Shown in pieces: positions 1-64,000 of a DNA stretch of 64,000 nt. Source of the stretch: Anaerolineaceae bacterium (lineage in GTDB: Bacteria; Chloroflexota; Anaerolineae; Anaerolineales; Anaerolineaceae); assembly GCA_029265815.1 (NCBI GenBank), contig JAJUGU010000004.1:186001-250000 (forward strand), given 5' to 3'. The position numbers and the translations under genes were made by a program. The notes under the pieces were generated by a model. It searched no databases, had not been told where the DNA came from, and saw nothing but the letters and a program-made list of their open reading frames with translations. Every line of letters starts with the position of its first letter. Positions within the stretch are counted from its first letter, which is position 1.

Positions 1-368
1 ACGGATATGATAAAAATGGTTCATCACAAACACACTTTGTAAAAGGTATATATCTCGTATTCCCCGAATTGGAAAATTTTCCTAAAGACTCTGTAAATGA
101 CTTTTTAGAGGCTCTATATGAAGGTGCACGATGCGGTCTTTATCATGGAGGATTGCCAGATTCTCGCATTGTTTTATTTGGACAATCTAATTGCCCAATT
201 TTTTACCATAACGGATGTAAAAAAATAATTATCAACCCACATTTGTTAATACCGAAACTTGTTGAGCACCTAAAGAAATACGAATCCGATCTAAGAAATC
301 CAGAGAATGAGATTTTGAGAAGCAATTTTGAAAATAGATTCGATTTCCTTAACAAGCCCTTCGATTAA
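1..368 (+). CDS. C-terminal part of an unrecognised protein, HEPN-like motif (truncated by window edge)
   Basis: The frame is open from base 3 to the stop at 368, so the gene starts outside the window; the in-frame TTG at 69 is not needed as a start. The visible 121 residues contain Arg-Cys-Gly-Leu-Tyr-His (codons 129-146), an R-x4-H pattern like the catalytic motif of HEPN RNases, inside a predicted helix, followed by a helical tail. HEPN proteins act as RNases in toxin-antitoxin and phage-defence systems; assigning this protein to them is inference from one motif. The stretch is visibly richer in A+T than the rest of the window, which hints at horizontal acquisition. Function otherwise unknown. 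Confidence 0.6.
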   Translation, partial: GYDKNGSSQTHFVKGIYLVFPELENFPKDSVNDFLEALYEGARCGLYHGGLPDSRIVLFGQSNCPIFYHNGCKKIIINPHLLIPKLVEHLKKYESDLRNPENEILRSNFENRFDFLNKPFD

Positions 369-507
369 AAACTACCTTGATACAAAAGCCACAGTGTCAT
401 TCCGACAAGGTTCACTCCACATTTTATTGTCCCCGAAATTGTCTAATTATTTGATAAGTTGCATGAAATGTACATCCAACTGATATCCCCAAGCAGGTCA
501 ACACATC

Positions 508-1560
508 CTACCCCATAATTTCTCTTAACTTTTGCGCCTGGTATTCCATGTGTTTATGCCCCCACCGCTGATCGGTGACCAGCGTCAGTATGCTGCGCGC
601 CATCTCCACAGCTGTTTCATTCCCGTTCAATCGCGAGTCGCAGAGCAGACCATCCCAGTGTACGGTCAGGCCGATTCCCGCTTCGCCCAGCGCGTCGAAC
701 AAATGGTCGCGGTCGATGCCCGACACATAAACCGGCAATCCCAGCGGTGCCAGATCCGGCGGCAACAGCGGGAAGATCGGTTCGATCCCGCGAATGTCTT
801 TGATCAAAGCCAGCAAATACGCATAATTCACATGCCGCCTGGCGCGCATGGAATTCCAGTCCAGGTATTTGATCGCTTCCTGTTCCTGCGCGTCGCCTTC
901 CACAGTCATATCCTCCGCGTAGACCCTTTCCGCCTGTTCGTAGAGGTTCACCAATTGCTCGCGGCTGCCCAGCCCCTTATAAAGATACTCCGCCAGTCGG
1001 GCGCGGTATTCGCGGATCAACGGCAGTCTGCGGTTCGGAATTCCGTTGCGCTTCTCGATAAACGGCGCAACATCATGCGGAGTGATCAGATACCCGCCGT
1101 CATAAGGAGCCAGCTTGCGCAGGCTGTAAAACACGAAATCACCCAGAGTCTTAACGCTGAAGATCGCATGAGCGTTATCTTCTACTACGAACATGCCCTT
1201 TGATTTAAGAAAAGAAATGAAATTTTGCTCCAGACCAGAGTGTTGAAAACCGAAATAATTGATGAAATATAATGCACGATGCCGCTCCGCCTGACGCTGC
1301 AAGTCTTCCAGATCGATGGAGAGATCGCGCTTGACCTGGTAGTAATCGCAGGCCAGACCGCAGCGTTCCAGAGTGTCGACGATGGTCGGGCACAAATACG
1401 AGGGCAGCAGAATGCGCTCAATACCGCGGCTGAGCAGGTAATCGCTGATCACGATCAGGCAAGCCTTGCCGCCGCTGAGAAAGGTCATTCCCCGGGTATC
1501 GATCACCGGCTGAGTGATTTTTCCCCACCCGTCATAATAGAATTCACCACCAACGAACAT
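508..1560 (-). CDS. DegT/DnrJ/EryC1-fold PLP-dependent aminotransferase-like protein
   Basis: A 350-residue protein with the fold-type I PLP enzyme layout of the DegT/StrS sugar aminotransferase family. A Ser-Gly-Gly-Lys-Ala cofactor-phosphate segment lies near residue 30, the VVEDNA motif near 125-130 carries the Asp that contacts the pyridine nitrogen, and SLRK near 146-149 offers the Schiff-base lysine K149. GGAGAAAA stands just before the ATG, supporting the start. Family members transaminate nucleotide-linked keto-sugars, but no sugar-nucleotide gene lies nearby, so the substrate is open. It stands alone, on the opposite strand to its neighbours. Confidence 0.82.
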   Translation of the reverse strand: MFVGGEFYYDGWGKITQPVIDTRGMTFLSGGKACLIVISDYLLSRGIERILLPSYLCPTIVDTLERCGLACDYYQVKRDLSIDLEDLQRQAERHRALYFINYFGFQHSGLEQNFISFLKSKGMFVVEDNAHAIFSVKTLGDFVFYSLRKLAPYDGGYLITPHDVAPFIEKRNGIPNRRLPLIREYRARLAEYLYKGLGSREQLVNLYEQAERVYAEDMTVEGDAQEQEAIKYLDWNSMRARRHVNYAYLLALIKDIRGIEPIFPLLPPDLAPLGLPVYVSGIDRDHLFDALGEAGIGLTVHWDGLLCDSRLNGNETAVEMARSILTLVTDQRWGHKHMEYQAQKLREIMG

Positions 1561-1852
1561 TTTTCTCCAATTCCATTTCTATTGCAAACCTTTTATATCA
1601 CCATCTGTAAATTTACGATGGATTTCATCAACCCATTCAAGATGCAAATTATAAAGGGGAAAATTCATCACATATAGAAATTACCAGCAAATTTTTGCCA
1701 TCAGCATTTTTTGTGACAAAGTGATTTGCGATTCCTGTTTATCCAGAGATTGAAACTCTTTTCAGTCGAAGCAATCAAATTAATGTTTCAGGTCGGTCAT
1801 CATTCGTGTAATAATATTCATGAAGCTCTCCTGTTTTGTTGAAAGGAATCAC

Positions 1853-2401
1853 ATGAAATACTTCAAGTATTGGGCAAGCCGTGATTACCCACTTCCCGTC
1901 GTCGTTTTCATCATGTTATGTGCAGGTGGGCTTTTTGTCTTCCTGATTCCCTGGACGCTGATCGTCCCCCTGCCCCGCCTGGATGTGAGACTCGGGCTGC
2001 CGTCTTTCTCCTTCGGGACCATCAACATCATCATTGGCTGCATCCTTATCGCCATCGGCTTGTTTTTCGCCTGGGGATCGATCGGAGCGCAGATCTTCAA
2101 GGCAAGAGGCACCCCTGTTCCCCTGATCCCGACCCACAAATTACTGGCCAGCGGGGTTTTTCGATATTGCCGCAACCCGATGATATTCGGCACCCTGTGC
2201 GCTTATACGGGCATCGCCATCTTTGCAGGTACGATCAGCGGGATCATTTGTATATTGATTTTTGCCGCCCTGCTGATCGTTTACGTCAAGCTGGTCGAGG
2301 AACGTGAGCTGGAGATGCGCTTCGGTCAGGAGTATCTGGATTATAAAGCGCGCACCCCCTTCATCATTCCCAGAATATTCAACGAAAAGACAAAGAAATA
2401 A
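1853..2401 (+). CDS. PEMT/isoprenylcysteine-type membrane methyltransferase
   Basis: A 182-residue integral membrane protein with about four or five hydrophobic segments and the C-terminal signature of the phospholipid/isoprenylcysteine methyltransferase superfamily: GVFRYCRNPM near the middle, then an EERELEMRFGQEYLDYKARTP-like segment that binds SAM at the membrane surface. The ATG at 1853 is preferred over one 11 codons upstream because GAAAGGA lies six bases before it. Relatives methylate phospholipid head groups or prenylated thiols; the substrate here cannot be read from sequence. Apparently monocistronic. Confidence 0.8.
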   Translation: MKYFKYWASRDYPLPVVVFIMLCAGGLFVFLIPWTLIVPLPRLDVRLGLPSFSFGTINIIIGCILIAIGLFFAWGSIGAQIFKARGTPVPLIPTHKLLASGVFRYCRNPMIFGTLCAYTGIAIFAGTISGIICILIFAALLIVYVKLVEERELEMRFGQEYLDYKARTPFIIPRIFNEKTKK

Positions 2402-2564
2402 TATGTTATGCCAAAAAAGAGGTATAGTTACTGATTGTTAGCCATCAAATTCATTGATCTTTCAAATTTTCTGAACGATGGCGCACATACTTTCAAAACG
2501 GATATTCAGAAACAAAAAAGATGTTTTCAACCTAAAAAACGTTTTTCAGAAAGTGAAATTTTTA

Positions 2565-3197
2565 ATGACCGATTTCTATCCGCCTTCAGAGTTTGACGAA
2601 TGGGCACATGACTACGACCAGAGTGTGGCAGATAACACCGGCTTTCCCTTTGACGGATACGCTGAAGTGCTCCAATCCATTGTGGACCTCTGCTCTCCTC
2701 GACCCAATGCATCCGTCTTGGATTTAGGGATTGGCACAGGTAATCTCGCGCTGCGATTTGCACAGAGGGGATGCAGAATCTGGGGTCTAGATTTCTCTGC
2801 AGAAATGCTCCGCCTGGCGCGGGTTAAACTGCCAGATGTGGCGTTGGCCCAGGCTGATTTACGCGCAGAATGGCCACCCGACTTTCACCACCGCTTTAAC
2901 AATATCGTCTCCGCTTACACCTTCCATCACTTCACACTGGATGAAAAGGTGTATCAGATTCAACGCCTTCTCCGAAACAACCTGACCTCAGATGGTAAGC
3001 TGGTGATCGGTGATATCGCCTTCAGCAGTGAGAGCGAGCAAGATCAACTGCGCCAGACCCTGGGCAGCGAGTGGGACCAGGAATTTTACTGGCTTGCAGA
3101 CGAAACTACTCAAGCCCTGGCCCTTGTGGGTATTCAGGCAAATTTTTACAGGGTTACTAATTGTGCTGGTATATTTGATTTCCACTTAAAAGGATAG
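2565..3197 (+). CDS. Class I SAM-dependent methyltransferase (YrrT-like)
   Basis: The frame is open from an ATG at 2478, but the start is placed at 2565 because family members begin with a short segment before the FDEWAHDYD motif, here at residues 9-17. Motif I is VLDLGIGTGN (SAM binding), followed by an acidic motif II region and a post-motif segment SAYTFHHF typical of small-molecule methyltransferases. The length, 210 residues, is normal for the YrrT-like group. The next gene begins eight bases after the stop, so the two are probably cotranscribed. Substrate unknown. Confidence 0.8.
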   Translation: MTDFYPPSEFDEWAHDYDQSVADNTGFPFDGYAEVLQSIVDLCSPRPNASVLDLGIGTGNLALRFAQRGCRIWGLDFSAEMLRLARVKLPDVALAQADLRAEWPPDFHHRFNNIVSAYTFHHFTLDEKVYQIQRLLRNNLTSDGKLVIGDIAFSSESEQDQLRQTLGSEWDQEFYWLADETTQALALVGIQANFYRVTNCAGIFDFHLKG

Positions 3198-3204
3198 AGA
3201 CAAA

Positions 3205-4056
3205 ATGCTCAACGAAATTGAATTAAAAGAAAAATTGACAGCCTCCGCAACTAACCTTTACCGCCCATTGCCTGAAGATGATCTCCAAGATCTGATCACT
3301 GCCATGCTGCAATACATCGGCTCAACTGACAGCATATTGCGAGATGACCTGATTTATTCAAATTTTAATCAATGGATCTTAAAACACAGGTTGTTAACCT
3401 CCAATCAATTACGCGATCTTGCTCACAAAGCTATTTCAGATGAGCATATCTTTTATCAGATCGGCGAGATCGAAGGTGATAGCGTATTCAGGCGCTCCTT
3501 CTCCATGCTGTTGCTGCCGTTGATCCTCATCTCACACCGCGGGGATCCCTATCTTTCACTTTCTGAGATGGATCAGATCAAAAAAAGTCTGCTGCACTAC
3601 GGCAGAGAAGAAAAAGACTTGCGCGGATTCGTCCACGGCAAAGGTTGGGCGCACGCTGTTGCACACTACGCAGATGCACTGGATGATCTGGCACAGGCTG
3701 TTGAACTGAACGCAACTGATCTACGCGAAATTCTCTCGGTGATCTCCTTTCTCGTGTGCCGCCACGATCAAGCTTATGGCTGCGGTGAAGAAGAGCGCCT
3801 TTCTACACCAGTCCTTGCTGTGCTGCGCAGAGAGCTGCTTTCTAATACAGAATTGGCTGATTGGATTCAAGTTTTTTTCAACAAGACGCAGAGCATCACC
3901 GAATACCCCGATAAACTTATATTGCGATCAAATGTTAAGGATTTTCTTCAATCACTTTACTTTAGGATTAAATGGGATATACCGGAGCATGCCATCCTTC
4001 CAGCCATCGACCTGACCCTGCAAGAAATCAATCCCTATGTGATGAAAAACACTTGA
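3205..4056 (+). CDS. DUF2785 domain protein
   Basis: A 283-residue soluble helical protein with the central DUF2785 block: DLRGFVHGKGWAHAVAHYAD near residues 138-157, rich in conserved His, Lys and Asp. No enzymatic role is established for the family. It follows the methyltransferase gene by seven bases, so it is likely the second gene of a two-gene operon. The start is supported by GGATAGAGAC a few bases upstream of ATG. No signal peptide or membrane segment is visible. Confidence 0.8.
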   Translation: MLNEIELKEKLTASATNLYRPLPEDDLQDLITAMLQYIGSTDSILRDDLIYSNFNQWILKHRLLTSNQLRDLAHKAISDEHIFYQIGEIEGDSVFRRSFSMLLLPLILISHRGDPYLSLSEMDQIKKSLLHYGREEKDLRGFVHGKGWAHAVAHYADALDDLAQAVELNATDLREILSVISFLVCRHDQAYGCGEEERLSTPVLAVLRRELLSNTELADWIQVFFNKTQSITEYPDKLILRSNVKDFLQSLYFRIKWDIPEHAILPAIDLTLQEINPYVMKNT

Positions 4057-4304
4057 GCCCGGGTAGGCTTATCTCTTACCATAGCGATGATAAAGGGGAT
4101 CAGTACCCTATCCGTAGTTTCCACTGAGATTTTCCGTATTTCATTAATTGGTATTAATTTCAAACAATTGATATACTTTATAATAAGAAATATTCACTGA
4201 ATAAATATCCGAGAATCCCTTCACTTGCATATCCCCCCCACGAATTTTTGCTGTCTCGGCCACACAACCAGAGATCGGATTTTTTGTTGTAATGGTTACC
4301 GCGC

Positions 4305-5855
4305 ATGTTCAACCCTAACCCCCTATCCAATCTGGTTTTCCTGTTTGGGGTTTTTTCAGCCTTTTTCAGCCTTTATGCCTGGAGTTACCGAACGACGCGC
4401 GGCTCGCGAATGTTCGCAATCTGCATGGCATCAATGACAATCTATGTACTCGGTTACAGTATGGAGCTGTCTAGTGTGAACCGCTCAGCCATGCTCTTTT
4501 GGAGCAGGATCGAGTATATTGGCATTGCAACCTTCCCCACGCTCTTCTTACTTTTTGTTCTTCAGTATACCGGCCATGATTCCTTGATCACGCCGCGCAA
4601 TGTTATCATCCTCTTTACAATACCGGCGTTGATACTGATCGCCAAATGGACAGACAGCGTTAATCATTTGTTTTACGAGCGAACATGGGTAGATAACACT
4701 GGCATCATTCCCCTGCTGGGTTTCACGCGCGGTCCACTTTATCCTCTGGCTTCTTATTCGATTATTCCGGTATCACTGGGAATTTTTCTCCTTTTGCGTA
4801 AAAGGAGAAGCCTGTTGCTCATTTATCGCAAACAATCCACAATACTGGCAATCAGCGCGTTAATGCCGCTGCTGATTTACATTCTCTACCTGGCGAATAT
4901 TGAAATTGTCCCTGCATTACGATATTTCGATTGGAATGCTTTTATGTTCCCACTCTGGGGAAGCGGTGTGGCTCTAGCCGTTTTTCGTTACGATTTGTTA
5001 AATATTGCACCCGCCGCACGTGAAGTTTTAATCGAACACATGAGTGATGCGGTTTTTGTTCTGGATAGTCAAACCCGCCTGGTGGATGCCAATGCGGTAG
5101 CTCAAAAAAATATGGGGTGGGATAAAACTCCCATCGGGCTAAGTGGATTTGATGTTTTTAAGAACTGGGAAGATCAATGGAATTTGACTCCGACACATGA
5201 GCTTACCGGCAGGTCCAGGGTAGAAATTCACGATACTACCGGCCATGAGGAAAAATACTACGATACGAACATCACTCCCCTCAAGAATAAAAATCGTGTC
5301 ATTGGCCAGTTGATCGTGATGCACGACATCACCGAGCAAAAGAAGCTACAGAAGGAATTGCTTGAACTTTCGCTTGAAGATGAATTGACTCGCTTGCATA
5401 ACCGCCGTGGTTTCTTCGTACTCGCTACCCAATTCATGCAAATGGTTAAACGTATGAATTTTCACGCTGCTGTCGTGTATATCGATATGGATACCATGAA
5501 AATGATTAACGATACCTACGGACATGCTGAAGGTGATCATGCGCTCACTCTGACCGCTACGATTCTGCGTTCATCAATCCGCGCGTCCGACATTCTCGCC
5601 CGTTTTGGCGGTGACGAATTCGTTGCATTGGTACTTGAAACTTTGGATCTTGGTGCCGAAACAATGCTCGCGCGTGTCGAAGATCATTTCAATCTCATCA
5701 ATGAACGAAAAGAATATCCATACTCGATCACCATCAGTTACGGGATTGCCCATTATGATCCTGAGGCCCCAAAATCGCTTGAAGAATTGATGGAAATCGC
5801 TGACAGAGCGATGTATGAACAAAAGCAGTTAAAAAAGCAAAGTGGGGCAATTTGA
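4305..5855 (+). CDS. Membrane-anchored PAS-GGDEF diguanylate cyclase
   Basis: A 516-residue signalling enzyme. Residues 1-230 form about seven hydrophobic helices like the 7TM sensor region found in many histidine kinases; residues 240-345 look like a PAS domain; residues 350-510 are a GGDEF domain that makes cyclic di-GMP from two GTP. The signature GGDEF is intact at 435-439, and an RxxD inhibitory site (RASD, 426-429) lies five residues before it, predicting product feedback inhibition. The domain begins with the usual DELTRLHNRRGF segment. The ribosome site before ATG 4305 is weak, so the exact start is uncertain. No EAL phosphodiesterase is present nearby. Confidence 0.92.
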   Translation: MFNPNPLSNLVFLFGVFSAFFSLYAWSYRTTRGSRMFAICMASMTIYVLGYSMELSSVNRSAMLFWSRIEYIGIATFPTLFLLFVLQYTGHDSLITPRNVIILFTIPALILIAKWTDSVNHLFYERTWVDNTGIIPLLGFTRGPLYPLASYSIIPVSLGIFLLLRKRRSLLLIYRKQSTILAISALMPLLIYILYLANIEIVPALRYFDWNAFMFPLWGSGVALAVFRYDLLNIAPAAREVLIEHMSDAVFVLDSQTRLVDANAVAQKNMGWDKTPIGLSGFDVFKNWEDQWNLTPTHELTGRSRVEIHDTTGHEEKYYDTNITPLKNKNRVIGQLIVMHDITEQKKLQKELLELSLEDELTRLHNRRGFFVLATQFMQMVKRMNFHAAVVYIDMDTMKMINDTYGHAEGDHALTLTATILRSSIRASDILARFGGDEFVALVLETLDLGAETMLARVEDHFNLINERKEYPYSITISYGIAHYDPEAPKSLEELMEIADRAMYEQKQLKKQSGAI

Positions 5856-5975
5856 CACTCGAAACTTGACCATCATCAACAATCGCTTAATACATGCGCT
5901 CTCTAACTCCGTATAATAGAATAAACGCCTTCATCGCAGCACTTATCAAATTTAAGAACTGATTGGAGGTGCCAG

Positions 5976-6296
5976 ATGCAAAAGTATCTCTATTACGGCT
6001 CTTATACCGCTGAAGGATATAAGGGGCTGATGGCTGAGGGAGGATCAAAACGGGCGGAAGCAGTCCGCAGGGCACTTGAAAGCATCGGTGGATCGGTGGA
6101 GTCTTTCTATTTTGCCCTGGGTGAGAATGACTTCTATGTCATCATCAACCTGCCTGACAACGTCAGTGTTACCGCGTTTTCACTGGCTGCCAACAAGAGC
6201 GGAACGTTCATCATGAAAACCGTTGTTCTGCTCACACCCGAAGAGATCGATCAGGCAATAAAGAAAACTGTTGATTATCGCGCGCCAGGTCAATAA
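5976..6296 (+). CDS. GYD domain protein
   Basis: A 106-residue protein starting YLYYGSYTAEGYKGL, the usual opening of GYD-domain proteins (PF08734), a ferredoxin-like small domain of unknown function. The central FALGENDFYVIINLPD segment carries the conserved Gly-x-Asp-Phe/Tyr part. A clear TGGAGGTG ribosome site precedes the ATG. A TATAAT box lies at 5912-5917. Single gene; no partner is suggested by context. Confidence 0.85.
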   Translation: MQKYLYYGSYTAEGYKGLMAEGGSKRAEAVRRALESIGGSVESFYFALGENDFYVIINLPDNVSVTAFSLAANKSGTFIMKTVVLLTPEEIDQAIKKTVDYRAPGQ

Positions 6297-6386
6297 AATC
6301 ATTTTCAGCAATAATTTCGTGCCTGTTTGCTCATCAGAATCATGACCCCAAAAAGATACTGCTTATAAGGATTAACCAGCAGGAGC

Positions 6387-7508
6387 ATGAATTACCAGGC
6401 AGCCATCGATGAGCGTTGTAAGATCGACGGTTTTAAATATTCACACCGTTTACCTGCACTGGTAAAGAAAGGATTCCCCATGCTCCGGCGAGACAATCGA
6501 TTTAACGAGTCGTTGACCTGGCTTCTTGAACCACATAACCCCGCGGTGCGTTATCTATCTCTGCGTGACCTGTGTCAACTGCCACCCGATCACCCTGACC
6601 TGTGCGCAGCCAGAACGGCCGCTCACAAATACGGCCCCATAGCTGTGGTGATGAACAACATGGAAGGGGATGGTTACTGGGTCAAACCGGGCCCTGGCTA
6701 TTTGCCGAAATATCGTTCCACTGTCTGGTCAATCATTCTTCTGGCACAGCTCGGGGCATCAATCGAAGAAAATGGGCTCATTTCAAGGGCGTGCCACTAC
6801 TTGCTTGACCATGCCTTTACTAAAAATGGCCAGTTTTCTATAAATGGAACGCCTTCTGCAACCATCGACTGCCTGCAGGGCAACCTGTTATGGGCGCTGC
6901 TGGAATTAGGATGCGACGATCCGCGCCTGCAAGCTGCTTTCGAGTGGATGGCACGCACCGTCACCGGTGAAGGGATTGCTCCCATGACTGACCGGCACGC
7001 CGCTTTACGCTATTATGCAGGTAAGTGTGGCCCCAATTTTGCCTGCGGGGCCAATAACGGCCTGCCCTGTGCCTGGGGTGGGATCAAGGTGTTACTGGCT
7101 TTCGGCAAGTTGCCCGTTGAAAAGCGCACCCCTCTGATCGAACGCGCCATCCATGCGGGTGTCGATTATTTCTTCAGCGTAGATCTGGCAGCCGCAGGAT
7201 TTCCTTCTGGCTACAATGAAAAACCGAGCGGTAACTGGTGGAAATTCGGCTTTCCTGTTTTTTATGTCACCGACCTGCTGCAATTGGCTGAGGTAATGGC
7301 CACGCTGGGGCAAGGTGGTGATCCACGCCTGGCCGGAGTCCTGGATCTCATCCGCAGCAAGCAGGATCAACGTGGCCGTTGGCCCCTGGAATACGATTAT
7401 GCCGGAAAAACCTGGGTGGACTTCGGAGAAAAGAAACAACCCAACAAATGGGTTACCCTGCGCGCCCTTCGTGTATTGAAAGCGGTTGAGAAAACCTCAG
7501 ACTCTTAG
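6387..7508 (+). CDS. Alpha/alpha-toroid (prenyltransferase/squalene-cyclase-like) repeat protein
   Basis: A 373-residue soluble protein built of helical repeats resembling the alpha/alpha toroid of terpene cyclases and prenyltransferases: GDGYWVKPGPGYLPKYRSTVW, GNLLWALLELG and a C-terminal QDQRGRWPLEYDYAGKTWVDF repeat with the Gly-x-Trp pattern. It lacks a recognisable DxDD or QW-repeat set of a true squalene-hopene cyclase, so catalysis is not assured. Such proteins are sometimes labelled nitrogen fixation protein NifH; nothing here resembles nitrogenase reductase (no P-loop or cluster cysteines). GCAGGAG four bases before ATG supports the start. Confidence 0.65.
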   Translation: MNYQAAIDERCKIDGFKYSHRLPALVKKGFPMLRRDNRFNESLTWLLEPHNPAVRYLSLRDLCQLPPDHPDLCAARTAAHKYGPIAVVMNNMEGDGYWVKPGPGYLPKYRSTVWSIILLAQLGASIEENGLISRACHYLLDHAFTKNGQFSINGTPSATIDCLQGNLLWALLELGCDDPRLQAAFEWMARTVTGEGIAPMTDRHAALRYYAGKCGPNFACGANNGLPCAWGGIKVLLAFGKLPVEKRTPLIERAIHAGVDYFFSVDLAAAGFPSGYNEKPSGNWWKFGFPVFYVTDLLQLAEVMATLGQGGDPRLAGVLDLIRSKQDQRGRWPLEYDYAGKTWVDFGEKKQPNKWVTLRALRVLKAVEKTSDS

Positions 7509-7616
7509 AGCATTTGAAGAATTTTTAAAAACACTTTGGATTTTATCATTTCAATGAATTACCATCTTATCTATTATGGGGTTTTAATTCAAAAATAGTC
7601 ATTCATGGAGATGAAT

Positions 7617-8297
7617 ATGCATCAAATAATCGCCGTCAACGGCAGCCCTCGAATGGAAAAAGGGTACACGCAACTGCTCCTCGATGCCTTCCTGCAGGGC
7701 ATGACAGAAGCTGGTGCAGATGTTGAAACTGTCTTCACCAGCCGTTTGAATATTAAGCCCTGCGCTTGCGGCAGACTGTATTGCTGGAATGACAAACCAG
7801 GAGAGTGTTGTATTCAGGATGACATGCAACCACTCTACCCCAAACTTAAATCAGCCAACATCCTCGTCCTGGCTACACCGGTGTACATTCCCCTACCTGG
7901 AGATTTTCAAAACTTCATCAACCGTCTCTGCCCGTTGCTCGATCCCGTGCTCGAGATGCGCAGGGGGAGAACTCGGGCTAGGATGCGTGCGGATGTGAAA
8001 ATCCAAAAAATGGTGCTGGTCGCCACCAGCGGCTGGTGGGAAGTCGAGAACATGGATACTGTTTTGAAAATCATTAAAGAATTAGCGGAGGACGCTTCTG
8101 TTGAATTCTCGGGGGCTCTGCTGCGCCCTCATTCATCTGTAATGAAATCCGCTGACAAAATTACCCCTGATGGACAATCTGTCCTGAATGCGGCCCGAAC
8201 CGCCGGCAGCGATCTCATCCGTAGCGGATCGATGAATCCTGATACACTCGCAGCTATCAGCCGTCCGCTGATCTCGCCAGAAGATTTTCTAAGCTGA
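7617..8297 (+). CDS. NADPH-dependent FMN reductase / flavodoxin-fold protein
   Basis: A 226-residue flavodoxin-like protein. IIAVNGSPRMEKGYTQ at the N-terminus is the FMN-phosphate loop of the NADPH-dependent FMN reductase family, and a Cys-rich stretch near residues 46-65 (CACGRLYCW...CC) followed by DDMQPLYPKL matches iron-sulphur-flavoprotein-like members. It probably reduces flavin or quinones in the cytoplasm. The third ATG is chosen because GGAG lies six bases before it; ATGs at 7605 and 7611 are too close to that site. Confidence 0.8.
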   Translation: MHQIIAVNGSPRMEKGYTQLLLDAFLQGMTEAGADVETVFTSRLNIKPCACGRLYCWNDKPGECCIQDDMQPLYPKLKSANILVLATPVYIPLPGDFQNFINRLCPLLDPVLEMRRGRTRARMRADVKIQKMVLVATSGWWEVENMDTVLKIIKELAEDASVEFSGALLRPHSSVMKSADKITPDGQSVLNAARTAGSDLIRSGSMNPDTLAAISRPLISPEDFLS

Positions 8298-8337
8298 CCG
8301 GATGTGACTCGTACAGCACTGAGAAAAGGAAAAATTG

Positions 8338-8718
8338 ATGAATCTAGATCCTGAAAGTTTTACAACGATCGATGAATATATTGCGATGTTTCCGTCTAAT
8401 ATTCAAGAAAAATTGATTGAAATGCGATCTGCGATCAGAGAAGCAGCTCCGCAGGCTCAAGAAAAGATCAGTTACCGCATGCCCACCTTCACTCTTCACG
8501 GTAACCTGGTTCATTTCGCCGCTCACCAAAACCACATCGGCTTCTACCCCACTCCCAGCGCGATGGAAGCGTTCAGCAATGAATTATCGGTATATGAAAA
8601 ATCGAAAGGTGCGATAAGATTTCCTTTTGATAAACCGATTCCTGTTGACCTTGTCCGCCGCATGGTTCTTTTTCGGGTTGCCGAGAACGAGGAAAAGGCC
8701 AAGAGGAAAAAACGATAA
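8338..8718 (+). CDS. DUF1801 (YdhG-like) protein
   Basis: A 126-residue small protein of the DUF1801/YdhG family: TIDEYIAMFP near the N-terminus, then EKISYRMPTF and HIGFYPTPSAMEAF, ending GAIRFPFDKPIP and a basic tail. The family has been linked to an intracellular iron chaperone-like fold, but a precise role is not proven. AAAGGA seven bases before ATG 8338 favours it over the TTG at 8335. It sits 22 bases before a GNAT acetyltransferase gene and may be cotranscribed with it. A second family member lies at 26009. Confidence 0.85.
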   Translation: MNLDPESFTTIDEYIAMFPSNIQEKLIEMRSAIREAAPQAQEKISYRMPTFTLHGNLVHFAAHQNHIGFYPTPSAMEAFSNELSVYEKSKGAIRFPFDKPIPVDLVRRMVLFRVAENEEKAKRKKR

Positions 8719-8740
8719 GCAGACTCTGAAAGGTCACACC

Positions 8741-9226
8741 ATGATCCGGGATGTACACTCTAACGATGCACAAAGAATCACAGATATTTACAATCTATAC
8801 ATCATGAACACGATCATCACCTTCGAAGAGATTGAAATCCCTGCCAGTGAAATCCGGCAGCGAATCTCGAACGTGACATCCAAAGGGTTGCCGTGGATCG
8901 TATACGAAACCGGGGATGGAATCATTGGCTACGCCTACGCTTCTCCCTGGCGCACACGCTCGGCTTATCGCTTTAGTGTTGAAACCACCATTTATCTGGA
9001 CCAAAACTTCACGGGTAGAGGGTACGGTAAAGAGCTATATGCTGTGCTTCTTGAACGCCTGAGGGATTGCGGAATCCACACCGCGATTGCGGGGATCTCC
9101 CTTCCAAATGAAGCAAGTGTCAAGATGCATGAAAGCCTTGGGTTCAGGCAAGCAGCGCATTTTCACGAAGTTGGTTTCAAGTTTGGGCGTTGGATCGACG
9201 TTGGTTTTTGGGAATTACTGCTGTAA
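8741..9226 (+). CDS. GNAT N-acetyltransferase (phosphinothricin-acetyltransferase-like)
   Basis: A 161-residue GNAT enzyme starting MIRDVHSNDAQRITDIYN, with the acetyl-CoA pyrophosphate loop near NFTGRGYGKEL (Q/R-x-x-G-x-G/A) and the C-terminal GFRQAAHFHEVGFKFGRWIDVGFW segment typical of Pat/Bar/YncA relatives, which acetylate small amines such as phosphinothricin or methionine sulfoximine. The start at 8741 matches family length, although the frame is open further upstream over the previous gene. Cytoplasmic; likely cotranscribed with the preceding DUF1801 gene. Confidence 0.88.
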   Translation: MIRDVHSNDAQRITDIYNLYIMNTIITFEEIEIPASEIRQRISNVTSKGLPWIVYETGDGIIGYAYASPWRTRSAYRFSVETTIYLDQNFTGRGYGKELYAVLLERLRDCGIHTAIAGISLPNEASVKMHESLGFRQAAHFHEVGFKFGRWIDVGFWELLL

Positions 9227-9578
9227 TCTGTAAGTCCGTTTCAACTTTCCCCTGGATCTTATTGGTAGAATTTTTGGACACTCATCTCTGGCGGAATGAT
9301 CTGCCAATTTTCAAATTGATCGATAAGAGTTTTAATCCACTTGCTCAGAGATTTCACAGGCGTTCCGCATATCCTTTCCAATCAACAGGTCCACTCACCA
9401 CCAATCTTTTACAACGATTCAGAACCTGAGTCTGTAAATCCCTTCCCTCTTCTTGTTTTTTCCTTACTTAGAAGCTCTGATTCTATTTAAATGCAAATCC
9501 AACACTCTATATCAAATAACTTTGATTCGTTGTATGATTGATTTAAGCCGTTTTGATCGGCGGGAAAGGGAAATCACG
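9227..9578. other. 352-base gap, possible degraded gene remnant
   Basis: No convincing gene. On the minus strand two short peptide stretches in different frames (about 9360-9428 and 9260-9360) could be parts of one broken gene, but neither has a recognisable domain or start. A plus-strand frame that runs from inside the GNAT gene to 9429 looks like chance. The right part (about 9450-9578) should carry the promoter of the following membrane-protein gene. Confidence 0.3.
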
Positions 9579-10025
9579 ATGAGCAAGAAGATGATCACAT
9601 CTAGGGTGTTGGCAATTATTGGTACGGTGCTGGTGTGGCTTCCAATTTTGGCAACGCTGGTTACCGGAGTAATTGGATCCATTGCCAGAGACCGCTTGAT
9701 GATGGATTACTTGATGCCGGCTGAACTCGTTCCATTTGCAGCAATCGGTGGTATTGCATTGATCATCAGCGCTATGCTCGCTCAATCGTTGCAGAAATGG
9801 ATCGTCTGGAGTTTTACGGTCATGCTTGCCGCGCTGGTGCTCAGCCAGGTTGTTGCGGTTGTCAGCGGTCTGGCATCCGGCAGGGTTGAAGCAACGGGCA
9901 TCTGGTGGATTTTGGTATTGGGACTGATCATTCTCTACGCACTATCGATGATCATCTTGGGAATTGGCGGAATCAAATTGATCTCTTCCCTTTTCAAGAA
10001 ACCTCAGGAACCTACCGCTGCCTGA
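9579..10025 (+). CDS. Small four-helix integral membrane protein, unrecognised
   Basis: A 148-residue protein with about four hydrophobic helices (residues 8-33, 47-66, 72-97, 105-132) and a short charged C-terminal tail ending KKPQEPTAA. No motif gives a function. The start is set at 9579 because GGGAAAGGGAAA lies just before ATG; the frame remains open upstream but the extra residues do not look like protein. Probably a single inner-membrane protein gene. Confidence 0.6.
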   Translation: MSKKMITSRVLAIIGTVLVWLPILATLVTGVIGSIARDRLMMDYLMPAELVPFAAIGGIALIISAMLAQSLQKWIVWSFTVMLAALVLSQVVAVVSGLASGRVEATGIWWILVLGLIILYALSMIILGIGGIKLISSLFKKPQEPTAA

Positions 10026-10098
10026 TGCGATCAGCTGACTGAATTTATCATCAGACTAATTCTTATTACTGTTGTACAATCTTAAAATTTTTCTATAT

Positions 10099-10128
10099 TT
10101 GACATTTGCCAGTTTTTTACCCTATAAT
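10099..10128 (+). promoter_or_regulatory. Near-consensus sigma70-type promoter of the DUF3597 gene
   Basis: TTGACA at 10099-10104 and TATAAT at 10123-10128 are separated by 18 bases: both hexamers are perfect consensus. Transcription would start near 10135, giving a leader of about 40 bases with GGGAAAGG before the ATG at 10175. This is the strongest-looking promoter in the window and predicts high expression of that small gene. Confidence 0.8.
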
Positions 10129-10174
10129 GAATTAAGCTGTTTGATTTGCATCTTATTTAGGGAAAGGAAATACT

Positions 10175-10624
10175 ATGGGACTATTTGATAAGATACTCGA
10201 GAAACTTGATCTCAAAAAGAAAGAACCTGAGAAAGTTGGCGCGACCACAACTAAGGATTCTCGCCCTGTTGTCACCAAAACACCAACCACCAAGGTAGCC
10301 ACTACTCTTCCGAAGAAAACGATTCCCTCTACCAAAGCCCCCGCTCCAGCTGCCATTCCAGTGGTGGATGTCGTTGCCAAGCTTGAAAAGTTGGCTAAAG
10401 AAAGCAATATGAAGTTGAACTGGAAAACATCGATTGTCGACCTTCTGACCCTCCTGGGCATTGAAAGCACGCTCGAAAATCGCAAGGAACTCGCCAAGGA
10501 ACTTGGCTGCCCGCCCGAAAAAATCGGTGGCGATTACTCCGAAATGAATATGTGGCTTCACAAAACCGTACTGAAAAAGATCGCTGACAACGGCGGCAAT
10601 ATTCCCAAGGAACTCCTCGACTAA
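10175..10624 (+). CDS. DUF3597 domain protein
   Basis: A 149-residue protein: an N-terminal GLFDKILEKLDL helix, a low-complexity Thr/Pro/Ala/Lys linker (residues 24-62), and a C-terminal DUF3597 domain (residues 63-149) with KLNWKTSIVDLLTLLGIES and ELAKELGC...MNMWLHK. This family resembles small helical stress- or peptidoglycan-associated proteins related to LysM-type hypothetical genes, but no function is established. A perfect-consensus promoter and a downstream hairpin make it a self-contained, probably highly expressed unit. Confidence 0.85.
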   Translation: MGLFDKILEKLDLKKKEPEKVGATTTKDSRPVVTKTPTTKVATTLPKKTIPSTKAPAPAAIPVVDVVAKLEKLAKESNMKLNWKTSIVDLLTLLGIESTLENRKELAKELGCPPEKIGGDYSEMNMWLHKTVLKKIADNGGNIPKELLD

Positions 10625-10643
10625 TTACGAACAGTACAATCAT

Positions 10644-10674
10644 CTCCAGCGGGGTGGATTACAGCCCGCTGGAG
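10644..10674 (+). terminator. Rho-independent terminator after the DUF3597 gene
   Basis: A perfect 10-bp stem, CTCCAGCGGG (10644-10653) with CCCGCTGGAG (10665-10674), has an 11-base loop and a T-rich tail (TTTGTTTAT). It lies 20 bases after the stop at 10624. Confidence 0.8.
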
Positions 10675-10804
10675 TTTGTTTATAGGTTGTGCAGGTTTTC
10701 ATCACATTTTAGCTATATCTGATTCCCCTCTTGTTTCAATTGATTTTATAATACAGATTGCTTTTAGTAGCGATCAACCACCGTTGGAGGTTATACAGGT
10801 ATTC

Positions 10805-11638
10805 ATGTTTCAAGAAGAGCTTGAATATATAAAGAAAATCAAATCCGAACATCTTTCACACCAGAAACACCTGATTGATAACCCCCTAAGCTGGTTTGCC
10901 CTCATTGGCCGCTTCCCTCTGAAAGAAGGACACAATCAGTTTGGCAGCCAGGATAGTTTGCTGATCCAAATCCCGAAATTAACTGAGTTTCAGTCCGGTT
11001 CCTTGCTGGTCGAATCTGGCAAAGTTTATATACAGAATACCAACACCAATCAGATCACGGTGAACGGTAATGCACCGGGTTTTGCTCCATTGCGCACAGA
11101 CATTGACGGAGATCCAGATCTCATTGAAGCCGGATCGATTGCTATGCAAGTGATCAGCCGCGCCGGAAGGTTTTTTCTGCGCGTATGGGATAGAGAGTCA
11201 GACGAAGTTAAGAACTTTAGTGGTTTGAAATTTTACCCTGTCAACCCGGCCCTAAAGATCAAGGCGCAATATACTACCTATGATCCGCCCATGCTGCGCA
11301 AAAGGTACAATGCCATTGGCAACGAATTTGATCAACCATACGCAGGGATAGCAAGGTTTTCTATTGAAGGTAAGGATTGTTCATTGATCGCCGAGGAAGA
11401 TGGAGAAGAGCTCCTGTTCAGTTTCACCGATGAAACCCGCCGTGACGAGACCTATCCCGGAGGACGTTACGTTCTAACACAAAAACCAGTTGACGGATGG
11501 GTATCATTGGATTTTAACCTGGCATACAACTGGCCCTGCGCATACACGGCTTTTGCCACCTGCCCATTACCAGACCCACAGAATCACCTAGCCGTAAGAA
11601 TTGAAGCCGGAGAAAAACGATATCACAACGATCATTGA
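10805..11638 (+). CDS. DUF1684 domain protein
   Basis: A 277-residue protein of the DUF1684 family. The C-terminal block is diagnostic: FTDETRRDETYPGGRYV, then DFNLAYNWPCAYTAFATCPLP and a final RIEAGEKRYH. The N-terminal part (PLSWFALIGRFPLKEG) matches the beta-sandwich start of the family. The biochemical role of DUF1684 is unknown. ATG 10805 is chosen by family length; the GGAGG at 10785 is a little far, so the start is tentative. No signal peptide is seen. Confidence 0.85.
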   Translation: MFQEELEYIKKIKSEHLSHQKHLIDNPLSWFALIGRFPLKEGHNQFGSQDSLLIQIPKLTEFQSGSLLVESGKVYIQNTNTNQITVNGNAPGFAPLRTDIDGDPDLIEAGSIAMQVISRAGRFFLRVWDRESDEVKNFSGLKFYPVNPALKIKAQYTTYDPPMLRKRYNAIGNEFDQPYAGIARFSIEGKDCSLIAEEDGEELLFSFTDETRRDETYPGGRYVLTQKPVDGWVSLDFNLAYNWPCAYTAFATCPLPDPQNHLAVRIEAGEKRYHNDH

Positions 11639-11697
11639 TCTGCTGCATAAATTCAATGTGTGCGATCAAAATACCAATCGTGCGTCAACTGGTTGAA

Positions 11698-13143
11698 TTA
11701 CTTTCGGAATATGATGCTTAAATCATCCTGGTAAACCACCTGCCATTGAGAAGACTGCGTCAATTCCCTTGCCAGCCTGCAATCGTCTTCCACGAGAACC
11801 AAATCTGCGCCTGTGGCATCAAGCGCTTGCTCCCAGCCATCCTCGGCAGAATAAATAGACGCAAAATGACTGAAAAATTCCGCCCCGTAAACATCCGCCC
11901 TGCCGTCGATGTAAACCGGGTAGTCTGGATATAACTTCCAAATCAGGTAACCGCCCCAGGTGTAAGAATTAAAGAGCCTCCCGGCCGGTCGGTTCTCAAG
12001 CAGCCAGGTCACCGCGCCAGCCGGGAAGGTTTCAAATTCTTTCTTCGATTGCTCTTGCGGCAAGCGCGAGAGTACCACACCCGCGCCAACAAAAACAGCC
12101 AGAATCAGAACGGTGTTCAACCAGCGAAAGAGCGGTTTACCAGCCTCTTTGCCAGCATTGACCTTAATGCTAGTGGCGATCAAATCAGCCAGGATGGGCG
12201 CTGAAGCAATTGCGAACAATGGAATGTGACGCACAGAACGAAATGCCGCAAAGGTTGCCACAACCACGAGCAGAATTCGCGTCAAAGAAACAGATTTTTT
12301 TCCAGCCGATCCGAATCCGATCAGAGACAGCACCAGCAGACCAAAAGGAAGCCAGATTAAATTGTGAAAATCTGGTGAAAACCATTCCACAATCAACTCC
12401 TGCATCGCCGGGTCAGATATGGTTTGAAAAGGGTAAATCAAGATTTTGTATGAGTTAGGGTTAATAAGCGCTGCCAGGGTACATAGAATGACTGTTCCGA
12501 ATAATGAAAAGCTAGGAGACCAGGATTCCTTTCTTTTTACTTCACCTTTTTTAGTTCCTGCCAGGAGGGTCAACAGATTCCCTGCAAGGTAGATACCGAT
12601 GATCCCAATGCCTATGATGAACCCGCCATGCAGATTGACCCATAAAACCATGATCAGCGGCATGGCGATCAACCACTTAACCTTCCGATCCTTTTCGTAA
12701 TTATCTAACAGAAAGAGGAAAATACTCGTCAACAGCAATGAAATCATCTGCGGGCGAATTCCCCAGAGCGGCGCAGATGCAACCGCACCGATGAATACCA
12801 CAAAACCCGCAATGTACGGTCGAGAAGCCTCACCAGCTCGAAGAAAGGCGAAATAGAATGCCGCGGTGATCACTGCTGAGAAGAGAGAAATAAGCGGTAT
12901 CATACCCAGCTTTTCATAGATCAGGTAGAGAATGCTTTCAGTCAACCATTCATGCGCGATCCATTCCTTGCCAATCATGGTAGACGAATACAGATCAGCG
13001 TGCGGTATCGTGCCAGTCTCAATGATCTGTTTACCGGTTTGCAGGTGCCACCATAAATCAGGGTCACCCGCCGGGCGTAAAGCAGCAATAAATATGCCGC
13101 CAAATAAAATCATTAAGAAAACATGCCTGGGAAGGATTTTCAT
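11698..13143 (-). CDS. Polytopic membrane protein, GT-C/dolichyl-mannose-transferase-like
   Basis: A 481-residue protein with roughly 10-11 hydrophobic helices and an extracytoplasmic C-terminal domain (about residues 370-481). The first loop carries GDPDLWWHLQTGKQI, with an Asp pair and aromatic residues like the catalytic loop of GT-C glycosyltransferases, and the tail has FNSYTWGGYLIW and YIDGRADVYG. Such genes are usually annotated as hypothetical membrane proteins; a glycosyl-transfer role is inference. An extended -10 box sits ten bases before the ATG, with no Shine-Dalgarno, suggesting a leaderless transcript. Confidence 0.65.
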   Translation of the reverse strand: MKILPRHVFLMILFGGIFIAALRPAGDPDLWWHLQTGKQIIETGTIPHADLYSSTMIGKEWIAHEWLTESILYLIYEKLGMIPLISLFSAVITAAFYFAFLRAGEASRPYIAGFVVFIGAVASAPLWGIRPQMISLLLTSIFLFLLDNYEKDRKVKWLIAMPLIMVLWVNLHGGFIIGIGIIGIYLAGNLLTLLAGTKKGEVKRKESWSPSFSLFGTVILCTLAALINPNSYKILIYPFQTISDPAMQELIVEWFSPDFHNLIWLPFGLLVLSLIGFGSAGKKSVSLTRILLVVVATFAAFRSVRHIPLFAIASAPILADLIATSIKVNAGKEAGKPLFRWLNTVLILAVFVGAGVVLSRLPQEQSKKEFETFPAGAVTWLLENRPAGRLFNSYTWGGYLIWKLYPDYPVYIDGRADVYGAEFFSHFASIYSAEDGWEQALDATGADLVLVEDDCRLARELTQSSQWQVVYQDDLSIIFRK

Positions 13144-13153
13144 ACTGGGTATT

Positions 13154-13162
13154 ATTCTAGCA
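13154..13162 (-). promoter_or_regulatory. Extended -10 element placed for a leaderless transcript
   Basis: Read on the minus strand, TGC-TAGAAT ends ten bases before the ATG of the polytopic membrane protein. Transcription normally starts about seven bases after the -10 hexamer, which leaves almost no leader. No purine-rich ribosome site separates it from the ATG. Confidence 0.5.
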
Positions 13163-13237
13163 TAATCAATGATGCGTTTTTCTCAACCCGTGTACAATCA
13201 ATTTGTAAATAATTAACACCAGGAGACCTTGCAAAAA

Positions 13238-13747
13238 ATGGTGAATCTGCGGGTTATTCATGGTGACATCACCACTCTTCCGGTCGAAGCAATCGTTAAT
13301 GCAGCTAATTCAACATTGCTCGGCGGTGGTGGAGTGGATGGAGCCATTCACCGGGCGGCAGGTCCAGGATTGCTGCACGAATGCCGGCAGCTTGGCGGCT
13401 GCCCAACCGGCGAAGCCAGGATCACCGGTGGATACAACCTTCCGGCAAAGTATGTGATCCACACGGTTGGACCCGTTTGGCGTGGGGGATCTCATGGCGA
13501 AGCAGAGCTGCTGACCGCTTGCTATATACACTCCCTTGAAATCGCAGCCAGTAAAGGCCTCGCGTCAATTGCTTTTCCCTGTATCAGTACCGGAATTTAT
13601 GGTTATCCACATCAGCTTGCTGCTGAAATTGCCGTGGCAGCTGTACGAGAGTTCACTGCTGCAGCCACATCAATATCAGAGATCATTTTTTGCTGTTTCA
13701 CTGAGGAAGACTATCGCATCTATACAGATATTCTCGCTCACCAGTAA
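13238..13747 (+). CDS. Macro domain protein (O-acetyl-ADP-ribose deacetylase-like)
   Basis: A 169-residue single macro domain. [37 protein letters not shown] holds the ADP-ribose pocket (Asp in GDIT, Asn-Ala-Ala-Asn, and the Gly-rich loop with Asp), and [14 protein letters not shown] is the second phosphate loop. Members such as YmdB deacetylate O-acetyl-ADP-ribose or remove ADP-ribose from proteins. AGGAGA lies 11 bases before ATG 13238; a TTG at 13229 is too close to it. Cytoplasmic, probably monocistronic. Confidence 0.9.
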
Positions 13748-13750
13748 ATC

Positions 13751-13779
13751 TTGTATGAAGAGAATACTGCTGATAAAAT
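13751..13779 (+). promoter_or_regulatory. Candidate sigma70-type promoter of the tat cluster
   Basis: TTGTAT (13751-13756) and TAAAAT (13774-13779) are separated by 17 bases, 39 bases before the tatC ATG. It starts right after the macro-domain gene and is the only good candidate ahead of tatC. Confidence 0.5.
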
Positions 13780-13818
13780 AATTATTCAACAAATTCGATC
13801 ACATTATCGAGACTGATT

Positions 13819-14556
13819 ATGGAAGATGAATCCCCGAGGATGACATTCTTAGGTCACATCAATGAGTTGCGCAGGCGTCTTCTCGTATGCGTGATTGCTC
13901 TGGCAGTGGCAATTATCGCCAGTTTTGCCTTCAGCCAAAAAATCGCGGAATTCCTTGCGGAACCAATCGGTGGCCTTTCAGCAATGTCATCCATCGACGT
14001 GACTGAAAATGTCTCGGCCTTCATGAAAATCTCGCTGCTCACCGGTGTGGTGATTGCTTTTCCGATCGTTCTCTTTGAGATCATCGCCTTCATCATGCCA
14101 GGCCTTACCCCCAAAGAACGCAAGTGGATCTGGGTGGTGATTCCTTTCGCTACCGTGTTTTTTGTTAGCGGAGTGGCGTTCTCATACTTCTTTATGCTTC
14201 CAACAGCGCTTCCTTTTTTATTGAACTTCATGGGTATCTCAACCGCGCCTCGTCCCAGCACATATTTCGGATTTGTTTTAAACCTGATGTTCTGGGTTGG
14301 AATTTGTTTTGAGATGCCCTTGATCTTTTATGTTTTAGCCCGGCTTCACGTCGTTTCTGCAAAGCAACTCGCTAAACAGTGGCGCATTGCGCTCCTTGCG
14401 TCAGCAGTGTTGGCTGCGCTCATCACCCCCACGCCAGATCCAGTGAACATGGGTTTAATGACACTTCCTCTCTTCTTGCTTTACCTCCTCAGTATCATTT
14501 TCGCTTATGCTGCATGGCGGCCCAAAAAAGAAACCGCGGAAGAAAATGTTGGGTAA
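13819..14556 (+). CDS. tatC: Sec-independent translocase subunit TatC
   Basis: A 245-residue protein with six membrane helices. The N-terminus MTFLGHINELRRRLL is the conserved cytoplasmic segment that binds the twin-arginine signal, and the first periplasmic loop has the family's conserved proline-rich FLAEPIGGL segment. TPTPDPVNM near residue 200 is also typical. TatC is the receptor of the Tat system, which exports folded proteins with their cofactors. It is followed by tatA and tatB. Likely clients in this window are the metallophosphoesterase at 27510 and the DUF4405 cytochrome at 39808. Confidence 0.96.
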   Translation: MEDESPRMTFLGHINELRRRLLVCVIALAVAIIASFAFSQKIAEFLAEPIGGLSAMSSIDVTENVSAFMKISLLTGVVIAFPIVLFEIIAFIMPGLTPKERKWIWVVIPFATVFFVSGVAFSYFFMLPTALPFLLNFMGISTAPRPSTYFGFVLNLMFWVGICFEMPLIFYVLARLHVVSAKQLAKQWRIALLASAVLAALITPTPDPVNMGLMTLPLFLLYLLSIIFAYAAWRPKKETAEENVG

Positions 14557-14634
14557 TTTCATCCCATTGCCGGGGCCGAATATTCCCCGTGTAAAGGGTA
14601 GTAAAATAAGAATATATTATTAAGGAGTAAGAAT

Positions 14635-14826
14635 ATGCCATTCAGACTAGGTGTTCCTGAATTAATCATCATCCTCGTAATCGTTATTCTCCTGTTCGGT
14701 GTCGGCCGTGTCACTAAACTTGGCGGAGAGCTCGGCAGCGCGATCAAGTCTTTCCGTAAAGGAATCAAAGACGAGGACAAATCCGACGCTAAGACCGAAG
14801 AAAAAGAAGAGACTAAATCAGAATAA
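14635..14826 (+). CDS. tatA: Twin-arginine translocase subunit TatA
   Basis: A 63-residue protein: one N-terminal membrane helix (residues 5-20), the Phe-Gly hinge (LLFGVGRV), an amphipathic helix with [16 protein letters not shown], and a charged tail of Lys/Glu. TatA multimerises to form the passage for folded proteins. AAGGAGTAAGAAT precedes the ATG. It lies 78 bases after tatC and 68 bases before the tatB-like gene, consistent with one transcription unit. Confidence 0.93.
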
Positions 14827-14894
14827 CGTCTCGATCATCCCTGGTATCTACGGGAATTAAAGTAATCCTTACTTCTGATTGAAAGTATCGATGT

Positions 14895-15314
14895 ATGAAA
14901 TTCTTTAACCTCGGTCTGTCTGAGATTATCTTCATTATCATTATCGCCCTGATCATTTTTGGCCCTGAGAATATGGTTAAAACAGCCAAAGATGCAGGCA
15001 AACTGGTCCGCAAGATGACCAAATCACCCTATTGGAAAGAAGTCTGGGCGACCAAACGAGAATTGAATGAATTACCAAAAATGCTGGTTAAGGAAGCGGA
15101 ACTCGATGAAACAATCCGAGACCTGAACAAGGAAACTCAGAAAATGTCCAGCTCGGTGACCGCCTCGGTAACAGAATTAATCAAAGAGGTTGAAGAACCA
15201 ATCAAGAAAACAGATGGCGAGCTGAAGAGAGAAACTGCCGCCCTTACCCCTCAACCTGAAAAAGCAGTCTCAACAGACGAGGGAGCAGCAGAAGAAGATA
15301 AGAAATCTTCGTAA
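14895..15314 (+). CDS. tatB: TatB-like subunit of the twin-arginine translocase
   Basis: A 139-residue protein with an N-terminal membrane helix (residues 8-22), the FGPENM hinge containing the Gly-Pro typical of TatB, an amphipathic helix and a long charged, partly coiled-coil C-terminal region. In TatABC systems TatB partners TatC in signal-peptide recognition. Assignment to TatB rather than a second TatA rests on the Gly-Pro hinge and the longer tail. Two hairpins follow the stop. Confidence 0.8.
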   Translation: MKFFNLGLSEIIFIIIIALIIFGPENMVKTAKDAGKLVRKMTKSPYWKEVWATKRELNELPKMLVKEAELDETIRDLNKETQKMSSSVTASVTELIKEVEEPIKKTDGELKRETAALTPQPEKAVSTDEGAAEEDKKSS

Positions 15315-15330
15315 AAAAATTAAAAATCTA

Positions 15331-15356
15331 AGGACAGGGTTTTTTAACCCTGTCCT
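15331..15356 (+). terminator. Terminator hairpin after the tat cluster
   Basis: A perfect 11-bp inverted repeat, AGGACAGGGTT (15331-15341) with AACCCTGTCCT (15346-15356), has a TTTT loop and lies 17 bases after the tatB stop. The tail is only weakly T-rich on the plus strand, but the position and stem strength suit a terminator. Confidence 0.7.
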
Positions 15357-15369
15357 ATTCTGTTAAATA

Positions 15370-15405
15370 AAAAGAGGTCTTAAGAATCAACTCGAGACCT
15401 CTTTT
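15370..15405. terminator. Bidirectional terminator between tatB and the pentaheme cytochrome gene
   Basis: AAAAGAGGTCT (15370-15380) pairs with AGACCTCTTTT (15395-15405), giving an 11-bp stem with a 14-base loop. A-run and T-run ends let it work on both strands. It separates the convergent tat cluster and cytochrome gene (stop at 15424). Confidence 0.75.
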
Positions 15406-15423
15406 CGAAAGATCAAAGTAATA

Positions 15424-16023
15424 TCAATCGATCGTACCCCGGGGTTCGATCTCTTCACCGACCATCCGCTGACCACCGTTATCGTGGCAGCTTGAACAGA
15501 AATCGATCTGGTCACCGTGAGACACATGACAGGTTTTACAATCCAACTGACCATTATGATTCTTGTGTGGATTTTTCGCCAGAAAATCAGTGGAATTGGC
15601 TAAATGCTCATAGCTGATGTGGCATTTCAGACAGAGGTCATTGCCATAGCTGACTGGAAGTAACTTTCCTTCACTGTCCACAGTATAGTTGCCCAAAACA
15701 AATTTAATCCCACTGCTGATTTCAGCCTGAACCGGATAATCATGACACTCCTTGCATTCCACTCCCGCTTGATAGTGAACATTATCCAGGTCGTTACTTG
15801 TCAAATAAGAAGTAACGTTGGGTTCCATGATGTGGCAGGTGGCGCAGAACTCAGGGCTGGTGTTGGAAAGGTGAATCAGGTACCCGCCTCCTGCTCCTCC
15901 TGCAACAACGAGCACCAGCACAATAATCCCAATGATGGTCCAAACGCCCTTTTTCTTGTTTTTCTTTTTTAGTTCATCGGCCGGGGGAATTTCTTTATTC
16001 TCAACAGGTAGATTTTCAGTCAT
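15424..16023 (-). CDS. Pentaheme NrfH/NapC-like membrane-anchored cytochrome c
   Basis: A 199-residue protein: charged N-terminus, one membrane helix (residues 26-50), then an exported domain with five CxxCH haem motifs at residues 60, 90, 131, 162 and 176. The first is CATCHIM, the CxxCHxM pattern of NrfH, where Met ligates the first haem. NrfH/NapC proteins take electrons from quinol and pass them to periplasmic reductases; most have four haems and about 160 residues, so the fifth site is extra. No nrfA or other reductase is adjacent. It diverges from the ccm operon, whose products would mature it. AGAAAGGATC lies before the ATG. Confidence 0.85.
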   Translation of the reverse strand: MTENLPVENKEIPPADELKKKNKKKGVWTIIGIIVLVLVVAGGAGGGYLIHLSNTSPEFCATCHIMEPNVTSYLTSNDLDNVHYQAGVECKECHDYPVQAEISSGIKFVLGNYTVDSEGKLLPVSYGNDLCLKCHISYEHLANSTDFLAKNPHKNHNGQLDCKTCHVSHGDQIDFCSSCHDNGGQRMVGEEIEPRGTID

Positions 16024-16336
16024 GAGATACGATCCTTTCTAAAATCTATTGAGCATTGGCTAATAAAAAACCATCCAAACCATAAAATCATTTAAACCAA
16101 AACATGTGGATAGTTTTAATGAGCGAATCGTTCTACTTTACGGAATTATATTTTATTCTACTATAAATTCACTGACAGACAATAATTAATTATTTGGTCA
16201 AAACAAAAAAATTGTCTATACTTTTGATACTGCGCCTGGTGCGAAAAACGCACCTTCATTTAAACAACGGTAAAGTTGTTTGTTATAATGGAACATCAAT
16301 CAGTCTGTCAGCGACTGAAAGTTTATCGGAGCAATT
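16024..16336. other. 313-base divergent regulatory region between the pentaheme cytochrome and ccmE
   Basis: No gene. It holds the outward-facing promoters. A hairpin GGTGCG-AAAAA-CGCACC lies at 16238-16254. Next is an inverted repeat AAACAAC (16262-16268) / GTTGTTT (16275-16281), which ends three bases before TATAAT (16284-16289), the best -10 box for the ccm operon. The repeat covers the -35/spacer region, so a repressor or activator bound there could control ccm expression. No exact FNR box (TTGAT-N4-ATCAA) was found. Confidence 0.5.
16262..16289 (+). promoter_or_regulatory. Putative operator plus -10 box for the ccm operon
   Basis: The 7-bp perfect inverted repeat AAACAAC-N6-GTTGTTT lies immediately upstream of TATAAT (16284-16289), where the -35 and spacer would be. 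No good -35 hexamer is present at 17 bases, as expected for an activator-dependent promoter. Transcription would start near 16296, about 40 bases before the ccmE TTG. Confidence 0.45.
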
Positions 16337-16870
16337 TTGAGCAACAATACTACTCTTCCCCAAAATCGATCGAAAGAAAACCCCGCTTTTAAGATCAACA
16401 AGTTCGTAATTGGCGGTGTCTTACTACTGGCAGCAGTTGTTGTTCTGGTGGTTACCAGCCTTAAAGGAAATGCACAATACTACCTCACGGTGGATGAATT
16501 ACTGGCAAGCCCACCGGGGCAATATTCAAACGTGCGCGTTTCTGGGGTGGTATTGGGCGACACGATCGAATATGACGCGCAGCATCAGGTGCTGAAATTC
16601 ACTATTGCCAACATACCCGGCGACAACGCTGTGATTGAAGAAATGGGTGGTATCGCACAGGTATTGCACAATGCTTCCACCGATCCTTCTGCATCGCGCC
16701 TTCAAATCGAATATCATGATGTTAAACCAGATTTATTAAAAAATGAAGCTCAGGCCATCGTCACCGGTCAGTTAGGTGTAGACGGTGTCTTCTACGCTGA
16801 GGAATTATTACTGAAATGTCCTTCCAAGTACGAAGAAGGACTCCCTGAACAAAGTCAAAATTCGAGGTAA
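16337..16870 (+). CDS. ccmE: Haem chaperone CcmE, Cys-type (CxxxY)
   Basis: A 177-residue periplasmic haem chaperone with an N-terminal anchor (residues 22-41) and the CcmE beta-barrel. CcmE carries haem covalently from CcmABCD to the haem lyase. In most bacteria the attachment residue is His in HxxxY; here the same place reads Cys-Pro-Ser-Lys-Tyr, with C161 and Y165, so this belongs to the rarer CxxxY type known from some deltaproteobacteria and archaea. The likely start is TTG at 16337 after CGGAGC; no ATG is available at a suitable distance. It is the first gene of the ccm operon. Confidence 0.93.
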   Translation: MSNNTTLPQNRSKENPAFKINKFVIGGVLLLAAVVVLVVTSLKGNAQYYLTVDELLASPPGQYSNVRVSGVVLGDTIEYDAQHQVLKFTIANIPGDNAVIEEMGGIAQVLHNASTDPSASRLQIEYHDVKPDLLKNEAQAIVTGQLGVDGVFYAEELLLKCPSKYEEGLPEQSQNSR

Positions 16871-16894
16871 TCAACCTCCACTCAAGGAAATCCC

Positions 16895-18925
16895 ATGATC
16901 GCAAATATCGGATTTGGATTACTGGTAATCACAATCGTAACATCCCTGATTGCCGTGATCACGGCTATTTACGGGGTCACTAGCAAAACCAGGGCCATGC
17001 TAGAAACCTCACGCCTGGCTGCCCTTTCTGCCTTCCCTCTACTTTCGATGTCCATTGCAGCCTTGATTACGCTGCTCTTGAGTGGAAAATTCGAATACGT
17101 TTATGTTTATCAAACCACCAGTTTGAGCATGCCTGTTTACCTTAAGATCGCCGCGTTGTGGGGCGGGCAACAAGGCTCGCTGCTTTTCTGGTGCTGGCTG
17201 CTTTCAGGTTTTACTTTCATCGTTCTGATTCGCAAGTGGAAGCAGGATCACGATCTATTGCCGTGGGTGATTGTGGTCACCAATATCACGCTTTTCTTCT
17301 TCATGGTGCTGGTTCTCTTTTTTGAGAATCCATTTCTGAAGTATTACATTATGTACAACGGTGAAGTGATCACCTCGCTGTTTCAACCTTTTCATGCAAT
17401 TACCGCTCATCCGACCGATGGCAGCGGACTAAACCCCCTATTACGCCATTACGGCATGGTGGTTCATCCGCCTATGCTCTACCTGGGTTTCGTGGGATTC
17501 ATCATCCCGTTTGCGTACGCTATTGCCGCCTTAATCGAAGGACGCACAGATGACCGCTGGCTTAAAGCCACACGCAGGTGGTCGCTGACGGCATGGCTCT
17601 TCCTTTCCCTGGGGTTGGTTCTGGGCAGCCGTTGGGCATATGACGTTTTAGGTTGGGGTGGTTATTGGAGCTGGGACCCCGTCGAAATTTCAGCTTTTAT
17701 GCCCTGGCTGACTGGCACGGCCTACCTGCATTCAATGGTAATGCAAGATAAACGCGGATTATTCAAGCATTGGAACGTGGCATTGATCATCCTCACTTTT
17801 TGCCTGGTCATTTTTGGAACCTTTCTCACCCGCTCCGGGCTGTTTTCTTCGGTGCATGCGTTCTCTGAATCTCAGATCGGGCCCGCTTTCTTCATTTTTA
17901 TTGCTGTAATGTTCGTAGTATCTCTGGGATTACTTCTCTTTCGCTGGTCGCGGCTCAGTTCTGGTTATCAGATTAAGTCGTTTTTCTCGCGCGAATCTGC
18001 GTTCTTGTATAACAACCTGTTATTCTTAGCTATCTTTGCCATTTGCCTTCTCGGAGTTATCTTTCCTATTCTTTCTGAATTGTTCACCGGCCAACAGGTA
18101 ACCGTAGGACCGCAGTTCTACGAAAGCGCAGCCGGACCCTTGTTCGCATTATTACTGCTGCTCATGGGTATCGTCCCACTGACCGCCTGGAGCACCTCAT
18201 CTGCCCGTAATCTTGGAAAAACCGTGTGGAAACCAGCGCTGATATCTCTCATCTTCCCAATTGCTGCTGTGATCTTGGGAGCCAGAAATTGGATTGCAGT
18301 AATCGCCATCTGGCTGGCAGCGCTTGTGATTTGTGTGACGCTGTACGACTATATCCGCTCGATCGGGCTCAGGGCAGCTAACCATCATGAGCCATGGTGG
18401 AAAGCGTTTCTAACCCTTACCACCCGTAACCGCCGCCGTTATGGTGGGTACATCATCCACCTCGGCGTGGCGTTAATGGGTTTGGGCATCATCGGCATCG
18501 AGTTCTTCCAAACCCAGACCCAGGCAATGCTCAAACTTGGTGAATCACTTGACCTATCAGGCTACACGATCACATATCGTGATTTTCAGATCGCTGATAC
18601 GCCAGATGGGCGCAACGTAGCCAGAGTTGAGATTTCCATCGCGCGCAACAACCAAGAATTAAAAGTCGTCTATCCACGCATTGATTACTATTATGATTCC
18701 GAGCAGGCGGTTACCATTCCTGGTTTACGCACCACCCTTGCTGATGATCTATATGTCATCCTGGTGGATTGGGAACCTGTCACTTCAGAAGCCGCCACGA
18801 TCAAAGCCTTCCGTAACCCGTTGATGAATTGGTTCTGGATTGGTTCGATTGTGGCTGTTTTTGGAACTTTATTGGCTCTTTGGCCTTCAAGGGAACGAAA
18901 ATTGAACACGAAAGAGGCGGCGTGA
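16895..18925 (+). CDS. ccmF: Cytochrome c haem lyase subunit CcmF
   Basis: A 676-residue integral membrane protein with about 15 helices. The WWD domain that presents haem is intact in variant form, GWGGYWSWDPVEISAFMPWL near residues 252-271, and His residues flank it. CcmF with CcmH ligates haem to the CxxCH cysteines of apocytochromes. AAGGAAATCCC precedes the ATG, 24 bases after ccmE. The C-terminal periplasmic part (about 560-640) is followed by a last helix. Confidence 0.95.
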   Translation: MIANIGFGLLVITIVTSLIAVITAIYGVTSKTRAMLETSRLAALSAFPLLSMSIAALITLLLSGKFEYVYVYQTTSLSMPVYLKIAALWGGQQGSLLFWCWLLSGFTFIVLIRKWKQDHDLLPWVIVVTNITLFFFMVLVLFFENPFLKYYIMYNGEVITSLFQPFHAITAHPTDGSGLNPLLRHYGMVVHPPMLYLGFVGFIIPFAYAIAALIEGRTDDRWLKATRRWSLTAWLFLSLGLVLGSRWAYDVLGWGGYWSWDPVEISAFMPWLTGTAYLHSMVMQDKRGLFKHWNVALIILTFCLVIFGTFLTRSGLFSSVHAFSESQIGPAFFIFIAVMFVVSLGLLLFRWSRLSSGYQIKSFFSRESAFLYNNLLFLAIFAICLLGVIFPILSELFTGQQVTVGPQFYESAAGPLFALLLLLMGIVPLTAWSTSSARNLGKTVWKPALISLIFPIAAVILGARNWIAVIAIWLAALVICVTLYDYIRSIGLRAANHHEPWWKAFLTLTTRNRRRYGGYIIHLGVALMGLGIIGIEFFQTQTQAMLKLGESLDLSGYTITYRDFQIADTPDGRNVARVEISIARNNQELKVVYPRIDYYYDSEQAVTIPGLRTTLADDLYVILVDWEPVTSEAATIKAFRNPLMNWFWIGSIVAVFGTLLALWPSRERKLNTKEAA

Positions 18926-18927
18926 AA

Positions 18928-19416
18928 ATGAGAGGAAAAAACCTTCTCATTATTTCTATGGCAATAGTATTTTTTTGTTTCGCCACTCCCGTGCGTGCAC
19001 AGGAAATCACGCCCACGGTCAGTGACGATGAGGTCAACAGGGTAGCTCAGGAGTTGTATTGCCCGGTGTGTGAAAACACGCCGCTTGATGTTTGCCCAAC
19101 AAAAGCCTGTGCGCAATGGCGCGAATTAATTCGCGAAAAAATTGCCCTTGGTTGGAGCGAGCAGCAGATCAAACGATTTTTTGCCGAACAATACGGCGGA
19201 CAGGTGCTGGCAGTCCCTCCACTTCAGGGATTGAACTGGATCGTTTATGTGTTACCCCCCCTGGTGGTCATTGGCGGCATATACCTGGCGGTCACCATTG
19301 TGAAACGGTCAAGAAAATCTGTTATTCCAGAGAAAAAAGATCCTTTTCAATCGCCTCTTCCCGCTCCAGAAACCGTGATGAAGCAAATTGAAAAAGATCT
19401 TCACAAGGAAGAGTGA
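18928..19416 (+). CDS. ccmH: Cytochrome c biogenesis thiol-reductase CcmH with extra cysteines
   Basis: A 162-residue protein with a signal peptide (cleavage after PVRAQ), the CcmH helical domain and a C-terminal membrane helix (about 105-125). The redox pair is CPVC (C45, C48), which reduces apocytochrome CxxCH. Two further cysteines, C56 and C61 in DVCPTKAC, are absent from the proteobacterial protein and may form a second thiol pair. The conserved GWSEQQIKRFFAEQYG stretch follows. The start is ATG 18928; a GTG at 18922 overlapping the ccmF stop is possible but extends the signal by only two residues. Confidence 0.9.
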   Translation: MRGKNLLIISMAIVFFCFATPVRAQEITPTVSDDEVNRVAQELYCPVCENTPLDVCPTKACAQWRELIREKIALGWSEQQIKRFFAEQYGGQVLAVPPLQGLNWIVYVLPPLVVIGGIYLAVTIVKRSRKSVIPEKKDPFQSPLPAPETVMKQIEKDLHKEE

Positions 19417-19418
19417 TC

Positions 19419-19991
19419 ATGAACAATCCAGTAGAGAATCAACCATCATCCTCAACTGAAAAACGCCGTTTCCCATGGGTGACTGCAATTATTTCCTCAG
19501 TTTTTTTGATCGGCTTGCTTGTGGTTCTGGGATTGTGGATGAAACAGTCGAAGGTCACCTCACTTGAGATTGGCGCCAATGTTCCTGATTTTAGCGTCAC
19601 TACATTTGATGGCGAAACATACACAAAATCAGCCCTCGAAGGGAAACTCATCCTCATCAATTTTTGGTCTTCCTGGTGTTCTTCATGCGATGAGGAAGGA
19701 TACGCCCTCGAAGAAGTCTGGCAGGAAGTAAAGTCTTCCGGTGACATCGTTTTCCTCGGTGTGAATTACGTGGATACTGAAAAAGACTCTATCACCTTTC
19801 TCAACAAGTATGGAATCACCTATCCCAATGGTCCCGATCTTGGCTCAAAGATCTCTCGCATCTTTAAAGTTCAGGCGGTTCCCGAAACCTATATCATCGG
19901 CAGAGATGGCACCCTGGCAGCCATAAAGATCGGCGCGTTCGAATCTGCGGATGAGATCCGTACCCTGTTGGAAAAAGCCGCTCAGGAATAG
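19419..19991 (+). CDS. ccmG: Thioredoxin-fold thiol-disulfide oxidoreductase (CcmG/ResA type)
   Basis: A 190-residue protein with one N-terminal membrane helix (about 22-42) and a periplasmic TlpA/ResA-like thioredoxin domain. The active site is WCSSC, in the context ILINFWSSWCSSCDEE, with the cis-Pro loop QAVPETYIIG. It would keep CcmH or apocytochrome cysteines reduced. Start ATG 19419 follows AAGGAAGAG and lies two bases after the ccmH stop codon, so the two genes are translationally linked; a GTG two codons upstream is less likely. Confidence 0.9.
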   Translation: MNNPVENQPSSSTEKRRFPWVTAIISSVFLIGLLVVLGLWMKQSKVTSLEIGANVPDFSVTTFDGETYTKSALEGKLILINFWSSWCSSCDEEGYALEEVWQEVKSSGDIVFLGVNYVDTEKDSITFLNKYGITYPNGPDLGSKISRIFKVQAVPETYIIGRDGTLAAIKIGAFESADEIRTLLEKAAQE

Positions 19992-20001
19992 AAGGTTTTA
20001 A

Positions 20002-20304
20002 ATGGATATTATTTCCCTGGTCATCATCCTGGTCATTTTGATCATCGTGATCGTCGTGGTTACCCGACCCCTTTTTAAATCACCCGCAGAAGAAGAGCCA
20101 ACTGCTGTGAAAAAGATAGCAGAAAAGTCTGAATATGAAGAAATCCTTGGCCGTATTCGTGAATTAGATTTTGAATTTGGGCTGGGAAAAATCTCCATTG
20201 AAGATTACCATAACCTCAGAGATGAACTTTTGTCGCAGGCCGCCGCATTGATTCAACCGACAGCTAAAGAATCGGAAGAAATTACAAAGCATACAGCCTC
20301 CTGA
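20002..20304 (+). CDS. Short CcmI-like membrane protein of the ccm operon
   Basis: A 100-residue protein: one N-terminal membrane helix (residues 4-24) and a cytoplasmic helical segment with RIRELDFEFGLGKISIEDYHNLRDELL, the stretch that opens CcmI proteins. Full CcmI has a large TPR domain that presents apocytochrome; that domain is absent. The operon position, 10 bases after ccmG and 14 bases before ccmA, supports a role in the haem lyase complex. AGAAGG precedes the ATG. Confidence 0.75.
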   Translation: MDIISLVIILVILIIVIVVVTRPLFKSPAEEEPTAVKKIAEKSEYEEILGRIRELDFEFGLGKISIEDYHNLRDELLSQAAALIQPTAKESEEITKHTAS

Positions 20305-20318
20305 TCGGGAATGTTGCC

Positions 20319-21050
20319 ATGTTAACCGCTTCCAACCTCTACAAATCTTTTGGCTCGCGCAGAGTGCTGCGCGGAGTAAATATTAAGGTTGACAGAGGCG
20401 AGATCGTTTCTCTCATCGGTGTGAACGGCGCGGGTAAATCTACATTGCTGCGCATCCTTTCTACCCTCACCAGACCAGACGGAGGAAGAATCAGTCTGAA
20501 TGGTCTTTCGTTTGATAAAGATCCCATTCACATCAGGCAGCAGCTTGGCGTCGTGCTGCACTCTCCCATGCTCTACGGCAGCCTCACAGCGAGGGAAAAC
20601 CTGCGGTTCTTCAGTCAATTGTTTGGGGTCGTAGATTCTGAAAAGCGTATTTCGATGATTTTGGATGAGATGAACCTCTCTTCTAGGGCAAATGATCTGG
20701 TCCGCACGTATTCACGCGGCATGCAGCAGCGTCTCTCCATTGCTCGTTCCCTGCTGCATGAACCCGAGTACTTAATCATGGATGAACCTCTTACAGGTCT
20801 GGATGATGATTCCATCCAACGCCTGAACCAATATTTGAAACATGCGGCACAACAAGGTAAAGCGATCCTTTTTGCCACACATGACCTTGAACGTGCTTGT
20901 GAATTGGCTACCCGCGCAGACATCCTGCATCGTGGGGTGATCAGCGACTCTTTACCCATCGATGGCATCACACCTGAAAAATTGCGCGAACATTATCACC
21001 AGGTAACCGCAGCCGATCAAAGCGACCTCACAGAAAGGCAAACGTTGTGA
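20319..21050 (+). CDS. ccmA: Haem exporter ATP-binding subunit CcmA
   Basis: A 243-residue ABC ATPase. Walker A is GVNGAGKST (residues 34-42), the signature is YSRGMQQRLSIAR, and Walker B is YLIMDEPL followed by the switch His in FATHD. With CcmB and CcmC it drives release of haem-loaded CcmE. GGGA stands eight bases before the ATG at 20319; an ATG at 20311 is in another frame. It overlaps the ccmB start by four bases. Confidence 0.92.
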   Translation: MLTASNLYKSFGSRRVLRGVNIKVDRGEIVSLIGVNGAGKSTLLRILSTLTRPDGGRISLNGLSFDKDPIHIRQQLGVVLHSPMLYGSLTARENLRFFSQLFGVVDSEKRISMILDEMNLSSRANDLVRTYSRGMQQRLSIARSLLHEPEYLIMDEPLTGLDDDSIQRLNQYLKHAAQQGKAILFATHDLERACELATRADILHRGVISDSLPIDGITPEKLREHYHQVTAADQSDLTERQTL

Positions 21051-21721
21051 AACGGTTTTTCGACGCGATCCTGGCCATTGTCTGGAAAGATCTTCTTGCA
21101 GAACGGCGTACCCGTGAGATCATGGGGGCAATGCTGGTCTTTGCATTAACAGTGATCCTCATCTTCATTTTTGCGTTTGACCTGTCTGTGGAAATGAGAC
21201 GCAAGGCCGCCGCAGGAGTGATCTGGGTGACGCTGTGTTTTGCGGGCACCATCAGCCTCAATCGTTCTATGTCGATTGAAAAAGACCGCGAAGGGATGGA
21301 CGGATTGCTGCTGGCACCTGTTGACCGCACAGCGGTTTACTTTGGCAAAGTGCTCGTCAACTGGGTCTATATTCTGCTTTCTGCAGTGATCGTGATTCCC
21401 ATCTATTCGATTTTTAATAACACTAATTTGCTTTCATGGGAATTTGCCGGTGTGATTCTGCTGGGAACGCTTGGCTACATCCTTACTGGAACGTTGCTCT
21501 CAATGCTTTCAGTTCAACTACGTACCCGTGACATGATGCTTCCGGTGTTGCTTTTTCCTGTGGTCATTCCGCTCCTTCTGGCCGCCGTCCGCGCATCAAC
21601 AATCATCCTCCAGGGCGGAGCGGCTTCTGAATTACACACCTGGCTGCTCCTGTTGGCCGGTTATGACTTACTCTTTTTTGCTGTCGGATTGATGGTGTTT
21701 GAAAAAATAATCGAGGAATAG
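21047..21721 (+). CDS. ccmB: Haem exporter membrane subunit CcmB
   Basis: A 224-residue membrane protein with six helices and the CcmB N-terminal segment WKDLLAERRTREI, followed by SLNRSMSIEKDREGMDGLLLAP, which couples to CcmA. It starts at GTG 21047, overlapping the ccmA stop (GTGA), and ends directly before the ATG of ccmC at 21722. It is the permease half of the CcmAB complex. Confidence 0.93.
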   Translation: MKRFFDAILAIVWKDLLAERRTREIMGAMLVFALTVILIFIFAFDLSVEMRRKAAAGVIWVTLCFAGTISLNRSMSIEKDREGMDGLLLAPVDRTAVYFGKVLVNWVYILLSAVIVIPIYSIFNNTNLLSWEFAGVILLGTLGYILTGTLLSMLSVQLRTRDMMLPVLLFPVVIPLLLAAVRASTIILQGGAASELHTWLLLLAGYDLLFFAVGLMVFEKIIEE

Positions 21722-22450
21722 ATGAATCGTAAATACCAAAACTTACAAAAGATACCTCCATCTTTGATCTTTTTAGATGCATTGGCATTACTGGCTTTAC
21801 TCGGCGCATTCTGGCTGGTCATCGAATATGCCCCGATAGAAGTTGAAATGGGGCTGGTGCAAAAAGTGTTTTATTTTCATGTTGCGGTTAGCTGGACGGG
21901 GATGCTGGGGTTCCTTGTGTCATTGATCGCTTCCGTTGCGTACCTGAAAACAGGCAATATGAAGTGGGATATTGCAGGGTTGGCTGGTGTTGAAATTGGA
22001 ATGGTCTTTATGGCTCTCTGTATCGTCACCGGCTCGATCTGGGCGCGGCCAATCTGGAATACCTGGTGGACATGGGATCCGCGTCTGACAACAGTTTTGG
22101 TAATGGAATTGATCTACGCTGCTTACCTGCTGCTGCGCAGCGGTGTGGATGAGCCTGCGCGCAGAGCGAAGTATGCAGCTGTGTATGCCATTGCAGGCTT
22201 TGTCAGTGTGCCTCTGACCTTTTTATCCATTCGAATTTTCCGTACCATTCACCCGGTTATTGTAGGCGGCAGCAACACTGCAGCTTCAGGTTCGTTCGCG
22301 ATGACAGACCGCATGCAGGTGGCTTTCTTCGCCAGTCTGGCGGCCTTCACAATCCTGTTTGCAGCTTTCTACTGGCACCGGCTCCGCCTGGGTATGTTTC
22401 AAGCGCGGCTCGAAGAACGCAAGCTGGAATTGAACGCAGAGGAGGAATAA
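21722..22450 (+). CDS. ccmC: Haem handling protein CcmC
   Basis: A 242-residue protein with six helices and the WWD haem-handling motif WARPIWNTWWTWDPRLT (about residues 102-118), plus flanking His residues (FYFHVAVSW; RTIHPVI). CcmC attaches haem to CcmE. It starts immediately after ccmB and its stop overlaps the ATG of the small ccmD-like gene (TAATG). Confidence 0.95.
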   Translation: MNRKYQNLQKIPPSLIFLDALALLALLGAFWLVIEYAPIEVEMGLVQKVFYFHVAVSWTGMLGFLVSLIASVAYLKTGNMKWDIAGLAGVEIGMVFMALCIVTGSIWARPIWNTWWTWDPRLTTVLVMELIYAAYLLLRSGVDEPARRAKYAAVYAIAGFVSVPLTFLSIRIFRTIHPVIVGGSNTAASGSFAMTDRMQVAFFASLAAFTILFAAFYWHRLRLGMFQARLEERKLELNAEEE

Positions 22451-22587
22451 TGACGCCAGATACATCTGCCTATATGATCGCAGGATTCATCGTTATCTTT
22501 ACTGGTGTGATCGGGTACGCCGTTTCAATGGTAATCCGCATAAAAAGACTCAAGAAAGAGATAATTAACTTGCAAGATAATGAATAA
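22450..22587 (+). CDS. ccmD: CcmD-like 45-residue membrane peptide
   Basis: A 45-codon frame whose ATG overlaps the ccmC stop, preceded by GAGGAGGAA. It encodes a short start, one hydrophobic helix (about residues 9-28, YMIAGFIVIFTGVIGYAVSM) and a basic tail with RIKRLKKEI ending DNE. Proteobacterial CcmD has this architecture (one helix, then Arg/Lys-rich cytoplasmic tail) and holds CcmABC with CcmE. The call rests on size, topology and position; too short to be certain from sequence alone. Confidence 0.8.
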   Translation: MTPDTSAYMIAGFIVIFTGVIGYAVSMVIRIKRLKKEIINLQDNE

Positions 22588-22671
22588 GCGTTTGATTTTT
22601 ACATCAATTTATTCTTGGTGAACTGCTATTAGTTTTTTATTTAATCAATCAGATCAAAAATACAACCCCGG

Positions 22672-22719
22672 GGTAAAAATATTTCCAGAGTCACATGACT
22701 AAAGTCATTGATTTTTACC
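22672..22719. repeat. Nested inverted repeats between ccmD and the degV-type gene
   Basis: Outer arms GGTAAAAAT (22672-22680) and ATTTTTACC (22711-22719) are perfectly complementary. They enclose ATGAC-TAAA-GTCAT (22695-22708), a second stem. A 10-base palindrome ACCCCGGGGT (22665-22674) overlaps the left arm. The block ends 19 bases before the -35 box of the following promoter. It could be a structured 3' end for the ccm transcript or a protein-binding site for the next promoter. Confidence 0.5.
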
Positions 22720-22738
22720 AAAAATGAGCGTAACAAAT

Positions 22739-22767
22739 TTGACGCTTGCCTGTCAAAAGGGTATTAT
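22739..22767 (+). promoter_or_regulatory. Sigma70-type promoter of the DegV-family gene
   Basis: TTGACG (22739-22744), a 17-base spacer, and TATTAT (22762-22767). Transcription would begin near 22774, giving a leader of about 32 bases with AAGG before the ATG at 22806. Confidence 0.75.
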
Positions 22768-22805
22768 AAGATTGTAATTTACTCCCGACTTATAAGGTAA
22801 AAAAG

Positions 22806-23654
22806 ATGATTGGAATCATTACCGATAGTACCTGTGATATCCCCGAAGAAATGGTTCAGCAATATGGCATCACAATAATTCCCCACATGATCATATGGGG
22901 GACAGAACAATATCGTGACCGTGTAGACATGCAGCCAGTCGATTTTTACAAACGGCTCGTCTCCGATCCCGTCTACCCCTCCTCTGCTCAGGCAGGAATT
23001 CCAGACTTCGTTAAGGCTTACGAAGAGGCGATCAGCAAGGGGGTAAAAGAGATCATCACCCTTACCGTCAGCAGTGCCATGAGCGGTGCATACCACATGG
23101 CACAGGAAGCCGCCAAGCTGGTGAAGATACCCGTTTCAGTAGTGGATGGAAAAGGTCCAACGATGAGTCTGGGCTGGCAGGTTTTGGCCGCCGCCCGGGC
23201 ACGCGATGCCGGTGCTGATGTAAAAAAGATCCTCGCCATGTTAGAAGAGATGAAGAATAAACTCGTGCAATATGTATGCATGGATTCGCTGGAATATCTA
23301 CAAAAAGGCGGACGTATTGGCAATGCAGTGAAATGGGTAGGCAGTGTTTTAAAAATCAAACCGCTGGTCAATATCAATCATCGCAGCGGTCTGGTTGAGC
23401 CGGTGAGCCTCTCTCGCACCCATAAAGGGATCGTGGAGCAAATGTACACAAGGTTCTTTGAACATTTTAAAAACGCAACAAATTTACACATCGCTGTTTT
23501 GCATGGGAACGTACCCGAGGAAGCCGAAGCGTTGGCAGAGCGCATTCGCCAGGAGTTTAACCCCGCGGAACTAATTATCAACATCACCGGTCCGGTTCTT
23601 GGAATCAATACCGGCCCCGGCGCCCTGGCACTGGCAGGTTATGCCGAAGGGTAG
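22806..23654 (+). CDS. DegV-family fatty-acid-binding protein
   Basis: A 282-residue DegV-fold protein: IGIITDSTCDIPEEMV at the N-terminus, SSAQAGIPDF after the first lobe, and TVSSAMSGAYHMAQEAA, the residues that bind the carboxylate of a fatty acid, then GGRIG and a C-terminal lobe ending GPVLGINTGPGALALAG. Family members (FakB) present fatty acids to FakA kinase in Gram-positive bacteria; no fakA is in the window. Cytoplasmic, own promoter. Confidence 0.9.
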   Translation: MIGIITDSTCDIPEEMVQQYGITIIPHMIIWGTEQYRDRVDMQPVDFYKRLVSDPVYPSSAQAGIPDFVKAYEEAISKGVKEIITLTVSSAMSGAYHMAQEAAKLVKIPVSVVDGKGPTMSLGWQVLAAARARDAGADVKKILAMLEEMKNKLVQYVCMDSLEYLQKGGRIGNAVKWVGSVLKIKPLVNINHRSGLVEPVSLSRTHKGIVEQMYTRFFEHFKNATNLHIAVLHGNVPEEAEALAERIRQEFNPAELIINITGPVLGINTGPGALALAGYAEG

Positions 23655-23667
23655 CACAACCCTTTTC

Positions 23668-24867
23668 TTAACCCTGGGTTAACAAGTTTAGAACTTCATT
23701 AAAAATTACTCTTTCCTCATCCGTCGCAATCGCCAGCACTTTTGTTCGTGAGTCTGTGGTTGCGATATTTTTCCCATCACCATTAGTCGAATCCCGGTTT
23801 GCATCCAAGTCAAGTTTAATACCCAAATTTTCAACATTACTGCAAACCTTTTCGCGCAGTTTCCATGATTTGATCCCGATATCATCGGTAAACACCACCG
23901 CGTCCGCGCCGTTAAGCAGCCAGGTGTATGCTCCCAGATAAAACCTGAGCCGATTGGCATAAACTTCATAAGCAAGTCGGCATTTCTCGTTCCCGGCTTC
24001 AGCTGCTTCGATCACCTCTGCCAGGTTCGAGGAATAACCACTGAGACCTATCAGCCCTGATCGGTTGTTAAGATTCTCTTCCACCTCAGCCACTGTGAAA
24101 CCCTTCCGCAGCAATTCCAGCACCACCTCGGCATCGATATCACCGCAGCGTGTGGACATGACCAGGCCAGCCAGAGGTGAAAATCCCATTGAGGTTTCAA
24201 CGGAATGTCCATCGGCGAACGCACAGACGCTTGAACCGCCTGTTCCCAGGTGGCACATGATGAGTTTGACTTCGTTTAGGGGCTTCCCTAGTAATTCGGC
24301 AGCCTTGCGGCTGACAAATTGATAGGATAAACCATGAAAGCCATATTTCCGTAAACCATATCCATTGGCTAGATCGCGGGGAATGGCGTACTCCCGCGCC
24401 GCGGGTTTCAAAGAAGCATGGAAAGCCGTATCAAACACCGCAAATTGTTGCGCATCCGGCAGCCGCTCGAGGCATACTTCGATCACATTGTATGAATTTG
24501 GATTGTGAATCGGCGCCAGCGGTAGGCATTCACGAAGTGTGTCGATGGTTACCGAATCGATCCGTGTCGTTGACTTAAATTGTTCCCCGCCATGCACGAA
24601 CCGATGGCCAACAGCATCAATTTCGACCTTGTGTTCTTTGAGCAAGGAAAGGATCTTTTCAGCAGCCTTGCGGTGCGAGTTTAACTTGCAGTTCTTTTTC
24701 CCTTCAATACCATCGATCACCCATTCGATCACCGGCGCCGCCCGGGTATGAGTGGCAACATTCCTCGCCTTTCCCGCTGCGATGATCCTGCTTTTTCCAT
24801 CCGCATCCGTTTGATATACCTTGAAACCCAGTGAGGAACTGCCGCAATTAATGACCAGAATATTCAC
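23668..24867 (-). CDS. ackA: Acetate-kinase-family enzyme with altered FTDDIG motif
   Basis: A 399-residue acetate/propionate kinase: NCGSSSLGF start, VGHRFVHGGE, FDTAFH, KYGFHGLS, HLGTGGS, ETSMGF...MSTRCGDID and SGLIGLSG, all in family order, plus a C-terminal TDEER that supplies the conserved Glu. The usual FTGGIGEN loop near the adenosine site reads FTDDIGIKS. Acetate kinase makes ATP from acetyl phosphate during fermentation. GTG 24867 is preferred because GGAGAG lies just upstream; no phosphotransacetylase gene is adjacent. It is convergent with the degV-type gene, with 13 bases between them. Confidence 0.85.
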   Translation of the reverse strand: MNILVINCGSSSLGFKVYQTDADGKSRIIAAGKARNVATHTRAAPVIEWVIDGIEGKKNCKLNSHRKAAEKILSLLKEHKVEIDAVGHRFVHGGEQFKSTTRIDSVTIDTLRECLPLAPIHNPNSYNVIEVCLERLPDAQQFAVFDTAFHASLKPAAREYAIPRDLANGYGLRKYGFHGLSYQFVSRKAAELLGKPLNEVKLIMCHLGTGGSSVCAFADGHSVETSMGFSPLAGLVMSTRCGDIDAEVVLELLRKGFTVAEVEENLNNRSGLIGLSGYSSNLAEVIEAAEAGNEKCRLAYEVYANRLRFYLGAYTWLLNGADAVVFTDDIGIKSWKLREKVCSNVENLGIKLDLDANRDSTNGDGKNIATTDSRTKVLAIATDEERVIFNEVLNLLTQG

Positions 24868-24971
24868 ATGACTCTCCAAAATAATTGATAATTACAGATC
24901 CTGGATTGTAATCCAAAGCATTAATCTTAAAGAAACACATCGATCTGATTTTAAGATGAGGTGTTCAATCA

Positions 24972-25937
24972 TCAGGGATAGGCACAATGAAATTCGCGGA
25001 TGTGATCTCTATAAAGATTCTTACCATGATAGATGATCGCTTTTTGAAGTGTTCCATCCGGGCTATGTTGGCGAAGATCTTTTTCAGAATAAGGTTTGCC
25101 AAAAGAGACAGCGGGAGTGGCGTAGAATGCTCCCGGATGTAAAAGCTGCGTGATTACCTGCCCAAATTCCGCGAGCCTATGCCTGTCGATTTGTTCTCTT
25201 CGCAGCCGGGTGATCGGGTGATAAGCCCATTTTTTTGTTACCACACCGCTCACAAAGGCTGGTAATACACGCAGACCCGGTACTAATTTATATAGTGCAT
25301 CGATAATATTCAGCCAACCATCGATCGCTGCTTCTGATCCCGGGTACACTTCAGGGTCTGGATCTCGGTGCCCTGACCCAAAGTAAACCATCGTTCCCCC
25401 CTGTTTAAGATGCGAAATAATGTTACGAAATACCACCATGCGTTGAGTGGAATCCCTGCGTGAAGAAAACAGGATCAAGTGCCGCGTAGCCGGCAGTAGA
25501 TCGAGGAAGGGAATCTCCGAGGCCACCCAGTGAACGTCTTTCCGGTTCAATAGAGAGAAAATTGCCAGTGCATCGTACGCACCGGGATGGTTTGAGATCA
25601 CAAAGAGCGGTCCGTCGGTAGGGATATTCTCTACACCACGGTTTTTGGGATTATGGCAGAATAAGCTGAGTGCCCAACGGCTGGCCGCCAGTAAACCTTC
25701 TTCGCGCACCAATCTATCAAAGGGAATGCCGATGGCTGCCATGCGGTCGGTAACGTTGTGAAACAATTTTTTAAATATCCAATGGTTAACCCGCGTTTTG
25801 GGCAATCCAACTGCTCCGACAATCTCATCTGTCAGTGATTCGCTTAAGATATCAATTTGGGTTTTTTCAATGGAATCCATATCTGCCATCCAAAATTGAG
25901 ATGCCCCTTGTATGCTATTTAAAATTATAACGTTCAT
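24972..25937 (-). CDS. PlsC-type lysophospholipid acyltransferase family protein
   Basis: A 321-residue protein with the acyltransferase motif I NHPGAYD (His-x4-Asp catalytic pair) near residues 124-130, a motif near LFSSRRDSTQR and a YFGSGHRDPDPEVYPGS segment corresponding to motif III. PlsC-fold enzymes acylate glycerolipids at the membrane face. The start is uncertain: ATG 25937 has a TAATAT box ten bases upstream, while ATG 25889 follows an AAGGGG but at long spacing. A single gene. Confidence 0.8.
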   Translation of the reverse strand: MNVIILNSIQGASQFWMADMDSIEKTQIDILSESLTDEIVGAVGLPKTRVNHWIFKKLFHNVTDRMAAIGIPFDRLVREEGLLAASRWALSLFCHNPKNRGVENIPTDGPLFVISNHPGAYDALAIFSLLNRKDVHWVASEIPFLDLLPATRHLILFSSRRDSTQRMVVFRNIISHLKQGGTMVYFGSGHRDPDPEVYPGSEAAIDGWLNIIDALYKLVPGLRVLPAFVSGVVTKKWAYHPITRLRREQIDRHRLAEFGQVITQLLHPGAFYATPAVSFGKPYSEKDLRQHSPDGTLQKAIIYHGKNLYRDHIREFHCAYP

Positions 25938-26008
25938 AGTTGCTTTTATATTACCCTGATTGGAGCATCTTTTCGCACCCGGCCGGTTTATGGTAGTATG
26001 AATGAGAA

Positions 26009-26398
26009 ATGTTGACGGTTAGAGAACTGGAAACGCTCTACCAAAATATCGGCAAAGACCGGCTGGATATCCTTATTGAAATCCATAATATCGTCGCAGA
26101 AATCGCTCCCTCCGCTGCGGTAGAAGTGCATCACCGCGGTCTCACCTATTTCCACGCGGAACGCGGCGGGCATGTGAGCACTGGTATATGCCAGACCATC
26201 GTCATGCCTGATCATATTCGTCTGGCATTTATACACGGCGCATGTATTCCTGATCCAAAACACCTTCTAGAGGGAAACACCTATCCAAAACGCTACCTTA
26301 AAATCGATTCTTTTGACACCGCGTCCTGGGAGGATATTAAGACACTTATACAAGAACATTCGGATTTTGATCCATACACATGGAGCAAAACCAGGTAG
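26009..26398 (+). CDS. DUF1801-type small protein
   Basis: A 129-residue protein with family features VHHRGLTYFHAERGGHVS and IRLAFIHGACIPDPKHLLEG, then a C-terminal helix starting at TASWEDIKTLI. It resembles YdhG/DUF1801 proteins, of uncertain function, and is a different subgroup from the gene at 8338. The extended -10 TGG-TAGTAT (25991-25999) ends nine bases before the ATG and no ribosome site is seen, so the transcript may be leaderless. Confidence 0.75.
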   Translation: MLTVRELETLYQNIGKDRLDILIEIHNIVAEIAPSAAVEVHHRGLTYFHAERGGHVSTGICQTIVMPDHIRLAFIHGACIPDPKHLLEGNTYPKRYLKIDSFDTASWEDIKTLIQEHSDFDPYTWSKTR

Positions 26399-26529
26399 AC
26401 CATCTGCTAAGCTGTGTAAAGAGATAAATCAAATGTTTGATCATGACTGCTCAGTTAGAGAAGATTCGATATTGTTGGTTTATTTTCAACATTTGTGCTA
26501 TAAATTGATGAACCTGTGAAGGTATTCTA

Positions 26530-26793
26530 ATGACCAAAATAATCCCGACTGCAGAACGAATTAAAAAAGCCCGTGCTTTGATTCAAAAAGCTCGTGACCT
26601 GCCAGTCCCGCCTGATCTGGGCTGGATGGATTTTTCTTACACGGCAAATGTGAAAGACCTTCTGCGACAGGCTCGCGACCTGGTAAAGTTTGTTCAGTTC
26701 ATGCCTAACGCTTCTGCTGAAGTCAAGCAGGAAGTCAGTGATCTGATCGAAGAAATCACCCGGGCTGAAAAAGAAATCCTTCATAGATCCTGA
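26530..26793 (+). CDS. Small helical protein, unrecognised
   Basis: An 87-residue, highly charged protein predicted to be mostly helical (RIKKARALIQKARDLP... and a C-terminal VKQEVSDLIEEITRAEKEIL coiled-coil-like helix). No family is recognised. GTGAAGG precedes the ATG and the following cyclophilin gene starts 15 bases after its stop, so the two may be cotranscribed. Confidence 0.6.
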   Translation: MTKIIPTAERIKKARALIQKARDLPVPPDLGWMDFSYTANVKDLLRQARDLVKFVQFMPNASAEVKQEVSDLIEEITRAEKEILHRS

Positions 26794-26808
26794 TCCCTGA
26801 GGTGATTA

Positions 26809-27492
26809 ATGCCGTCAAAGAACAATTCCAGACAGAAACAGAGTTTCAAACGTCAGATCAAATATTATTCCCTGTTAGTATTTCTCGTATGCATGGCTAC
26901 AGTTGTAATCGTGTTGATCGTCGCCAACGTCTATAAAGATAATCCTAATAAACCAACCTCTTCACCCACAGACACCACATCTTATCCACAATATTCATCT
27001 GCACCAGAGATGATCATTGATACCTCGAAGCAATACCTGGCAACGGTGACAATGGAAAAGGGTGGTGAGTTTGTCATTGAGCTCTACCCTCAAAAAGCAC
27101 CCATCACGGTCAATAGTTTTGTTTTTCTGGCGCGTGAAGGGTATTTCAACGGCGTCACGTTCCACCGCGTCATCAAAGATTTTATGGCTCAAACTGGAGA
27201 CCCGACAGGTACCGGTTATGGCGGACCAGGCTATACTTTTGTAAACGAAGACAGCGACCTGACCTTTGATAAACCCGGCGTGGTGGCCATGGCGAATGCA
27301 GGACGTGACACCAACGGCAGTCAATTCTTCATCACGTTTGGCCCTCAAGAACGTCTTAATGGCGATTACACGATCTTTGGGCAGGTCATCAGTGGTATGG
27401 ATGTCGTAACCGATATCACCCTGCGCGATCCTCGCCAGAATCCAGATTACACCGGTGACGTGATTGAATCCATAGTGATCACCGAAAAATAA
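26809..27492 (+). CDS. Membrane-anchored cyclophilin-type peptidyl-prolyl isomerase
   Basis: A 227-residue protein: basic N-terminus, one membrane helix (residues 20-41), a Ser/Thr/Pro linker and a cyclophilin domain (about 64-227). Active-site motifs are present: FHRVIKDFMAQTGDP (catalytic Arg, Phe, Gln), GVVAMANAG, and NGSQFFIT. The loop GTGYGGPGYTF is typical of bacterial short cyclophilins. It would speed proline isomerisation in exported proteins. GAGGTGATTA precedes the ATG. Confidence 0.9.
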   Translation: MPSKNNSRQKQSFKRQIKYYSLLVFLVCMATVVIVLIVANVYKDNPNKPTSSPTDTTSYPQYSSAPEMIIDTSKQYLATVTMEKGGEFVIELYPQKAPITVNSFVFLAREGYFNGVTFHRVIKDFMAQTGDPTGTGYGGPGYTFVNEDSDLTFDKPGVVAMANAGRDTNGSQFFITFGPQERLNGDYTIFGQVISGMDVVTDITLRDPRQNPDYTGDVIESIVITEK

Positions 27493-27509
27493 CCTTGCCC
27501 TGCTAATTT

Positions 27510-28430
27510 ATGACGAAAATTAACAGGCGTGAATTCTTAAAAATAACACTCATAACCGCCTCTGCGGCTGTCTTGGTAACATCGGGGTATGGATTCATGA
27601 TAGAACCATCCTGGATCGAAATCACACACACCAGCGTTCCCATTCCGGGGTTGAAGCCCTCTCTCGAAGGTTTTCGCCTGGTTGTTATCGGCGATATCCA
27701 TGTTGGCACCTGGATATCTCAATCTCATCTCCAGAATGTTGTGGATCTGGTGAACCAGCTGGATGCTGATTTGATCGTTCACACTGGAGATTTTGTGGGA
27801 ATGCGAAAAACGATTCCCTACATCATGGCAAAGGTCACGCGTGATGAATCATTAGGTTTCGGTCATTCTCCTGAAGCCGAGGAATTGTTCAGTACCTGCA
27901 TTCCCCTTGTGGCAAAAATGAAATCAAAACACGGAGCCATAGCTGTTCTGGGTAATCACGAATACTGGGTAGATCCTGCAGCCGCCAGAAAATATCTGCG
28001 TGATTATGGTATCAATTTACTGGAAAACAAAAGCCAATTGGTCACAGTGGACGGGGCGAGTTTGAACTTTGCAGGCGTTGGCGACCTTTGGGAAGGCACT
28101 CAGGATCTGAACTCGGCTTTTGCAGGTACACCTTCCCCTTATGAGGTTCCGCGAATCGTGATCTCTCATAACCCTGATTTTGCCGATGACCCTCAGGTTG
28201 CCCGCAGCGGTGCGGTATTAATGCTCAGCGGCCATACACACGGTGGCCAGGTGACCCTTCCTGGCATTGGCTCGCCACTGCTGCCAATTCACAACAAACG
28301 ATATGCCAGCGGTCTGGTCGACACCGATTGGGGGTATGTATATATCAGCAAAGGCATTGGCTGCACCCAACCCGCGATTCGGATTGGAACCCGTCCTGAA
28401 ATTGCCGTGCTCGAACTTACTGCTCCTTAA
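27510..28430 (+). CDS. Tat-exported calcineurin-like metallophosphoesterase (YkuE-like)
   Basis: A 306-residue protein whose N-terminus INRREFLKITLITASAAVLV is a twin-arginine signal (RRxFLK) with hydrophobic core. The enzyme domain has the metal-binding series GDIHVG, HTGDFVG, LGNHEYW, ISHNPD and GHTHGGQ. YkuE-type members are Tat-exported, bind two metals in the cytoplasm and act at the cell surface, possibly on lipid pyrophosphates. It fits the TatABC genes at 13.8 kb. It ends base-to-base against the convergent HMA gene (stop codons overlap at TTAA). Confidence 0.9.
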   Translation: MTKINRREFLKITLITASAAVLVTSGYGFMIEPSWIEITHTSVPIPGLKPSLEGFRLVVIGDIHVGTWISQSHLQNVVDLVNQLDADLIVHTGDFVGMRKTIPYIMAKVTRDESLGFGHSPEAEELFSTCIPLVAKMKSKHGAIAVLGNHEYWVDPAAARKYLRDYGINLLENKSQLVTVDGASLNFAGVGDLWEGTQDLNSAFAGTPSPYEVPRIVISHNPDFADDPQVARSGAVLMLSGHTHGGQVTLPGIGSPLLPIHNKRYASGLVDTDWGYVYISKGIGCTQPAIRIGTRPEIAVLELTAP

Positions 28431-28651
28431 GATTGTGAGTCAAAAGGTTTTGCAGTGTAACCCAACAACCTTACTGCTTCGATAATTTGTGATTCGGTTA
28501 TCCGATTAATGTCAAATTTTACAGACATGATCTGCGTCCGGTAGCTGGCTTTAACCTCCACCACACCCGGCAGGTCATCTTCTAACCCCTGCAGACGCAT
28601 GGCACAATTGACACAGGTCATATCACTTACTCGAAAATCTTTTACCACCAT
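28427..28651 (-). CDS. Heavy-metal-associated (HMA) copper chaperone
   Basis: A 74-residue ferredoxin-like HMA domain with the metal site MTCVNCA (C13, C16) and a C-terminal half ending LLGYTAKP. Such CopZ-like proteins carry Cu(I) to transporters. ATG 28651 is preferred because GGAG lies eight bases before it; an upstream in-frame start at 28693 would overlap the preceding gene. The gene starts 19 bases after the TauE/SafE-cupredoxin gene, so the pair form a copper-handling operon. Confidence 0.88.
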   Translation of the reverse strand: MVVKDFRVSDMTCVNCAMRLQGLEDDLPGVVEVKASYRTQIMSVKFDINRITESQIIEAVRLLGYTAKPFDSQS

Positions 28652-28670
28652 TCTTTTACTCCAAGTTCCA

Positions 28671-29729
28671 TTACAAATCAAAAACAATTTCACCGGTATA
28701 CATACCCATCGAACAGGTGTAAGGCATGATCGTGCCCTCTTTTTGAGGAGGAATCTCGATCACCTCGGTTCCGGTTGCTTTAAGGATCACCCCAAAATCA
28801 ATATCTGGGATGAGGAATGCGCGCGTACATGAACGGGTGTCATCGGTCACAACGTTGAGTGTTACCGCTGTTTCAGCAGGGGCGTGCAGTCTGGTCGGCC
28901 GGTATCCATTATTCTCAGCATTTAAAACCAAAACATTTGCAGGAAGATCTTCCCCGGTTAAACCAGGTTGAAGCAATCCTGCGACAGCCGGGTTCTTGTT
29001 GATCGAATTAACCAGGCGGGTCAGAGAGTATCGAGAACCAAGCAGATTGAGCCCGGTATCAAACGCGAGTACGCTGAGAACGATGAGCGCAATGGCCACA
29101 ACGCGCACAAAATATTTTTCTACTTTTACACTCAATCTTGCGGCAAAGTAAGATAATACGAAGAACACGGGGCTGGTACCCAGGGTAAAGGAAAACATCA
29201 ACGCCGCTCCCAGTAGCGGGCTGCCAGCGGTCAGGGCAGCTGCCATCATCGTTTGCGTGACCCCACAAGGGATCAAGACGGTAAGCACACCGAGAAGAAT
29301 CGGCGTAAATAGGGAGGTGTTACCTTTTGCTTTTCTTCGTATGTAGCGTGTAATTGATGCGGGGGGTTCAAAGGTGAAATACCTGAAAATCGGGTGCACA
29401 TTGAGCATTCGCAGCGCGTTGCCAAGTATGAAGACCGCAATCACAAACTGGAAAATTGCCTGCGTAGTGGGGGTGATTTGAATTACTTGCCCCAGACCAC
29501 CCAGTAAGGCACCCAGTATTGTGTATATAACTAGCTTTGATGTCAGAAACAACATGATCGGCAGTGCGATGCGGAAAGTTCTTTGTCGTGATGATGAGTG
29601 TAACGGAGCCGCCAGATCTTTTTCGATCTGACTGGCCAGTGAGCTTGCCAGCAATCCTCCCTGCACCGCCATGCAACTGAGTCCCCCTGTGGTAATCCCA
29701 GTTATAAAGGCAACCCATAAACTGGTCAT
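28671..29729 (-). CDS. TauE/SafE-family membrane transporter with C-terminal cupredoxin domain
   Basis: A 352-residue protein. Residues 1-230 form six or seven helices of the TauE/SafE (UreH-like) transporter superfamily, with GITTGGLSCM at the N-terminus and a second half-repeat containing LIPCGVTQT (C155). Residues 265-352 form an extracytoplasmic cupredoxin-like domain with C301 and YTCSMGMYTGEI (C339, M341, M343), a Cu-binding pattern. Such proteins have been implicated in copper delivery or export beside HMA domains. ACAGGAGATTAA precedes the ATG. It is the first gene of the pair with the HMA chaperone. Confidence 0.82.
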   Translation of the reverse strand: MTSLWVAFITGITTGGLSCMAVQGGLLASSLASQIEKDLAAPLHSSSRQRTFRIALPIMLFLTSKLVIYTILGALLGGLGQVIQITPTTQAIFQFVIAVFILGNALRMLNVHPIFRYFTFEPPASITRYIRRKAKGNTSLFTPILLGVLTVLIPCGVTQTMMAAALTAGSPLLGAALMFSFTLGTSPVFFVLSYFAARLSVKVEKYFVRVVAIALIVLSVLAFDTGLNLLGSRYSLTRLVNSINKNPAVAGLLQPGLTGEDLPANVLVLNAENNGYRPTRLHAPAETAVTLNVVTDDTRSCTRAFLIPDIDFGVILKATGTEVIEIPPQKEGTIMPYTCSMGMYTGEIVFDL

Positions 29730-29897
29730 TTAATCTCCTGTTTTCCCTGCTCCAAAGCCGAACAAACCAGAAACCGATTTCGGTTTCTCAAAGGGACAAA
29801 ATTATACCCTAATACTCCAATTCTTCCTACATAAATAATCGTCACAAAGACCGTTGAAATTAAGCTTAAAAAATTATTAATGGTTATAATGCGAGGC

Positions 29898-31127
29898 ATG
29901 ACACCCAACGCCTACATCACGGGCGCGATCGTTCTGGTTACCTTTATTGGCATTGCCATCGGCCGCTACCCGATCATCAAGTCCAACCGCACCACAATTG
30001 CGCTCATGGGCGTGGCACTGCTGCTGGCATTTGGTCAGGTTGCTTTTGATCAACTCCCCCAATACATCGATTTTGATACCATCATACTGCTCTTCAGCAT
30101 GATGATCATCAATGCCAACTTGAAACTGGCCGGTTTCTTTACAGTGGCATCCCGCTGGTTGGTCAACAGGGCTCATACACCGCGTTCCTTCCTGGCATTC
30201 GAGGTCCTGCTTGTTGGAATCCTCTCGGCTCTCTTCTTGAACGATACCGTCTGCCTCATGTTTGCCCCCTTTTTGATCAATCTGATGGATTCCCTGAAAC
30301 GCGATCCTATCCCGTATTTGATCGCCCTCGCAACAGCATCTAATATTGGTTCAACCGCGACGCTCACCGGCAATCCTCAAAATATGATTGTCGGCATCGC
30401 TTCGGGAATTTCGTATGTTGATTTTTCTCTTGCCCTCATTCCCATTGCCTTACTGGGGTTGGGTGTTATCTGGGCCGTCCTGGTGGTTATGTTTCCCTAT
30501 GACTTCATGAAAGAACAATTCAGCGATGTGCCAGAAAAGCACAGCGAGGAAATCTCAAAACCACTTCTCATTAAGACCCTGATCATTGCCGCCGGTTTGT
30601 TGATCGCATTTCTTGCAGGTGCACCGATTGCACTGGCTGCGTTTCTGGCCGCGAGCCTGCTGCTGGTCACCCGCCGCCACCAGCCCCAGACCGTTTTTGC
30701 CGAATTTGATTGGGGGCTGCTGGTGCTTTTTTCGGCCCTGTTCATTGTCAGTGGTTCGCTCGAAACGAGCGGCGTCACCACCCGGCTGGTAGACATCGAA
30801 CATCTTTCAAACAGCACGAACATCTGGAATCTCAGTTTGATCACTGCAGGTTTAAGCAACATCGTCTCCAACGTTCCAGCTGTGCTATTGCTTAAACCCC
30901 TTGTGGCGGGTATGGAAAATGCGCGCATCGGCTGGCTAACGCTGGCATCTGCCTCCACCCTGGCGGGGAATTTGACCCTCCTCGGTTCGGTTGCAAATCT
31001 AATTGTCGCTGAAACGGCTGCCCGCTGGCGCGTAGATCTCAGTTTTTGGAAATACACCAAGCCCGGACTGGTGATCACCCTGATCACCCTGGCATTAAAT
31101 ATAGGCTGGTTGTTTCTGATCTCTTAA
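29898..31127 (+). CDS. ArsB/NhaD-superfamily anion or cation transporter
   Basis: A 409-residue protein with about 11 helices. Two inverted halves carry the DASS/ArsB-type signatures NDTVCLMFAPF and ASNIGSTATLTGNPQNM in the first, and SNIVSNVPAVLLLKP in the second. Relatives move arsenite, citrate, dicarboxylates or Na+/H+; no substrate is evident. ATG 29898 sits seven bases after TATAAT (29885-29890), suggesting a leaderless transcript; an in-frame ATG at 29880 would precede that box. Confidence 0.82.
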   Translation: MTPNAYITGAIVLVTFIGIAIGRYPIIKSNRTTIALMGVALLLAFGQVAFDQLPQYIDFDTIILLFSMMIINANLKLAGFFTVASRWLVNRAHTPRSFLAFEVLLVGILSALFLNDTVCLMFAPFLINLMDSLKRDPIPYLIALATASNIGSTATLTGNPQNMIVGIASGISYVDFSLALIPIALLGLGVIWAVLVVMFPYDFMKEQFSDVPEKHSEEISKPLLIKTLIIAAGLLIAFLAGAPIALAAFLAASLLLVTRRHQPQTVFAEFDWGLLVLFSALFIVSGSLETSGVTTRLVDIEHLSNSTNIWNLSLITAGLSNIVSNVPAVLLLKPLVAGMENARIGWLTLASASTLAGNLTLLGSVANLIVAETAARWRVDLSFWKYTKPGLVITLITLALNIGWLFLIS

Positions 31128-31792
31128 CCGCGCAGAAATGCCAAACCCAGATCGATCACAGCCTTGATCTCTTCAGGGCTGCGGGCATTCCCGTTCACCA
31201 GGGTAATAGTGATCCCCTTACTTGAGATCTTAACCACCGGAAACTCTCTTAATTTCCAATTGAGCAGGGTATTTTCCACATTGAATGTTAGAAATCGCAG
31301 AGCTGCTTCCTCGCTTGATGCCCACACAGAGATCTTCTTTTCAATCGCAGGTCGATCCCAGTGAACCTCGCTGATTTCATTGATCTGCTCTGCTTCATCT
31401 TTCAGAAAAAGGCGCAGCGCTTGCTGTAACAGAAAGTTTCCAAGACCGCCGATATCTATGGATGGGATTTTTGGCCCAATTAGGATAAGCCCATCAGTTG
31501 ATCGAACACTCGCTGTTGACCAGCTGTTGGGAAAGTTTTCAGGAATGGAAACATTGTTTGACTGATCTGTATTTTTAGATACTTTAGATTCAAACCGCCA
31601 GTCTGTTCCTAAGATCGCAAATCCTTCATAAGCCGAATCATTGATTTGCTCGAAACGCCAGCCGTGTGAGGCTGCCATTTGCTTTATTGCTTCATTCCGG
31701 CTTTTTTTCTTATGCCTGGATAGCATCAAGATAAAGATTACAAATAACCCGGTTACTACAATCACGATGACTGAGACAGATAGATCATTCAT
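31124..31792 (-). CDS. Membrane-anchored protein of unknown function
   Basis: A 222-residue protein with one N-terminal helix (residues 6-24), a basic stretch KKKSRNE, and a soluble domain with alternating strands and helices (SHGWRFEQI at the start; FPVVKISSKGITITLVNG near the end). I recognise no family. AGGA nine bases before ATG supports the start. Its stop overlaps that of the convergent transporter gene. Confidence 0.65.
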   Translation of the reverse strand: MNDLSVSVIVIVVTGLFVIFILMLSRHKKKSRNEAIKQMAASHGWRFEQINDSAYEGFAILGTDWRFESKVSKNTDQSNNVSIPENFPNSWSTASVRSTDGLILIGPKIPSIDIGGLGNFLLQQALRLFLKDEAEQINEISEVHWDRPAIEKKISVWASSEEAALRFLTFNVENTLLNWKLREFPVVKISSKGITITLVNGNARSPEEIKAVIDLGLAFLRG

Positions 31793-31852
31793 TTGATGAT
31801 TCCTGAAAATAACTTCGAGTATGAAAGTTTCAATAAATTATATCCATCATTC

Positions 31853-31882
31853 TTGCATGAAAAAATCATTTCCAGATATGAT
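31853..31882 (+). promoter_or_regulatory. Sigma70-type promoter with start codon at the predicted transcription start
   Basis: TTGCAT (31853-31858) and TATGAT (31877-31882) with an 18-base spacer. The ATG of the Nudix gene is only six bases downstream, so the transcript should begin at or next to the start codon. Confidence 0.65.
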
Positions 31883-31888
31883 TAATTT

Positions 31889-32434
31889 ATGAGCTCCTCT
31901 ACGCAAGATGATGTTATCCCATTTTATTTAGAGATCCAGCGCGTGCCTGGTTTAAATATAACCGGCAGACCGCTCATGCGTCAGGCTGTACGTGCCATTG
32001 TGAATCATGACAGCAAATTGTTGATGGTCTATTCCAGTGTTAACTGCGATTTTAAATTTCCGGGCGGCGGCATGAAGTTTGGTGAGCGTCACGAACAAAC
32101 GCTTGTGCGTGAATTAAGAGAAGAAACCGGGTTCAATCTGAAAAACATCATTCGTCTGGCAGGTACCACCCTTGAATATGGCCGAGTGCGTGAAAAGAAT
32201 TATGACGTATTCAAGATGTATTCTTATTATTACTTTTGCCAGATTAAAAATGAAGTCAACACACCAGATCTTGACCCATACGAAGCAGATCTTGGATTTA
32301 CAACTGTCTGGGTGACTTGCAGTGACGCACTTGAAAACAACCAACGGTTGATAGCGACCAATAATCCTAAGAATCCAGAATGGTTAGAGCGCGAAACTTC
32401 CGTTCTATCAATCCTTCAAAGCATGATAGGATAA
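31889..32434 (+). CDS. Nudix hydrolase
   Basis: A 181-residue Nudix enzyme. The Nudix box GGGMKFGERHEQTLVRELREETGF is split across residues 55-78 and keeps the metal-binding RExxEE core (REL-REE). It hydrolyses a nucleoside diphosphate linked to another group; the substrate is unknown. No ribosome site stands before the ATG and the promoter -10 is six bases away, suggesting a leaderless mRNA. Confidence 0.88.
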   Translation: MSSSTQDDVIPFYLEIQRVPGLNITGRPLMRQAVRAIVNHDSKLLMVYSSVNCDFKFPGGGMKFGERHEQTLVRELREETGFNLKNIIRLAGTTLEYGRVREKNYDVFKMYSYYYFCQIKNEVNTPDLDPYEADLGFTTVWVTCSDALENNQRLIATNNPKNPEWLERETSVLSILQSMIG

Positions 32435-32468
32435 GCATCATCTTCTGAATCTTAAAATTCACAAAAAA

Positions 32469-32499
32469 TTGCAAATTATTTCGGTTTGATTCGTATAAT
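32469..32499 (+). promoter_or_regulatory. Promoter of the HhH-coiled-coil membrane protein gene
   Basis: TTGCAA (32469-32474), a 19-base spacer and TATAAT (32494-32499). Transcription would start near 32506, leaving a leader of about 26 bases with GAGGTGG before the ATG. Confidence 0.6.
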
Positions 32500-32531
32500 A
32501 CATATCCCTATTTTGTGCGCGAGGTGGCAAA

Positions 32532-33545
32532 ATGAAAGACTTCCTTGACTTCATAAATATTTCTGAGAAAGAAAAGCTTTCTTGCCTTCCGGGCAGCAGC
32601 GCAGAGCTGGCTGACGAGGTTATTCGCGCACGCCCCTTCTCTTCGGTAGAAGATCTTTCGAGAGTGAAAGATTTATCACCTCAACTGCTTGACGGGTGGA
32701 AGGCAGAATTCGAGAAAAATATGGAACAGAGTACAGCCCCCGAAGGAGATATTCCTACTACCGATCAATCTCCTGTTGATGAACCCGGCGCACAGGTTGG
32801 TGGTAATCGCATACGACGGATTTTAGTTCGCGTACTCGTTGCCATTTTAATACTCACAGCGTTAGGCGCAGCGGCTTATTTTGGCATTCCATATTTCTAT
32901 GAAAAAGTGCTCAATCCGCTGGAATCAAACACCTCGCGCGTCAGTGAACTTGCAGACACACATAAAACAGATATTGCGCGGTTGGAATCGGAAATCAGCG
33001 CACTGCAAGATCAGATAACCGTGCTGGAATTACGCACAGACGATCTCGAGAATTCCATCGCCTCTCATTCTGCCAGCCTTGCCGCGCTGGAACAGATGCA
33101 GACTGTCCTGCAATTGAACCTTGACACCCATAAAAACGAGATGCTGGCAGAGATAGACAAGCAGCTTACCCTCACCCGTTCTCTGGAATTGCTTTCGCGC
33201 AGCCGTCTCTATCTCTCTCAAAGCAATTTCGGTCTCGCCGAGACAGATGTCACAGAAGCACGAAACCTGCTCTATTCACTGCTCCCGGTAGTCTCTGCGG
33301 ATGAAGTTGACGGTCTTAAAGTGGTCATCAGCCGCCTGGATCTCGCCCTCGACAACCTTCCTGAGTACCCGGTCGTAGCGGTATATGATGTTGATATTGC
33401 CTGGAAGTTGCTTGTTGACGGCCTGCCCAATGTTCCACCTGTGGCAGTAACGCCAATTATCGTGTCTCCAACGCCGACCGTTGAAGCACTCTCTACCCAG
33501 CAGACTTCCCCAACGGCTGGTGCTACACCGCTGCCCGGAGAGTAA
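32532..33545 (+). CDS. Helix-hairpin-helix, membrane-anchored coiled-coil protein
   Basis: A 337-residue protein of unusual design. The N-terminal 60 residues contain two helix-hairpin-helix-like repeats (CLPGSSAELADEVIRARPF and VEDLSRVKDLSPQLLDGW), resembling the DNA-binding HhH of ComEA but without its exported position. One membrane helix follows at 98-118, then an extracytoplasmic coiled coil (130-210), a helical domain and a Pro/Thr-rich tail. No family is recognised. A cytoplasmic HhH on a membrane anchor could tether DNA or another protein; that is inference. Confidence 0.65.
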   Translation: MKDFLDFINISEKEKLSCLPGSSAELADEVIRARPFSSVEDLSRVKDLSPQLLDGWKAEFEKNMEQSTAPEGDIPTTDQSPVDEPGAQVGGNRIRRILVRVLVAILILTALGAAAYFGIPYFYEKVLNPLESNTSRVSELADTHKTDIARLESEISALQDQITVLELRTDDLENSIASHSASLAALEQMQTVLQLNLDTHKNEMLAEIDKQLTLTRSLELLSRSRLYLSQSNFGLAETDVTEARNLLYSLLPVVSADEVDGLKVVISRLDLALDNLPEYPVVAVYDVDIAWKLLVDGLPNVPPVAVTPIIVSPTPTVEALSTQQTSPTAGATPLPGE

Positions 33546-33608
33546 AAATGATCGCTTAAGGATGTAATTCCACACTTCTTTTTGCTGTCATTACCGAAAT
33601 CGTGCCCT

Positions 33609-33642
33609 GGTGGTATCATCCTCTCTGCAGGAAGAGACCACC
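33609..33642 (+). terminator. Hairpin with T-run after the HhH protein gene
   Basis: GGTGGT (33609-33614) pairs with ACCACC (33637-33642), with an inner CTCT/AGAG stem, followed shortly by CATTTTTT. It lies 63 bases after the upstream stop and could end that transcript or act as an attenuator before the MFS gene. Confidence 0.5.
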
Positions 33643-33655
33643 CTCCATTTTTTCC

Positions 33656-33688
33656 GGATTCGGCACCGATCAGATATGCACCGAATCC
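33656..33688 (+). other. Leader hairpin upstream of the MFS transporter gene
   Basis: GGATTCGG (33656-33663) pairs perfectly with CCGAATCC (33681-33688) around a 17-base loop that itself contains related CACC/CACC segments. A smaller stem GCTC/GAGC follows at about 33703-33716. Together with the preceding hairpin this makes a structured leader of about 150 bases. It matches no riboswitch consensus that I can recognise. Confidence 0.4.
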
Positions 33689-33757
33689 ACACAGTCATGC
33701 TGCTCCTGCAAGAGCGGCGAGATCATTCTTCACTGATTCAGTGTAAAGGTAAACAAA

Positions 33758-35014
33758 ATGTTGAATATGAACCTTAATAAAATCTTTAAAGACTTCCCAC
33801 GCAAGTTTTGGATCGTGGTGGCAGTCTCTTTTATCGATCACGTCGGCGGGACGATGCTTTTCCCGTTTTTTTCATTATACATAACCGAAAAGTTTCAGGT
33901 TGGAATGACTGAAGCAGGTGCCATTCTTGGTCTCTTTTCCATTTCAGGGTTGTTCGGCCAGATGATCGGTGGTGCTTTGACCGACAAGTTTGGACGCCGC
34001 AAATTAATTATTGCGGGTCTGGTATTCAGCGCACTGAGCACCCTCTCACTCGGCCTTGTGAACAACTTCAACCTGCTCATCCCCCTTGCCATCTTCATCG
34101 GTCTGCTTTCTGATATGGCTGGTCCAGCGCACAACGCGATGATTGGTGACATCCTCCCTGAAAGCAAGCGTCAGGAAGGTTTCGGTATCATGCGCGTGGT
34201 CGGTAACCTGGCCTGGATCATTGGACCAACGATCGGTGGTTTCGTTGCCGCCAAAATTTCATACCTCGCCTTGTTTATTACCGATGCGATCATCAGCTGC
34301 TTCGTGGCTCTCCTGTTCTTCTTGTTGATCGCTGAAACCAAACCCGAGCTGAAGCCAGACCAAAAACCTGAGAGTTTCCTGACTACTTTCAAGGGTTACA
34401 GCCAGGTGCTGAAAAATTCCGCTTTCATGGCTTTCCTCGCTGCCGGCATGGTGATGGGCGTCGTTTATCAGCAAATGTATAACTCACTGTCGGTTTATTT
34501 GCGCGATAACCACGGCATCGATACCAGCGGCTATGGTTTCTTACTCACAGCCAGCGCAATTGTGGTAATCCTGTTCCAATTTACGGTAACCCGCCTGATC
34601 AAGAAGAAACCACCCTTTAAGATGATGGCTTTCGGAACGTTGTTTTATATGCTGGGTTTTAGTATGTTTGGCTTCGTTGATCAATATTGGTTGTTCGTTC
34701 TGGCAATTGTGGTCATCACAGTCGGCGAAATGATCATCGTGCCCACCCAGCAGACCCTGGCTGTCAATTTTGCGCCAGAAGAGATGCGCGGCCGCTATAT
34801 GGGAGTCTTTGGCATTACCTGGTCGATCCCTTCGACCATTGGCCCTAGTGCTGCGGGGTTGATCCTGGATAACCTCAACCCGAACTTACTATGGTATCTG
34901 GGAGGTATTCTTTGTGCGTTTTCAGCGTTATCCTTTTATATGCTTCACTTAAGGCTGGGTTCACAGGAACGCTTCCAGCCTCGCCCTGAAGAACCTGATT
35001 CTGTAGAAGCATAG
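33758..35014 (+). CDS. MFS multidrug-type transporter (DHA1 family)
   Basis: A 418-residue transporter with 12 predicted helices. The MFS motif A is GGALTDKFGRRK between helices 2 and 3, and motif C-like IGPTIGGFVAA in helix 5 suggests a proton-drug antiporter of the MdtH/DHA1 type. AAGG lies 12 bases before the first ATG (33758); a second ATG follows three codons later. A clear terminator follows. The structured leader upstream suggests post-initiation control. Confidence 0.88.
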   Translation: MLNMNLNKIFKDFPRKFWIVVAVSFIDHVGGTMLFPFFSLYITEKFQVGMTEAGAILGLFSISGLFGQMIGGALTDKFGRRKLIIAGLVFSALSTLSLGLVNNFNLLIPLAIFIGLLSDMAGPAHNAMIGDILPESKRQEGFGIMRVVGNLAWIIGPTIGGFVAAKISYLALFITDAIISCFVALLFFLLIAETKPELKPDQKPESFLTTFKGYSQVLKNSAFMAFLAAGMVMGVVYQQMYNSLSVYLRDNHGIDTSGYGFLLTASAIVVILFQFTVTRLIKKKPPFKMMAFGTLFYMLGFSMFGFVDQYWLFVLAIVVITVGEMIIVPTQQTLAVNFAPEEMRGRYMGVFGITWSIPSTIGPSAAGLILDNLNPNLLWYLGGILCAFSALSFYMLHLRLGSQERFQPRPEEPDSVEA

Positions 35015-35035
35015 CCGATCTCACTGGTCATCCCG

Positions 35036-35069
35036 AACCCCGGTGCCTCAGGATTTTAGCATCGGGGTT
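35036..35069 (+). terminator. Terminator after the MFS transporter gene
   Basis: AACCCCGGTGC (35036-35046) pairs with GCATCGGGGTT (35059-35069), 11 bp with one G-T wobble, a 12-base loop and a T-rich tail. Confidence 0.8.
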
Positions 35070-35151
35070 TTTCTACCCTTTTTCAAGAAAATTAACTCGT
35101 TGCCTTTGTAATTTTCATTTAAAATCTAATTCAGAAAGGCCGGGATAAATT

Positions 35152-35850
35152 ATGAAAAATAATCCGATCAATTTTCGCGCCCTCTATGACGGATTTGATG
35201 CCCCAACTACCGACATCGATTGCGGAATGATGTGCGCGCCTCTCAATAAAACCGGTAAACCTTTCTGTTGTGATATCTGCCGGGCTGTACCGGTTGCGTA
35301 CCGGTACGAATGGGATTACCTAGAAGAAAATTCCACGATCTGGCACAAATGGCGCGGAGATGAATGTCCTCAAGAACCCTGTGACCGCATGGAGTTGCTG
35401 CGCCAGACGCCTGATCATTTATATTTGCTTGCCTGCAAAGGCCCAGAATACTGCCAGCGCGAATTTCGGGCTACCAGCTGCCGGCAGTTTCCATTTTTTC
35501 CGTATATCACCTCTGATTTTCGGTTTATCGGCCTTGCTTATGATTGGGACTTCACTGAAACCTGCTGGGTGATCAGCAATCTGAAGCGAGTAACGCCAGA
35601 ATACCGGCGCCAGTTTATCACCACTTATGACACCATTTTTTCTGTTTGGCTGGAAGACCTCGATAGTTACGCCGCCCTTTCAGATGAAGCACGTGATCAT
35701 TATGCCCGTCTCAACCGGCGTTTTCCCATCCTTCATCGCAATGGGAACACCTACCTTGTCAGCCCGCGAACCGAAAAGATGCGTAAGGTTCCGATCGATA
35801 GTCTCCCACAGTTTGGTCCCTTTTCTCAAACATTTTTTAATCGCCTGTAG
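35152..35850 (+). CDS. Cysteine-rich protein of unknown function (YkgJ-like features)
   Basis: A 232-residue soluble protein with many cysteines arranged in groups: CGMMCAP near 24-30, CCDIC near 39-43, CPQEPC near 72-77, ACKGPEYCQ near 93-101 and SCRQFPFFPY near 108-117. The SCRxFPF segment resembles YkgJ-type CxxC proteins that bind zinc or an iron-sulphur cluster, but the spacing differs. A metal-binding role is inferred only. AGAAAGGCCGGG lies upstream of the ATG. Single gene. Confidence 0.6.
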   Translation: MKNNPINFRALYDGFDAPTTDIDCGMMCAPLNKTGKPFCCDICRAVPVAYRYEWDYLEENSTIWHKWRGDECPQEPCDRMELLRQTPDHLYLLACKGPEYCQREFRATSCRQFPFFPYITSDFRFIGLAYDWDFTETCWVISNLKRVTPEYRRQFITTYDTIFSVWLEDLDSYAALSDEARDHYARLNRRFPILHRNGNTYLVSPRTEKMRKVPIDSLPQFGPFSQTFFNRL

Positions 35851-35867
35851 AAAAGAAATTTCTCAGG

Positions 35868-35896
35868 TTGCATTCTAGATAACGAATGGTTATGAT
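35868..35896 (+). promoter_or_regulatory. Sigma70-type promoter of the SH3 lipoprotein pair
   Basis: TTGCAT (35868-35873), a 17-base spacer, TATGAT (35891-35896). Transcription would start near 35903, giving a leader with GGAGGATGG before ATG 35930. The pattern TTGCAT/TATGAT also drives the Nudix gene at 31889. Confidence 0.7.
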
Positions 35897-35929
35897 AATC
35901 TCAAGAGAAATAAACATGGAGGATGGCCT

Positions 35930-36820
35930 ATGAAACGGGGTTTGCTCATCTTGATTGTCGTGATACTTGTTTTCAGTCTTGCGAGTTGTAACTTTCCATT
36001 GGCCGGCGGTCAGAGCGGATCAGATTCGGCTGTTAAAACCGCTGTGGCTCTCAGTGTAGCGCTAACGCAGCTGGCAGCAACGCAGGCTGCTGTGATTACA
36101 CCGGCGCAATCCACTCCTGATCTTCCCACAGCCCTTCCTGCCACTGCCTTACCCACAGCCACCCTGCCGCCCACGATGACCCCCACGCTGGCCGGTGTTT
36201 GGCTAACGGTTCTTGAAAACACCAACTGTCGGTCAGGCCCTGGAACCATGTACGACTGGGTAACCCTCATCAGCGCAGGCCAGACAGTTGAAGCGCTAGC
36301 GCGCAACCCTGTTAATGACTATTATTACGTGCGCAACCCCAACTCTTCCAGTGGATTCTGCTGGCTGTGGAGCCAGTATTCGTCCGTTTCTGGCAATATA
36401 ACAACCCTGCCCGTTTTCACTCCCCAGCCGACACCCACATTGGCCAGCCCTACCCCTGCCGCCGACCTCTCAATAAACTACGAAGGGCTTGAATCCTGTG
36501 CCCCGCAGTATGCACTTTTATTCAAGATTAAGAATACCGGCGATATAACCTGGCAGTCAATCAAGATCGTTATCAAAGATAACACCACTTCAACTACCTT
36601 CACTCACCAGAGCGATGTTTTCAAGGGAGTATCAGGATGTGATTTCACTGCGTCTCAGAATGACCTGACCAAAGGCGAAGAATCTTATGTTGCCAATGTA
36701 AATCCAGGACAGTTCGATTACGATCCAACAGGCCACAGTCTTAAAGTAACTATCACGGTCTATGCTAAAGATGGGCTCACCGGCACTTCATTTTCAAAAA
36801 CAATTTCAGTTACACCATAA
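35930..36820 (+). CDS. SH3-domain lipoprotein (first of a tandem pair)
   Basis: A 296-residue lipoprotein with lipobox LASC (Cys near residue 24), a low-complexity Ala/Thr/Pro linker, a bacterial SH3 domain (about 88-150, NCRSGPGTMYDWVTLISAGQ), a second Pro/Thr linker, and a beta-sandwich C-terminal domain (about 180-296, CAPQYALLFKIKNTGDITWQSI) like extracellular adhesion modules. It is surface-bound and may hold cell-wall or polymer ligands. It is followed 21 bases later by a paralogue of the same architecture. Confidence 0.85.
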   Translation: MKRGLLILIVVILVFSLASCNFPLAGGQSGSDSAVKTAVALSVALTQLAATQAAVITPAQSTPDLPTALPATALPTATLPPTMTPTLAGVWLTVLENTNCRSGPGTMYDWVTLISAGQTVEALARNPVNDYYYVRNPNSSSGFCWLWSQYSSVSGNITTLPVFTPQPTPTLASPTPAADLSINYEGLESCAPQYALLFKIKNTGDITWQSIKIVIKDNTTSTTFTHQSDVFKGVSGCDFTASQNDLTKGEESYVANVNPGQFDYDPTGHSLKVTITVYAKDGLTGTSFSKTISVTP

Positions 36821-36841
36821 AGGAACTTTCAAGAGGAAAAA

Positions 36842-37717
36842 ATGAAAAAAACATCCATATTCTTATCCATTGTTTTACTGTTATCGCTGGTCCTTTCCGC
36901 CTGCCAGAATACCGGCGCCAAACCTACGCCCGTCGATGAAAACGCCTTCGCAACACTCGTTGCTGGAACTTTAACCGCCGTTGCCGCTCAAGCGCAACAG
37001 ACCCTTGATGCTATTCCAACAGAGACAGCCACAGAAGCCCCCACCTCAACCCCGGCACCCACACTGACGCCCACTAAAGAGATCGTCATGCTAACGATCA
37101 ACCAAGACACAAACTGCCGCAAAGGGGCGTCGACCATATTCCCGGTTGAAGTCACTATTAAGTCAGGTTCTGAAGTGGTCATGCTTGGACGCAACCGCGA
37201 CAATAGCTTCTATTACGTTCAGAACCCTGAGGATACAACAGAAGCCTGCTGGATCTGGGCAAAATATGCGACAACCACTCAGGATATTGAGCTGATGCCA
37301 GTATTCACCCCCGTACCCACTCCCCTTCCGACCAGCACGCCCACCCTGCCTCCCTTCCCGCAGTACACAGCTGTATATTCAGGGTTGACCGCGTGCGGTG
37401 CTGAATACGCAGCGAATTTTAATATTACCAATATCGGTAATCTGACGATGGAGTCCATCCAAATCAAACTCAAGGTTGATGGTGTTGGCACTTTCACTCA
37501 CAAGAGCGACTCTTTTACCCAGTATAGCGGCGGAGCCTTGTATTTATCACAAGACGATCTAACCCCCGGTGAATCCGCTGTCGTCTCTACTTGTTCTCCC
37601 GGCAGCATCACATCCGATCCAACAAACCTCAACGTTACAGCTGAAATCACTATTTGCACCAAAGAAAATCTCAGCGGTGCGTGTACCTCTCAAACACTCG
37701 CTTTCAAGCCGCATTAA
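36842..37717 (+). CDS. SH3-domain lipoprotein (second of a tandem pair)
   Basis: A 291-residue paralogue of the preceding gene: lipobox LSAC, Thr/Pro linker, SH3 domain with NCRKGASTIFPVEVTIKSGS and a CWIWAKY end, second linker, and the same C-terminal beta domain starting CGAEYAANFNITNIGNLTMESI. The two share order and length but differ through most residues, so the duplication is old. AAGAGG precedes the ATG; both are likely on one transcript ending at the hairpin at 37741. Confidence 0.85.
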   Translation: MKKTSIFLSIVLLLSLVLSACQNTGAKPTPVDENAFATLVAGTLTAVAAQAQQTLDAIPTETATEAPTSTPAPTLTPTKEIVMLTINQDTNCRKGASTIFPVEVTIKSGSEVVMLGRNRDNSFYYVQNPEDTTEACWIWAKYATTTQDIELMPVFTPVPTPLPTSTPTLPPFPQYTAVYSGLTACGAEYAANFNITNIGNLTMESIQIKLKVDGVGTFTHKSDSFTQYSGGALYLSQDDLTPGESAVVSTCSPGSITSDPTNLNVTAEITICTKENLSGACTSQTLAFKPH

Positions 37718-37740
37718 TGATTTTGGGTACATTGTTTAGA

Positions 37741-37777
37741 AAAGAGCAGTCCGGTTCAACCAACCGGACTGCTCTTT
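37741..37777. terminator. Bidirectional terminator between the lipoprotein pair and the ABC exporter
   Basis: A perfect 16-bp inverted repeat, AAAGAGCAGTCCGGTT (37741-37756) with AACCGGACTGCTCTTT (37762-37777), has a five-base loop. The T-run on both strands ends both convergent transcripts. Confidence 0.9.
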
Positions 37778-39694
37778 TTAACCGCGATCTGTCTGTTCTC
37801 TTTTCCGAAACTGGGTATGGTAAAGGTTCGCATACACCCCGTTCATCTCAAGCAGCTCTGGATGTGTCCCGCATTCAACGATTTTCCCACGGTCGATCAC
37901 CAGGATCATATCTGCGGCAAGGATTGTGCTTAAACGGTGTGCGATGACAATGCTGGTACGGTTATGCATCACCCGCTTCAAGGCTTCTTGGATCAAAGCT
38001 TCTGACTCACTGTCTAAACTACTGGTCGCTTCATCGAGAACCAGAATACGCGGATCTTTTAAGATCACCCGCGCAAGTGAAATGCGTTGTTTTTCCCCGC
38101 CGCTCAGACGGTAACCGCGCTCTCCAACTACCGTATCATACCCTTCTGGTAGTTCACGAATGAAGTCGTGGATGTTGGCTGCGCGGCAGGCATCCTCTAT
38201 TTCAGCCTGGGTGGCATCCAGGCGCGAGTAAAGCAAATTGGTGCGGATCGTATCATGAAAGAGATATGTCTCCTGCGTAACCATCCCGATTTGATCAGAT
38301 AAAGAATCCAGTTTCACATCGCGAAGATCAACACCATCGATATAGATATTGCCCTCGGTTGGATCATATAATCGTGGAATGAGATAGGTCAGGGTCGTTT
38401 TTCCTGCTCCGCTGGGTCCCACCAGGGCTACCAGTTTGCCGGGCTCAACGCAGAAACTGACATTCTCAAGAGCATTTCCTCGCGCTTGTGATATATGTTC
38501 TTCGCCCGCTTGCCGCTCTCCCTCCGATAAGACTGTTGAAACGCTCTCCATACTTCCATATCGGTGCACATCACTTAAAAGATGTTCATCACCAATCTGG
38601 TAGGTGAAGGTAACATTTTCGAACCGTAGCTCACCTTTTACATCTTTTAAAACTACCGCATCAGGTTTTTCAATTATTTCAGGCGGAAGATCAATGACCT
38701 CAAAAACCCGCTCAAAACTCACCAGTGATGACATGAAATCTACCGGGGCGTTTGAAAGCATCTGGATCGAACCATAAAGACTCACCAGATAAGATGTAAA
38801 CGCAACGATCGTACCAATCGAAAAATCACCCTGAATGACAAAATATCCACCCAGACCGTATACCAGGGCTGTACCCACTGCAGCCAGTAACATGCTGATG
38901 GAAACAAAAATAGAACCTGTTTGCGCTCTTAATACCCCCTGGTCTTTCACCTGATTTGCTCTTTTTCCAAAACGATCGGTTTCGACCACCTGTCTGCCAA
39001 ACAGTTTCACCAGCAGCGCGCCGCCAATGTTCAATGTTTCGCTCATCATGGCATTCATCGAAGCATTCGCTTCCAGTTGCCGCCGGACGATGGTTCGCAA
39101 TTTTTTACTCAATTTTCTAACAACGATAATAAACAGGGGAAGGACAACCAGGCTCACCAGGGTCAACCGCCATTCCAGAGCCAGCATGATTCCCAGCATT
39201 GCCACAGCCTGGACAAAATATGAAACCATTTGCACCATTGTATTGGTAACCGCATTCTGCGCACCAACCACATCATTGTTCAAACGGCTCATTAATTCGC
39301 CGGTTTTGGTGTTGGTAAAAAACCTCAGCGACATGCGCTGAAGGTGTCCATACAACTCTAATCGCAGGTCGCGGATCACACCTTCGCCCACAATTGCGCT
39401 CAATCTGCGCTGCAAAACGCTCACCACTCCGTTCAAGAGCGCAACCACCAGGAGGGCACACGCCAGAAAAACCAGCCTCTTTACATCACCTGCCGGGATG
39501 GTTTTATCGATCATCTCGCGAAAGATCAGCGGGTTGATCAGGTGCAGCCCTGATCCGGTTAGTATCAGCCCCAACATTGAGACCAGCTGCAAACGATAAG
39601 GTTTTGCATATCCCAAGACCCGCTTAACCAGCGGCCAGGTCAGATTGGGTTTTTCATCCTCAGTTGATACGAGTCTTCTTAATCCGTGCATCAT
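37778..39694 (-). CDS. ABC exporter (fused membrane and ATPase domains) with an NBD insertion
   Basis: A 638-residue half-transporter of the MsbA/LmrA type. Six helices occupy residues 35-325; the NBD follows with A-loop Tyr near 365, Walker A GPSGAGKT at 426-433, Q-loop near TQETYL, signature LSGGEKQRI, Walker B ILVLDEAT and H-loop AHRL. About 43 residues (366-408) separate the A-loop and the start of the core beta strand, where about ten are usual; they are charged and Ser-rich. It probably exports lipids or drugs as a homodimer. A TATTAA box sits six bases before the first ATG. Confidence 0.9.
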   Translation of the reverse strand: MMHGLRRLVSTEDEKPNLTWPLVKRVLGYAKPYRLQLVSMLGLILTGSGLHLINPLIFREMIDKTIPAGDVKRLVFLACALLVVALLNGVVSVLQRRLSAIVGEGVIRDLRLELYGHLQRMSLRFFTNTKTGELMSRLNNDVVGAQNAVTNTMVQMVSYFVQAVAMLGIMLALEWRLTLVSLVVLPLFIIVVRKLSKKLRTIVRRQLEANASMNAMMSETLNIGGALLVKLFGRQVVETDRFGKRANQVKDQGVLRAQTGSIFVSISMLLAAVGTALVYGLGGYFVIQGDFSIGTIVAFTSYLVSLYGSIQMLSNAPVDFMSSLVSFERVFEVIDLPPEIIEKPDAVVLKDVKGELRFENVTFTYQIGDEHLLSDVHRYGSMESVSTVLSEGERQAGEEHISQARGNALENVSFCVEPGKLVALVGPSGAGKTTLTYLIPRLYDPTEGNIYIDGVDLRDVKLDSLSDQIGMVTQETYLFHDTIRTNLLYSRLDATQAEIEDACRAANIHDFIRELPEGYDTVVGERGYRLSGGEKQRISLARVILKDPRILVLDEATSSLDSESEALIQEALKRVMHNRTSIVIAHRLSTILAADMILVIDRGKIVECGTHPELLEMNGVYANLYHTQFRKREQTDRG

Positions 39695-39807
39695 TTCAGC
39701 TTAATACTGCTTTCTTAAACAATTCGGTATCTTAGTCTATGAGAAAAAACAGGATTGGTCAAGAACTGACGACCAATCCTGTGATTGATTTGCCTCTCAG
39801 GTTGTTC

Positions 39808-40734
39808 TTATATGCATTCACCCAGATCACATTTACCATTGCCATTTGCATCTGTATATCGCCTGCAGTGCCCCGGGTATGAACAACCCCTGCGGCATTG
39901 AATCATGCAATAGGTACTTGTTTCACTGGTGGCAATCGCCGGGTTGACTTGAGTACCCGTTTGAGTTGGCGCAACGGTGGGTTCATCTTCCAGAGTGATG
40001 GTGACCGCCTGACGCGTTGGTTGATCCGTGGATGTGCTGAATACTGCAGCAGATTGCACTGTCGCAGTATTCGTAGCTGTCAGCTGGGAGATTAAAACAG
40101 GTTCATCGGCCGCCTCCGCCCAGGCGACTTTACCATCTGAGAATACATTGGATACAGCCAGCAGCGACCCTAGACCCACCAGACCCATCGCCGCCAGAAA
40201 CTGACGCCGGTCGACTGCTTCGCGGTCTTCAGAATGTTGCCTTCTGGATGGTTCAACTTCCACCGATACCGGCTCCATTTGATGCAAAGATATGGTATGA
40301 AAAGAAAATATCCTTTTCGTTGTATTCACCACCCAGCGCCAGTGCAGACCAATCTTTAATACGGCTAGTGCCAGTACCGTTACGGCAGAATAAATATGAA
40401 TGCCCACCCACACGGTGTAATTTGATAGAGCAAGATTGAACCAGGTAGAGATCATCAACCCGGTCTCCAGGATAATCACTGCGCCGAGCATAATTATGAA
40501 ATCGATCACGTAGTATAGCCTGCTGCGCATATTTGTACCTTTAATAAATCGTGCTGTAACACTTTTTACCCAATCCCAGTGCATCATCAGGTGAGCTCCT
40601 GCCAGTAGTAAGACAATCACACCAAGCCATTGATGAACCATAACACCGGTCAAATTAAGATAGAAACACAACAGAAATCCGATCAGCAACAACAGGTCAA
40701 CGACCCACTTGTTTATTGATTTACTTGTTTTCAT
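39808..40734 (-). CDS. DUF4405-type cytochrome b with internal Tat motif and EF-hand-like Cys-rich tail
   Basis: A 308-residue protein. Residues 8-135 contain four helices with His in each (H34, H48/H52, H113, H131), the pattern of DUF4405 di-haem membrane cytochromes. A cytoplasmic loop leads to VDRRQFLAAMG (Arg 176-177), a twin-arginine motif followed by a fifth helix (181-197). The exported part has a Thr/Ala/Pro linker and then six cysteines (276, 280, 284, 290, 302, 307) around a loop DANGNGKCDLGE matching a calcium-binding EF-hand loop. ATG 40734 follows GAGGTTATCC, so it is preferred over upstream starts. Sec may insert the first four helices, Tat the last. Confidence 0.75.
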   Translation of the reverse strand: MKTSKSINKWVVDLLLLIGFLLCFYLNLTGVMVHQWLGVIVLLLAGAHLMMHWDWVKSVTARFIKGTNMRSRLYYVIDFIIMLGAVIILETGLMISTWFNLALSNYTVWVGIHIYSAVTVLALAVLKIGLHWRWVVNTTKRIFSFHTISLHQMEPVSVEVEPSRRQHSEDREAVDRRQFLAAMGLVGLGSLLAVSNVFSDGKVAWAEAADEPVLISQLTATNTATVQSAAVFSTSTDQPTRQAVTITLEDEPTVAPTQTGTQVNPAIATSETSTYCMIQCRRGCSYPGHCRRYTDANGNGKCDLGECI

Positions 40735-40844
40735 AGGATAACCTCTAATCTCAAGAATTATTAACAGCCTAATCCTAACGGGCTGATTTGCAGAAGTTAT
40801 CAAGAATTAATGGAGAATAATGAATGTGACAACAATTGAGCGGT

Positions 40845-40850
40845 TATAAT
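40845..40850 (+). promoter_or_regulatory. -10 box eight bases before the HAD gene start codon
   Basis: TATAAT at 40845-40850 is perfect consensus and ends eight bases before ATG 40859. No ribosome site lies between, so the mRNA probably begins at or next to the start codon. No good -35 hexamer is seen. Confidence 0.55.
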
Positions 40851-40858
40851 TAGCGCTT

Positions 40859-41491
40859 ATGAGTGGCAAATATCGTATGATCATTTTTGATTTTGACGGT
40901 ACGCTGGCTGAAACTTTTCCCTTTATGGTGAGCGTTCTCGATCAGCTTGCAGACCGCCATAAACTAAAACGGCTTGATAAATCGCTTATACCGGTCTTAC
41001 GCGGCTATAAAATTCCAAAATTGATCAAGATGTTCAACATCCCTATCTGGAAACTTCCGTCCATGGCCACAGATTTACAGGAAATGATGCATCAAAACAT
41101 CGACAGCATTAAATTGTTCCCGGGGATGGAAAAATTGATCAAAGACTTGCATGAGCAGCAGATCACGCTGGCCGTTGTAACATCAAACGCAATGAGAAAC
41201 GTGCAGAAGGTGCTCGGTGAAGAAATCATGAAGTGTATTTCTTACTTTGAATGCGGCGTTCCGTTGATGAGTAAAGCCAGTGTGCTGCGCAAATTACTGC
41301 GCACCAGTTCAATCCTTCCCCATGAAGCACTCGCGATCGGAGACGAAACGCGGGATATTGAAGCTGCGCGCAAGCTCGGTATATCTTCACTTGCTGTAAA
41401 CTGGGGGTTTTCCACCCAGCCAGCATTAGAGGATGCCAGACCAGATTTTTTGGTCAGTTCTGCCGAGCAGATCTTTAAAATTGCCTGTTAG
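40859..41491 (+). CDS. HAD-superfamily phosphatase (phosphoglycolate-phosphatase-like)
   Basis: A 210-residue HAD hydrolase with motif I FDFDGTLAE (nucleophile Asp), a helical cap domain (about 20-90), motif II VVTSN, motif III lysine near MSKASVLRKLL, and motif IV IGDETRDIEAARKLG. Such enzymes remove phosphate from sugar phosphates or phosphoglycolate. Cytoplasmic. The promoter layout suggests a leaderless transcript. Confidence 0.9.
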   Translation: MSGKYRMIIFDFDGTLAETFPFMVSVLDQLADRHKLKRLDKSLIPVLRGYKIPKLIKMFNIPIWKLPSMATDLQEMMHQNIDSIKLFPGMEKLIKDLHEQQITLAVVTSNAMRNVQKVLGEEIMKCISYFECGVPLMSKASVLRKLLRTSSILPHEALAIGDETRDIEAARKLGISSLAVNWGFSTQPALEDARPDFLVSSAEQIFKIAC

Positions 41492-41518
41492 TGATCGTTA
41501 AATATTACATCTGTGTTT

Positions 41519-42079
41519 TTACTTCAATCCCAACCGCTCCCCCTTTAGTAATACATCACTTAATTCAATGATGCGTTTTTGCCGCGTTTCTGTTTTTTTT
41601 GCGCTCATCACCCACCCTGAATACTGCCGCTGAAGTGACGGAGGAAGACCATAAAATCGATCCAGCACCTCAGGTGAGAGCAAGATGGTCAATTCCTTCC
41701 GCCATTGCTCCATCTGATCCTTTCGGCTCCGACTGTCAGGGGCGCGATGATTCACCGCTTCTCGAAACAGCTTCATTCCCTCTTCAGTCATTCGCCCGGC
41801 ATCGATCATCCGCCTGGCCCGCGAGATGTTCAGTTCAGACCAAGGGCTTCCTGATCTGCGCGGTGTGAACTTGCGTGCGTGGCTATCCTGATTGAGATTC
41901 TTGATCAGGCTGTCCACCCAGCCAAAACAAAGCGCTTCCTCCACCGCTTCTTCATACAAAATCCCCGGCTCTTTTGAACCCGGTTTATAAAATACTATCC
42001 AAATCTCTGATTCTGTCGCAGCGTGTTCCAACAGCCATTGATGCCAGGCTTCAAGACTTTCAGGATGAAAAGTATTCAT
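41519..42079 (-). CDS. YdeI/OmdA-family protein
   Basis: A 186-residue protein of the YdeI family (bacteriocin-protection / OmpD-associated). The order is WHQWLLEHAATESEIWIVFYKPG, then EEAVEEALCFGWVDSLI, FTPRRSGSPWSELNISRARRMI and a C-terminal AKKTETRQKRIIELSDVLLKG. These genes are common in soil and environmental bacteria; the biochemical role is unknown. ATG 42079 is preferred by spacing to TAGGTG; an upstream GTG at 42091 is less likely. Stands alone. Confidence 0.85.
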   Translation of the reverse strand: MNTFHPESLEAWHQWLLEHAATESEIWIVFYKPGSKEPGILYEEAVEEALCFGWVDSLIKNLNQDSHARKFTPRRSGSPWSELNISRARRMIDAGRMTEEGMKLFREAVNHRAPDSRSRKDQMEQWRKELTILLSPEVLDRFYGLPPSLQRQYSGWVMSAKKTETRQKRIIELSDVLLKGERLGLK

Positions 42080-42251
42080 AACCGTTGACACCTATTCGTT
42101 ATTTCAAATTGCTATACAGACATTATATGGCAATCTAAGAAACCGGTTTCAAGAATCACCCAGTTCTGTGGGTTATGAAAAATCCATTAAATTATGTAAA
42201 ATGAATATATACTGTTGGTGAACCAGATAAATAACTGTGTGGACGATATAT

Positions 42252-42860
42252 ATGCGGATAAAACCTACGGCCATTTTCCTTCTTATGTTTATGATCTTTT
42301 CAGGTTGCACCGTTACCCCCTCTTCCGTTACCGATACTGCTTCTTTCTCCCAGACCCCATTACCTATGGATGAGGCGGTAACTGCAACACCGGAGGAAGT
42401 TATGTTCACCTTATCCAGCCCTGCTTTTTTAGACGGTGGCTTCATCGATGAAAAATACACCTATAAACTCGGCAGACAGTGCAGCGGAGAAAACTATTCT
42501 CCGCCCTTAGAATGGAAGGGGATGCCCGAGGGTACGCAATCCTTGTTACTGACCGTGATCGACCCGGATGGAGGGAACTGGGTGCACTGGGTTCTGGTCA
42601 ACATTCCATCAGATATCACCTCGCTGCCAGAGGAAATCGGCGGACCGGCAATTGGCATCGCGGGAACAAACGATTTTGGTGAGATCGGCTACGGCGGTCC
42701 GTGCCCGCCTTCAGGCACGCATCACTATGTCTTCACACTGTACGCGCTAGACACCACCCTGGATGTTCAAACAGGTGCCACACTCAAAGCCATTACCCCT
42801 CTATATCAAAATCACATACTTGGAAAAGCCGTCCTCACCGGTCTCAAGAAAGCAAAATAA
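42252..42860 (+). CDS. YbhB/YbcL-type PEBP lipoprotein
   Basis: A 202-residue lipoprotein: signal peptide with lipobox FSGC, short linker, and a phosphatidylethanolamine-binding protein domain (YbhB/YbcL family, about 50-202). The ligand-site features are visible: CSGENYSPPLEW, LLTVIDPDGGNWVHWVLVNIP, GYGGPCPPSGTHHYVFTLYALD. Bacterial PEBPs bind anionic ligands; some inhibit kinases or proteases. ATG 42252 is chosen because it begins the signal peptide; an upstream in-frame start at 42237 only adds five residues. Confidence 0.88.
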   Translation: MRIKPTAIFLLMFMIFSGCTVTPSSVTDTASFSQTPLPMDEAVTATPEEVMFTLSSPAFLDGGFIDEKYTYKLGRQCSGENYSPPLEWKGMPEGTQSLLLTVIDPDGGNWVHWVLVNIPSDITSLPEEIGGPAIGIAGTNDFGEIGYGGPCPPSGTHHYVFTLYALDTTLDVQTGATLKAITPLYQNHILGKAVLTGLKKAK

Positions 42861-42907
42861 GAAAACCATAAGCATCATCTCAAAAATCAACTAAAATTGA
42901 ACACATT

Positions 42908-43675
42908 ATGGATATCCTCCAGTTTCTGATCGCAGCCATTGGAGCTTTTGCGGCTGGAGCCGTTAATGCGCTGGCAGGCGGCGGCACACTGATCACTTTT
43001 CCGCTGCTCACCGCCCTGGGGCTGCCGGCAGTCACCGCCAACATTACCAGTACGGTTTCCCTTTTCCCTGGTTATTTTGGAGCTACCTACGCCCAACGTG
43101 CAGATTTGGCGGGTCAGAGAACACAAATGAAATTGCTTCTGCCGGCCGCGGCTGTTGGTGGATTGTTCGGGGGTCTCCTTCTGGCTTATTCAGGTGAAAA
43201 AACCTTCCGGCAAATTGTTCCGTTCCTGATCCTGTTCGCCTCCCTGCTGCTCGCATTGGGTGAACCACTTAAAAAATGGATATCTGCGCACAACCAGAAT
43301 CGACAGCAATCGGCGAAATCTCCCATCATTGCGGTGGTCGCAATCGTGTCAGCCGCGGTGTATGGTGGATATTTTGGAGCCGGTTTGAGCGTGATCGTGC
43401 TCGCGTTTCTTGGTTTACTCTTTGATGATTCACTCACCAGACTCAATGCTCTGAAACAGGCCATTGCCTTCGCCACCAATACTGCTGCCGCAACCTACTT
43501 TCTCTTCTCTGGAAAGGTAATCTGGAGCCTGGCTGCCGTCATGGCAGCCAGCGCTCTGCTGGGCGGAATTGCAGGGGGTAAACTTGCCGGTAAAATCAGC
43601 CCCACACTTCTGCGCTGGCTTGTGGTCAGCATAGGACTGATCGTTGCGGTCATCTTTTTCATTCAAATATATTGA
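42908..43675 (+). CDS. TauE/SafE-family permease
   Basis: A 255-residue protein with seven or eight helices and the TauE/SafE starting motif FAAGAVNALAGGGTLITFPLL, repeated in the second half as YFGAGLSVIVLAFLG. Family members export sulfite, sulfoacetate or other organosulphur anions. No sulphur-metabolism gene is adjacent. TAAAAT at 42892-42897 ends ten bases before the ATG, with no ribosome site: possibly a leaderless transcript. Confidence 0.87.
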   Translation: MDILQFLIAAIGAFAAGAVNALAGGGTLITFPLLTALGLPAVTANITSTVSLFPGYFGATYAQRADLAGQRTQMKLLLPAAAVGGLFGGLLLAYSGEKTFRQIVPFLILFASLLLALGEPLKKWISAHNQNRQQSAKSPIIAVVAIVSAAVYGGYFGAGLSVIVLAFLGLLFDDSLTRLNALKQAIAFATNTAAATYFLFSGKVIWSLAAVMAASALLGGIAGGKLAGKISPTLLRWLVVSIGLIVAVIFFIQIY

Positions 43676-43712
43676 TTAATATTTGCTCTGAAACAACTTC
43701 TAAGGGAGACAA

Positions 43713-44921
43713 ATGATGACATCATTCGTGAAAGATGCAGCACATCACCTTAAAGTTCTATGCAATGAGATCGACACCCGCAGAGTGGGCAGCAGCGGAA
43801 ACCAGCAGGCAACCACTTATGTAGCCAACAAGCTCCGATCGCTTGGATATCTGGTTGAGGCACCCTCATTTGATTGTGTAGATTGGGTAGGAGGAAAAGC
43901 CTGGTTGAAAATCGCAGATCAGGATTTCGAAGTATTCCCCAGCCCGTATTCCCTACCCTGTGATGTAACGGCATCTCTGCACACCGCGGGATCACTCAAT
44001 GAGTTGCAAACGGTTGTGTGTAAAAATGAAATCCTCTTACTTCACGGCGAAATTACCCGCGAACAGATCATGCCGAAAAACTTTCCTTTTTACAATCCTG
44101 AATTACACCAACTGATCGTATCGCTCGTTGAAAGCAAGTCTCCCGCTGCGATTGTTGCAGCAACGAAACGAAATCCTGATTTAGCCGGAGCAGTCTACCC
44201 TTTCCCTTTATTTGAGGATGGGGATTTTAATATCCCCTCAGTTTTTACCACTGAAGAAGTCGGCCATCGTTTACTCACTTATGCCGGAAGGACAGCCTTC
44301 CTTTACAGTCAGGCGGAGCGCATCCCCTCAAAAGGATGTAACGTCATTGGCCGGTTGAATCCGGGTGCAGTGTCAAAGATCACAGTCTGCGCTCACATCG
44401 ATGCCAAGATCGGTACTCCCGGCGCCCTCGACAACGCCGCTGGTGTTGTCACGTTGATGCTCATTGCAGACCTATTGAAAGACTACTCCGGCAGTAACGA
44501 AATCGAACTGCTGGTGATGAATGGCGAAGATTATTATGGGGCTAACGGCGAAAAACTATACCTGGAACAAAACGATGGAATCTTGGGACGAATTCAATCT
44601 TTTATTAACATGGACGGTCTCGGTTTTCAAACCGGAAAGACAGCGGTCTCCTTCTATAACCAGACCGAAGAGCGGATAACCGCATTTCGTTCCATTTTAC
44701 AGAAATTCCCTGGGATCTATGAAGGTGAGCCCTGGTACCAGGGAGATCACATGGCGCTGGTGATGAACGGTGTGCCCGCCATTGCAATCACCAGTGAAAA
44801 ATTCATGGAGATTGAGCAAAACTACGCGCATACTGCAGCGGATGTCACCTCGCTGGTGGATCTTGAAAAACTGGTTGAGACTGCCCGTGCAGTGAATATG
44901 ATCATCCAGTCGATTGGATAA
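43713..44921 (+). CDS. M28-family zinc aminopeptidase
   Basis: A 402-residue peptidase. The metal ligands of clan MH are in VCAHIDAK (His), GALDNAAG (bridging Asp) and MNGEDYYGANG (Glu, Asp region), with a second ligand His near the C-terminal end (NYAHTAAD). The usual protease-associated-like insertion occupies about 80-195. No signal peptide is seen, so it is probably cytoplasmic. AGGGAGACAA precedes two adjacent ATGs; 43713 or 43716 could be the start. Confidence 0.88.
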   Translation: MMTSFVKDAAHHLKVLCNEIDTRRVGSSGNQQATTYVANKLRSLGYLVEAPSFDCVDWVGGKAWLKIADQDFEVFPSPYSLPCDVTASLHTAGSLNELQTVVCKNEILLLHGEITREQIMPKNFPFYNPELHQLIVSLVESKSPAAIVAATKRNPDLAGAVYPFPLFEDGDFNIPSVFTTEEVGHRLLTYAGRTAFLYSQAERIPSKGCNVIGRLNPGAVSKITVCAHIDAKIGTPGALDNAAGVVTLMLIADLLKDYSGSNEIELLVMNGEDYYGANGEKLYLEQNDGILGRIQSFINMDGLGFQTGKTAVSFYNQTEERITAFRSILQKFPGIYEGEPWYQGDHMALVMNGVPAIAITSEKFMEIEQNYAHTAADVTSLVDLEKLVETARAVNMIIQSIG

Positions 44922-45302
44922 TCAAGTTATTCTTTACATCTCGTCTTTCATTAAAATAAAGTAAAAATAGCATACACTTAGAAAAAAAAGGGTGGTTACG
45001 AAGCCAACCCCTAGTGATTCATCTCATATTTTACATTCTGAGCTAGAAAACAACCTGTTACTCCCAAATAAGACTCCTCTTCTACTTTATCAGATTGTTC
45101 GTTTGGCAGAGAATATTCCCGCAATAAAATAATTCTTATGGATCACATTCCTGAACTCAATCCAATCTCACTGATGTTCTCTGAAACCGAGTATGAGAAG
45201 AAAATAATTGTCTTTCATGATAAATATAGCGAGACATTTTCCTTGAAATTTTTAAATTGACCAGTGACCCTCATCCATTGAATCCATTTTAGATATTGAT
45301 AA
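44922..45302. other. 381-base gap between convergent genes, one doubtful 40-codon frame
   Basis: A low-G+C region between the M28 peptidase and the NfeD-type gene. No promoter, tRNA or strong terminator was recognised. A 40-codon plus-strand frame at 45138-45260 has no ribosome site and no recognisable domain, so it may be a remnant. Confidence 0.4.
45138..45260 (+). CDS. Doubtful 40-residue frame
   Basis: ATG 45138 to the stop at 45260 encodes 40 residues, mixed charged and hydrophobic, with SETEYEKKIIVFHDKYSETF near the middle. No Shine-Dalgarno site and no known family. The composition looks protein-like, so it may be the remains of a longer gene or a small unrecognised one. Confidence 0.2.
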   Translation: MDHIPELNPISLMFSETEYEKKIIVFHDKYSETFSLKFLN

Positions 45303-46637
45303 TTATTCCTCGCGAACGATCAGCCTCACCCCTTCGACCCTCACCACGACCACCCGACTGCCTTTTTTGATTGGCTTTGCGCTTTCTGCCAGAGAAGCGC
45401 TCCATTGTTCACCTGCAACCTGTACAATTCCGTGCGGGTCAATATCTGTAACGCTGGTGCCGATTTTTCCGACCATAGATTCGCGCCCGGTGATGATTGG
45501 CTTCTTCAATGCCCGTACCGCGATCATCACCACGCCAAAGAAGGTCAACCCAAGCACCACTCCCGTACCAATCACCAGACCGACCGATACTTTTGGGAAG
45601 CCCGGAGTGGTGATCGTATTGAACAAAACCAGGGCCCCGGCGATGAAGGATGCCGTCCCTGCCGCAGTCAACGCGCCATGTGTAGGCGCTTTGATATCCA
45701 GAATAAACAAAATGAATGCCAGGATCAGAAAGACAATCCCAAACCAGTTGACCGGTAAAATGCCCAGCCCGTAAATGGCAAGCGCGATCAAAATGACGCC
45801 GATCGTTCCTGCTGCCCATCCGCCGGGGCTAGAAATCTCGATCAAGATCGCCTGAACACCAACCGACAGGAGCAAAAAGACAATATTGGGATTGGTGAGC
45901 AGCCCCAGTATGTCTTCGATAAAACTCGTTTTTACCCGGATTAAATTTGCACCTTTGGTGTGTAAGACCACTTCCTGGTCACTTACCAGAACTGTACGCC
46001 CATCCATTTGAACCAGGAGATTTTCCAAGTCTGGAGCAATGTAATCGATCAGGCCGACATCTAATGCCTCGGATGAACTGGCCGCCTTAGCCGACTCGAT
46101 AGCTGCTTCAGCCAACACGATTGCCTCTTCGCCGCGCCTTTTCGCAAGAGATCGTACGCTGGCCTTGAGAATTTCCTTGGTTTTGGTTTCTTCGGTGGAT
46201 TCGATATCTTCGCCCTGCATTCCAACCGGGCTGGCCGCGCCGATCGCCGATTCCGGAGTCATTGCTGCCACCTGGCCTGCGAGCACCAGCATCGTCCCGG
46301 CTGATGCCGCCATGGCGCCGCGCGGGGTAACGTATACCGCCACCGGCACCGGACTGGCCAAAATATCTGCGATCAGATCATTCATCAGGTCAATACTGCC
46401 CCCTGGCGTATTTAATTCAATGACCAGGATATCTGCCCCTGTGTTCACTGCCTGATTGATGCCGCGTTTGAGATATCCCCCCCATACCGGGGTCAGCGGA
46501 CCATCCCAGGTGATCACGACCGCGGTGGGTGTTTCTGATTCTGCTTGAACCGGCACCTGCTGCCCGGCCAGAAGAAAAACTAAAACCAGTAGAAGATTGA
46601 CCAGGTAAAAGAATCGTTTATTCATCATTTTTTCCAT
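45303..46637 (-). CDS. NfeD-type membrane serine protease (ClpP-class)
   Basis: A 444-residue protein: signal peptide (about 1-32), a ClpP-like periplasmic protease domain (38-225) with LNTPGGSIDL and the catalytic Ser in GAMAASAGTM, a four-helix membrane region (245-380), and a C-terminal NfeD OB-fold domain (390-444). Such proteins cleave stomatin-like partners and tune membrane quality; no stomatin gene is adjacent. TGC-TATAAT ends nine bases before ATG 46637. Confidence 0.9.
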   Translation of the reverse strand: MEKMMNKRFFYLVNLLLVLVFLLAGQQVPVQAESETPTAVVITWDGPLTPVWGGYLKRGINQAVNTGADILVIELNTPGGSIDLMNDLIADILASPVPVAVYVTPRGAMAASAGTMLVLAGQVAAMTPESAIGAASPVGMQGEDIESTEETKTKEILKASVRSLAKRRGEEAIVLAEAAIESAKAASSSEALDVGLIDYIAPDLENLLVQMDGRTVLVSDQEVVLHTKGANLIRVKTSFIEDILGLLTNPNIVFLLLSVGVQAILIEISSPGGWAAGTIGVILIALAIYGLGILPVNWFGIVFLILAFILFILDIKAPTHGALTAAGTASFIAGALVLFNTITTPGFPKVSVGLVIGTGVVLGLTFFGVVMIAVRALKKPIITGRESMVGKIGTSVTDIDPHGIVQVAGEQWSASLAESAKPIKKGSRVVVVRVEGVRLIVREE

Positions 46638-46646
46638 CCCAAGAGG

Positions 46647-46655
46647 ATTATAGCA
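46647..46655 (-). promoter_or_regulatory. Extended -10 element nine bases before the NfeD-type start
   Basis: Minus-strand TGC-TATAAT is a perfect extended -10. The first ATG follows after nine bases, so either the mRNA is leaderless at 46637 or translation starts at the ATG three codons later after GGATGG. Confidence 0.55.
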
Positions 46656-46708
46656 CGTACCGCTTCCCTCAAAATTGAACCCGCGTCAAATAAAAATCCA
46701 ATGCAATG

Positions 46709-46737
46709 TTGACATTTTATTAATACTTTACTGTTAT
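46709..46737 (+). promoter_or_regulatory. Candidate promoter of dnaK
   Basis: TTGACA (46709-46714) is perfect; a 17-base spacer leads to TGTTAT (46732-46737). Alternative -10 hexamers lie a few bases downstream. The leader of about 40 bases ends with GAAGGAGAAATAAA before the ATG. No CIRCE repeat is present. Confidence 0.55.
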
Positions 46738-46785
46738 CCTATATCAGAATAAAAGCAATTATGCATTTTTTGAAGGAGAAATAAA

Positions 46786-48678
46786 ATGGGAAAGATAATT
46801 GGAATTGATCTGGGAACAACCAACTCAGTGGTCGCTGTCATGCAGGGCGGCGATCCTGTAGTGATCAATACTGCAGAAGGTTCACGTCTATGCCCATCGG
46901 TCGTTGCATTCAATAAGAACGGTGAACGCCTGGTAGGGCAAACCGCAAAACGCCAGGCGGTGATCAACCCGGAAAATACGATTTATTCAATCAAGCGCTT
47001 CATGGGGCGCCACTATGACGAAGTGGAAAGTGAACGCAAAATGGTTCCGTTCGAAGTGGTTCCCGGCCCAATGAAAGACGCTCGTGTACGCATCCCCGTG
47101 AACAATCGCGAATTCTCCCCGCAGGAGATTTCAGCTATGATCCTCAGTAAACTTAAGGCGGATGCAGAAGCCTATCTCGGAGAACCCGTCACACAGGCGG
47201 TAATTACCGTCCCGGCATATTTTAATGACAGCCAGCGCCAGGCAACCAAAGACGCCGGTAAGATTGCCGGTCTCGAAGTGATGCGCATTATCAATGAACC
47301 AACAGCCTCTGCCCTTGCTTACGGGTTGGATAAAAGAAAGAATGAAAAGATTCTTGTCTTTGACCTCGGCGGTGGCACTTTTGATGTTTCTATTCTGGAA
47401 GTAGGCGAAGGTGTCTTCGAAGTCAAATCTACCAGCGGTGACACCCATCTGGGCGGTGACGACTGGGATGAGGTCATTGTCAACTGGGCCGCTGATCAGT
47501 TCCTGGCTGACCAGGGCATCGACCTGCGCAAGGACCGTCAGGCTCTGCAGCGTCTGCGCGAAGCCGCTGAGAAAGCAAAAATTGAACTTTCTACGGTAAT
47601 GGAAACGGAGATCAACCTGCCGTATATCACCGCAGATGCCAATGGGCCGAAGCATTTGGTGCTCAAGCTCAGCCGTGCACGCTTCGAACAGATGACCGCC
47701 CACCTTCTGGAACGCTGCAAGAAACCATTCGAAAACGCGCTTCGTGACGCCGGTCTCCAGCCATCAAATATCGACGAGCTGGTGCTGGTTGGCGGTTCCA
47801 CCCGCATGCCGCAGGTAATCGACCTGGTGCGCAAATTGATCAACAAAGAACCCAACAAGGGCGTCAACCCTGATGAGGTCGTTGCCGTCGGTGCCGCTAT
47901 CCAGGGTGGTGTGCTCGGCGGTGAAGTGAAAGATATCCTTCTCCTCGATGTCACCCCGTTATCGCTGGGTGTTGAAACCATGGGCGCAGTGATGACCCCG
48001 ATCATCGAAAGGAACACCACGATCCCCATCCGCAAGTCACAAATCTTCTCGACCGCTGAAGATGGGCAGACTGCTGTCGACATTCATGTGCTGCAGGGAG
48101 AACGCCCAATGGCAGCCGATAACATGTCGCTGGGGCGCTTCCGCCTTGAAGGCATCCCCACAGCTCCGCGTGGAATTCCTCAGATCGAGGTTACCTTTGA
48201 TATTGATGCTAACGGAATCTTAAACGTTACCGCTCAAGATAAAGCCACCGGACGTGAGCAAAAAGTGACCATCACCGCTTCTACCAATCTGCAAAAGAGT
48301 GATATTGAACGCATGGTGGAAGAAGCGAAAGCGCACAAGGCTGAAGACGACCGGCGCAAGGAACTGGCTGAAGCGCGCAATATTGCCGATAATGCCGCCT
48401 ATCAGGTAGAAAAGGCGATCAAGGAGGCTGGTGATAAAATCCCTGCTGATCAAAAATCCAGCATCGATGCCAAAGTTCAAGAACTACGCCAGGCGATGAC
48501 CGGCGAAGATATCGCCCATATTCGAAGTTTGACCCAGGCTTTACAGCAGGAGTATTCCAAGATCATGCAGGCTACCGCCCAGACACAGCAACCAGGCGCT
48601 GACCAGACTCCGCCATCAGGTGAAGGTCCAAAATCAGACGGCGACGTGATAGACGGTGAATTCACCGAAAAAAAATAA
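46786..48678 (+). CDS. dnaK: Hsp70 chaperone DnaK
   Basis: A 630-residue Hsp70. The ATPase domain (1-380) has [45 protein letters not shown] and [11 protein letters not shown]; the substrate domain starts after the linker [13 protein letters not shown], and a C-terminal acidic tail ends [12 protein letters not shown]. DnaK folds and protects proteins with DnaJ and GrpE; neither gene is adjacent, so this is a separate copy or an orphan locus. GAAGGAG precedes the ATG; a terminator follows. Confidence 0.98.
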
Positions 48679-48699
48679 AGTTACCCAATGTTATACCTC

Positions 48700-48724
48700 A
48701 AGGGGCAGGCAAAACCTGCCCCTT
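48700..48724 (+). terminator. Terminator after dnaK
   Basis: AAGGGGCAGG (48700-48709) pairs with CCTGCCCCTT (48715-48724): a perfect 10-bp stem with a five-base loop and a T-rich tail (ATGTTTTTG). Confidence 0.9.
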
Positions 48725-48909
48725 CATGTTTTTGTCAGTAGTGTTTCTTTCTCATCGTTAGAATTGAATTAAGATTCCTTTTCCTCCCTTTCGTATCTTT
48801 TCATTTTTTTTCATAATTTTTACTCGAATTTTTACCGGAAAAAGAAAAAACACTCCGAAGGGATATAATCGTTCAAGATCATCAAATCATTTTTCCAAAA
48901 GGTATCGTG

Positions 48910-49353
48910 ATGAAAGAATCCAGTTTGATCAGATTGAAATCTCTTGCATGGATCGAAGATGGCCACTCGCTTTTCGTGGTAAGGAACCATGATGTGGTAA
49001 AGGGCGATGATTATTACCGTCCGATAGGTGGCAGCGTCAATTTTGGTGAAAGAACCACAGATGCCTTGGTGAGAGAAGTCAGCGAAGAATTGGATACCAG
49101 TATCTCCATCACCGGTGATCCAATGATTGTGGAAAATATTTTTGTTTGTGATGGCGTAACCGGTCATGAGATCGATTATTTATACCCCGCACGGTTCAAT
49201 GATCCGGCGTTCTACACTCGAAAAATCTATCCTCTTCGTGAGGATTCTGGTACATTCTTTGATGCAATGTGGGTCGAAATCGAGGCCTGCCTGAAAGGCA
49301 TTTATCGCCTGGTTCCAGAAGAGTTAATGAGCTGGTACGCCTCACGCAAGTAG
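48910..49353 (+). CDS. Nudix hydrolase
   Basis: A 147-residue Nudix enzyme: the box GGSVNFGERTTDALVREVSEE(L) near residues 44-65 keeps the REVSEE core. It is short and basic-domain only. The substrate is unknown; the family acts on nucleoside diphosphate derivatives. ATG 48910 is preferred over GTG 48907; AAAAGG lies eight bases upstream. A TATAAT lies at 48864-48869. Confidence 0.88.
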   Translation: MKESSLIRLKSLAWIEDGHSLFVVRNHDVVKGDDYYRPIGGSVNFGERTTDALVREVSEELDTSISITGDPMIVENIFVCDGVTGHEIDYLYPARFNDPAFYTRKIYPLREDSGTFFDAMWVEIEACLKGIYRLVPEELMSWYASRK

Positions 49354-49462
49354 ATTCACGCGTTGATGATCACCTTCAGATTTAACAGCAGAACGGATGT
49401 GCAGGCATGGTAAAATTTCCGAAGGCTGCTGGCAACCACTCCACAAAGCAAAAGATGAACCG

Positions 49463-50827
49463 ATGACCCTTTCTTCCAACCCTCACCCTGTCACTTCACA
49501 CCAAGAACCTGTATCAGAGCAGTTTATCCCTACCCTGCCCGTGCGTGTTGCTGAAAGATTGCTGACCGTTTTCTTAAAAATTGCATCAAAACAATACCTC
49601 TCGCTTAAACCGGCAGATATTTCCATCGTCCCCCCGCCACAGCCCGGGCATGCCTACACGCTCTATGCACACGTTCCTTTCTGTGAGAGCCTCTGCCCAT
49701 ACTGCTCATTTAACCGCTTCGTGCTCAATCAAGACCGCGCTGTGCGATATTTCAAATCCCTGCGCGAGGAGATGCGCATCCTTTCCCGCCAGGGGTACCG
49801 GTTTGAATCGCTCTATTTTGGCGGCGGAACGCCTACCATCATGCTGGATGAACTGATTCAAACGATCGATCTGGCCCATGAGCTTTTTGAAATTAAGGAA
49901 GTCTCTTGCGAAACCAATCCCAATCATCTGGTACCTGAGGTTATCGAACAACTTAAAGATAGAGTTCAGCGCCTTTCAGTTGGTGTTCAGAGTTTCGACG
50001 ATACCCTGTTAAAACAAATGAACCGCTATGACAAATTTGGTTCAGGCACTCACATCCAGAAAAGCATTCGCGACGCAGCCCCGTTCTTTCAATCATTAAA
50101 TGTTGATATGATCTTCAACTTTCCCAGCCAGACGCCAGATATTCTGCGCCGTGACATCCAAATGGCAATGGACTCGGGCGCTCAACAGGTTACCTTCTAC
50201 CCGCTGATGACCTCACCATCCGTAAAGGTTTCTATGGCGAATAGCGTGGGTGAACTCAATACCACCCGCGAAGCCGATTATTACCGCATCATCACCGGAG
50301 AATTGAGCCGTGAATTCTCTCCAATTTCAGCCTGGACCTTTGCGCGCAACGGAACGCACATGATCGATGAGTACATCGTCGATACCGAAGAATACGTTGG
50401 GGTCGGATCAGGTGTTTTCTCCTACCTGAACGGCACGCTTTACGCCAGTACATTCTCTTTGAGTGAGTACGACCGGCGCATCGCAGCCGGAAAAATGGGC
50501 ATTACCGGTCGACAGCCTTTCAGCCGCCGCCAACAGATGCGTTACAACATGATGATGTCCCTTTTCGGGTTGAATTTTGACCGGCAAAAGTTTGCTCAAC
50601 GGTTCAACATGCCTGCCTGGCGCGGATTATGGCTCGAAATGCTGTTCTTCAATATTCTTGGCGCATTTCAAAGCAAGAACCGCAATTGTCCAACGCCAGT
50701 GGGCAAATACCTGTCGCTGGTGATTATGCGCGAGTTCTTCACCGGGGTCAACCGCTTGCGTGACATCTCGCGTGCTTCTCTGACCCCAGAAGATCGCGGC
50801 GAAAAAATAACGCAGGCCAGTATATGA
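49463..50827 (+). CDS. HemN/HemW-like radical SAM protein
   Basis: A 454-residue radical SAM enzyme. The cluster motif CESLCPYC (CxxxCxxC) near residue 73 binds the [4Fe-4S] that activates SAM; YFGGGTPTIM and SVGVQSFDDTLLKQMNR match the HemN/HemW family (oxygen-independent coproporphyrinogen oxidase and haem chaperone). Whether it makes haem, carries it, or acts on another tetrapyrrole is uncertain. ATG 49463 is chosen by family length; an upstream in-frame start at 49397 adds residues with no family match. It overlaps the next gene. Confidence 0.82.
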   Translation: MTLSSNPHPVTSHQEPVSEQFIPTLPVRVAERLLTVFLKIASKQYLSLKPADISIVPPPQPGHAYTLYAHVPFCESLCPYCSFNRFVLNQDRAVRYFKSLREEMRILSRQGYRFESLYFGGGTPTIMLDELIQTIDLAHELFEIKEVSCETNPNHLVPEVIEQLKDRVQRLSVGVQSFDDTLLKQMNRYDKFGSGTHIQKSIRDAAPFFQSLNVDMIFNFPSQTPDILRRDIQMAMDSGAQQVTFYPLMTSPSVKVSMANSVGELNTTREADYYRIITGELSREFSPISAWTFARNGTHMIDEYIVDTEEYVGVGSGVFSYLNGTLYASTFSLSEYDRRIAAGKMGITGRQPFSRRQQMRYNMMMSLFGLNFDRQKFAQRFNMPAWRGLWLEMLFFNILGAFQSKNRNCPTPVGKYLSLVIMREFFTGVNRLRDISRASLTPEDRGEKITQASI

Positions 50828-51774
50828 AAAAATCAGGCAGTTCAACCTCCATGGTTTTGAAATGGATGGGGGCAACCATTCTGGGCTTGATCTGCCTGGC
50901 AATCTTTCTGGTTCTTCTCTTAATTGGCTACTATGCCATCATGAACCGCACGAATGGCAGCATCATTTCTTCGGGTGTCGAAAGAAGATACCTCCTCTAC
51001 GTTCCTGAATCTTACGACCCTTCCGTCACCACCCCGCTCGTGGTGAGTATTCACGGATTTTCAAGTTGGCCGCAAAACCTGATGGAAACCAGCCGTTGGA
51101 ATGAACTTGCGGATCGTGAAGGTTTCATTGTGGTTTACCCCTCGGGTATTGGGTTCCCAAAACGCTGGCGGTTACCAGTCAACTTAATGGGAACACCTGG
51201 CGCTGAAGAGGACGTAATTTTCCTTACCTCATTAATTGACTCGCTGGAACAGCAATACAATATTGATCCCCGGCAGGTGTACATTAACGGGTTTTCCAAT
51301 GGTGCCGGGATGACAGTTGTGATGGGCTGTAGGCTGGCTAACCGCATTGCAGCGGTCGGCGGTGTTGCAGGCGCGTATTTATTCCCGCTTGAATCGTGCC
51401 ATCCATCCAGGCCGGTGCCAATGATCGCCTTTCATGGTACGGCTGATCCCATTGTGCCATATTCTGGGGGTACTTCCGCGCATTTTAACGTTCCCTTTCC
51501 GAGTATTCCCGAATGGATCAAACAACGCGCAGGATTAAATGGCTGTAGTAATCCCCCCACAACGATTCTGGAAAAAGGCTCAGTCACCGGGATTGAATAT
51601 CGAGAGTGCAATTCCAACGCTCCTGTTGTCTTTTACAGCATCCGAGGCGGTGGCCATACCTGGCCAGGAGGTAAGCCACTACCAAAATGGATTGCGGGGT
51701 ATACAGATCATACGATTTCTGCAACAGAGTACATTTGGGAATTCTTCAAACAGCATCCACTACCTGCTGAATAA
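50824..51774 (+). CDS. PHB-depolymerase/feruloyl-esterase-like alpha/beta hydrolase
   Basis: A 316-residue membrane-anchored esterase. One N-terminal helix (about 15-40) is followed by an alpha/beta hydrolase of the LpqC/PHB depolymerase family: VVSIHGFSSW oxyanion region, nucleophile elbow GFSNGAG, Asp near GTADPIVPY and His near GGGHTWPG. It may cleave polyester or feruloyl esters outside the membrane. Its ATG overlaps the stop of the radical SAM gene (ATGA), so the two are cotranscribed. Confidence 0.88.
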   Translation: MKKSGSSTSMVLKWMGATILGLICLAIFLVLLLIGYYAIMNRTNGSIISSGVERRYLLYVPESYDPSVTTPLVVSIHGFSSWPQNLMETSRWNELADREGFIVVYPSGIGFPKRWRLPVNLMGTPGAEEDVIFLTSLIDSLEQQYNIDPRQVYINGFSNGAGMTVVMGCRLANRIAAVGGVAGAYLFPLESCHPSRPVPMIAFHGTADPIVPYSGGTSAHFNVPFPSIPEWIKQRAGLNGCSNPPTTILEKGSVTGIEYRECNSNAPVVFYSIRGGGHTWPGGKPLPKWIAGYTDHTISATEYIWEFFKQHPLPAE

Positions 51775-51836
51775 TATTTTTTTGCCACTATTGATGCGCT
51801 TTTTGCTACAATAACATAATAGTCAAGGAGTAAAGT

Positions 51837-52553
51837 ATGAAGCGCATCTCCTGGGGAATAATTCCCGTCCTGGTCATCTTAACTGCCTGCAATTTACTCC
51901 AGGCATCTTTTTCAAAGAAAGTGATCCAACACCCTGCCCCTGAGATCAAAATGGATCATTCCTATTTTGAAAATTTGGGGTGCTTTAATGATCCGGCCTG
52001 TCTGCCTGATAATTTTCGTGATCTTCTCGATTATCCGATTGATTACATCTCCCGGCCCAATGATCTGCTTGGAGGGTTGAACCCCTCTCTTCCACTGGCT
52101 GTGGCCAGAACAAATGGGTTCAATGCGGAAGATGAGTTCCCGGCTGTTTACATCAACAGCTGCATGATTCAACAATACATCCGTTACCTGGTGCTCGTCA
52201 ACGGAGAGTTGCAATTGATCGACTCGGTTGAGAAACTGGCTGCGATATATGCCCCGATCGAATCAGAGAACGAAGCTCTCAGTTACGCCATCGAAGCAAC
52301 TGGTCTCTCAGCGCTATATGACCTTGATCAGTCTCCTAACCTGAAACGATTTACCGATACGCTCGAGGAAACCTATGTGAGCAAGCAGGATGGGGGCTAT
52401 CTCGTCCACCTTTTCGATACCTTCCTCTGCGGTTGTGGTCCTCATATCGTGCAAAGCGTAGATTTAGTAGTAAGCACTGACGGATCAATTACATTTTCTG
52501 ATGCCATCGACGCTTATAGCGACCCTGAGTTAGACGGTCTTTGCATCGATTGA
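51837..52553 (+). CDS. Lipoprotein of unknown function
   Basis: A 238-residue lipoprotein with lipobox LTAC (Cys near residue 19). The mature part has acidic segments and a Cys pair in FLCGCGPH near residue 200, as well as CFNDPAC near 55. No family is recognised. AAGGAGTAAAGT precedes the ATG. Neighbour of an esterase and a C39 peptidase, both exported. Confidence 0.65.
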   Translation: MKRISWGIIPVLVILTACNLLQASFSKKVIQHPAPEIKMDHSYFENLGCFNDPACLPDNFRDLLDYPIDYISRPNDLLGGLNPSLPLAVARTNGFNAEDEFPAVYINSCMIQQYIRYLVLVNGELQLIDSVEKLAAIYAPIESENEALSYAIEATGLSALYDLDQSPNLKRFTDTLEETYVSKQDGGYLVHLFDTFLCGCGPHIVQSVDLVVSTDGSITFSDAIDAYSDPELDGLCID

Positions 52554-52582
52554 CCGCTGTGCATAAACCTCGACCTTGGCAA

Positions 52583-52591
52583 TGATATAAT
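52583..52591 (+). promoter_or_regulatory. Extended -10 element nine bases before the C39 peptidase start
   Basis: TGA-TATAAT (52583-52591) ends nine bases before ATG 52601. There is no Shine-Dalgarno site between, suggesting a leaderless transcript. Confidence 0.5.
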
Positions 52592-52600
52592 CCCTTAAGT

Positions 52601-53905
52601 ATGAAGAAAAGCATTAAAGTTCTGATCGGTTTTGCAGCCGCTTTGATCATCTGCGGCATTATTTTGGTTTTACCACCGGTATGGGATCGCGCAATTTATT
52701 ACGGCCGTGAGATTTACGCAGATATCAAATATGCTCTCTTTCCCCCTGCTGAAGCCGTGTTCACTCCCGGTGAAAGTGATCCGGGGGATGTTGCCACATC
52801 GGTGGCGGCTACAATTCAATCTTCGTTCGCCACCCCAATCGTTACACAATCCACACCCGTTACCACCGCTGAACCCACACCCACCCATACACCGCTTCCC
52901 CCTTACGCTTACCTGGATGGCATCACCCCCGAACCACAAATGTGGAATAACTGCGGGCCTGCCACCCTTTCAATGTACCTCTCATTTTATAAATGGGGTA
53001 ACACTCAGGTAGACACTGCAGCTGTGTTGAAACCTAACCAGCGTGACAAGAACGTGATGCCATACGAGATGGTGGATTTCGTCAACACCTACACCGATTA
53101 CAATGCCCTGATGCGCATGGGGGGCGATCTGCAAACACTAAAAACCCTCGTAAACGCCGGTTTTCCTGTGATGGTAGAAAAAGGTTTCGAACCGGCAGAC
53201 CTGAAAAATGAAGGGTGGATGGGGCACTTTAACTTGATCATCGGCTACGATGATGCCAGGCAGCTCTTTATTACCCAGGATTCATATCTGCTGGTGCATG
53301 AAGATTATGACACTTCCATCCCCGGCTTCAAGGTGACCTATGCAGATATGGAAAAGAACTGGCGCGCATTCAATTTTGTGTTCATCGTGGTTTATGCGCC
53401 AGAAAAACAAAATGATGTTCTGAACGCTCTCGGCCCGCTCGCAGATGAAAACCTGGCTTACCAGATTGCCTATCAGCGTGCTGTGAAAGAAACAACCAGT
53501 CTCACAGATATTCGTGATGTCTTTTTTGCCTGGTTTAATACCGGCACCAGTCTGGTTTACCTGCGTGACTACGCTGGTGCAGCCCGCGCTTACGACACCG
53601 CATACAGTGTGTATCCTAACATCGATACCCCCTCGCGCCCATGGCGCATGCTCTGGTATCAGACCGGGCCATATTACGCCTACTATTACAGCGGTCGCTA
53701 TCAGGATGTGATCGATCTGGCGAACCACACGCTCGATGCGATGAGTGAACCGGTTCTGGAAGAGAGTTATCACTGGCGTGCATTGGCAAAATTAGCCCTG
53801 GGTGATCGTAGTGCTGCAGTGGCTGACTTTCGTAAAGCTCTCGATGTACACGAAAACTTTGGGCCCAGTCTCTACCAGTTGCAGCAATTGGGAGAAACGC
53901 CATAA
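52601..53905 (+). CDS. C39-like cysteine peptidase with TPR tail
   Basis: A 434-residue protein: membrane helix (8-27), Thr/Pro-rich linker (60-100), a C39-like papain-fold peptidase (about 104-265) with WNNCGPATLSMYL (C118 nucleophile) and catalytic His in MGHFNLIIGYDD, and a C-terminal TPR-like helical region (about 295-430, YAGAARAYDTAYSVYP, LGDRSAAVADFRKALDVHENFG). C39 enzymes cleave Gly-Gly leader peptides; the non-ABC form here probably works on the outer face. Extended -10 TGA-TATAAT ends nine bases before the ATG. Confidence 0.85.
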   Translation: MKKSIKVLIGFAAALIICGIILVLPPVWDRAIYYGREIYADIKYALFPPAEAVFTPGESDPGDVATSVAATIQSSFATPIVTQSTPVTTAEPTPTHTPLPPYAYLDGITPEPQMWNNCGPATLSMYLSFYKWGNTQVDTAAVLKPNQRDKNVMPYEMVDFVNTYTDYNALMRMGGDLQTLKTLVNAGFPVMVEKGFEPADLKNEGWMGHFNLIIGYDDARQLFITQDSYLLVHEDYDTSIPGFKVTYADMEKNWRAFNFVFIVVYAPEKQNDVLNALGPLADENLAYQIAYQRAVKETTSLTDIRDVFFAWFNTGTSLVYLRDYAGAARAYDTAYSVYPNIDTPSRPWRMLWYQTGPYYAYYYSGRYQDVIDLANHTLDAMSEPVLEESYHWRALAKLALGDRSAAVADFRKALDVHENFGPSLYQLQQLGETP

Positions 53906-53940
53906 TCAGGCCATCAAGAAAGGATTCATCGGGGAAAAAT

Positions 53941-55203
53941 ATGGTAAAGATTATTCACTTTGCAGACGCTCATATCGATATCGCCACACACGGCAGGCAT
54001 GATCCTGAAACAGGGCTGCCCATCCGCGTGTTGGATTTTTTAGCCGCTCTCAATAAGATCATCGACACAGCGATACATGAAAAAGCCGACCTGGTGATCT
54101 TCTCTGGCGATGCTTACAAGGATCGCACTCCATCACCAACCTTTCAGCGCGAATGGGGCAGGCGGATCATCAGGCTTTCCACTGCACAAATCCCCACCCT
54201 GCTGCTCACCGGCAACCATGACATCAGCCCGGCGAGCGGTCGTGCGAGCACTTTACAGGAATTTGATACGCTTCAGGTGCCCATGATTAAAGTGCTCTAC
54301 AAACCGCAATTGCTTACCCCGCAGGATCTATGGGGCTTACCTCTGCAGGTGTTGGCTTTGCCCTGGATTTTTCGCTCAGTATTGATGGCGAACATCGAAT
54401 ATTCCACAAGCAACGGCGACAAAACCAACGAAGAACTCGAAAAGCGCATCAGCGAAGTTTACGAAAATTTCCTAAACTCCCTTGATCCAACCTTGCCGGC
54501 TGTGCTCGTCGCTCACGGGTCTGTGCAGGGCGCGGTCTACGGGAATGAACGCACAGTCATGCTTGGCAAAGATCTTGTCATTCCCGGAAACCTGGTGAAG
54601 GATCCCCGTCTCGATTATGTTGCCCTGGGGCATATCCATAAACACCAGGATTTAAACCCCGGTCTGCATCCCCCGGTGGTTTACCCGGGGTCAATCGAAC
54701 GCGTTGACTTTGGTGAAGCAGCCGATGAAAAAGGATTCATCATTGCCGAAATTGAAAAGGGCAAGACCACTTATCAGTTTAAGAAAATCGATGGACGTCG
54801 CTTCTTCGACAAACACGTAAAGATTAAGGAAAAGGAAGGTTTAATGGATAAGATTCTTGCCAGCCTTCCACCAGATGACAAGATCCCCGACGCGATCATC
54901 CGCCTGACAATCGAATACCCGCGCGACCTGGATATGTTCATAGACGAACCTCTGCTGCGCGAAAAATGCGCTGCCGCGCTTGAGTTTCATCTCATCCGCC
55001 GCCCGCAAGAAGAAGCCCGCCTGCGCCTGCCTCACGATCAGACCATCGCCAGCCTGACACCAATTGAACTTCTCGAAACTTATTGGAAATCTGTTCACAC
55101 CAGCCCGCAGGATCTGAAAACGCTTCAATCTATGGCAGCCGAGATCATTCAAACCGTTTCCAGTGGTGAACCATCAGAGACACTTATGGAAGAGAATCAG
55201 TAA
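53941..55203 (+). CDS. sbcD: SbcD-like DNA repair exonuclease (Mre11 type)
   Basis: A 420-residue nuclease of the Mre11/SbcD family. The phosphoesterase motifs are present: HFADAHID, SGDAYKD, LTGNHDIS, VAHGS and GHIHKHQ. A C-terminal cap domain follows. SbcCD opens hairpin and protein-blocked DNA ends. The stop at 55203 is immediately followed by the start of a CorC-type gene, and sbcC follows that, so the order is sbcD-corC-sbcC. Confidence 0.92.
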   Translation: MVKIIHFADAHIDIATHGRHDPETGLPIRVLDFLAALNKIIDTAIHEKADLVIFSGDAYKDRTPSPTFQREWGRRIIRLSTAQIPTLLLTGNHDISPASGRASTLQEFDTLQVPMIKVLYKPQLLTPQDLWGLPLQVLALPWIFRSVLMANIEYSTSNGDKTNEELEKRISEVYENFLNSLDPTLPAVLVAHGSVQGAVYGNERTVMLGKDLVIPGNLVKDPRLDYVALGHIHKHQDLNPGLHPPVVYPGSIERVDFGEAADEKGFIIAEIEKGKTTYQFKKIDGRRFFDKHVKIKEKEGLMDKILASLPPDDKIPDAIIRLTIEYPRDLDMFIDEPLLREKCAAALEFHLIRRPQEEARLRLPHDQTIASLTPIELLETYWKSVHTSPQDLKTLQSMAAEIIQTVSSGEPSETLMEENQ

Positions 55204-56532
55204 ATGTCAAACATTTTTATTGAAATCCTGTTCATCTTCATTCTTATCCTGTGCAATGGTTTTTTTGCCATGTCAGAGATTGCGCTCGTTTCGGCGCGCA
55301 AGGTCCGCCTGGAGCAGCATGCAGAAGAAGGAGATAAGGGCGCCAAAACAGCGCTTGAACTGACCCATTCCACCAGCAAACTGCTTTCAGCAGTACAGAT
55401 AGGCATAACCCTGGTCAGTATGCTCACCGGTGTGTTCGGAGGCGCCACCCTTGCCGCGCGTCTGACAACTGTACTCGCAGGTGTCTACTGGATGGAAAAA
55501 TATGCCTCTCCAATTTCACTGACCATCGTTGTACTCATCACCACCTACTTCTCTCTGGTGCTCGGCGAACTCATCCCCAAAAAACTCGCCCTTAACAACC
55601 CCGAAAAGATCGCTTCACGCGTTTCTGGTTTCATGCGTTTCATCTCCTGGCTCACTTCCCCCCTGATCCATTTACTATCTGCGTCAACTGAACTGGGAAT
55701 GCGCATCCTGGGTGTCAAGCCATCCCTCGAACCCCCAATTACAGAAGAAGAGATCAAAGTGCTGATTGACCAGGGAACCCAGGTGGGGGTTTTCGGTGAA
55801 GCCGAACAAGACATGGTAGAAGGTGTGTTCAGGTTGAATGACCGCTCGATCAATGCCATCATGACGCCGCGTACTGAGATCGTCTGGTTGGACCTTGACG
55901 ACAGCAAGGAGCAGATTCTGAAACAGGTGCTTGAGAGCCCATATTCACGCTTTCCGGTTGCCAAAGGATCGTTGGACAATGTAATCGGAATCCTCAATGC
56001 CAAAGACCTACTTGAGAAACATATCACAGGAAAGCCCTATGATATTCAGGATCTGGTGCAAAAACCACTCTTCGTGCCTGAGAACACACAGGCCGTGCGC
56101 GTTTTAGAAATGGAGCGTGAAAGCGGGGTGCATGAAGCTCTGGTCATCGACGAATACGGCGGTGTCTTGGGATTTGTCACCCTTTTTGATGTACTGGAAA
56201 CGATCATCGGCGACCTTTCTTCGCTGGATAATAAAGGTGAAGCAGAAATTGTACGCCGTGAAGATGGTTCTTATCTCCTTGACGGGCTTTTGCCCATTGA
56301 TGAATTCAAAGATCTTTTTGATATTGACGAACTTCCAGAAGAAGAAAAGGTCGGGTTTCAAACCGTTGGCGGTTTCATCATCAATCAACTTGGTTCCATT
56401 CCAACCACCGGACAATGCTTTCAATGGCAAGGATTGCGTTTTGAAGTGGTCGATATGGACCAGCACCGGGTGGACAAGGTTTTGGTCACCCGCGATCCCA
56501 TCGTAGCAGAAGATAAACAGGAGGGGTCATGA
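55204..56532 (+). CDS. DUF21-CBS-CorC_HlyC membrane protein inserted between sbcD and sbcC
   Basis: A 442-residue protein with a DUF21 membrane domain (1-190, three or four helices, LGELIPKKLAL near 122), two CBS domains (about 210-330, IMTPRTEIVWLDL and EALVIDEYGGVLGFVTL) and a CorC_HlyC C-terminal domain (about 345-430). Relatives transport Mg2+ or Co2+. It begins directly after the sbcD stop and overlaps the sbcC start by four bases, so its expression is tied to the nuclease genes. Confidence 0.92.
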   Translation: MSNIFIEILFIFILILCNGFFAMSEIALVSARKVRLEQHAEEGDKGAKTALELTHSTSKLLSAVQIGITLVSMLTGVFGGATLAARLTTVLAGVYWMEKYASPISLTIVVLITTYFSLVLGELIPKKLALNNPEKIASRVSGFMRFISWLTSPLIHLLSASTELGMRILGVKPSLEPPITEEEIKVLIDQGTQVGVFGEAEQDMVEGVFRLNDRSINAIMTPRTEIVWLDLDDSKEQILKQVLESPYSRFPVAKGSLDNVIGILNAKDLLEKHITGKPYDIQDLVQKPLFVPENTQAVRVLEMERESGVHEALVIDEYGGVLGFVTLFDVLETIIGDLSSLDNKGEAEIVRREDGSYLLDGLLPIDEFKDLFDIDELPEEEKVGFQTVGGFIINQLGSIPTTGQCFQWQGLRFEVVDMDQHRVDKVLVTRDPIVAEDKQEGS

Positions 56533-59090
56533 TCCTTGACCGAATGCAGATCAGCGGTTTCCTATCATATAATGAAAAAGTTGTTGTCGATTTCTCTGAA
56601 TTCGACCTTGCGTGCATATCTGGTGCCAACGGTGCCGGTAAATCTTCGCTGCTTGAAGCCATTACCTGGGTTCTTTTTGGTGAAGCACGCCGCAAGGATG
56701 ATGCCGTAATCAACCAGTATGCCACCACCGCAGAAGTCATTTTGGATTTCCAGTACGAAAATCAGTTTTATCAGGTTCAACGCAGTAAGACGCGCGATAA
56801 GAGTACGCTGCTCGAATTTCGCATCCGCGATTCAGAAGGAAATTGGATTCCCCTCACCGAGCCCAGTTTAAGGGCCACAGAAGATCGCATTCGCAACACG
56901 CTTTTCCTCGATTACGACACTTTCATCAATGCTTCCTTCTTTTTACAGGGAAAAGCTGACCAGTTCGCTCAACAGCGGCCTGGCGATCGAAAACGCATCC
57001 TTTCAGGAATTCTGGGGCTGGATATCTGGGAAACTTACAGAGAAGAAACCGCGCGCCGCCGGCGGAGTAAAGAGACGGAACTGGATGTGGTGAACAGCCT
57101 GCTCGATGAGATCGAAGCAGAATTATCGGAAGAAAATAATCGAAAAGCCCGATTGGCTGAATTGGAAAAGGAACTCGCGCAGAAGCAGCAACTTTGCGAC
57201 GCGCGTAAAGCGCTTCTCGATCAGCAGCGTTTACTGGCCGACCGTGTTGCCAACGACAGAAAAGTCGTCGAAAGGCAGCGTGCAGAAATTCAACGCTTGC
57301 AGGCCGATCTCGACCGCAGCGTGGATAATTTAAACCAGCGCCGCAACGAAATGAAAAAACATCTCGAAAAGATACAGCAAGAAGACCAGATCAACCAGGC
57401 TGTTGCGCGCTGGGAAGCCGCCCGCCAGGCGCTAACAGACTGGGAGGCAATCGCGGCTAATTTCCATCAATACGAAGCCAAACGTCAGGGGCCGCTGCTG
57501 GTCATCGAGGGTGAACGCGCTCGCCTGCAGCACGAGTTTGACACACTTGAATTAAAAAAGATCGAAAACAGAACCATCGAAAACCAGCTTACGTCGCTGG
57601 AAAAAGAGGTCGAAGAATTCGCCGCCGCCATTGTCGACCTTAAGCAGCAGCTCGATACCCGCGCTGACATCGAAAATGAAATGCGCCGCCTGTCTGAAGA
57701 AAAAGCCCGCGCCAGAGCGGAAAATATGCAATTATCGGTAGAAATGAAAGAGTTGACCGAACGAATCAGGCGTCTCGAAGAAACCAAAGGTGCCACATGC
57801 CCTACCTGCGAAAAACCGCTTAACTCAGCCGAGCGCGTCCGATTGATTGATGATCTCAAAGCACGCGGCAAAGTCAAAGGCGATACCTACCGCGAGAATC
57901 AAAAAATCATCGAACAGTGTGATAACGAGTATCGCGAAAAAGAAACTGCGCTGGCAAACTTAAAGCGGGTAGAAGCTGATTTACAGCTGCAACAACGCCT
58001 GTTTGACAACAAATCCAGTGAACTTTCCAGGAATCGGAATGACCTGGAACATTGGAAGCAGAACGGTCAGAAACGCCTGGAAGAACTCGGTGAAATCCTG
58101 CGTACAGAAAACTATGCTCTGGATGCCCGTAGAGAACTGGCAGCGATCGATGCCAGTTTGAAAGATCTCGGATATGATGCAGCAGCACATGAAGCAGTAC
58201 GTAAAGCCGAATTAGAAGGTCGTCAAAGTCAACAGCAGCGTCTGGAACTTGAACAGGCCAGAGCTGCCCTCGTCCCGCTCGAAAGAGAAATCAAAGAACT
58301 TGAAACCACCATCGAAAAGAATGAAAATCACTTGGCAGCGCTGGAACAGGAATACCAAGAAGCTGAAAAGAAACTGGTGGAGGAATCTGCAGGATTACCC
58401 GATTTCACCAGACTTGAGCGTGAGTATTACGAGATCCAGGAGCAGGTCAACCAGACCTTGAGTAGCGTCGGTTACACCCGCAACCAGGTGGACGTGCTCG
58501 ACAGGCAGCGCGAACAGAAAGCCGCCAAACTTGAAGAAAAAGAGCGCCTCACCGATCAGATTGCCAATCTCAAAGTGCTTGAACGTGCATTCGGGAAGGA
58601 CGGCATCCCCGCCCTGCTCATCGAACAGGCATTACCAGATATCGAGAACCATGCTAATGATATTTTAGACCGGTTGAGTTCTGGTGAAATGGCGATAAAG
58701 TTCGAAACCCAGCGGCAGTTTAAAGATAAAAAGCGTGAAGACAGGCGTGAAACCCTCGATATCCTCATTCGAGATGCTGCCGGGGAACGCCCCTATGAAA
58801 TGTTCTCTGGTGGAGAAGCCTTCCGCGTTAATTTCGCTATCCGCCTGGCGTTAAGCCGTGTACTATCACAGCGTGCAGGGGCCCGGCTTCAAACACTGGT
58901 TATCGATGAAGGTTTTGGCAGCCAGGATTCCGATGGCCGACAGCGCCTGGTAGAAGCCATTAACCTGGTTCGCTCTGACTTCGCCAAGATTCTGGTGATC
59001 ACTCATCTCGAAGAATTGAAAGACGCCTTCCCGGCGCGGATCGAGGTTACCAAGACACAGCATGGTTCAAAAGTACAGGTGTTGACATGA
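56529..59090 (+). CDS. sbcC: SbcC/Rad50-like ATPase
   Basis: An 853-residue SMC-like protein: Walker A GANGAGKSS (residues 32-40), long coiled-coil arms (170-400 and 460-690) with a central CPTC zinc hook (C424, C427), and a C-terminal ATPase lobe with FSGGEAFR (signature) and TLVIDEGFG (Walker B). With SbcD it forms the Rad50-Mre11-type complex that processes DNA ends. It overlaps the CorC-type gene and the next glycosyltransferase gene by four bases each. Confidence 0.95.
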   Translation: MILDRMQISGFLSYNEKVVVDFSEFDLACISGANGAGKSSLLEAITWVLFGEARRKDDAVINQYATTAEVILDFQYENQFYQVQRSKTRDKSTLLEFRIRDSEGNWIPLTEPSLRATEDRIRNTLFLDYDTFINASFFLQGKADQFAQQRPGDRKRILSGILGLDIWETYREETARRRRSKETELDVVNSLLDEIEAELSEENNRKARLAELEKELAQKQQLCDARKALLDQQRLLADRVANDRKVVERQRAEIQRLQADLDRSVDNLNQRRNEMKKHLEKIQQEDQINQAVARWEAARQALTDWEAIAANFHQYEAKRQGPLLVIEGERARLQHEFDTLELKKIENRTIENQLTSLEKEVEEFAAAIVDLKQQLDTRADIENEMRRLSEEKARARAENMQLSVEMKELTERIRRLEETKGATCPTCEKPLNSAERVRLIDDLKARGKVKGDTYRENQKIIEQCDNEYREKETALANLKRVEADLQLQQRLFDNKSSELSRNRNDLEHWKQNGQKRLEELGEILRTENYALDARRELAAIDASLKDLGYDAAAHEAVRKAELEGRQSQQQRLELEQARAALVPLEREIKELETTIEKNENHLAALEQEYQEAEKKLVEESAGLPDFTRLEREYYEIQEQVNQTLSSVGYTRNQVDVLDRQREQKAAKLEEKERLTDQIANLKVLERAFGKDGIPALLIEQALPDIENHANDILDRLSSGEMAIKFETQRQFKDKKREDRRETLDILIRDAAGERPYEMFSGGEAFRVNFAIRLALSRVLSQRAGARLQTLVIDEGFGSQDSDGRQRLVEAINLVRSDFAKILVITHLEELKDAFPARIEVTKTQHGSKVQVLT

Positions 59091-60181
59091 GTATGATTCC
59101 TGCCAGGGTTGGTTTGCAGCAGCGCCTCCTGCCGGAATACCGCGCCGAATTCTTTGACATCCTCGCTACCTCTTGCCTGCAGGGCCTGAGTGTATTTGCC
59201 GGCGATCCCTGCGTCAATGAACCTGTCGAAACCACCCGGTCGCTTTCCATCGCCCATTATCAACACGCGGTGAACCTGCATTTGCTGCGCGGCAAGGCAT
59301 ATTTCTATTACCAGTTAGGTCTTCTGATCTGGTTAACCCGCTGGCAGCCGCAAGCGCTGATCATCGAGACCAACCCTCGCAATCTCTCCAACTGGCTGGC
59401 GATCAACTGGATGCACCATCGGCGCCGGCCGGTGATCGGCTGGGGATTGGGCGTGTCGAGCAGCAATCCCCTGGCATCTTCAATTCAACATCACATTCTT
59501 CGAAAGCTCGATGCTGTTATCGCCTATTCTAAACCTGCCGCTCAGCAGTACATCGATGCAGGCTTACACCCTGAAAGAGTTTTTGTAGCTGCCAATGCCG
59601 TCACCAGACGGCCTTCAACCCAACCGCTTGAAAAGCCCGCGGCTTTTAAAACCGGAGTTCCTACTCTCTTATTTGTGGGTCGCCTCCAGCCTCGTAAACG
59701 TGTAGATACCCTTTTACGGGCGCTGTCTGCTCTGCCAAAATCAGAGCAGCCACATCTCATCATCGTGGGTGACGGGCCCGATCGGTCTCGCCTCGAACAA
59801 CTGGCCTGGAGTATTTATCCTCAAGCCCTATTCGTAGGAGCCAGGTATGGAGCTGATCTCACGCCTTATTATCAAGAAGCTGACCTGTTTGTTCTGCCGG
59901 GTACTGGCGGGCTTGCTGTACAGCAGGCCATGGCCCACACCCTGCCGGTAATTGTGGGTGAAGCAGATGGAACCCAGAGCGAACTGGTGCGCAGCGAAAA
60001 CGGGTGGATCCTTCCTGACCCTTCTGCTCAGACGCTTACCCGTGTCATCCGTGACGCCCTCAGCGATCTGCCACGCTTGAGGCGCATGGGGCTGGCATCT
60101 TACCGCATCGTGTCTGAAGAGGTAAACCTCGAATCGATGGTCGAAACTTTCGTGCAGGCATTGCGCACGGTCCTTCGGTAG
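59087..60181 (+). CDS. Glycosyltransferase, GT4 type (first of two)
   Basis: A 364-residue GT-B glycosyltransferase. The C-terminal lobe is GT4-like: LLFVGRLQPRKRVDTLLRAL, IIVGDGPDRSRLE and a nucleotide-sugar segment ending FVLPGTGGLAVQQAMA(H). The N-terminal lobe is shorter than usual. It would add a sugar to a lipid or glycan. Its start overlaps the sbcC stop (ATGA), and the next GT gene starts ten bases after its stop. Confidence 0.85.
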   Translation: MSMIPARVGLQQRLLPEYRAEFFDILATSCLQGLSVFAGDPCVNEPVETTRSLSIAHYQHAVNLHLLRGKAYFYYQLGLLIWLTRWQPQALIIETNPRNLSNWLAINWMHHRRRPVIGWGLGVSSSNPLASSIQHHILRKLDAVIAYSKPAAQQYIDAGLHPERVFVAANAVTRRPSTQPLEKPAAFKTGVPTLLFVGRLQPRKRVDTLLRALSALPKSEQPHLIIVGDGPDRSRLEQLAWSIYPQALFVGARYGADLTPYYQEADLFVLPGTGGLAVQQAMAHTLPVIVGEADGTQSELVRSENGWILPDPSAQTLTRVIRDALSDLPRLRRMGLASYRIVSEEVNLESMVETFVQALRTVLR

Positions 60182-60191
60182 GATCAATGTT

Positions 60192-61382
60192 ATGAAACTG
60201 TTAATCGTTGCTGACGGACGCAGCCCGATTACCCGGCGTTGGATCTCGATGCTGCAGCCGCTAGGATATGAAATCAATCTCGTTTCCACTTATCCATGCA
60301 GCCCTCTTGATGGTGTGAGAAACATCGCAATCCTGCCTGTGGCGTTTGCCCGTTTTGCCGGAAGCCAGGCAGGCGGTTCTGCAACAAAGAAACCTGCCAG
60401 TCGCAGGAATCTGATTGCCCGCTTTCGCAGTCTGGCATCCAGTTTGCGCCATTGGCTCGGTCCATGGACAATTCCGTTCTACCAGCGCGAATTTCTTACT
60501 TTGATCGAAAGCTTTAAGCCTGATCTGGTTCACGCCCTGCGCATTCCCTTCGAGGGTATGCTGGCCAGCTATACCCCGAAGAGCATTCCTCTCATCTTGT
60601 CCACCTGGGGGAATGATCTCACCTTCCACGCCCCTTCCACTCTGCGCATGGCACGCTGCACCCACCGCGCGCTGGAACGCGCCGATGGACTCATGTCTGA
60701 CACGCTGCGTGACATCCGGCTGGCGGGTGAATGGGGATTCTCTTTGAAGAAGCCCACTCTCAACGTGGTTGGAAACGGCGGCATCAACCTGGCAGAAATT
60801 CAAACCGCAGGCAAAGAGACCACACCCGCCGATCCACCACAGGTGATTAACCCTCGCGGCTTCCGCTCTGGATCAGTGCGCAATGACACCTTCTTCAAAT
60901 CCATCCCGCTGGTTCTCGAAAAACGCCCCGAAGTGCGTTTCTTGTGCCCATGGATGGCGGGACAGCGCGAAGCCCTCGACTGGGTGGAGAGGCTGGGGAT
61001 CAACCAAAACGTTACACTTTTACCGATGCTTTCTCAAGCGGAACTCTGGCGGGAATTTGCCCGCTCAGTAATGTCCATTTCCGTCAGTGTGCACGACGGC
61101 ACCCCTAATTCATTGCTCGAAGCCATGTCCGTTGGCTGCCTGCCGGTGTGCGGCGATATCGAATCCATCCGCGAGTGGATCGTCGATGGCGAAAACGGCC
61201 TGCTGGTGGATCCCTCCAGCCCGGCCAGCCTGGCGGCTGCCATCCTGCGCGGATTGGAAGACTCAGACCTTCGCCGCAATGCAGCAGAGCGCAACCTTGA
61301 AATGATCAGCAGCCGCGCCGAGGTTTCGCTGGTCAGGCAAAAGGTGGCTGATTTCTATCAACGAATCGGTAAGAAAAAGTAA
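60192..61382 (+). CDS. Glycosyltransferase, GT4 type (second of two)
   Basis: A 396-residue GT-B enzyme with an acceptor lobe containing DLVHALRIPFEGMLASY and a STWGNDLTFH segment, and a donor lobe ending HDGTPNSLLEAMSVGCLPVCGD, the E-x7-E region typical of GT4. It is the last gene of the sbcD-corC-sbcC-GT-GT unit, followed by a terminator. GGATC lies upstream of the ATG. Acceptor and sugar unknown. Confidence 0.87.
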   Translation: MKLLIVADGRSPITRRWISMLQPLGYEINLVSTYPCSPLDGVRNIAILPVAFARFAGSQAGGSATKKPASRRNLIARFRSLASSLRHWLGPWTIPFYQREFLTLIESFKPDLVHALRIPFEGMLASYTPKSIPLILSTWGNDLTFHAPSTLRMARCTHRALERADGLMSDTLRDIRLAGEWGFSLKKPTLNVVGNGGINLAEIQTAGKETTPADPPQVINPRGFRSGSVRNDTFFKSIPLVLEKRPEVRFLCPWMAGQREALDWVERLGINQNVTLLPMLSQAELWREFARSVMSISVSVHDGTPNSLLEAMSVGCLPVCGDIESIREWIVDGENGLLVDPSSPASLAAAILRGLEDSDLRRNAAERNLEMISSRAEVSLVRQKVADFYQRIGKKK

Positions 61383-61418
61383 CAGAAGCGGCAGCTCAAC
61401 CCAAATTCTGTCATCAAA

Positions 61419-61445
61419 AAAAGAAGGCCTGCTCAGCCTTCTTTT
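61419..61445. terminator. Bidirectional terminator between the second glycosyltransferase and the DUF362 gene
   Basis: AAAAGAAGGC (61419-61428) pairs with GCCTTCTTTT (61436-61445); 10-bp stem, seven-base loop, T-runs on both strands. It ends two convergent transcripts. Confidence 0.85.
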
Positions 61446-61463
61446 CATCTCGAAAATAACGGT

Positions 61464-62570
61464 TTACTCGTGGTAGAGATACCCATCTTGCTGGTAACGT
61501 TTGAAGAGTTGACCCCAGCTTGTGGTTTCGCGCCAATGCTCATAGATCTTTTTCTCTTTCAACGGCCAGTGAACAAGATCATGATAGGTTTCAGAAAAAG
61601 CAATGGGAATGATCACGATTGGCGTGTGCGTGATCAGCTTCTGAAGGAACTTCGTTGGCCCAAACCAGGTCAGCCAGCCCATAAATTGATGCAGGCTGTG
61701 GCCTACCTTAAAATGCCAGTTTTCATTTGACACGTCATCACCCACAAGTTCGATCTCCCGCGGATCGCCGCATCCCAGCCCCTGGTTGTGCGCCATGTTG
61801 ATGTATTTGATATTCATCGGATCAAAGCCCATTAGTTTAGCTGCCACGGCATCGATCGCCACCTGGTCTTCTGACGCCAGGATGATATTTTTGATCTCAG
61901 GTTTCATCACCCGCGGGCCAGGACCGTTGCCTGCGGTTGTCCCATCCATCACGGCAAACAGGCCGGTGTGAATTTCCTTCTGGATCGCCAGCAGGTCTAC
62001 CAGCGTTTCATGGATAACAGAATGAGTATAGTGGCGGTGCTTCGACAGTAGCCCCCCGAAAGCATTCTTCATGGCACCGGTGGTAGTGGTGTAAATATGG
62101 CACTTGGTCGTTGGCAGGTGAATGATGTTCTTGCCCATGAAATAATCTGGAATATGAATTCCATCTGGATAAATCTGGTCAAGAGCGTTCATCTTTGCCT
62201 TGGGCTTATACGCCACCCATGACATATCTTTGGGTTCGAAATTGTACTTTACCGCGATGTCGTAATGTTTGAAGATGGGAACGTACCCATTTTCGTCTTC
62301 CCCTTTGTAAGCATTGGTCACCACCGTCTGGTTTTGAACACAGGAAATATCCTCAAAACCGTTGTTTTTCAAAGCCAGAATGGTTCCTTCAAGCTGCCAC
62401 GGAGTAGTATTCGCGCTGGGCATTGGAAAATGCCAGGAAATATTATCTTTCAGGATGGTGGTCGAATTCGGATCAAGCGCTTTTGGTCCATCAGCCAGTT
62501 CAAAAAGCTGCTGGTAATCTTTTAATACCGTTTCGGGGGTTGTTTTCAATACTGCAACTTTTGATTTCAT
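61464..62570 (-). CDS. DUF362 domain protein
   Basis: A 368-residue protein of the DUF362 family. Family features are VAVLKTTPETVLKDY at the start, LPTTKCHIYTTTTGAMKNAFGGL near the middle, and the acidic VAIDAVAAKLMGFDP region. No CxxCxxC ferredoxin motifs, which some members carry, are present. The role of DUF362 proteins is not established. GAGGTTAGCCC precedes the ATG. Single gene. Confidence 0.87.
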   Translation of the reverse strand: MKSKVAVLKTTPETVLKDYQQLFELADGPKALDPNSTTILKDNISWHFPMPSANTTPWQLEGTILALKNNGFEDISCVQNQTVVTNAYKGEDENGYVPIFKHYDIAVKYNFEPKDMSWVAYKPKAKMNALDQIYPDGIHIPDYFMGKNIIHLPTTKCHIYTTTTGAMKNAFGGLLSKHRHYTHSVIHETLVDLLAIQKEIHTGLFAVMDGTTAGNGPGPRVMKPEIKNIILASEDQVAIDAVAAKLMGFDPMNIKYINMAHNQGLGCGDPREIELVGDDVSNENWHFKVGHSLHQFMGWLTWFGPTKFLQKLITHTPIVIIPIAFSETYHDLVHWPLKEKKIYEHWRETTSWGQLFKRYQQDGYLYHE

Positions 62571-62728
62571 GGGCTAACCTCAATTCCGGCGAATAAATTC
62601 CGGTTCATTATCTCCGAATTATACCAATCAAAACCGACCAATTACAGATTTCTATTTTATCTTCACCATGACTCTGAAGCCTTGTGAATCATCTATAATG
62701 CTTATTATGATCATGGATTTAGATATTT

Positions 62729-64000
62729 ATGAAGCCGTTAAATAAAAAGATCATCATCCTTCTGCTGGCAGCTCTTCTCCTGGTTACGGCGTGTAATTTC
62801 CCGCTTAAACCTGGTTCTTTTCGATTTAGAAGATATCCCACCCTCGATCCGGCAATTTTCGACATTCATCGCACACCTACGATTTCTGGAACCCAATCTA
62901 ACCTCCCATCAGATTGGATCGATCTTGAATCAACCCCTTCTATCATAGAGACATCGATTTTATATACCGCTCAATCCGGAGACACCCTGAATACGGTGGC
63001 AAAACATTTCTCAGTCGATCTCGGCCAGATTTCATCTCCAGAGGCGATTCCGCTGAAAGGCTTGATCGATCCAGGTCAAACCCTGGTGATCCCGCTCACT
63101 GAGGTTAATGCCAGATTCATGCCGCTGATTCTTCCAGACAGCGCTGTGATTCATTCACCCTGCGCCCGTGATTTTGATGTGCTCAACTATATTTCTGACG
63201 CGGGCGGTTATCTGGCGTTCCTGGAACAAAAGATTGGCAACGAAATCCTCAGCGGCGCTGAAATTGTGCAGCGAGTGGCAGATAACAATTCCATCAATCC
63301 CCGTTTGCTGCTCGCTCTTGTAGAATTCCACTCGGGTTGGGTCTTTCGTTATGACACCAGCCCGGATACCATCCATCCCCTTGATCTTGGACTCGCCAAC
63401 TACGAAGGTTTCTATCTTGAGCTGGCAGCCGCAGCGCGCCTGATCAACACAGGTTATTACTACTGGCGTGAAGGTAAACTTTCAGAGATTACGTTTACTG
63501 ACCTCCGTTCACAACGCATTCCCTCAAACATGAACGCTGGTTCAGTGGGGATTGAATACCTGTTCGCGCAGCTGTATCCATCCTATGCCCTTGAGAATGT
63601 TTTATACAGCGAAGGAGGTTTTATTCCGCTGTATCACAGCATGTTTGGTGACCCTTGGGAGTGTGCCAGATCTGTTGAGCCCTTGCTCCCGGGTGGCCTA
63701 CAATCTCCAAATTTGGAACTCCCGTTCGCAGCGGGTGAAACCTGGGCACTGACTGGCGGCCTGCATCCAGATTGGAACAGTGGTACACCGATGGGAGCCC
63801 TTGATTTCGCACCGGTAACGGGTGAGGCGGTTTGCGCTGTCTCACAGGCCTGGGTCAGAGCCTCCGCTCCAGGAGTGGTTACCCATTCCGCCAACGGAAT
63901 GGTCATCCTCTCGATTGAAGATGCCCCGGGTCAGCCAACAGGTTGGGAAATCGTTTATATGCATATCGCTGCCAGCGGTCGAGCACCGGTTGGCACGCAC
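62729..64000 (+). CDS. LysM/M23A-like surface lipoprotein (truncated by window edge)
   Basis: The frame is open from ATG 62729 to the last base, 424 codons. Signal peptide with lipobox VTAC (Cys 22), then a LysM module (about 85-125, YTAQSGDTLNTVAKHF), a long central domain possibly helical, and a C-terminal beta-lytic-type M23A-like peptidase domain: GGLH then 13 residues to LDF, and YMHIAA for the HxH region. M23 enzymes cut peptidoglycan peptide bridges. TATAAT at 62694-62699 gives a normal leader, but no ribosome site stands before the ATG. Confidence 0.75.
   Translation, partial: MKPLNKKIIILLLAALLLVTACNFPLKPGSFRFRRYPTLDPAIFDIHRTPTISGTQSNLPSDWIDLESTPSIIETSILYTAQSGDTLNTVAKHFSVDLGQISSPEAIPLKGLIDPGQTLVIPLTEVNARFMPLILPDSAVIHSPCARDFDVLNYISDAGGYLAFLEQKIGNEILSGAEIVQRVADNNSINPRLLLALVEFHSGWVFRYDTSPDTIHPLDLGLANYEGFYLELAAAARLINTGYYYWREGKLSEITFTDLRSQRIPSNMNAGSVGIEYLFAQLYPSYALENVLYSEGGFIPLYHSMFGDPWECARSVEPLLPGGLQSPNLELPFAAGETWALTGGLHPDWNSGTPMGALDFAPVTGEAVCAVSQAWVRASAPGVVTHSANGMVILSIEDAPGQPTGWEIVYMHIAASGRAPVGTH

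Follow-up and report, generated by a model that had tools for sequence, protein, structure and literature searches.

A gene on contig JAJUGU010000004.1 of an Anaerolineaceae bacterium (GenBank assembly GCA_029265815.1) encodes a polytopic cytochrome with an internal twin-arginine (RR) motif directly before its last helix and a cysteine-rich tail behind it. This raises the questions whether the last helix is handed to the Tat pathway, how such a signal came to lie inside a membrane protein and what the tail does. We analysed the gene within a stretch of 64,000 nucleotides (positions 186,001 to 250,000 of the contig), here called the window. A preliminary description had proposed that four haem-binding helices place the RR segment in the cytoplasm ahead of a fifth helix, in the layout of actinobacterial Rieske proteins, that use of Tat points to a tail folded with a cofactor, and that this combination is not known from described DUF4405 proteins.

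Gene and protein layout

Translation of the open reading frame and analysis of its flanks revealed the following features:

39808..40734, minus strand: CDS of the cytochrome-tail fusion including the stop codon, 308 aa, ATG at 40734
40645..40710, minus strand: helix 1, about residues 9-30 by hydropathy, 4-29 in the AlphaFold model
40579..40635, minus strand: helix 2, about residues 34-52, with invariant His34, His48 and His52 (hydropathy, model, alignment)
40444..40512, minus strand: helix 3, about residues 75-97 (hydropathy and AlphaFold model)
40339..40419, minus strand: helix 4, about residues 106-132, with invariant His113 and His131 (hydropathy, model, alignment)
40195..40209, minus strand: twin-arginine motif RRQFL (residues 176-180) at the predicted cytoplasmic end of helix 5, recognised by RR conservation
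40141..40200, minus strand: helix 5, about residues 179-198, predicted uncleaved Tat anchor of low hydrophobicity
39910..40140, minus strand: Thr/Ala/Ser/Pro-rich, Cys-free linker (residues 199-275)
39814..39909, minus strand: Cys-rich tail (residues 276-307) with core C280, C284, C290 and C302 and outer pair C276/C307
39817..39852, minus strand: EF-hand-like loop DANGNGKCDLGE (residues 295-306)
39749..39782, minus strand: terminator-like hairpin of 13 pairs just past the stop codon

The coding span without the stop covers 39811-40734 on the minus strand. The positions given in the preliminary description for the gene, RRQFL, the cysteines and the loop are exact in the translated frame. An alignment of 19 full-length proteins, window protein included, places its ATG with the starts of the other 18. 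Hydropathy revealed five hydrophobic segments, and an AlphaFold run on two sequences gave the same helices; the model has low confidence (mean pLDDT 45), is too poor for the tail or the haem geometry and was used for helix limits only. The hairpin is accompanied by a T run 3' of the gene (two such sites were found, against a mean of 1.2 in shuffles) and the gene upstream is divergent, which makes transcription of the fusion gene on its own probable. Two related lipoprotein-like genes lie at 35930-37717 (plus strand) of the window, and genes of this kind recur close to the cytochrome in relatives from the genus, with 22 in one cluster.

Occurrence in Chloroflexota

Whole genomes were searched in Chloroflexota, and other phyla through a peptide-pattern search of GTDB contigs, which gave two loci, one of them a copy of a genome already counted. 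A search of the genome itself and 60 relatives gave hits at E<=1e-3 in 38 of the 61, in many cases to four-helix proteins that lack the tail. With the tail profile, 45 of 400 genomes of the order (E<=1e-3) and 33 of 147 genomes of the family scored, and with a related profile 6 of 400 genomes of the phylum (E<=1e-4); at E<=0.01 the phylum sample gave 18 of 400, of which 12 (E 6.7e-4 or worse) were treated as chance. Plasmids and viral contigs held no relative.

We read 43 different fusion ORFs in Chloroflexota genomes. Forty are intact, including that of the window; the others are cut by a gap (L107), degenerate (L109) or interrupted by a stop (L021). The 45 order genomes comprise 34 with an intact fusion, two with a two-gene form, six with a broken or remnant copy (G022, G053, G590, G631, G674, G702) and three whose gene runs into a contig end or gap (G461, G493, G599). 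Other intact fusions came from the search of the genome's own relatives (four) and from the phylum sample (two), and two further ones (G774, G784) were identified solely by the length of their ORFs. In two broken copies (L105 5314-6136, L112 4584-5388) the reading frame stays open through the four cytochrome helices and breaks at the RR helix and tail or shortly ahead of them.

An ABC transporter gene adjoins the fusion in all nine own-genus loci examined (of 12 genus genomes with the fusion). The seven loci of other genera with flanks (L064-L069, L073) have no shared neighbour, so this adjacency represents inherited gene order. On these loci, a conserved operon partner was rejected.

The twin-arginine motif and predicted topology

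Lack of conservation of the two arginines had been named beforehand as grounds for rejecting the proposal, which withstood this check. The arginines are kept in 39 of the 40 intact members (L082 has RK), Phe179 in 36 and Leu180 in 39. In 27 of the 30 columns of loop 4-5 (144-173; exceptions 155, 156 and 162) the commonest letter reaches at most 35%, and RR-x-F-L stays while the remaining basic residues of this loop vary, so that the motif is no product of chance.

Across the 40 intact members, mean K+R is 2.1 in the N-terminus, 4.25 in loop 2-3 and 7.1 in loop 4-5 (inside), versus 0.0 in loop 1-2 and 0.02 in loop 3-4 (outside). These counts follow the positive-inside rule and predict a cytoplasmic RR; together with hydropathy they uphold the proposed order of a cytoplasmic RR segment followed by a fifth helix. 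As in known dual-targeted proteins, an even number of transmembrane helices (TM) precedes RR and one follows it, with the N-terminus inside (hydropathy, model and charges); the loop ahead of RR measures 22-46 aa, where at least 8 aa are expected; and RR immediately precedes the last TM (39 of 40 intact members). On the Hessa scale, with approximate weights, the hydrophobicity of helix 5 is below that of helix 3 in all 40 proteins, of helix 4 in 32, of helix 1 in 31 and of helix 2 in 20, so that the expected low hydrophobicity of the last TM is found except against helix 2.

Other observations fit Tat use less well. The net charge of the 12 residues after helix 5 averages -0.4, close to zero, and the positive cluster described for dual-targeted proteins is not evident there. 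The window protein has no TAT profile match in Pfam or NCBIfam. Pfam TAT_signal matched 11 of the 19 aligned members at E<=1 and TIGR01409 matched 12 of 19 at E<=0.1, and matches in relatives are mostly under the cut-off. Use of Tat by the last helix is nevertheless well supported by comparison, on account of the conserved RR, of TAT profile hits in the majority of members and of the two-gene homologues, described below, whose RR signal is N-terminal.

The window also contains the TatABC set reported for it:

13819..14556, plus strand: TatC (PF00902, 200.6 bits)
14635..14826, plus strand: TatA-like small protein, named by eye from the ORF
14895..15314, plus strand: TatB-like protein, named by eye from the ORF

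Co-occurrence of fusion and TatC was discarded as evidence; TatC is present in 56 of 61 relatives, which makes it uninformative. Adjoining the Tat genes, at 15424-16023 (minus strand), lies a gene for a membrane-anchored protein with five CxxCH motifs, NapC/NrfH-like by eye.

Two-gene forms and origin of the fusion

Four genomes encode a tail-less cytochrome and a separate module protein as same-strand neighbours: G019 (locus L075), G423 (L072), G692 (L103) and G757 (L104). The gap between the two genes is about 1-20 bp in L075, L072 and L103 and about 420 bp in L104. The separate proteins have an N-terminal RRRF, RRDF or RRKF, a lipobox-like Cys (by eye) and one to three tail modules. Three of the four show a weak Pfam Tat signal; that of L103 gave no TAT match at E<=1, which counts against the signal. 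The cytochromes of L103 (32.2 bits) and L075 (38 bits, only 111 aa) pass the DUF4405 cut-off, and those of L072 and L104 match the four-helix profile built here. Every one of the 44 intact cases read has the module either fused to such a cytochrome or close to one, and by this comparison the two are linked. The same three-gene set, which we take to resemble VTC, DUF4956 and CotH, adjoins the two-gene form in L103 (6783-9953) and L104 (7452-10656).

A tree computed from the four-helix part (60 rows) groups all 43 fusion rows, including two broken copies, in a single clade (98/98; 96% of 200 bootstrap trees, from a bootstrap not yet fully settled). Row L039_936, labelled tail-less, is the two-gene cytochrome of G423, and the tree omits the short L075 cytochrome. 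By comparison of these sequences, the fusion has a single origin. The conserved RR, the single fusion clade and the two-gene forms together indicate that the RR segment inside the protein is very probably a genuine Tat signal, gained when two genes fused.

Predicted haem helices and relation to DUF4405

Five histidines are found in all 40 intact members, three in helix 2 or at its ends (34, 48, 52) and two in helix 4 (113, 131); helices 1 and 3 are without an invariant His. The four haem-binding helices proposed at the outset need correction in this respect, the invariant histidines lying in two of them. The window protein is a predicted four-helix b-type cytochrome related to DUF4405 (PF14358), another protein of which was purified as a haem b protein (PMC11334425). 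It misses the DUF4405 gathering score (11.8 vs 26.7 bits); member L020 passes it (29.1 bits) as the sole one of ten members scored, and 17 of the 19 aligned members match at E<=1. We therefore file the family as related to DUF4405, not as a member of it.

A flavinylation partner was considered and dropped, an ApbE match being absent from the genome itself. Paralogues with two DUF4405-like two-helix units in tandem were seen in the same genome (L003 1309-2733) and in L034; the L003 paralogue runs on into a long acidic, exported-looking domain.

The linker and the Cys-rich module

The linker contains no Cys in any of the 40 intact members; the tail measures 32-33 residues and the whole exported part about 110. 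After helix 5, six cysteines are present in 37 of 40 members, four in L020 and L032 and five in L037, which lacks C302, a point against the explanation preferred below. Position 284 is Cys in 43/43 fusion ORFs and in 4/4 four-Cys separate modules, all four with this Cys three residues before PG, and Asp in 5/5 three-Cys separate modules; the match holds counting back from PG and is three residues off from the first Cys, the approach from which is three residues longer in three-Cys modules. Exchange of Cys and Asp is commoner for metal ligands than for disulphides, so its occurrence at core position 284 favours a metal site. Some separate modules have odd Cys totals, which pure disulphides do not explain.

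The outer pair behaves differently: C276 and C307 are missing together in the same three of 43 ORFs (L020, L032 and L021) and never singly, which suggests an added disulphide. The pair was probably gained jointly, since L020 and L032, lacking both, branch first (L021 is outside the tree).

The loop D295-x-N-x-N-G-x-C-D303-x-x-E306 has EF-hand spacing with the canonical 12 residues; Asp295 is found in 43, Asp303 in 42 and Glu306 in 41 of the 43 fusion ORFs. EF-hand_1 gave a sub-threshold match to relative L072 (20.2 bits, E=0.00038, cut-off 25.4) and another to L103, and no Pfam EF-hand match to the fusions (19 members). No relative of the tail turned up in Pfam, NCBIfam or PDB, and a search for a relative of solved structure returned none for the whole profile or for the tail.

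Proposed mechanism and alternatives

The whole is best explained by a Sec/Tat dual-inserted cytochrome with an externally tethered redox module, an account whose chances we rate as about even. We infer Tat transport itself, the haem pairing, electron transfer and a bound metal as follows. Sec would insert helices 1-4, which would bind two b haems through helices 2 and 4, with His34-His113 as the predicted outer pair and His48 or His52 with His131 as the inner one. RRQFL would hand helix 5 to the Tat pathway, helix 5 would remain as an uncleaved anchor, and the linker would position the Cys-rich module with its EF loop outside the membrane. Through the haem pair, as a wire across the membrane, electrons could reach the module or be drawn from it, the module being the tethered redox partner of the cytochrome. 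C280, C284 or Asp, C290 and C302 most likely hold a metal, the C276-C307 pair was most likely added later as a disulphide clamp, and the DxNxNGxCDxxE loop probably binds Ca2+. That no redox partner gene adjoins the fusion gene counts against this explanation. A more specific and rather doubtful version makes the module a minimal metal or Fe-S electron-transfer domain of about 30 residues with Cys/Asp-exchangeable ligands and a Ca2+ loop, loaded in the cytoplasm and exported by Tat, to hang by a flexible arm from the transmembrane b cytochrome as a swinging shuttle outside Chloroflexota cells, first as a separate lipoprotein and later fused.

The same topology and Tat insertion would also suit a tail that is a Ca2+-binding mini-domain braced by disulphides and free of redox metal, with a role in structure, wall binding or the sensing of Ca or thiols, which we consider possible though probably wrong. 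Tat would then carry a short, hydrophilic, mostly unstructured segment, with disulphides and Ca2+ added outside. According to PMC6708511, Tat tolerates unstructured hydrophilic segments of 100-120 residues, and the exported part lies within this limit, so Tat use alone is no proof of a cytoplasmic cofactor. Of the initial argument from Tat to a cofactor-folded tail, the first half thus holds well and the second is weaker. The even Cys number of 37 members (six) and of two others (four) among the 40, the joint presence or absence of C276/C307, the canonical loop spacing and a VKOR encoded in the genome itself fit a metal-free tail too, whereas the odd totals of the three-Cys modules with Asp at 284 and the place of the module on or beside an electron-carrying cytochrome in 44/44 intact cases speak for the redox reading.

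The remaining alternatives concern helix 5. It is highly unlikely that Sec inserts this helix and the arginines are only positive-inside charges: the TAT profiles miss the window protein and intact L082 has RK, as this would allow, but RR-x-F-L outlasts the drifting basic residues around it, the separate homologues begin with the same motif and helix 5 is the less hydrophobic in most comparisons. Most improbable is a polyprotein from which signal peptidase, cutting past helix 5, frees the tail. AxA-like sites are indeed present past helix 5 in 32 of 40 members (AWA in the case of the window protein), but shuffling the linkers yields them in 33.2 of 40; the observed count is no higher than this, and release was rejected; the separate forms, as lipoproteins by their lipobox (by eye), would moreover be held at the membrane.

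Comparison with known systems

The family would extend the small set of membrane proteins with Sec/Tat dual targeting, with a natural control in its fused and two-gene forms, and suggests that a Tat signal can become an internal helix through gene fusion. If the tail binds metal, it would be a very small redox domain; a metal-free tail would show Tat at work, in nature, on a short and largely unstructured segment of a polytopic protein. Both possibilities are relevant to the question why Tat is retained.

Sec/Tat dual insertion is established for Rieske, Sco3746 and polyferredoxin, and the latter two, of the same layout, were Tat-dependent (PMC5449189). Actinobacterial Rieske proteins, as described in PMC5449189 and PMC7317946, have their first helices inserted by Sec and the last one with the following domain by Tat, as proposed here; however, they have no b haem in their helices and carry a Rieske [2Fe-2S] domain. 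We saw no sequence relation to them: a Rieske [2Fe-2S] Pfam match is absent in the 19 members, and the Tat-signal model UCR_Fe-S_N is weak in two. The Rieske parallel was thus right in mechanism, but Sco3746 is the closer precedent, with four TM with predicted b-haem histidines, RR, TM5 and an exported cofactor domain; its family has an even helix number and RR directly before TM5 and includes Chloroflexi members (same source). The exported domain holds MoCo in Sco3746, whereas here it is the Cys/EF-loop module. A link to Chloroflexota MoCo proteins was rejected, the four-helix profile giving nothing at E below 0.5 in sampled Chloroflexota PF00174 loci (10/10 and 30/30). Among these proteins L156, L159 and L162 have several helices, RR before the last hydrophobic stretch and PF00174, without a match to the cytochrome profile, and are further candidates for Sec/Tat dual targeting.

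With the described DUF4405/FezC cytochromes the family shares a helix with conserved haem histidines; they are six-helix proteins tied to ApbE flavinylation or ferrosomes, and the available part of PMC11334425 mentions neither Tat helix nor tail for them. The layout, already described for Sco3746, is not new; module and gene family appear undescribed, the module, the family and the fused/two-gene pair not being found in open-access literature, a scope outside which the supplementary lists of PMC5449189 may contain such proteins.

EF-hand and Excalibur Ca2+ loops have the spacing of DxNxNGxCDxxE in common with the tail, which differs from them in the Cys at loop position 8, in its Cys-rich surroundings and in being covered by no Pfam family. 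In MsrPQ, a b-haem membrane protein likewise feeds a Tat-exported partner, there from separate genes and with a molybdenum partner.
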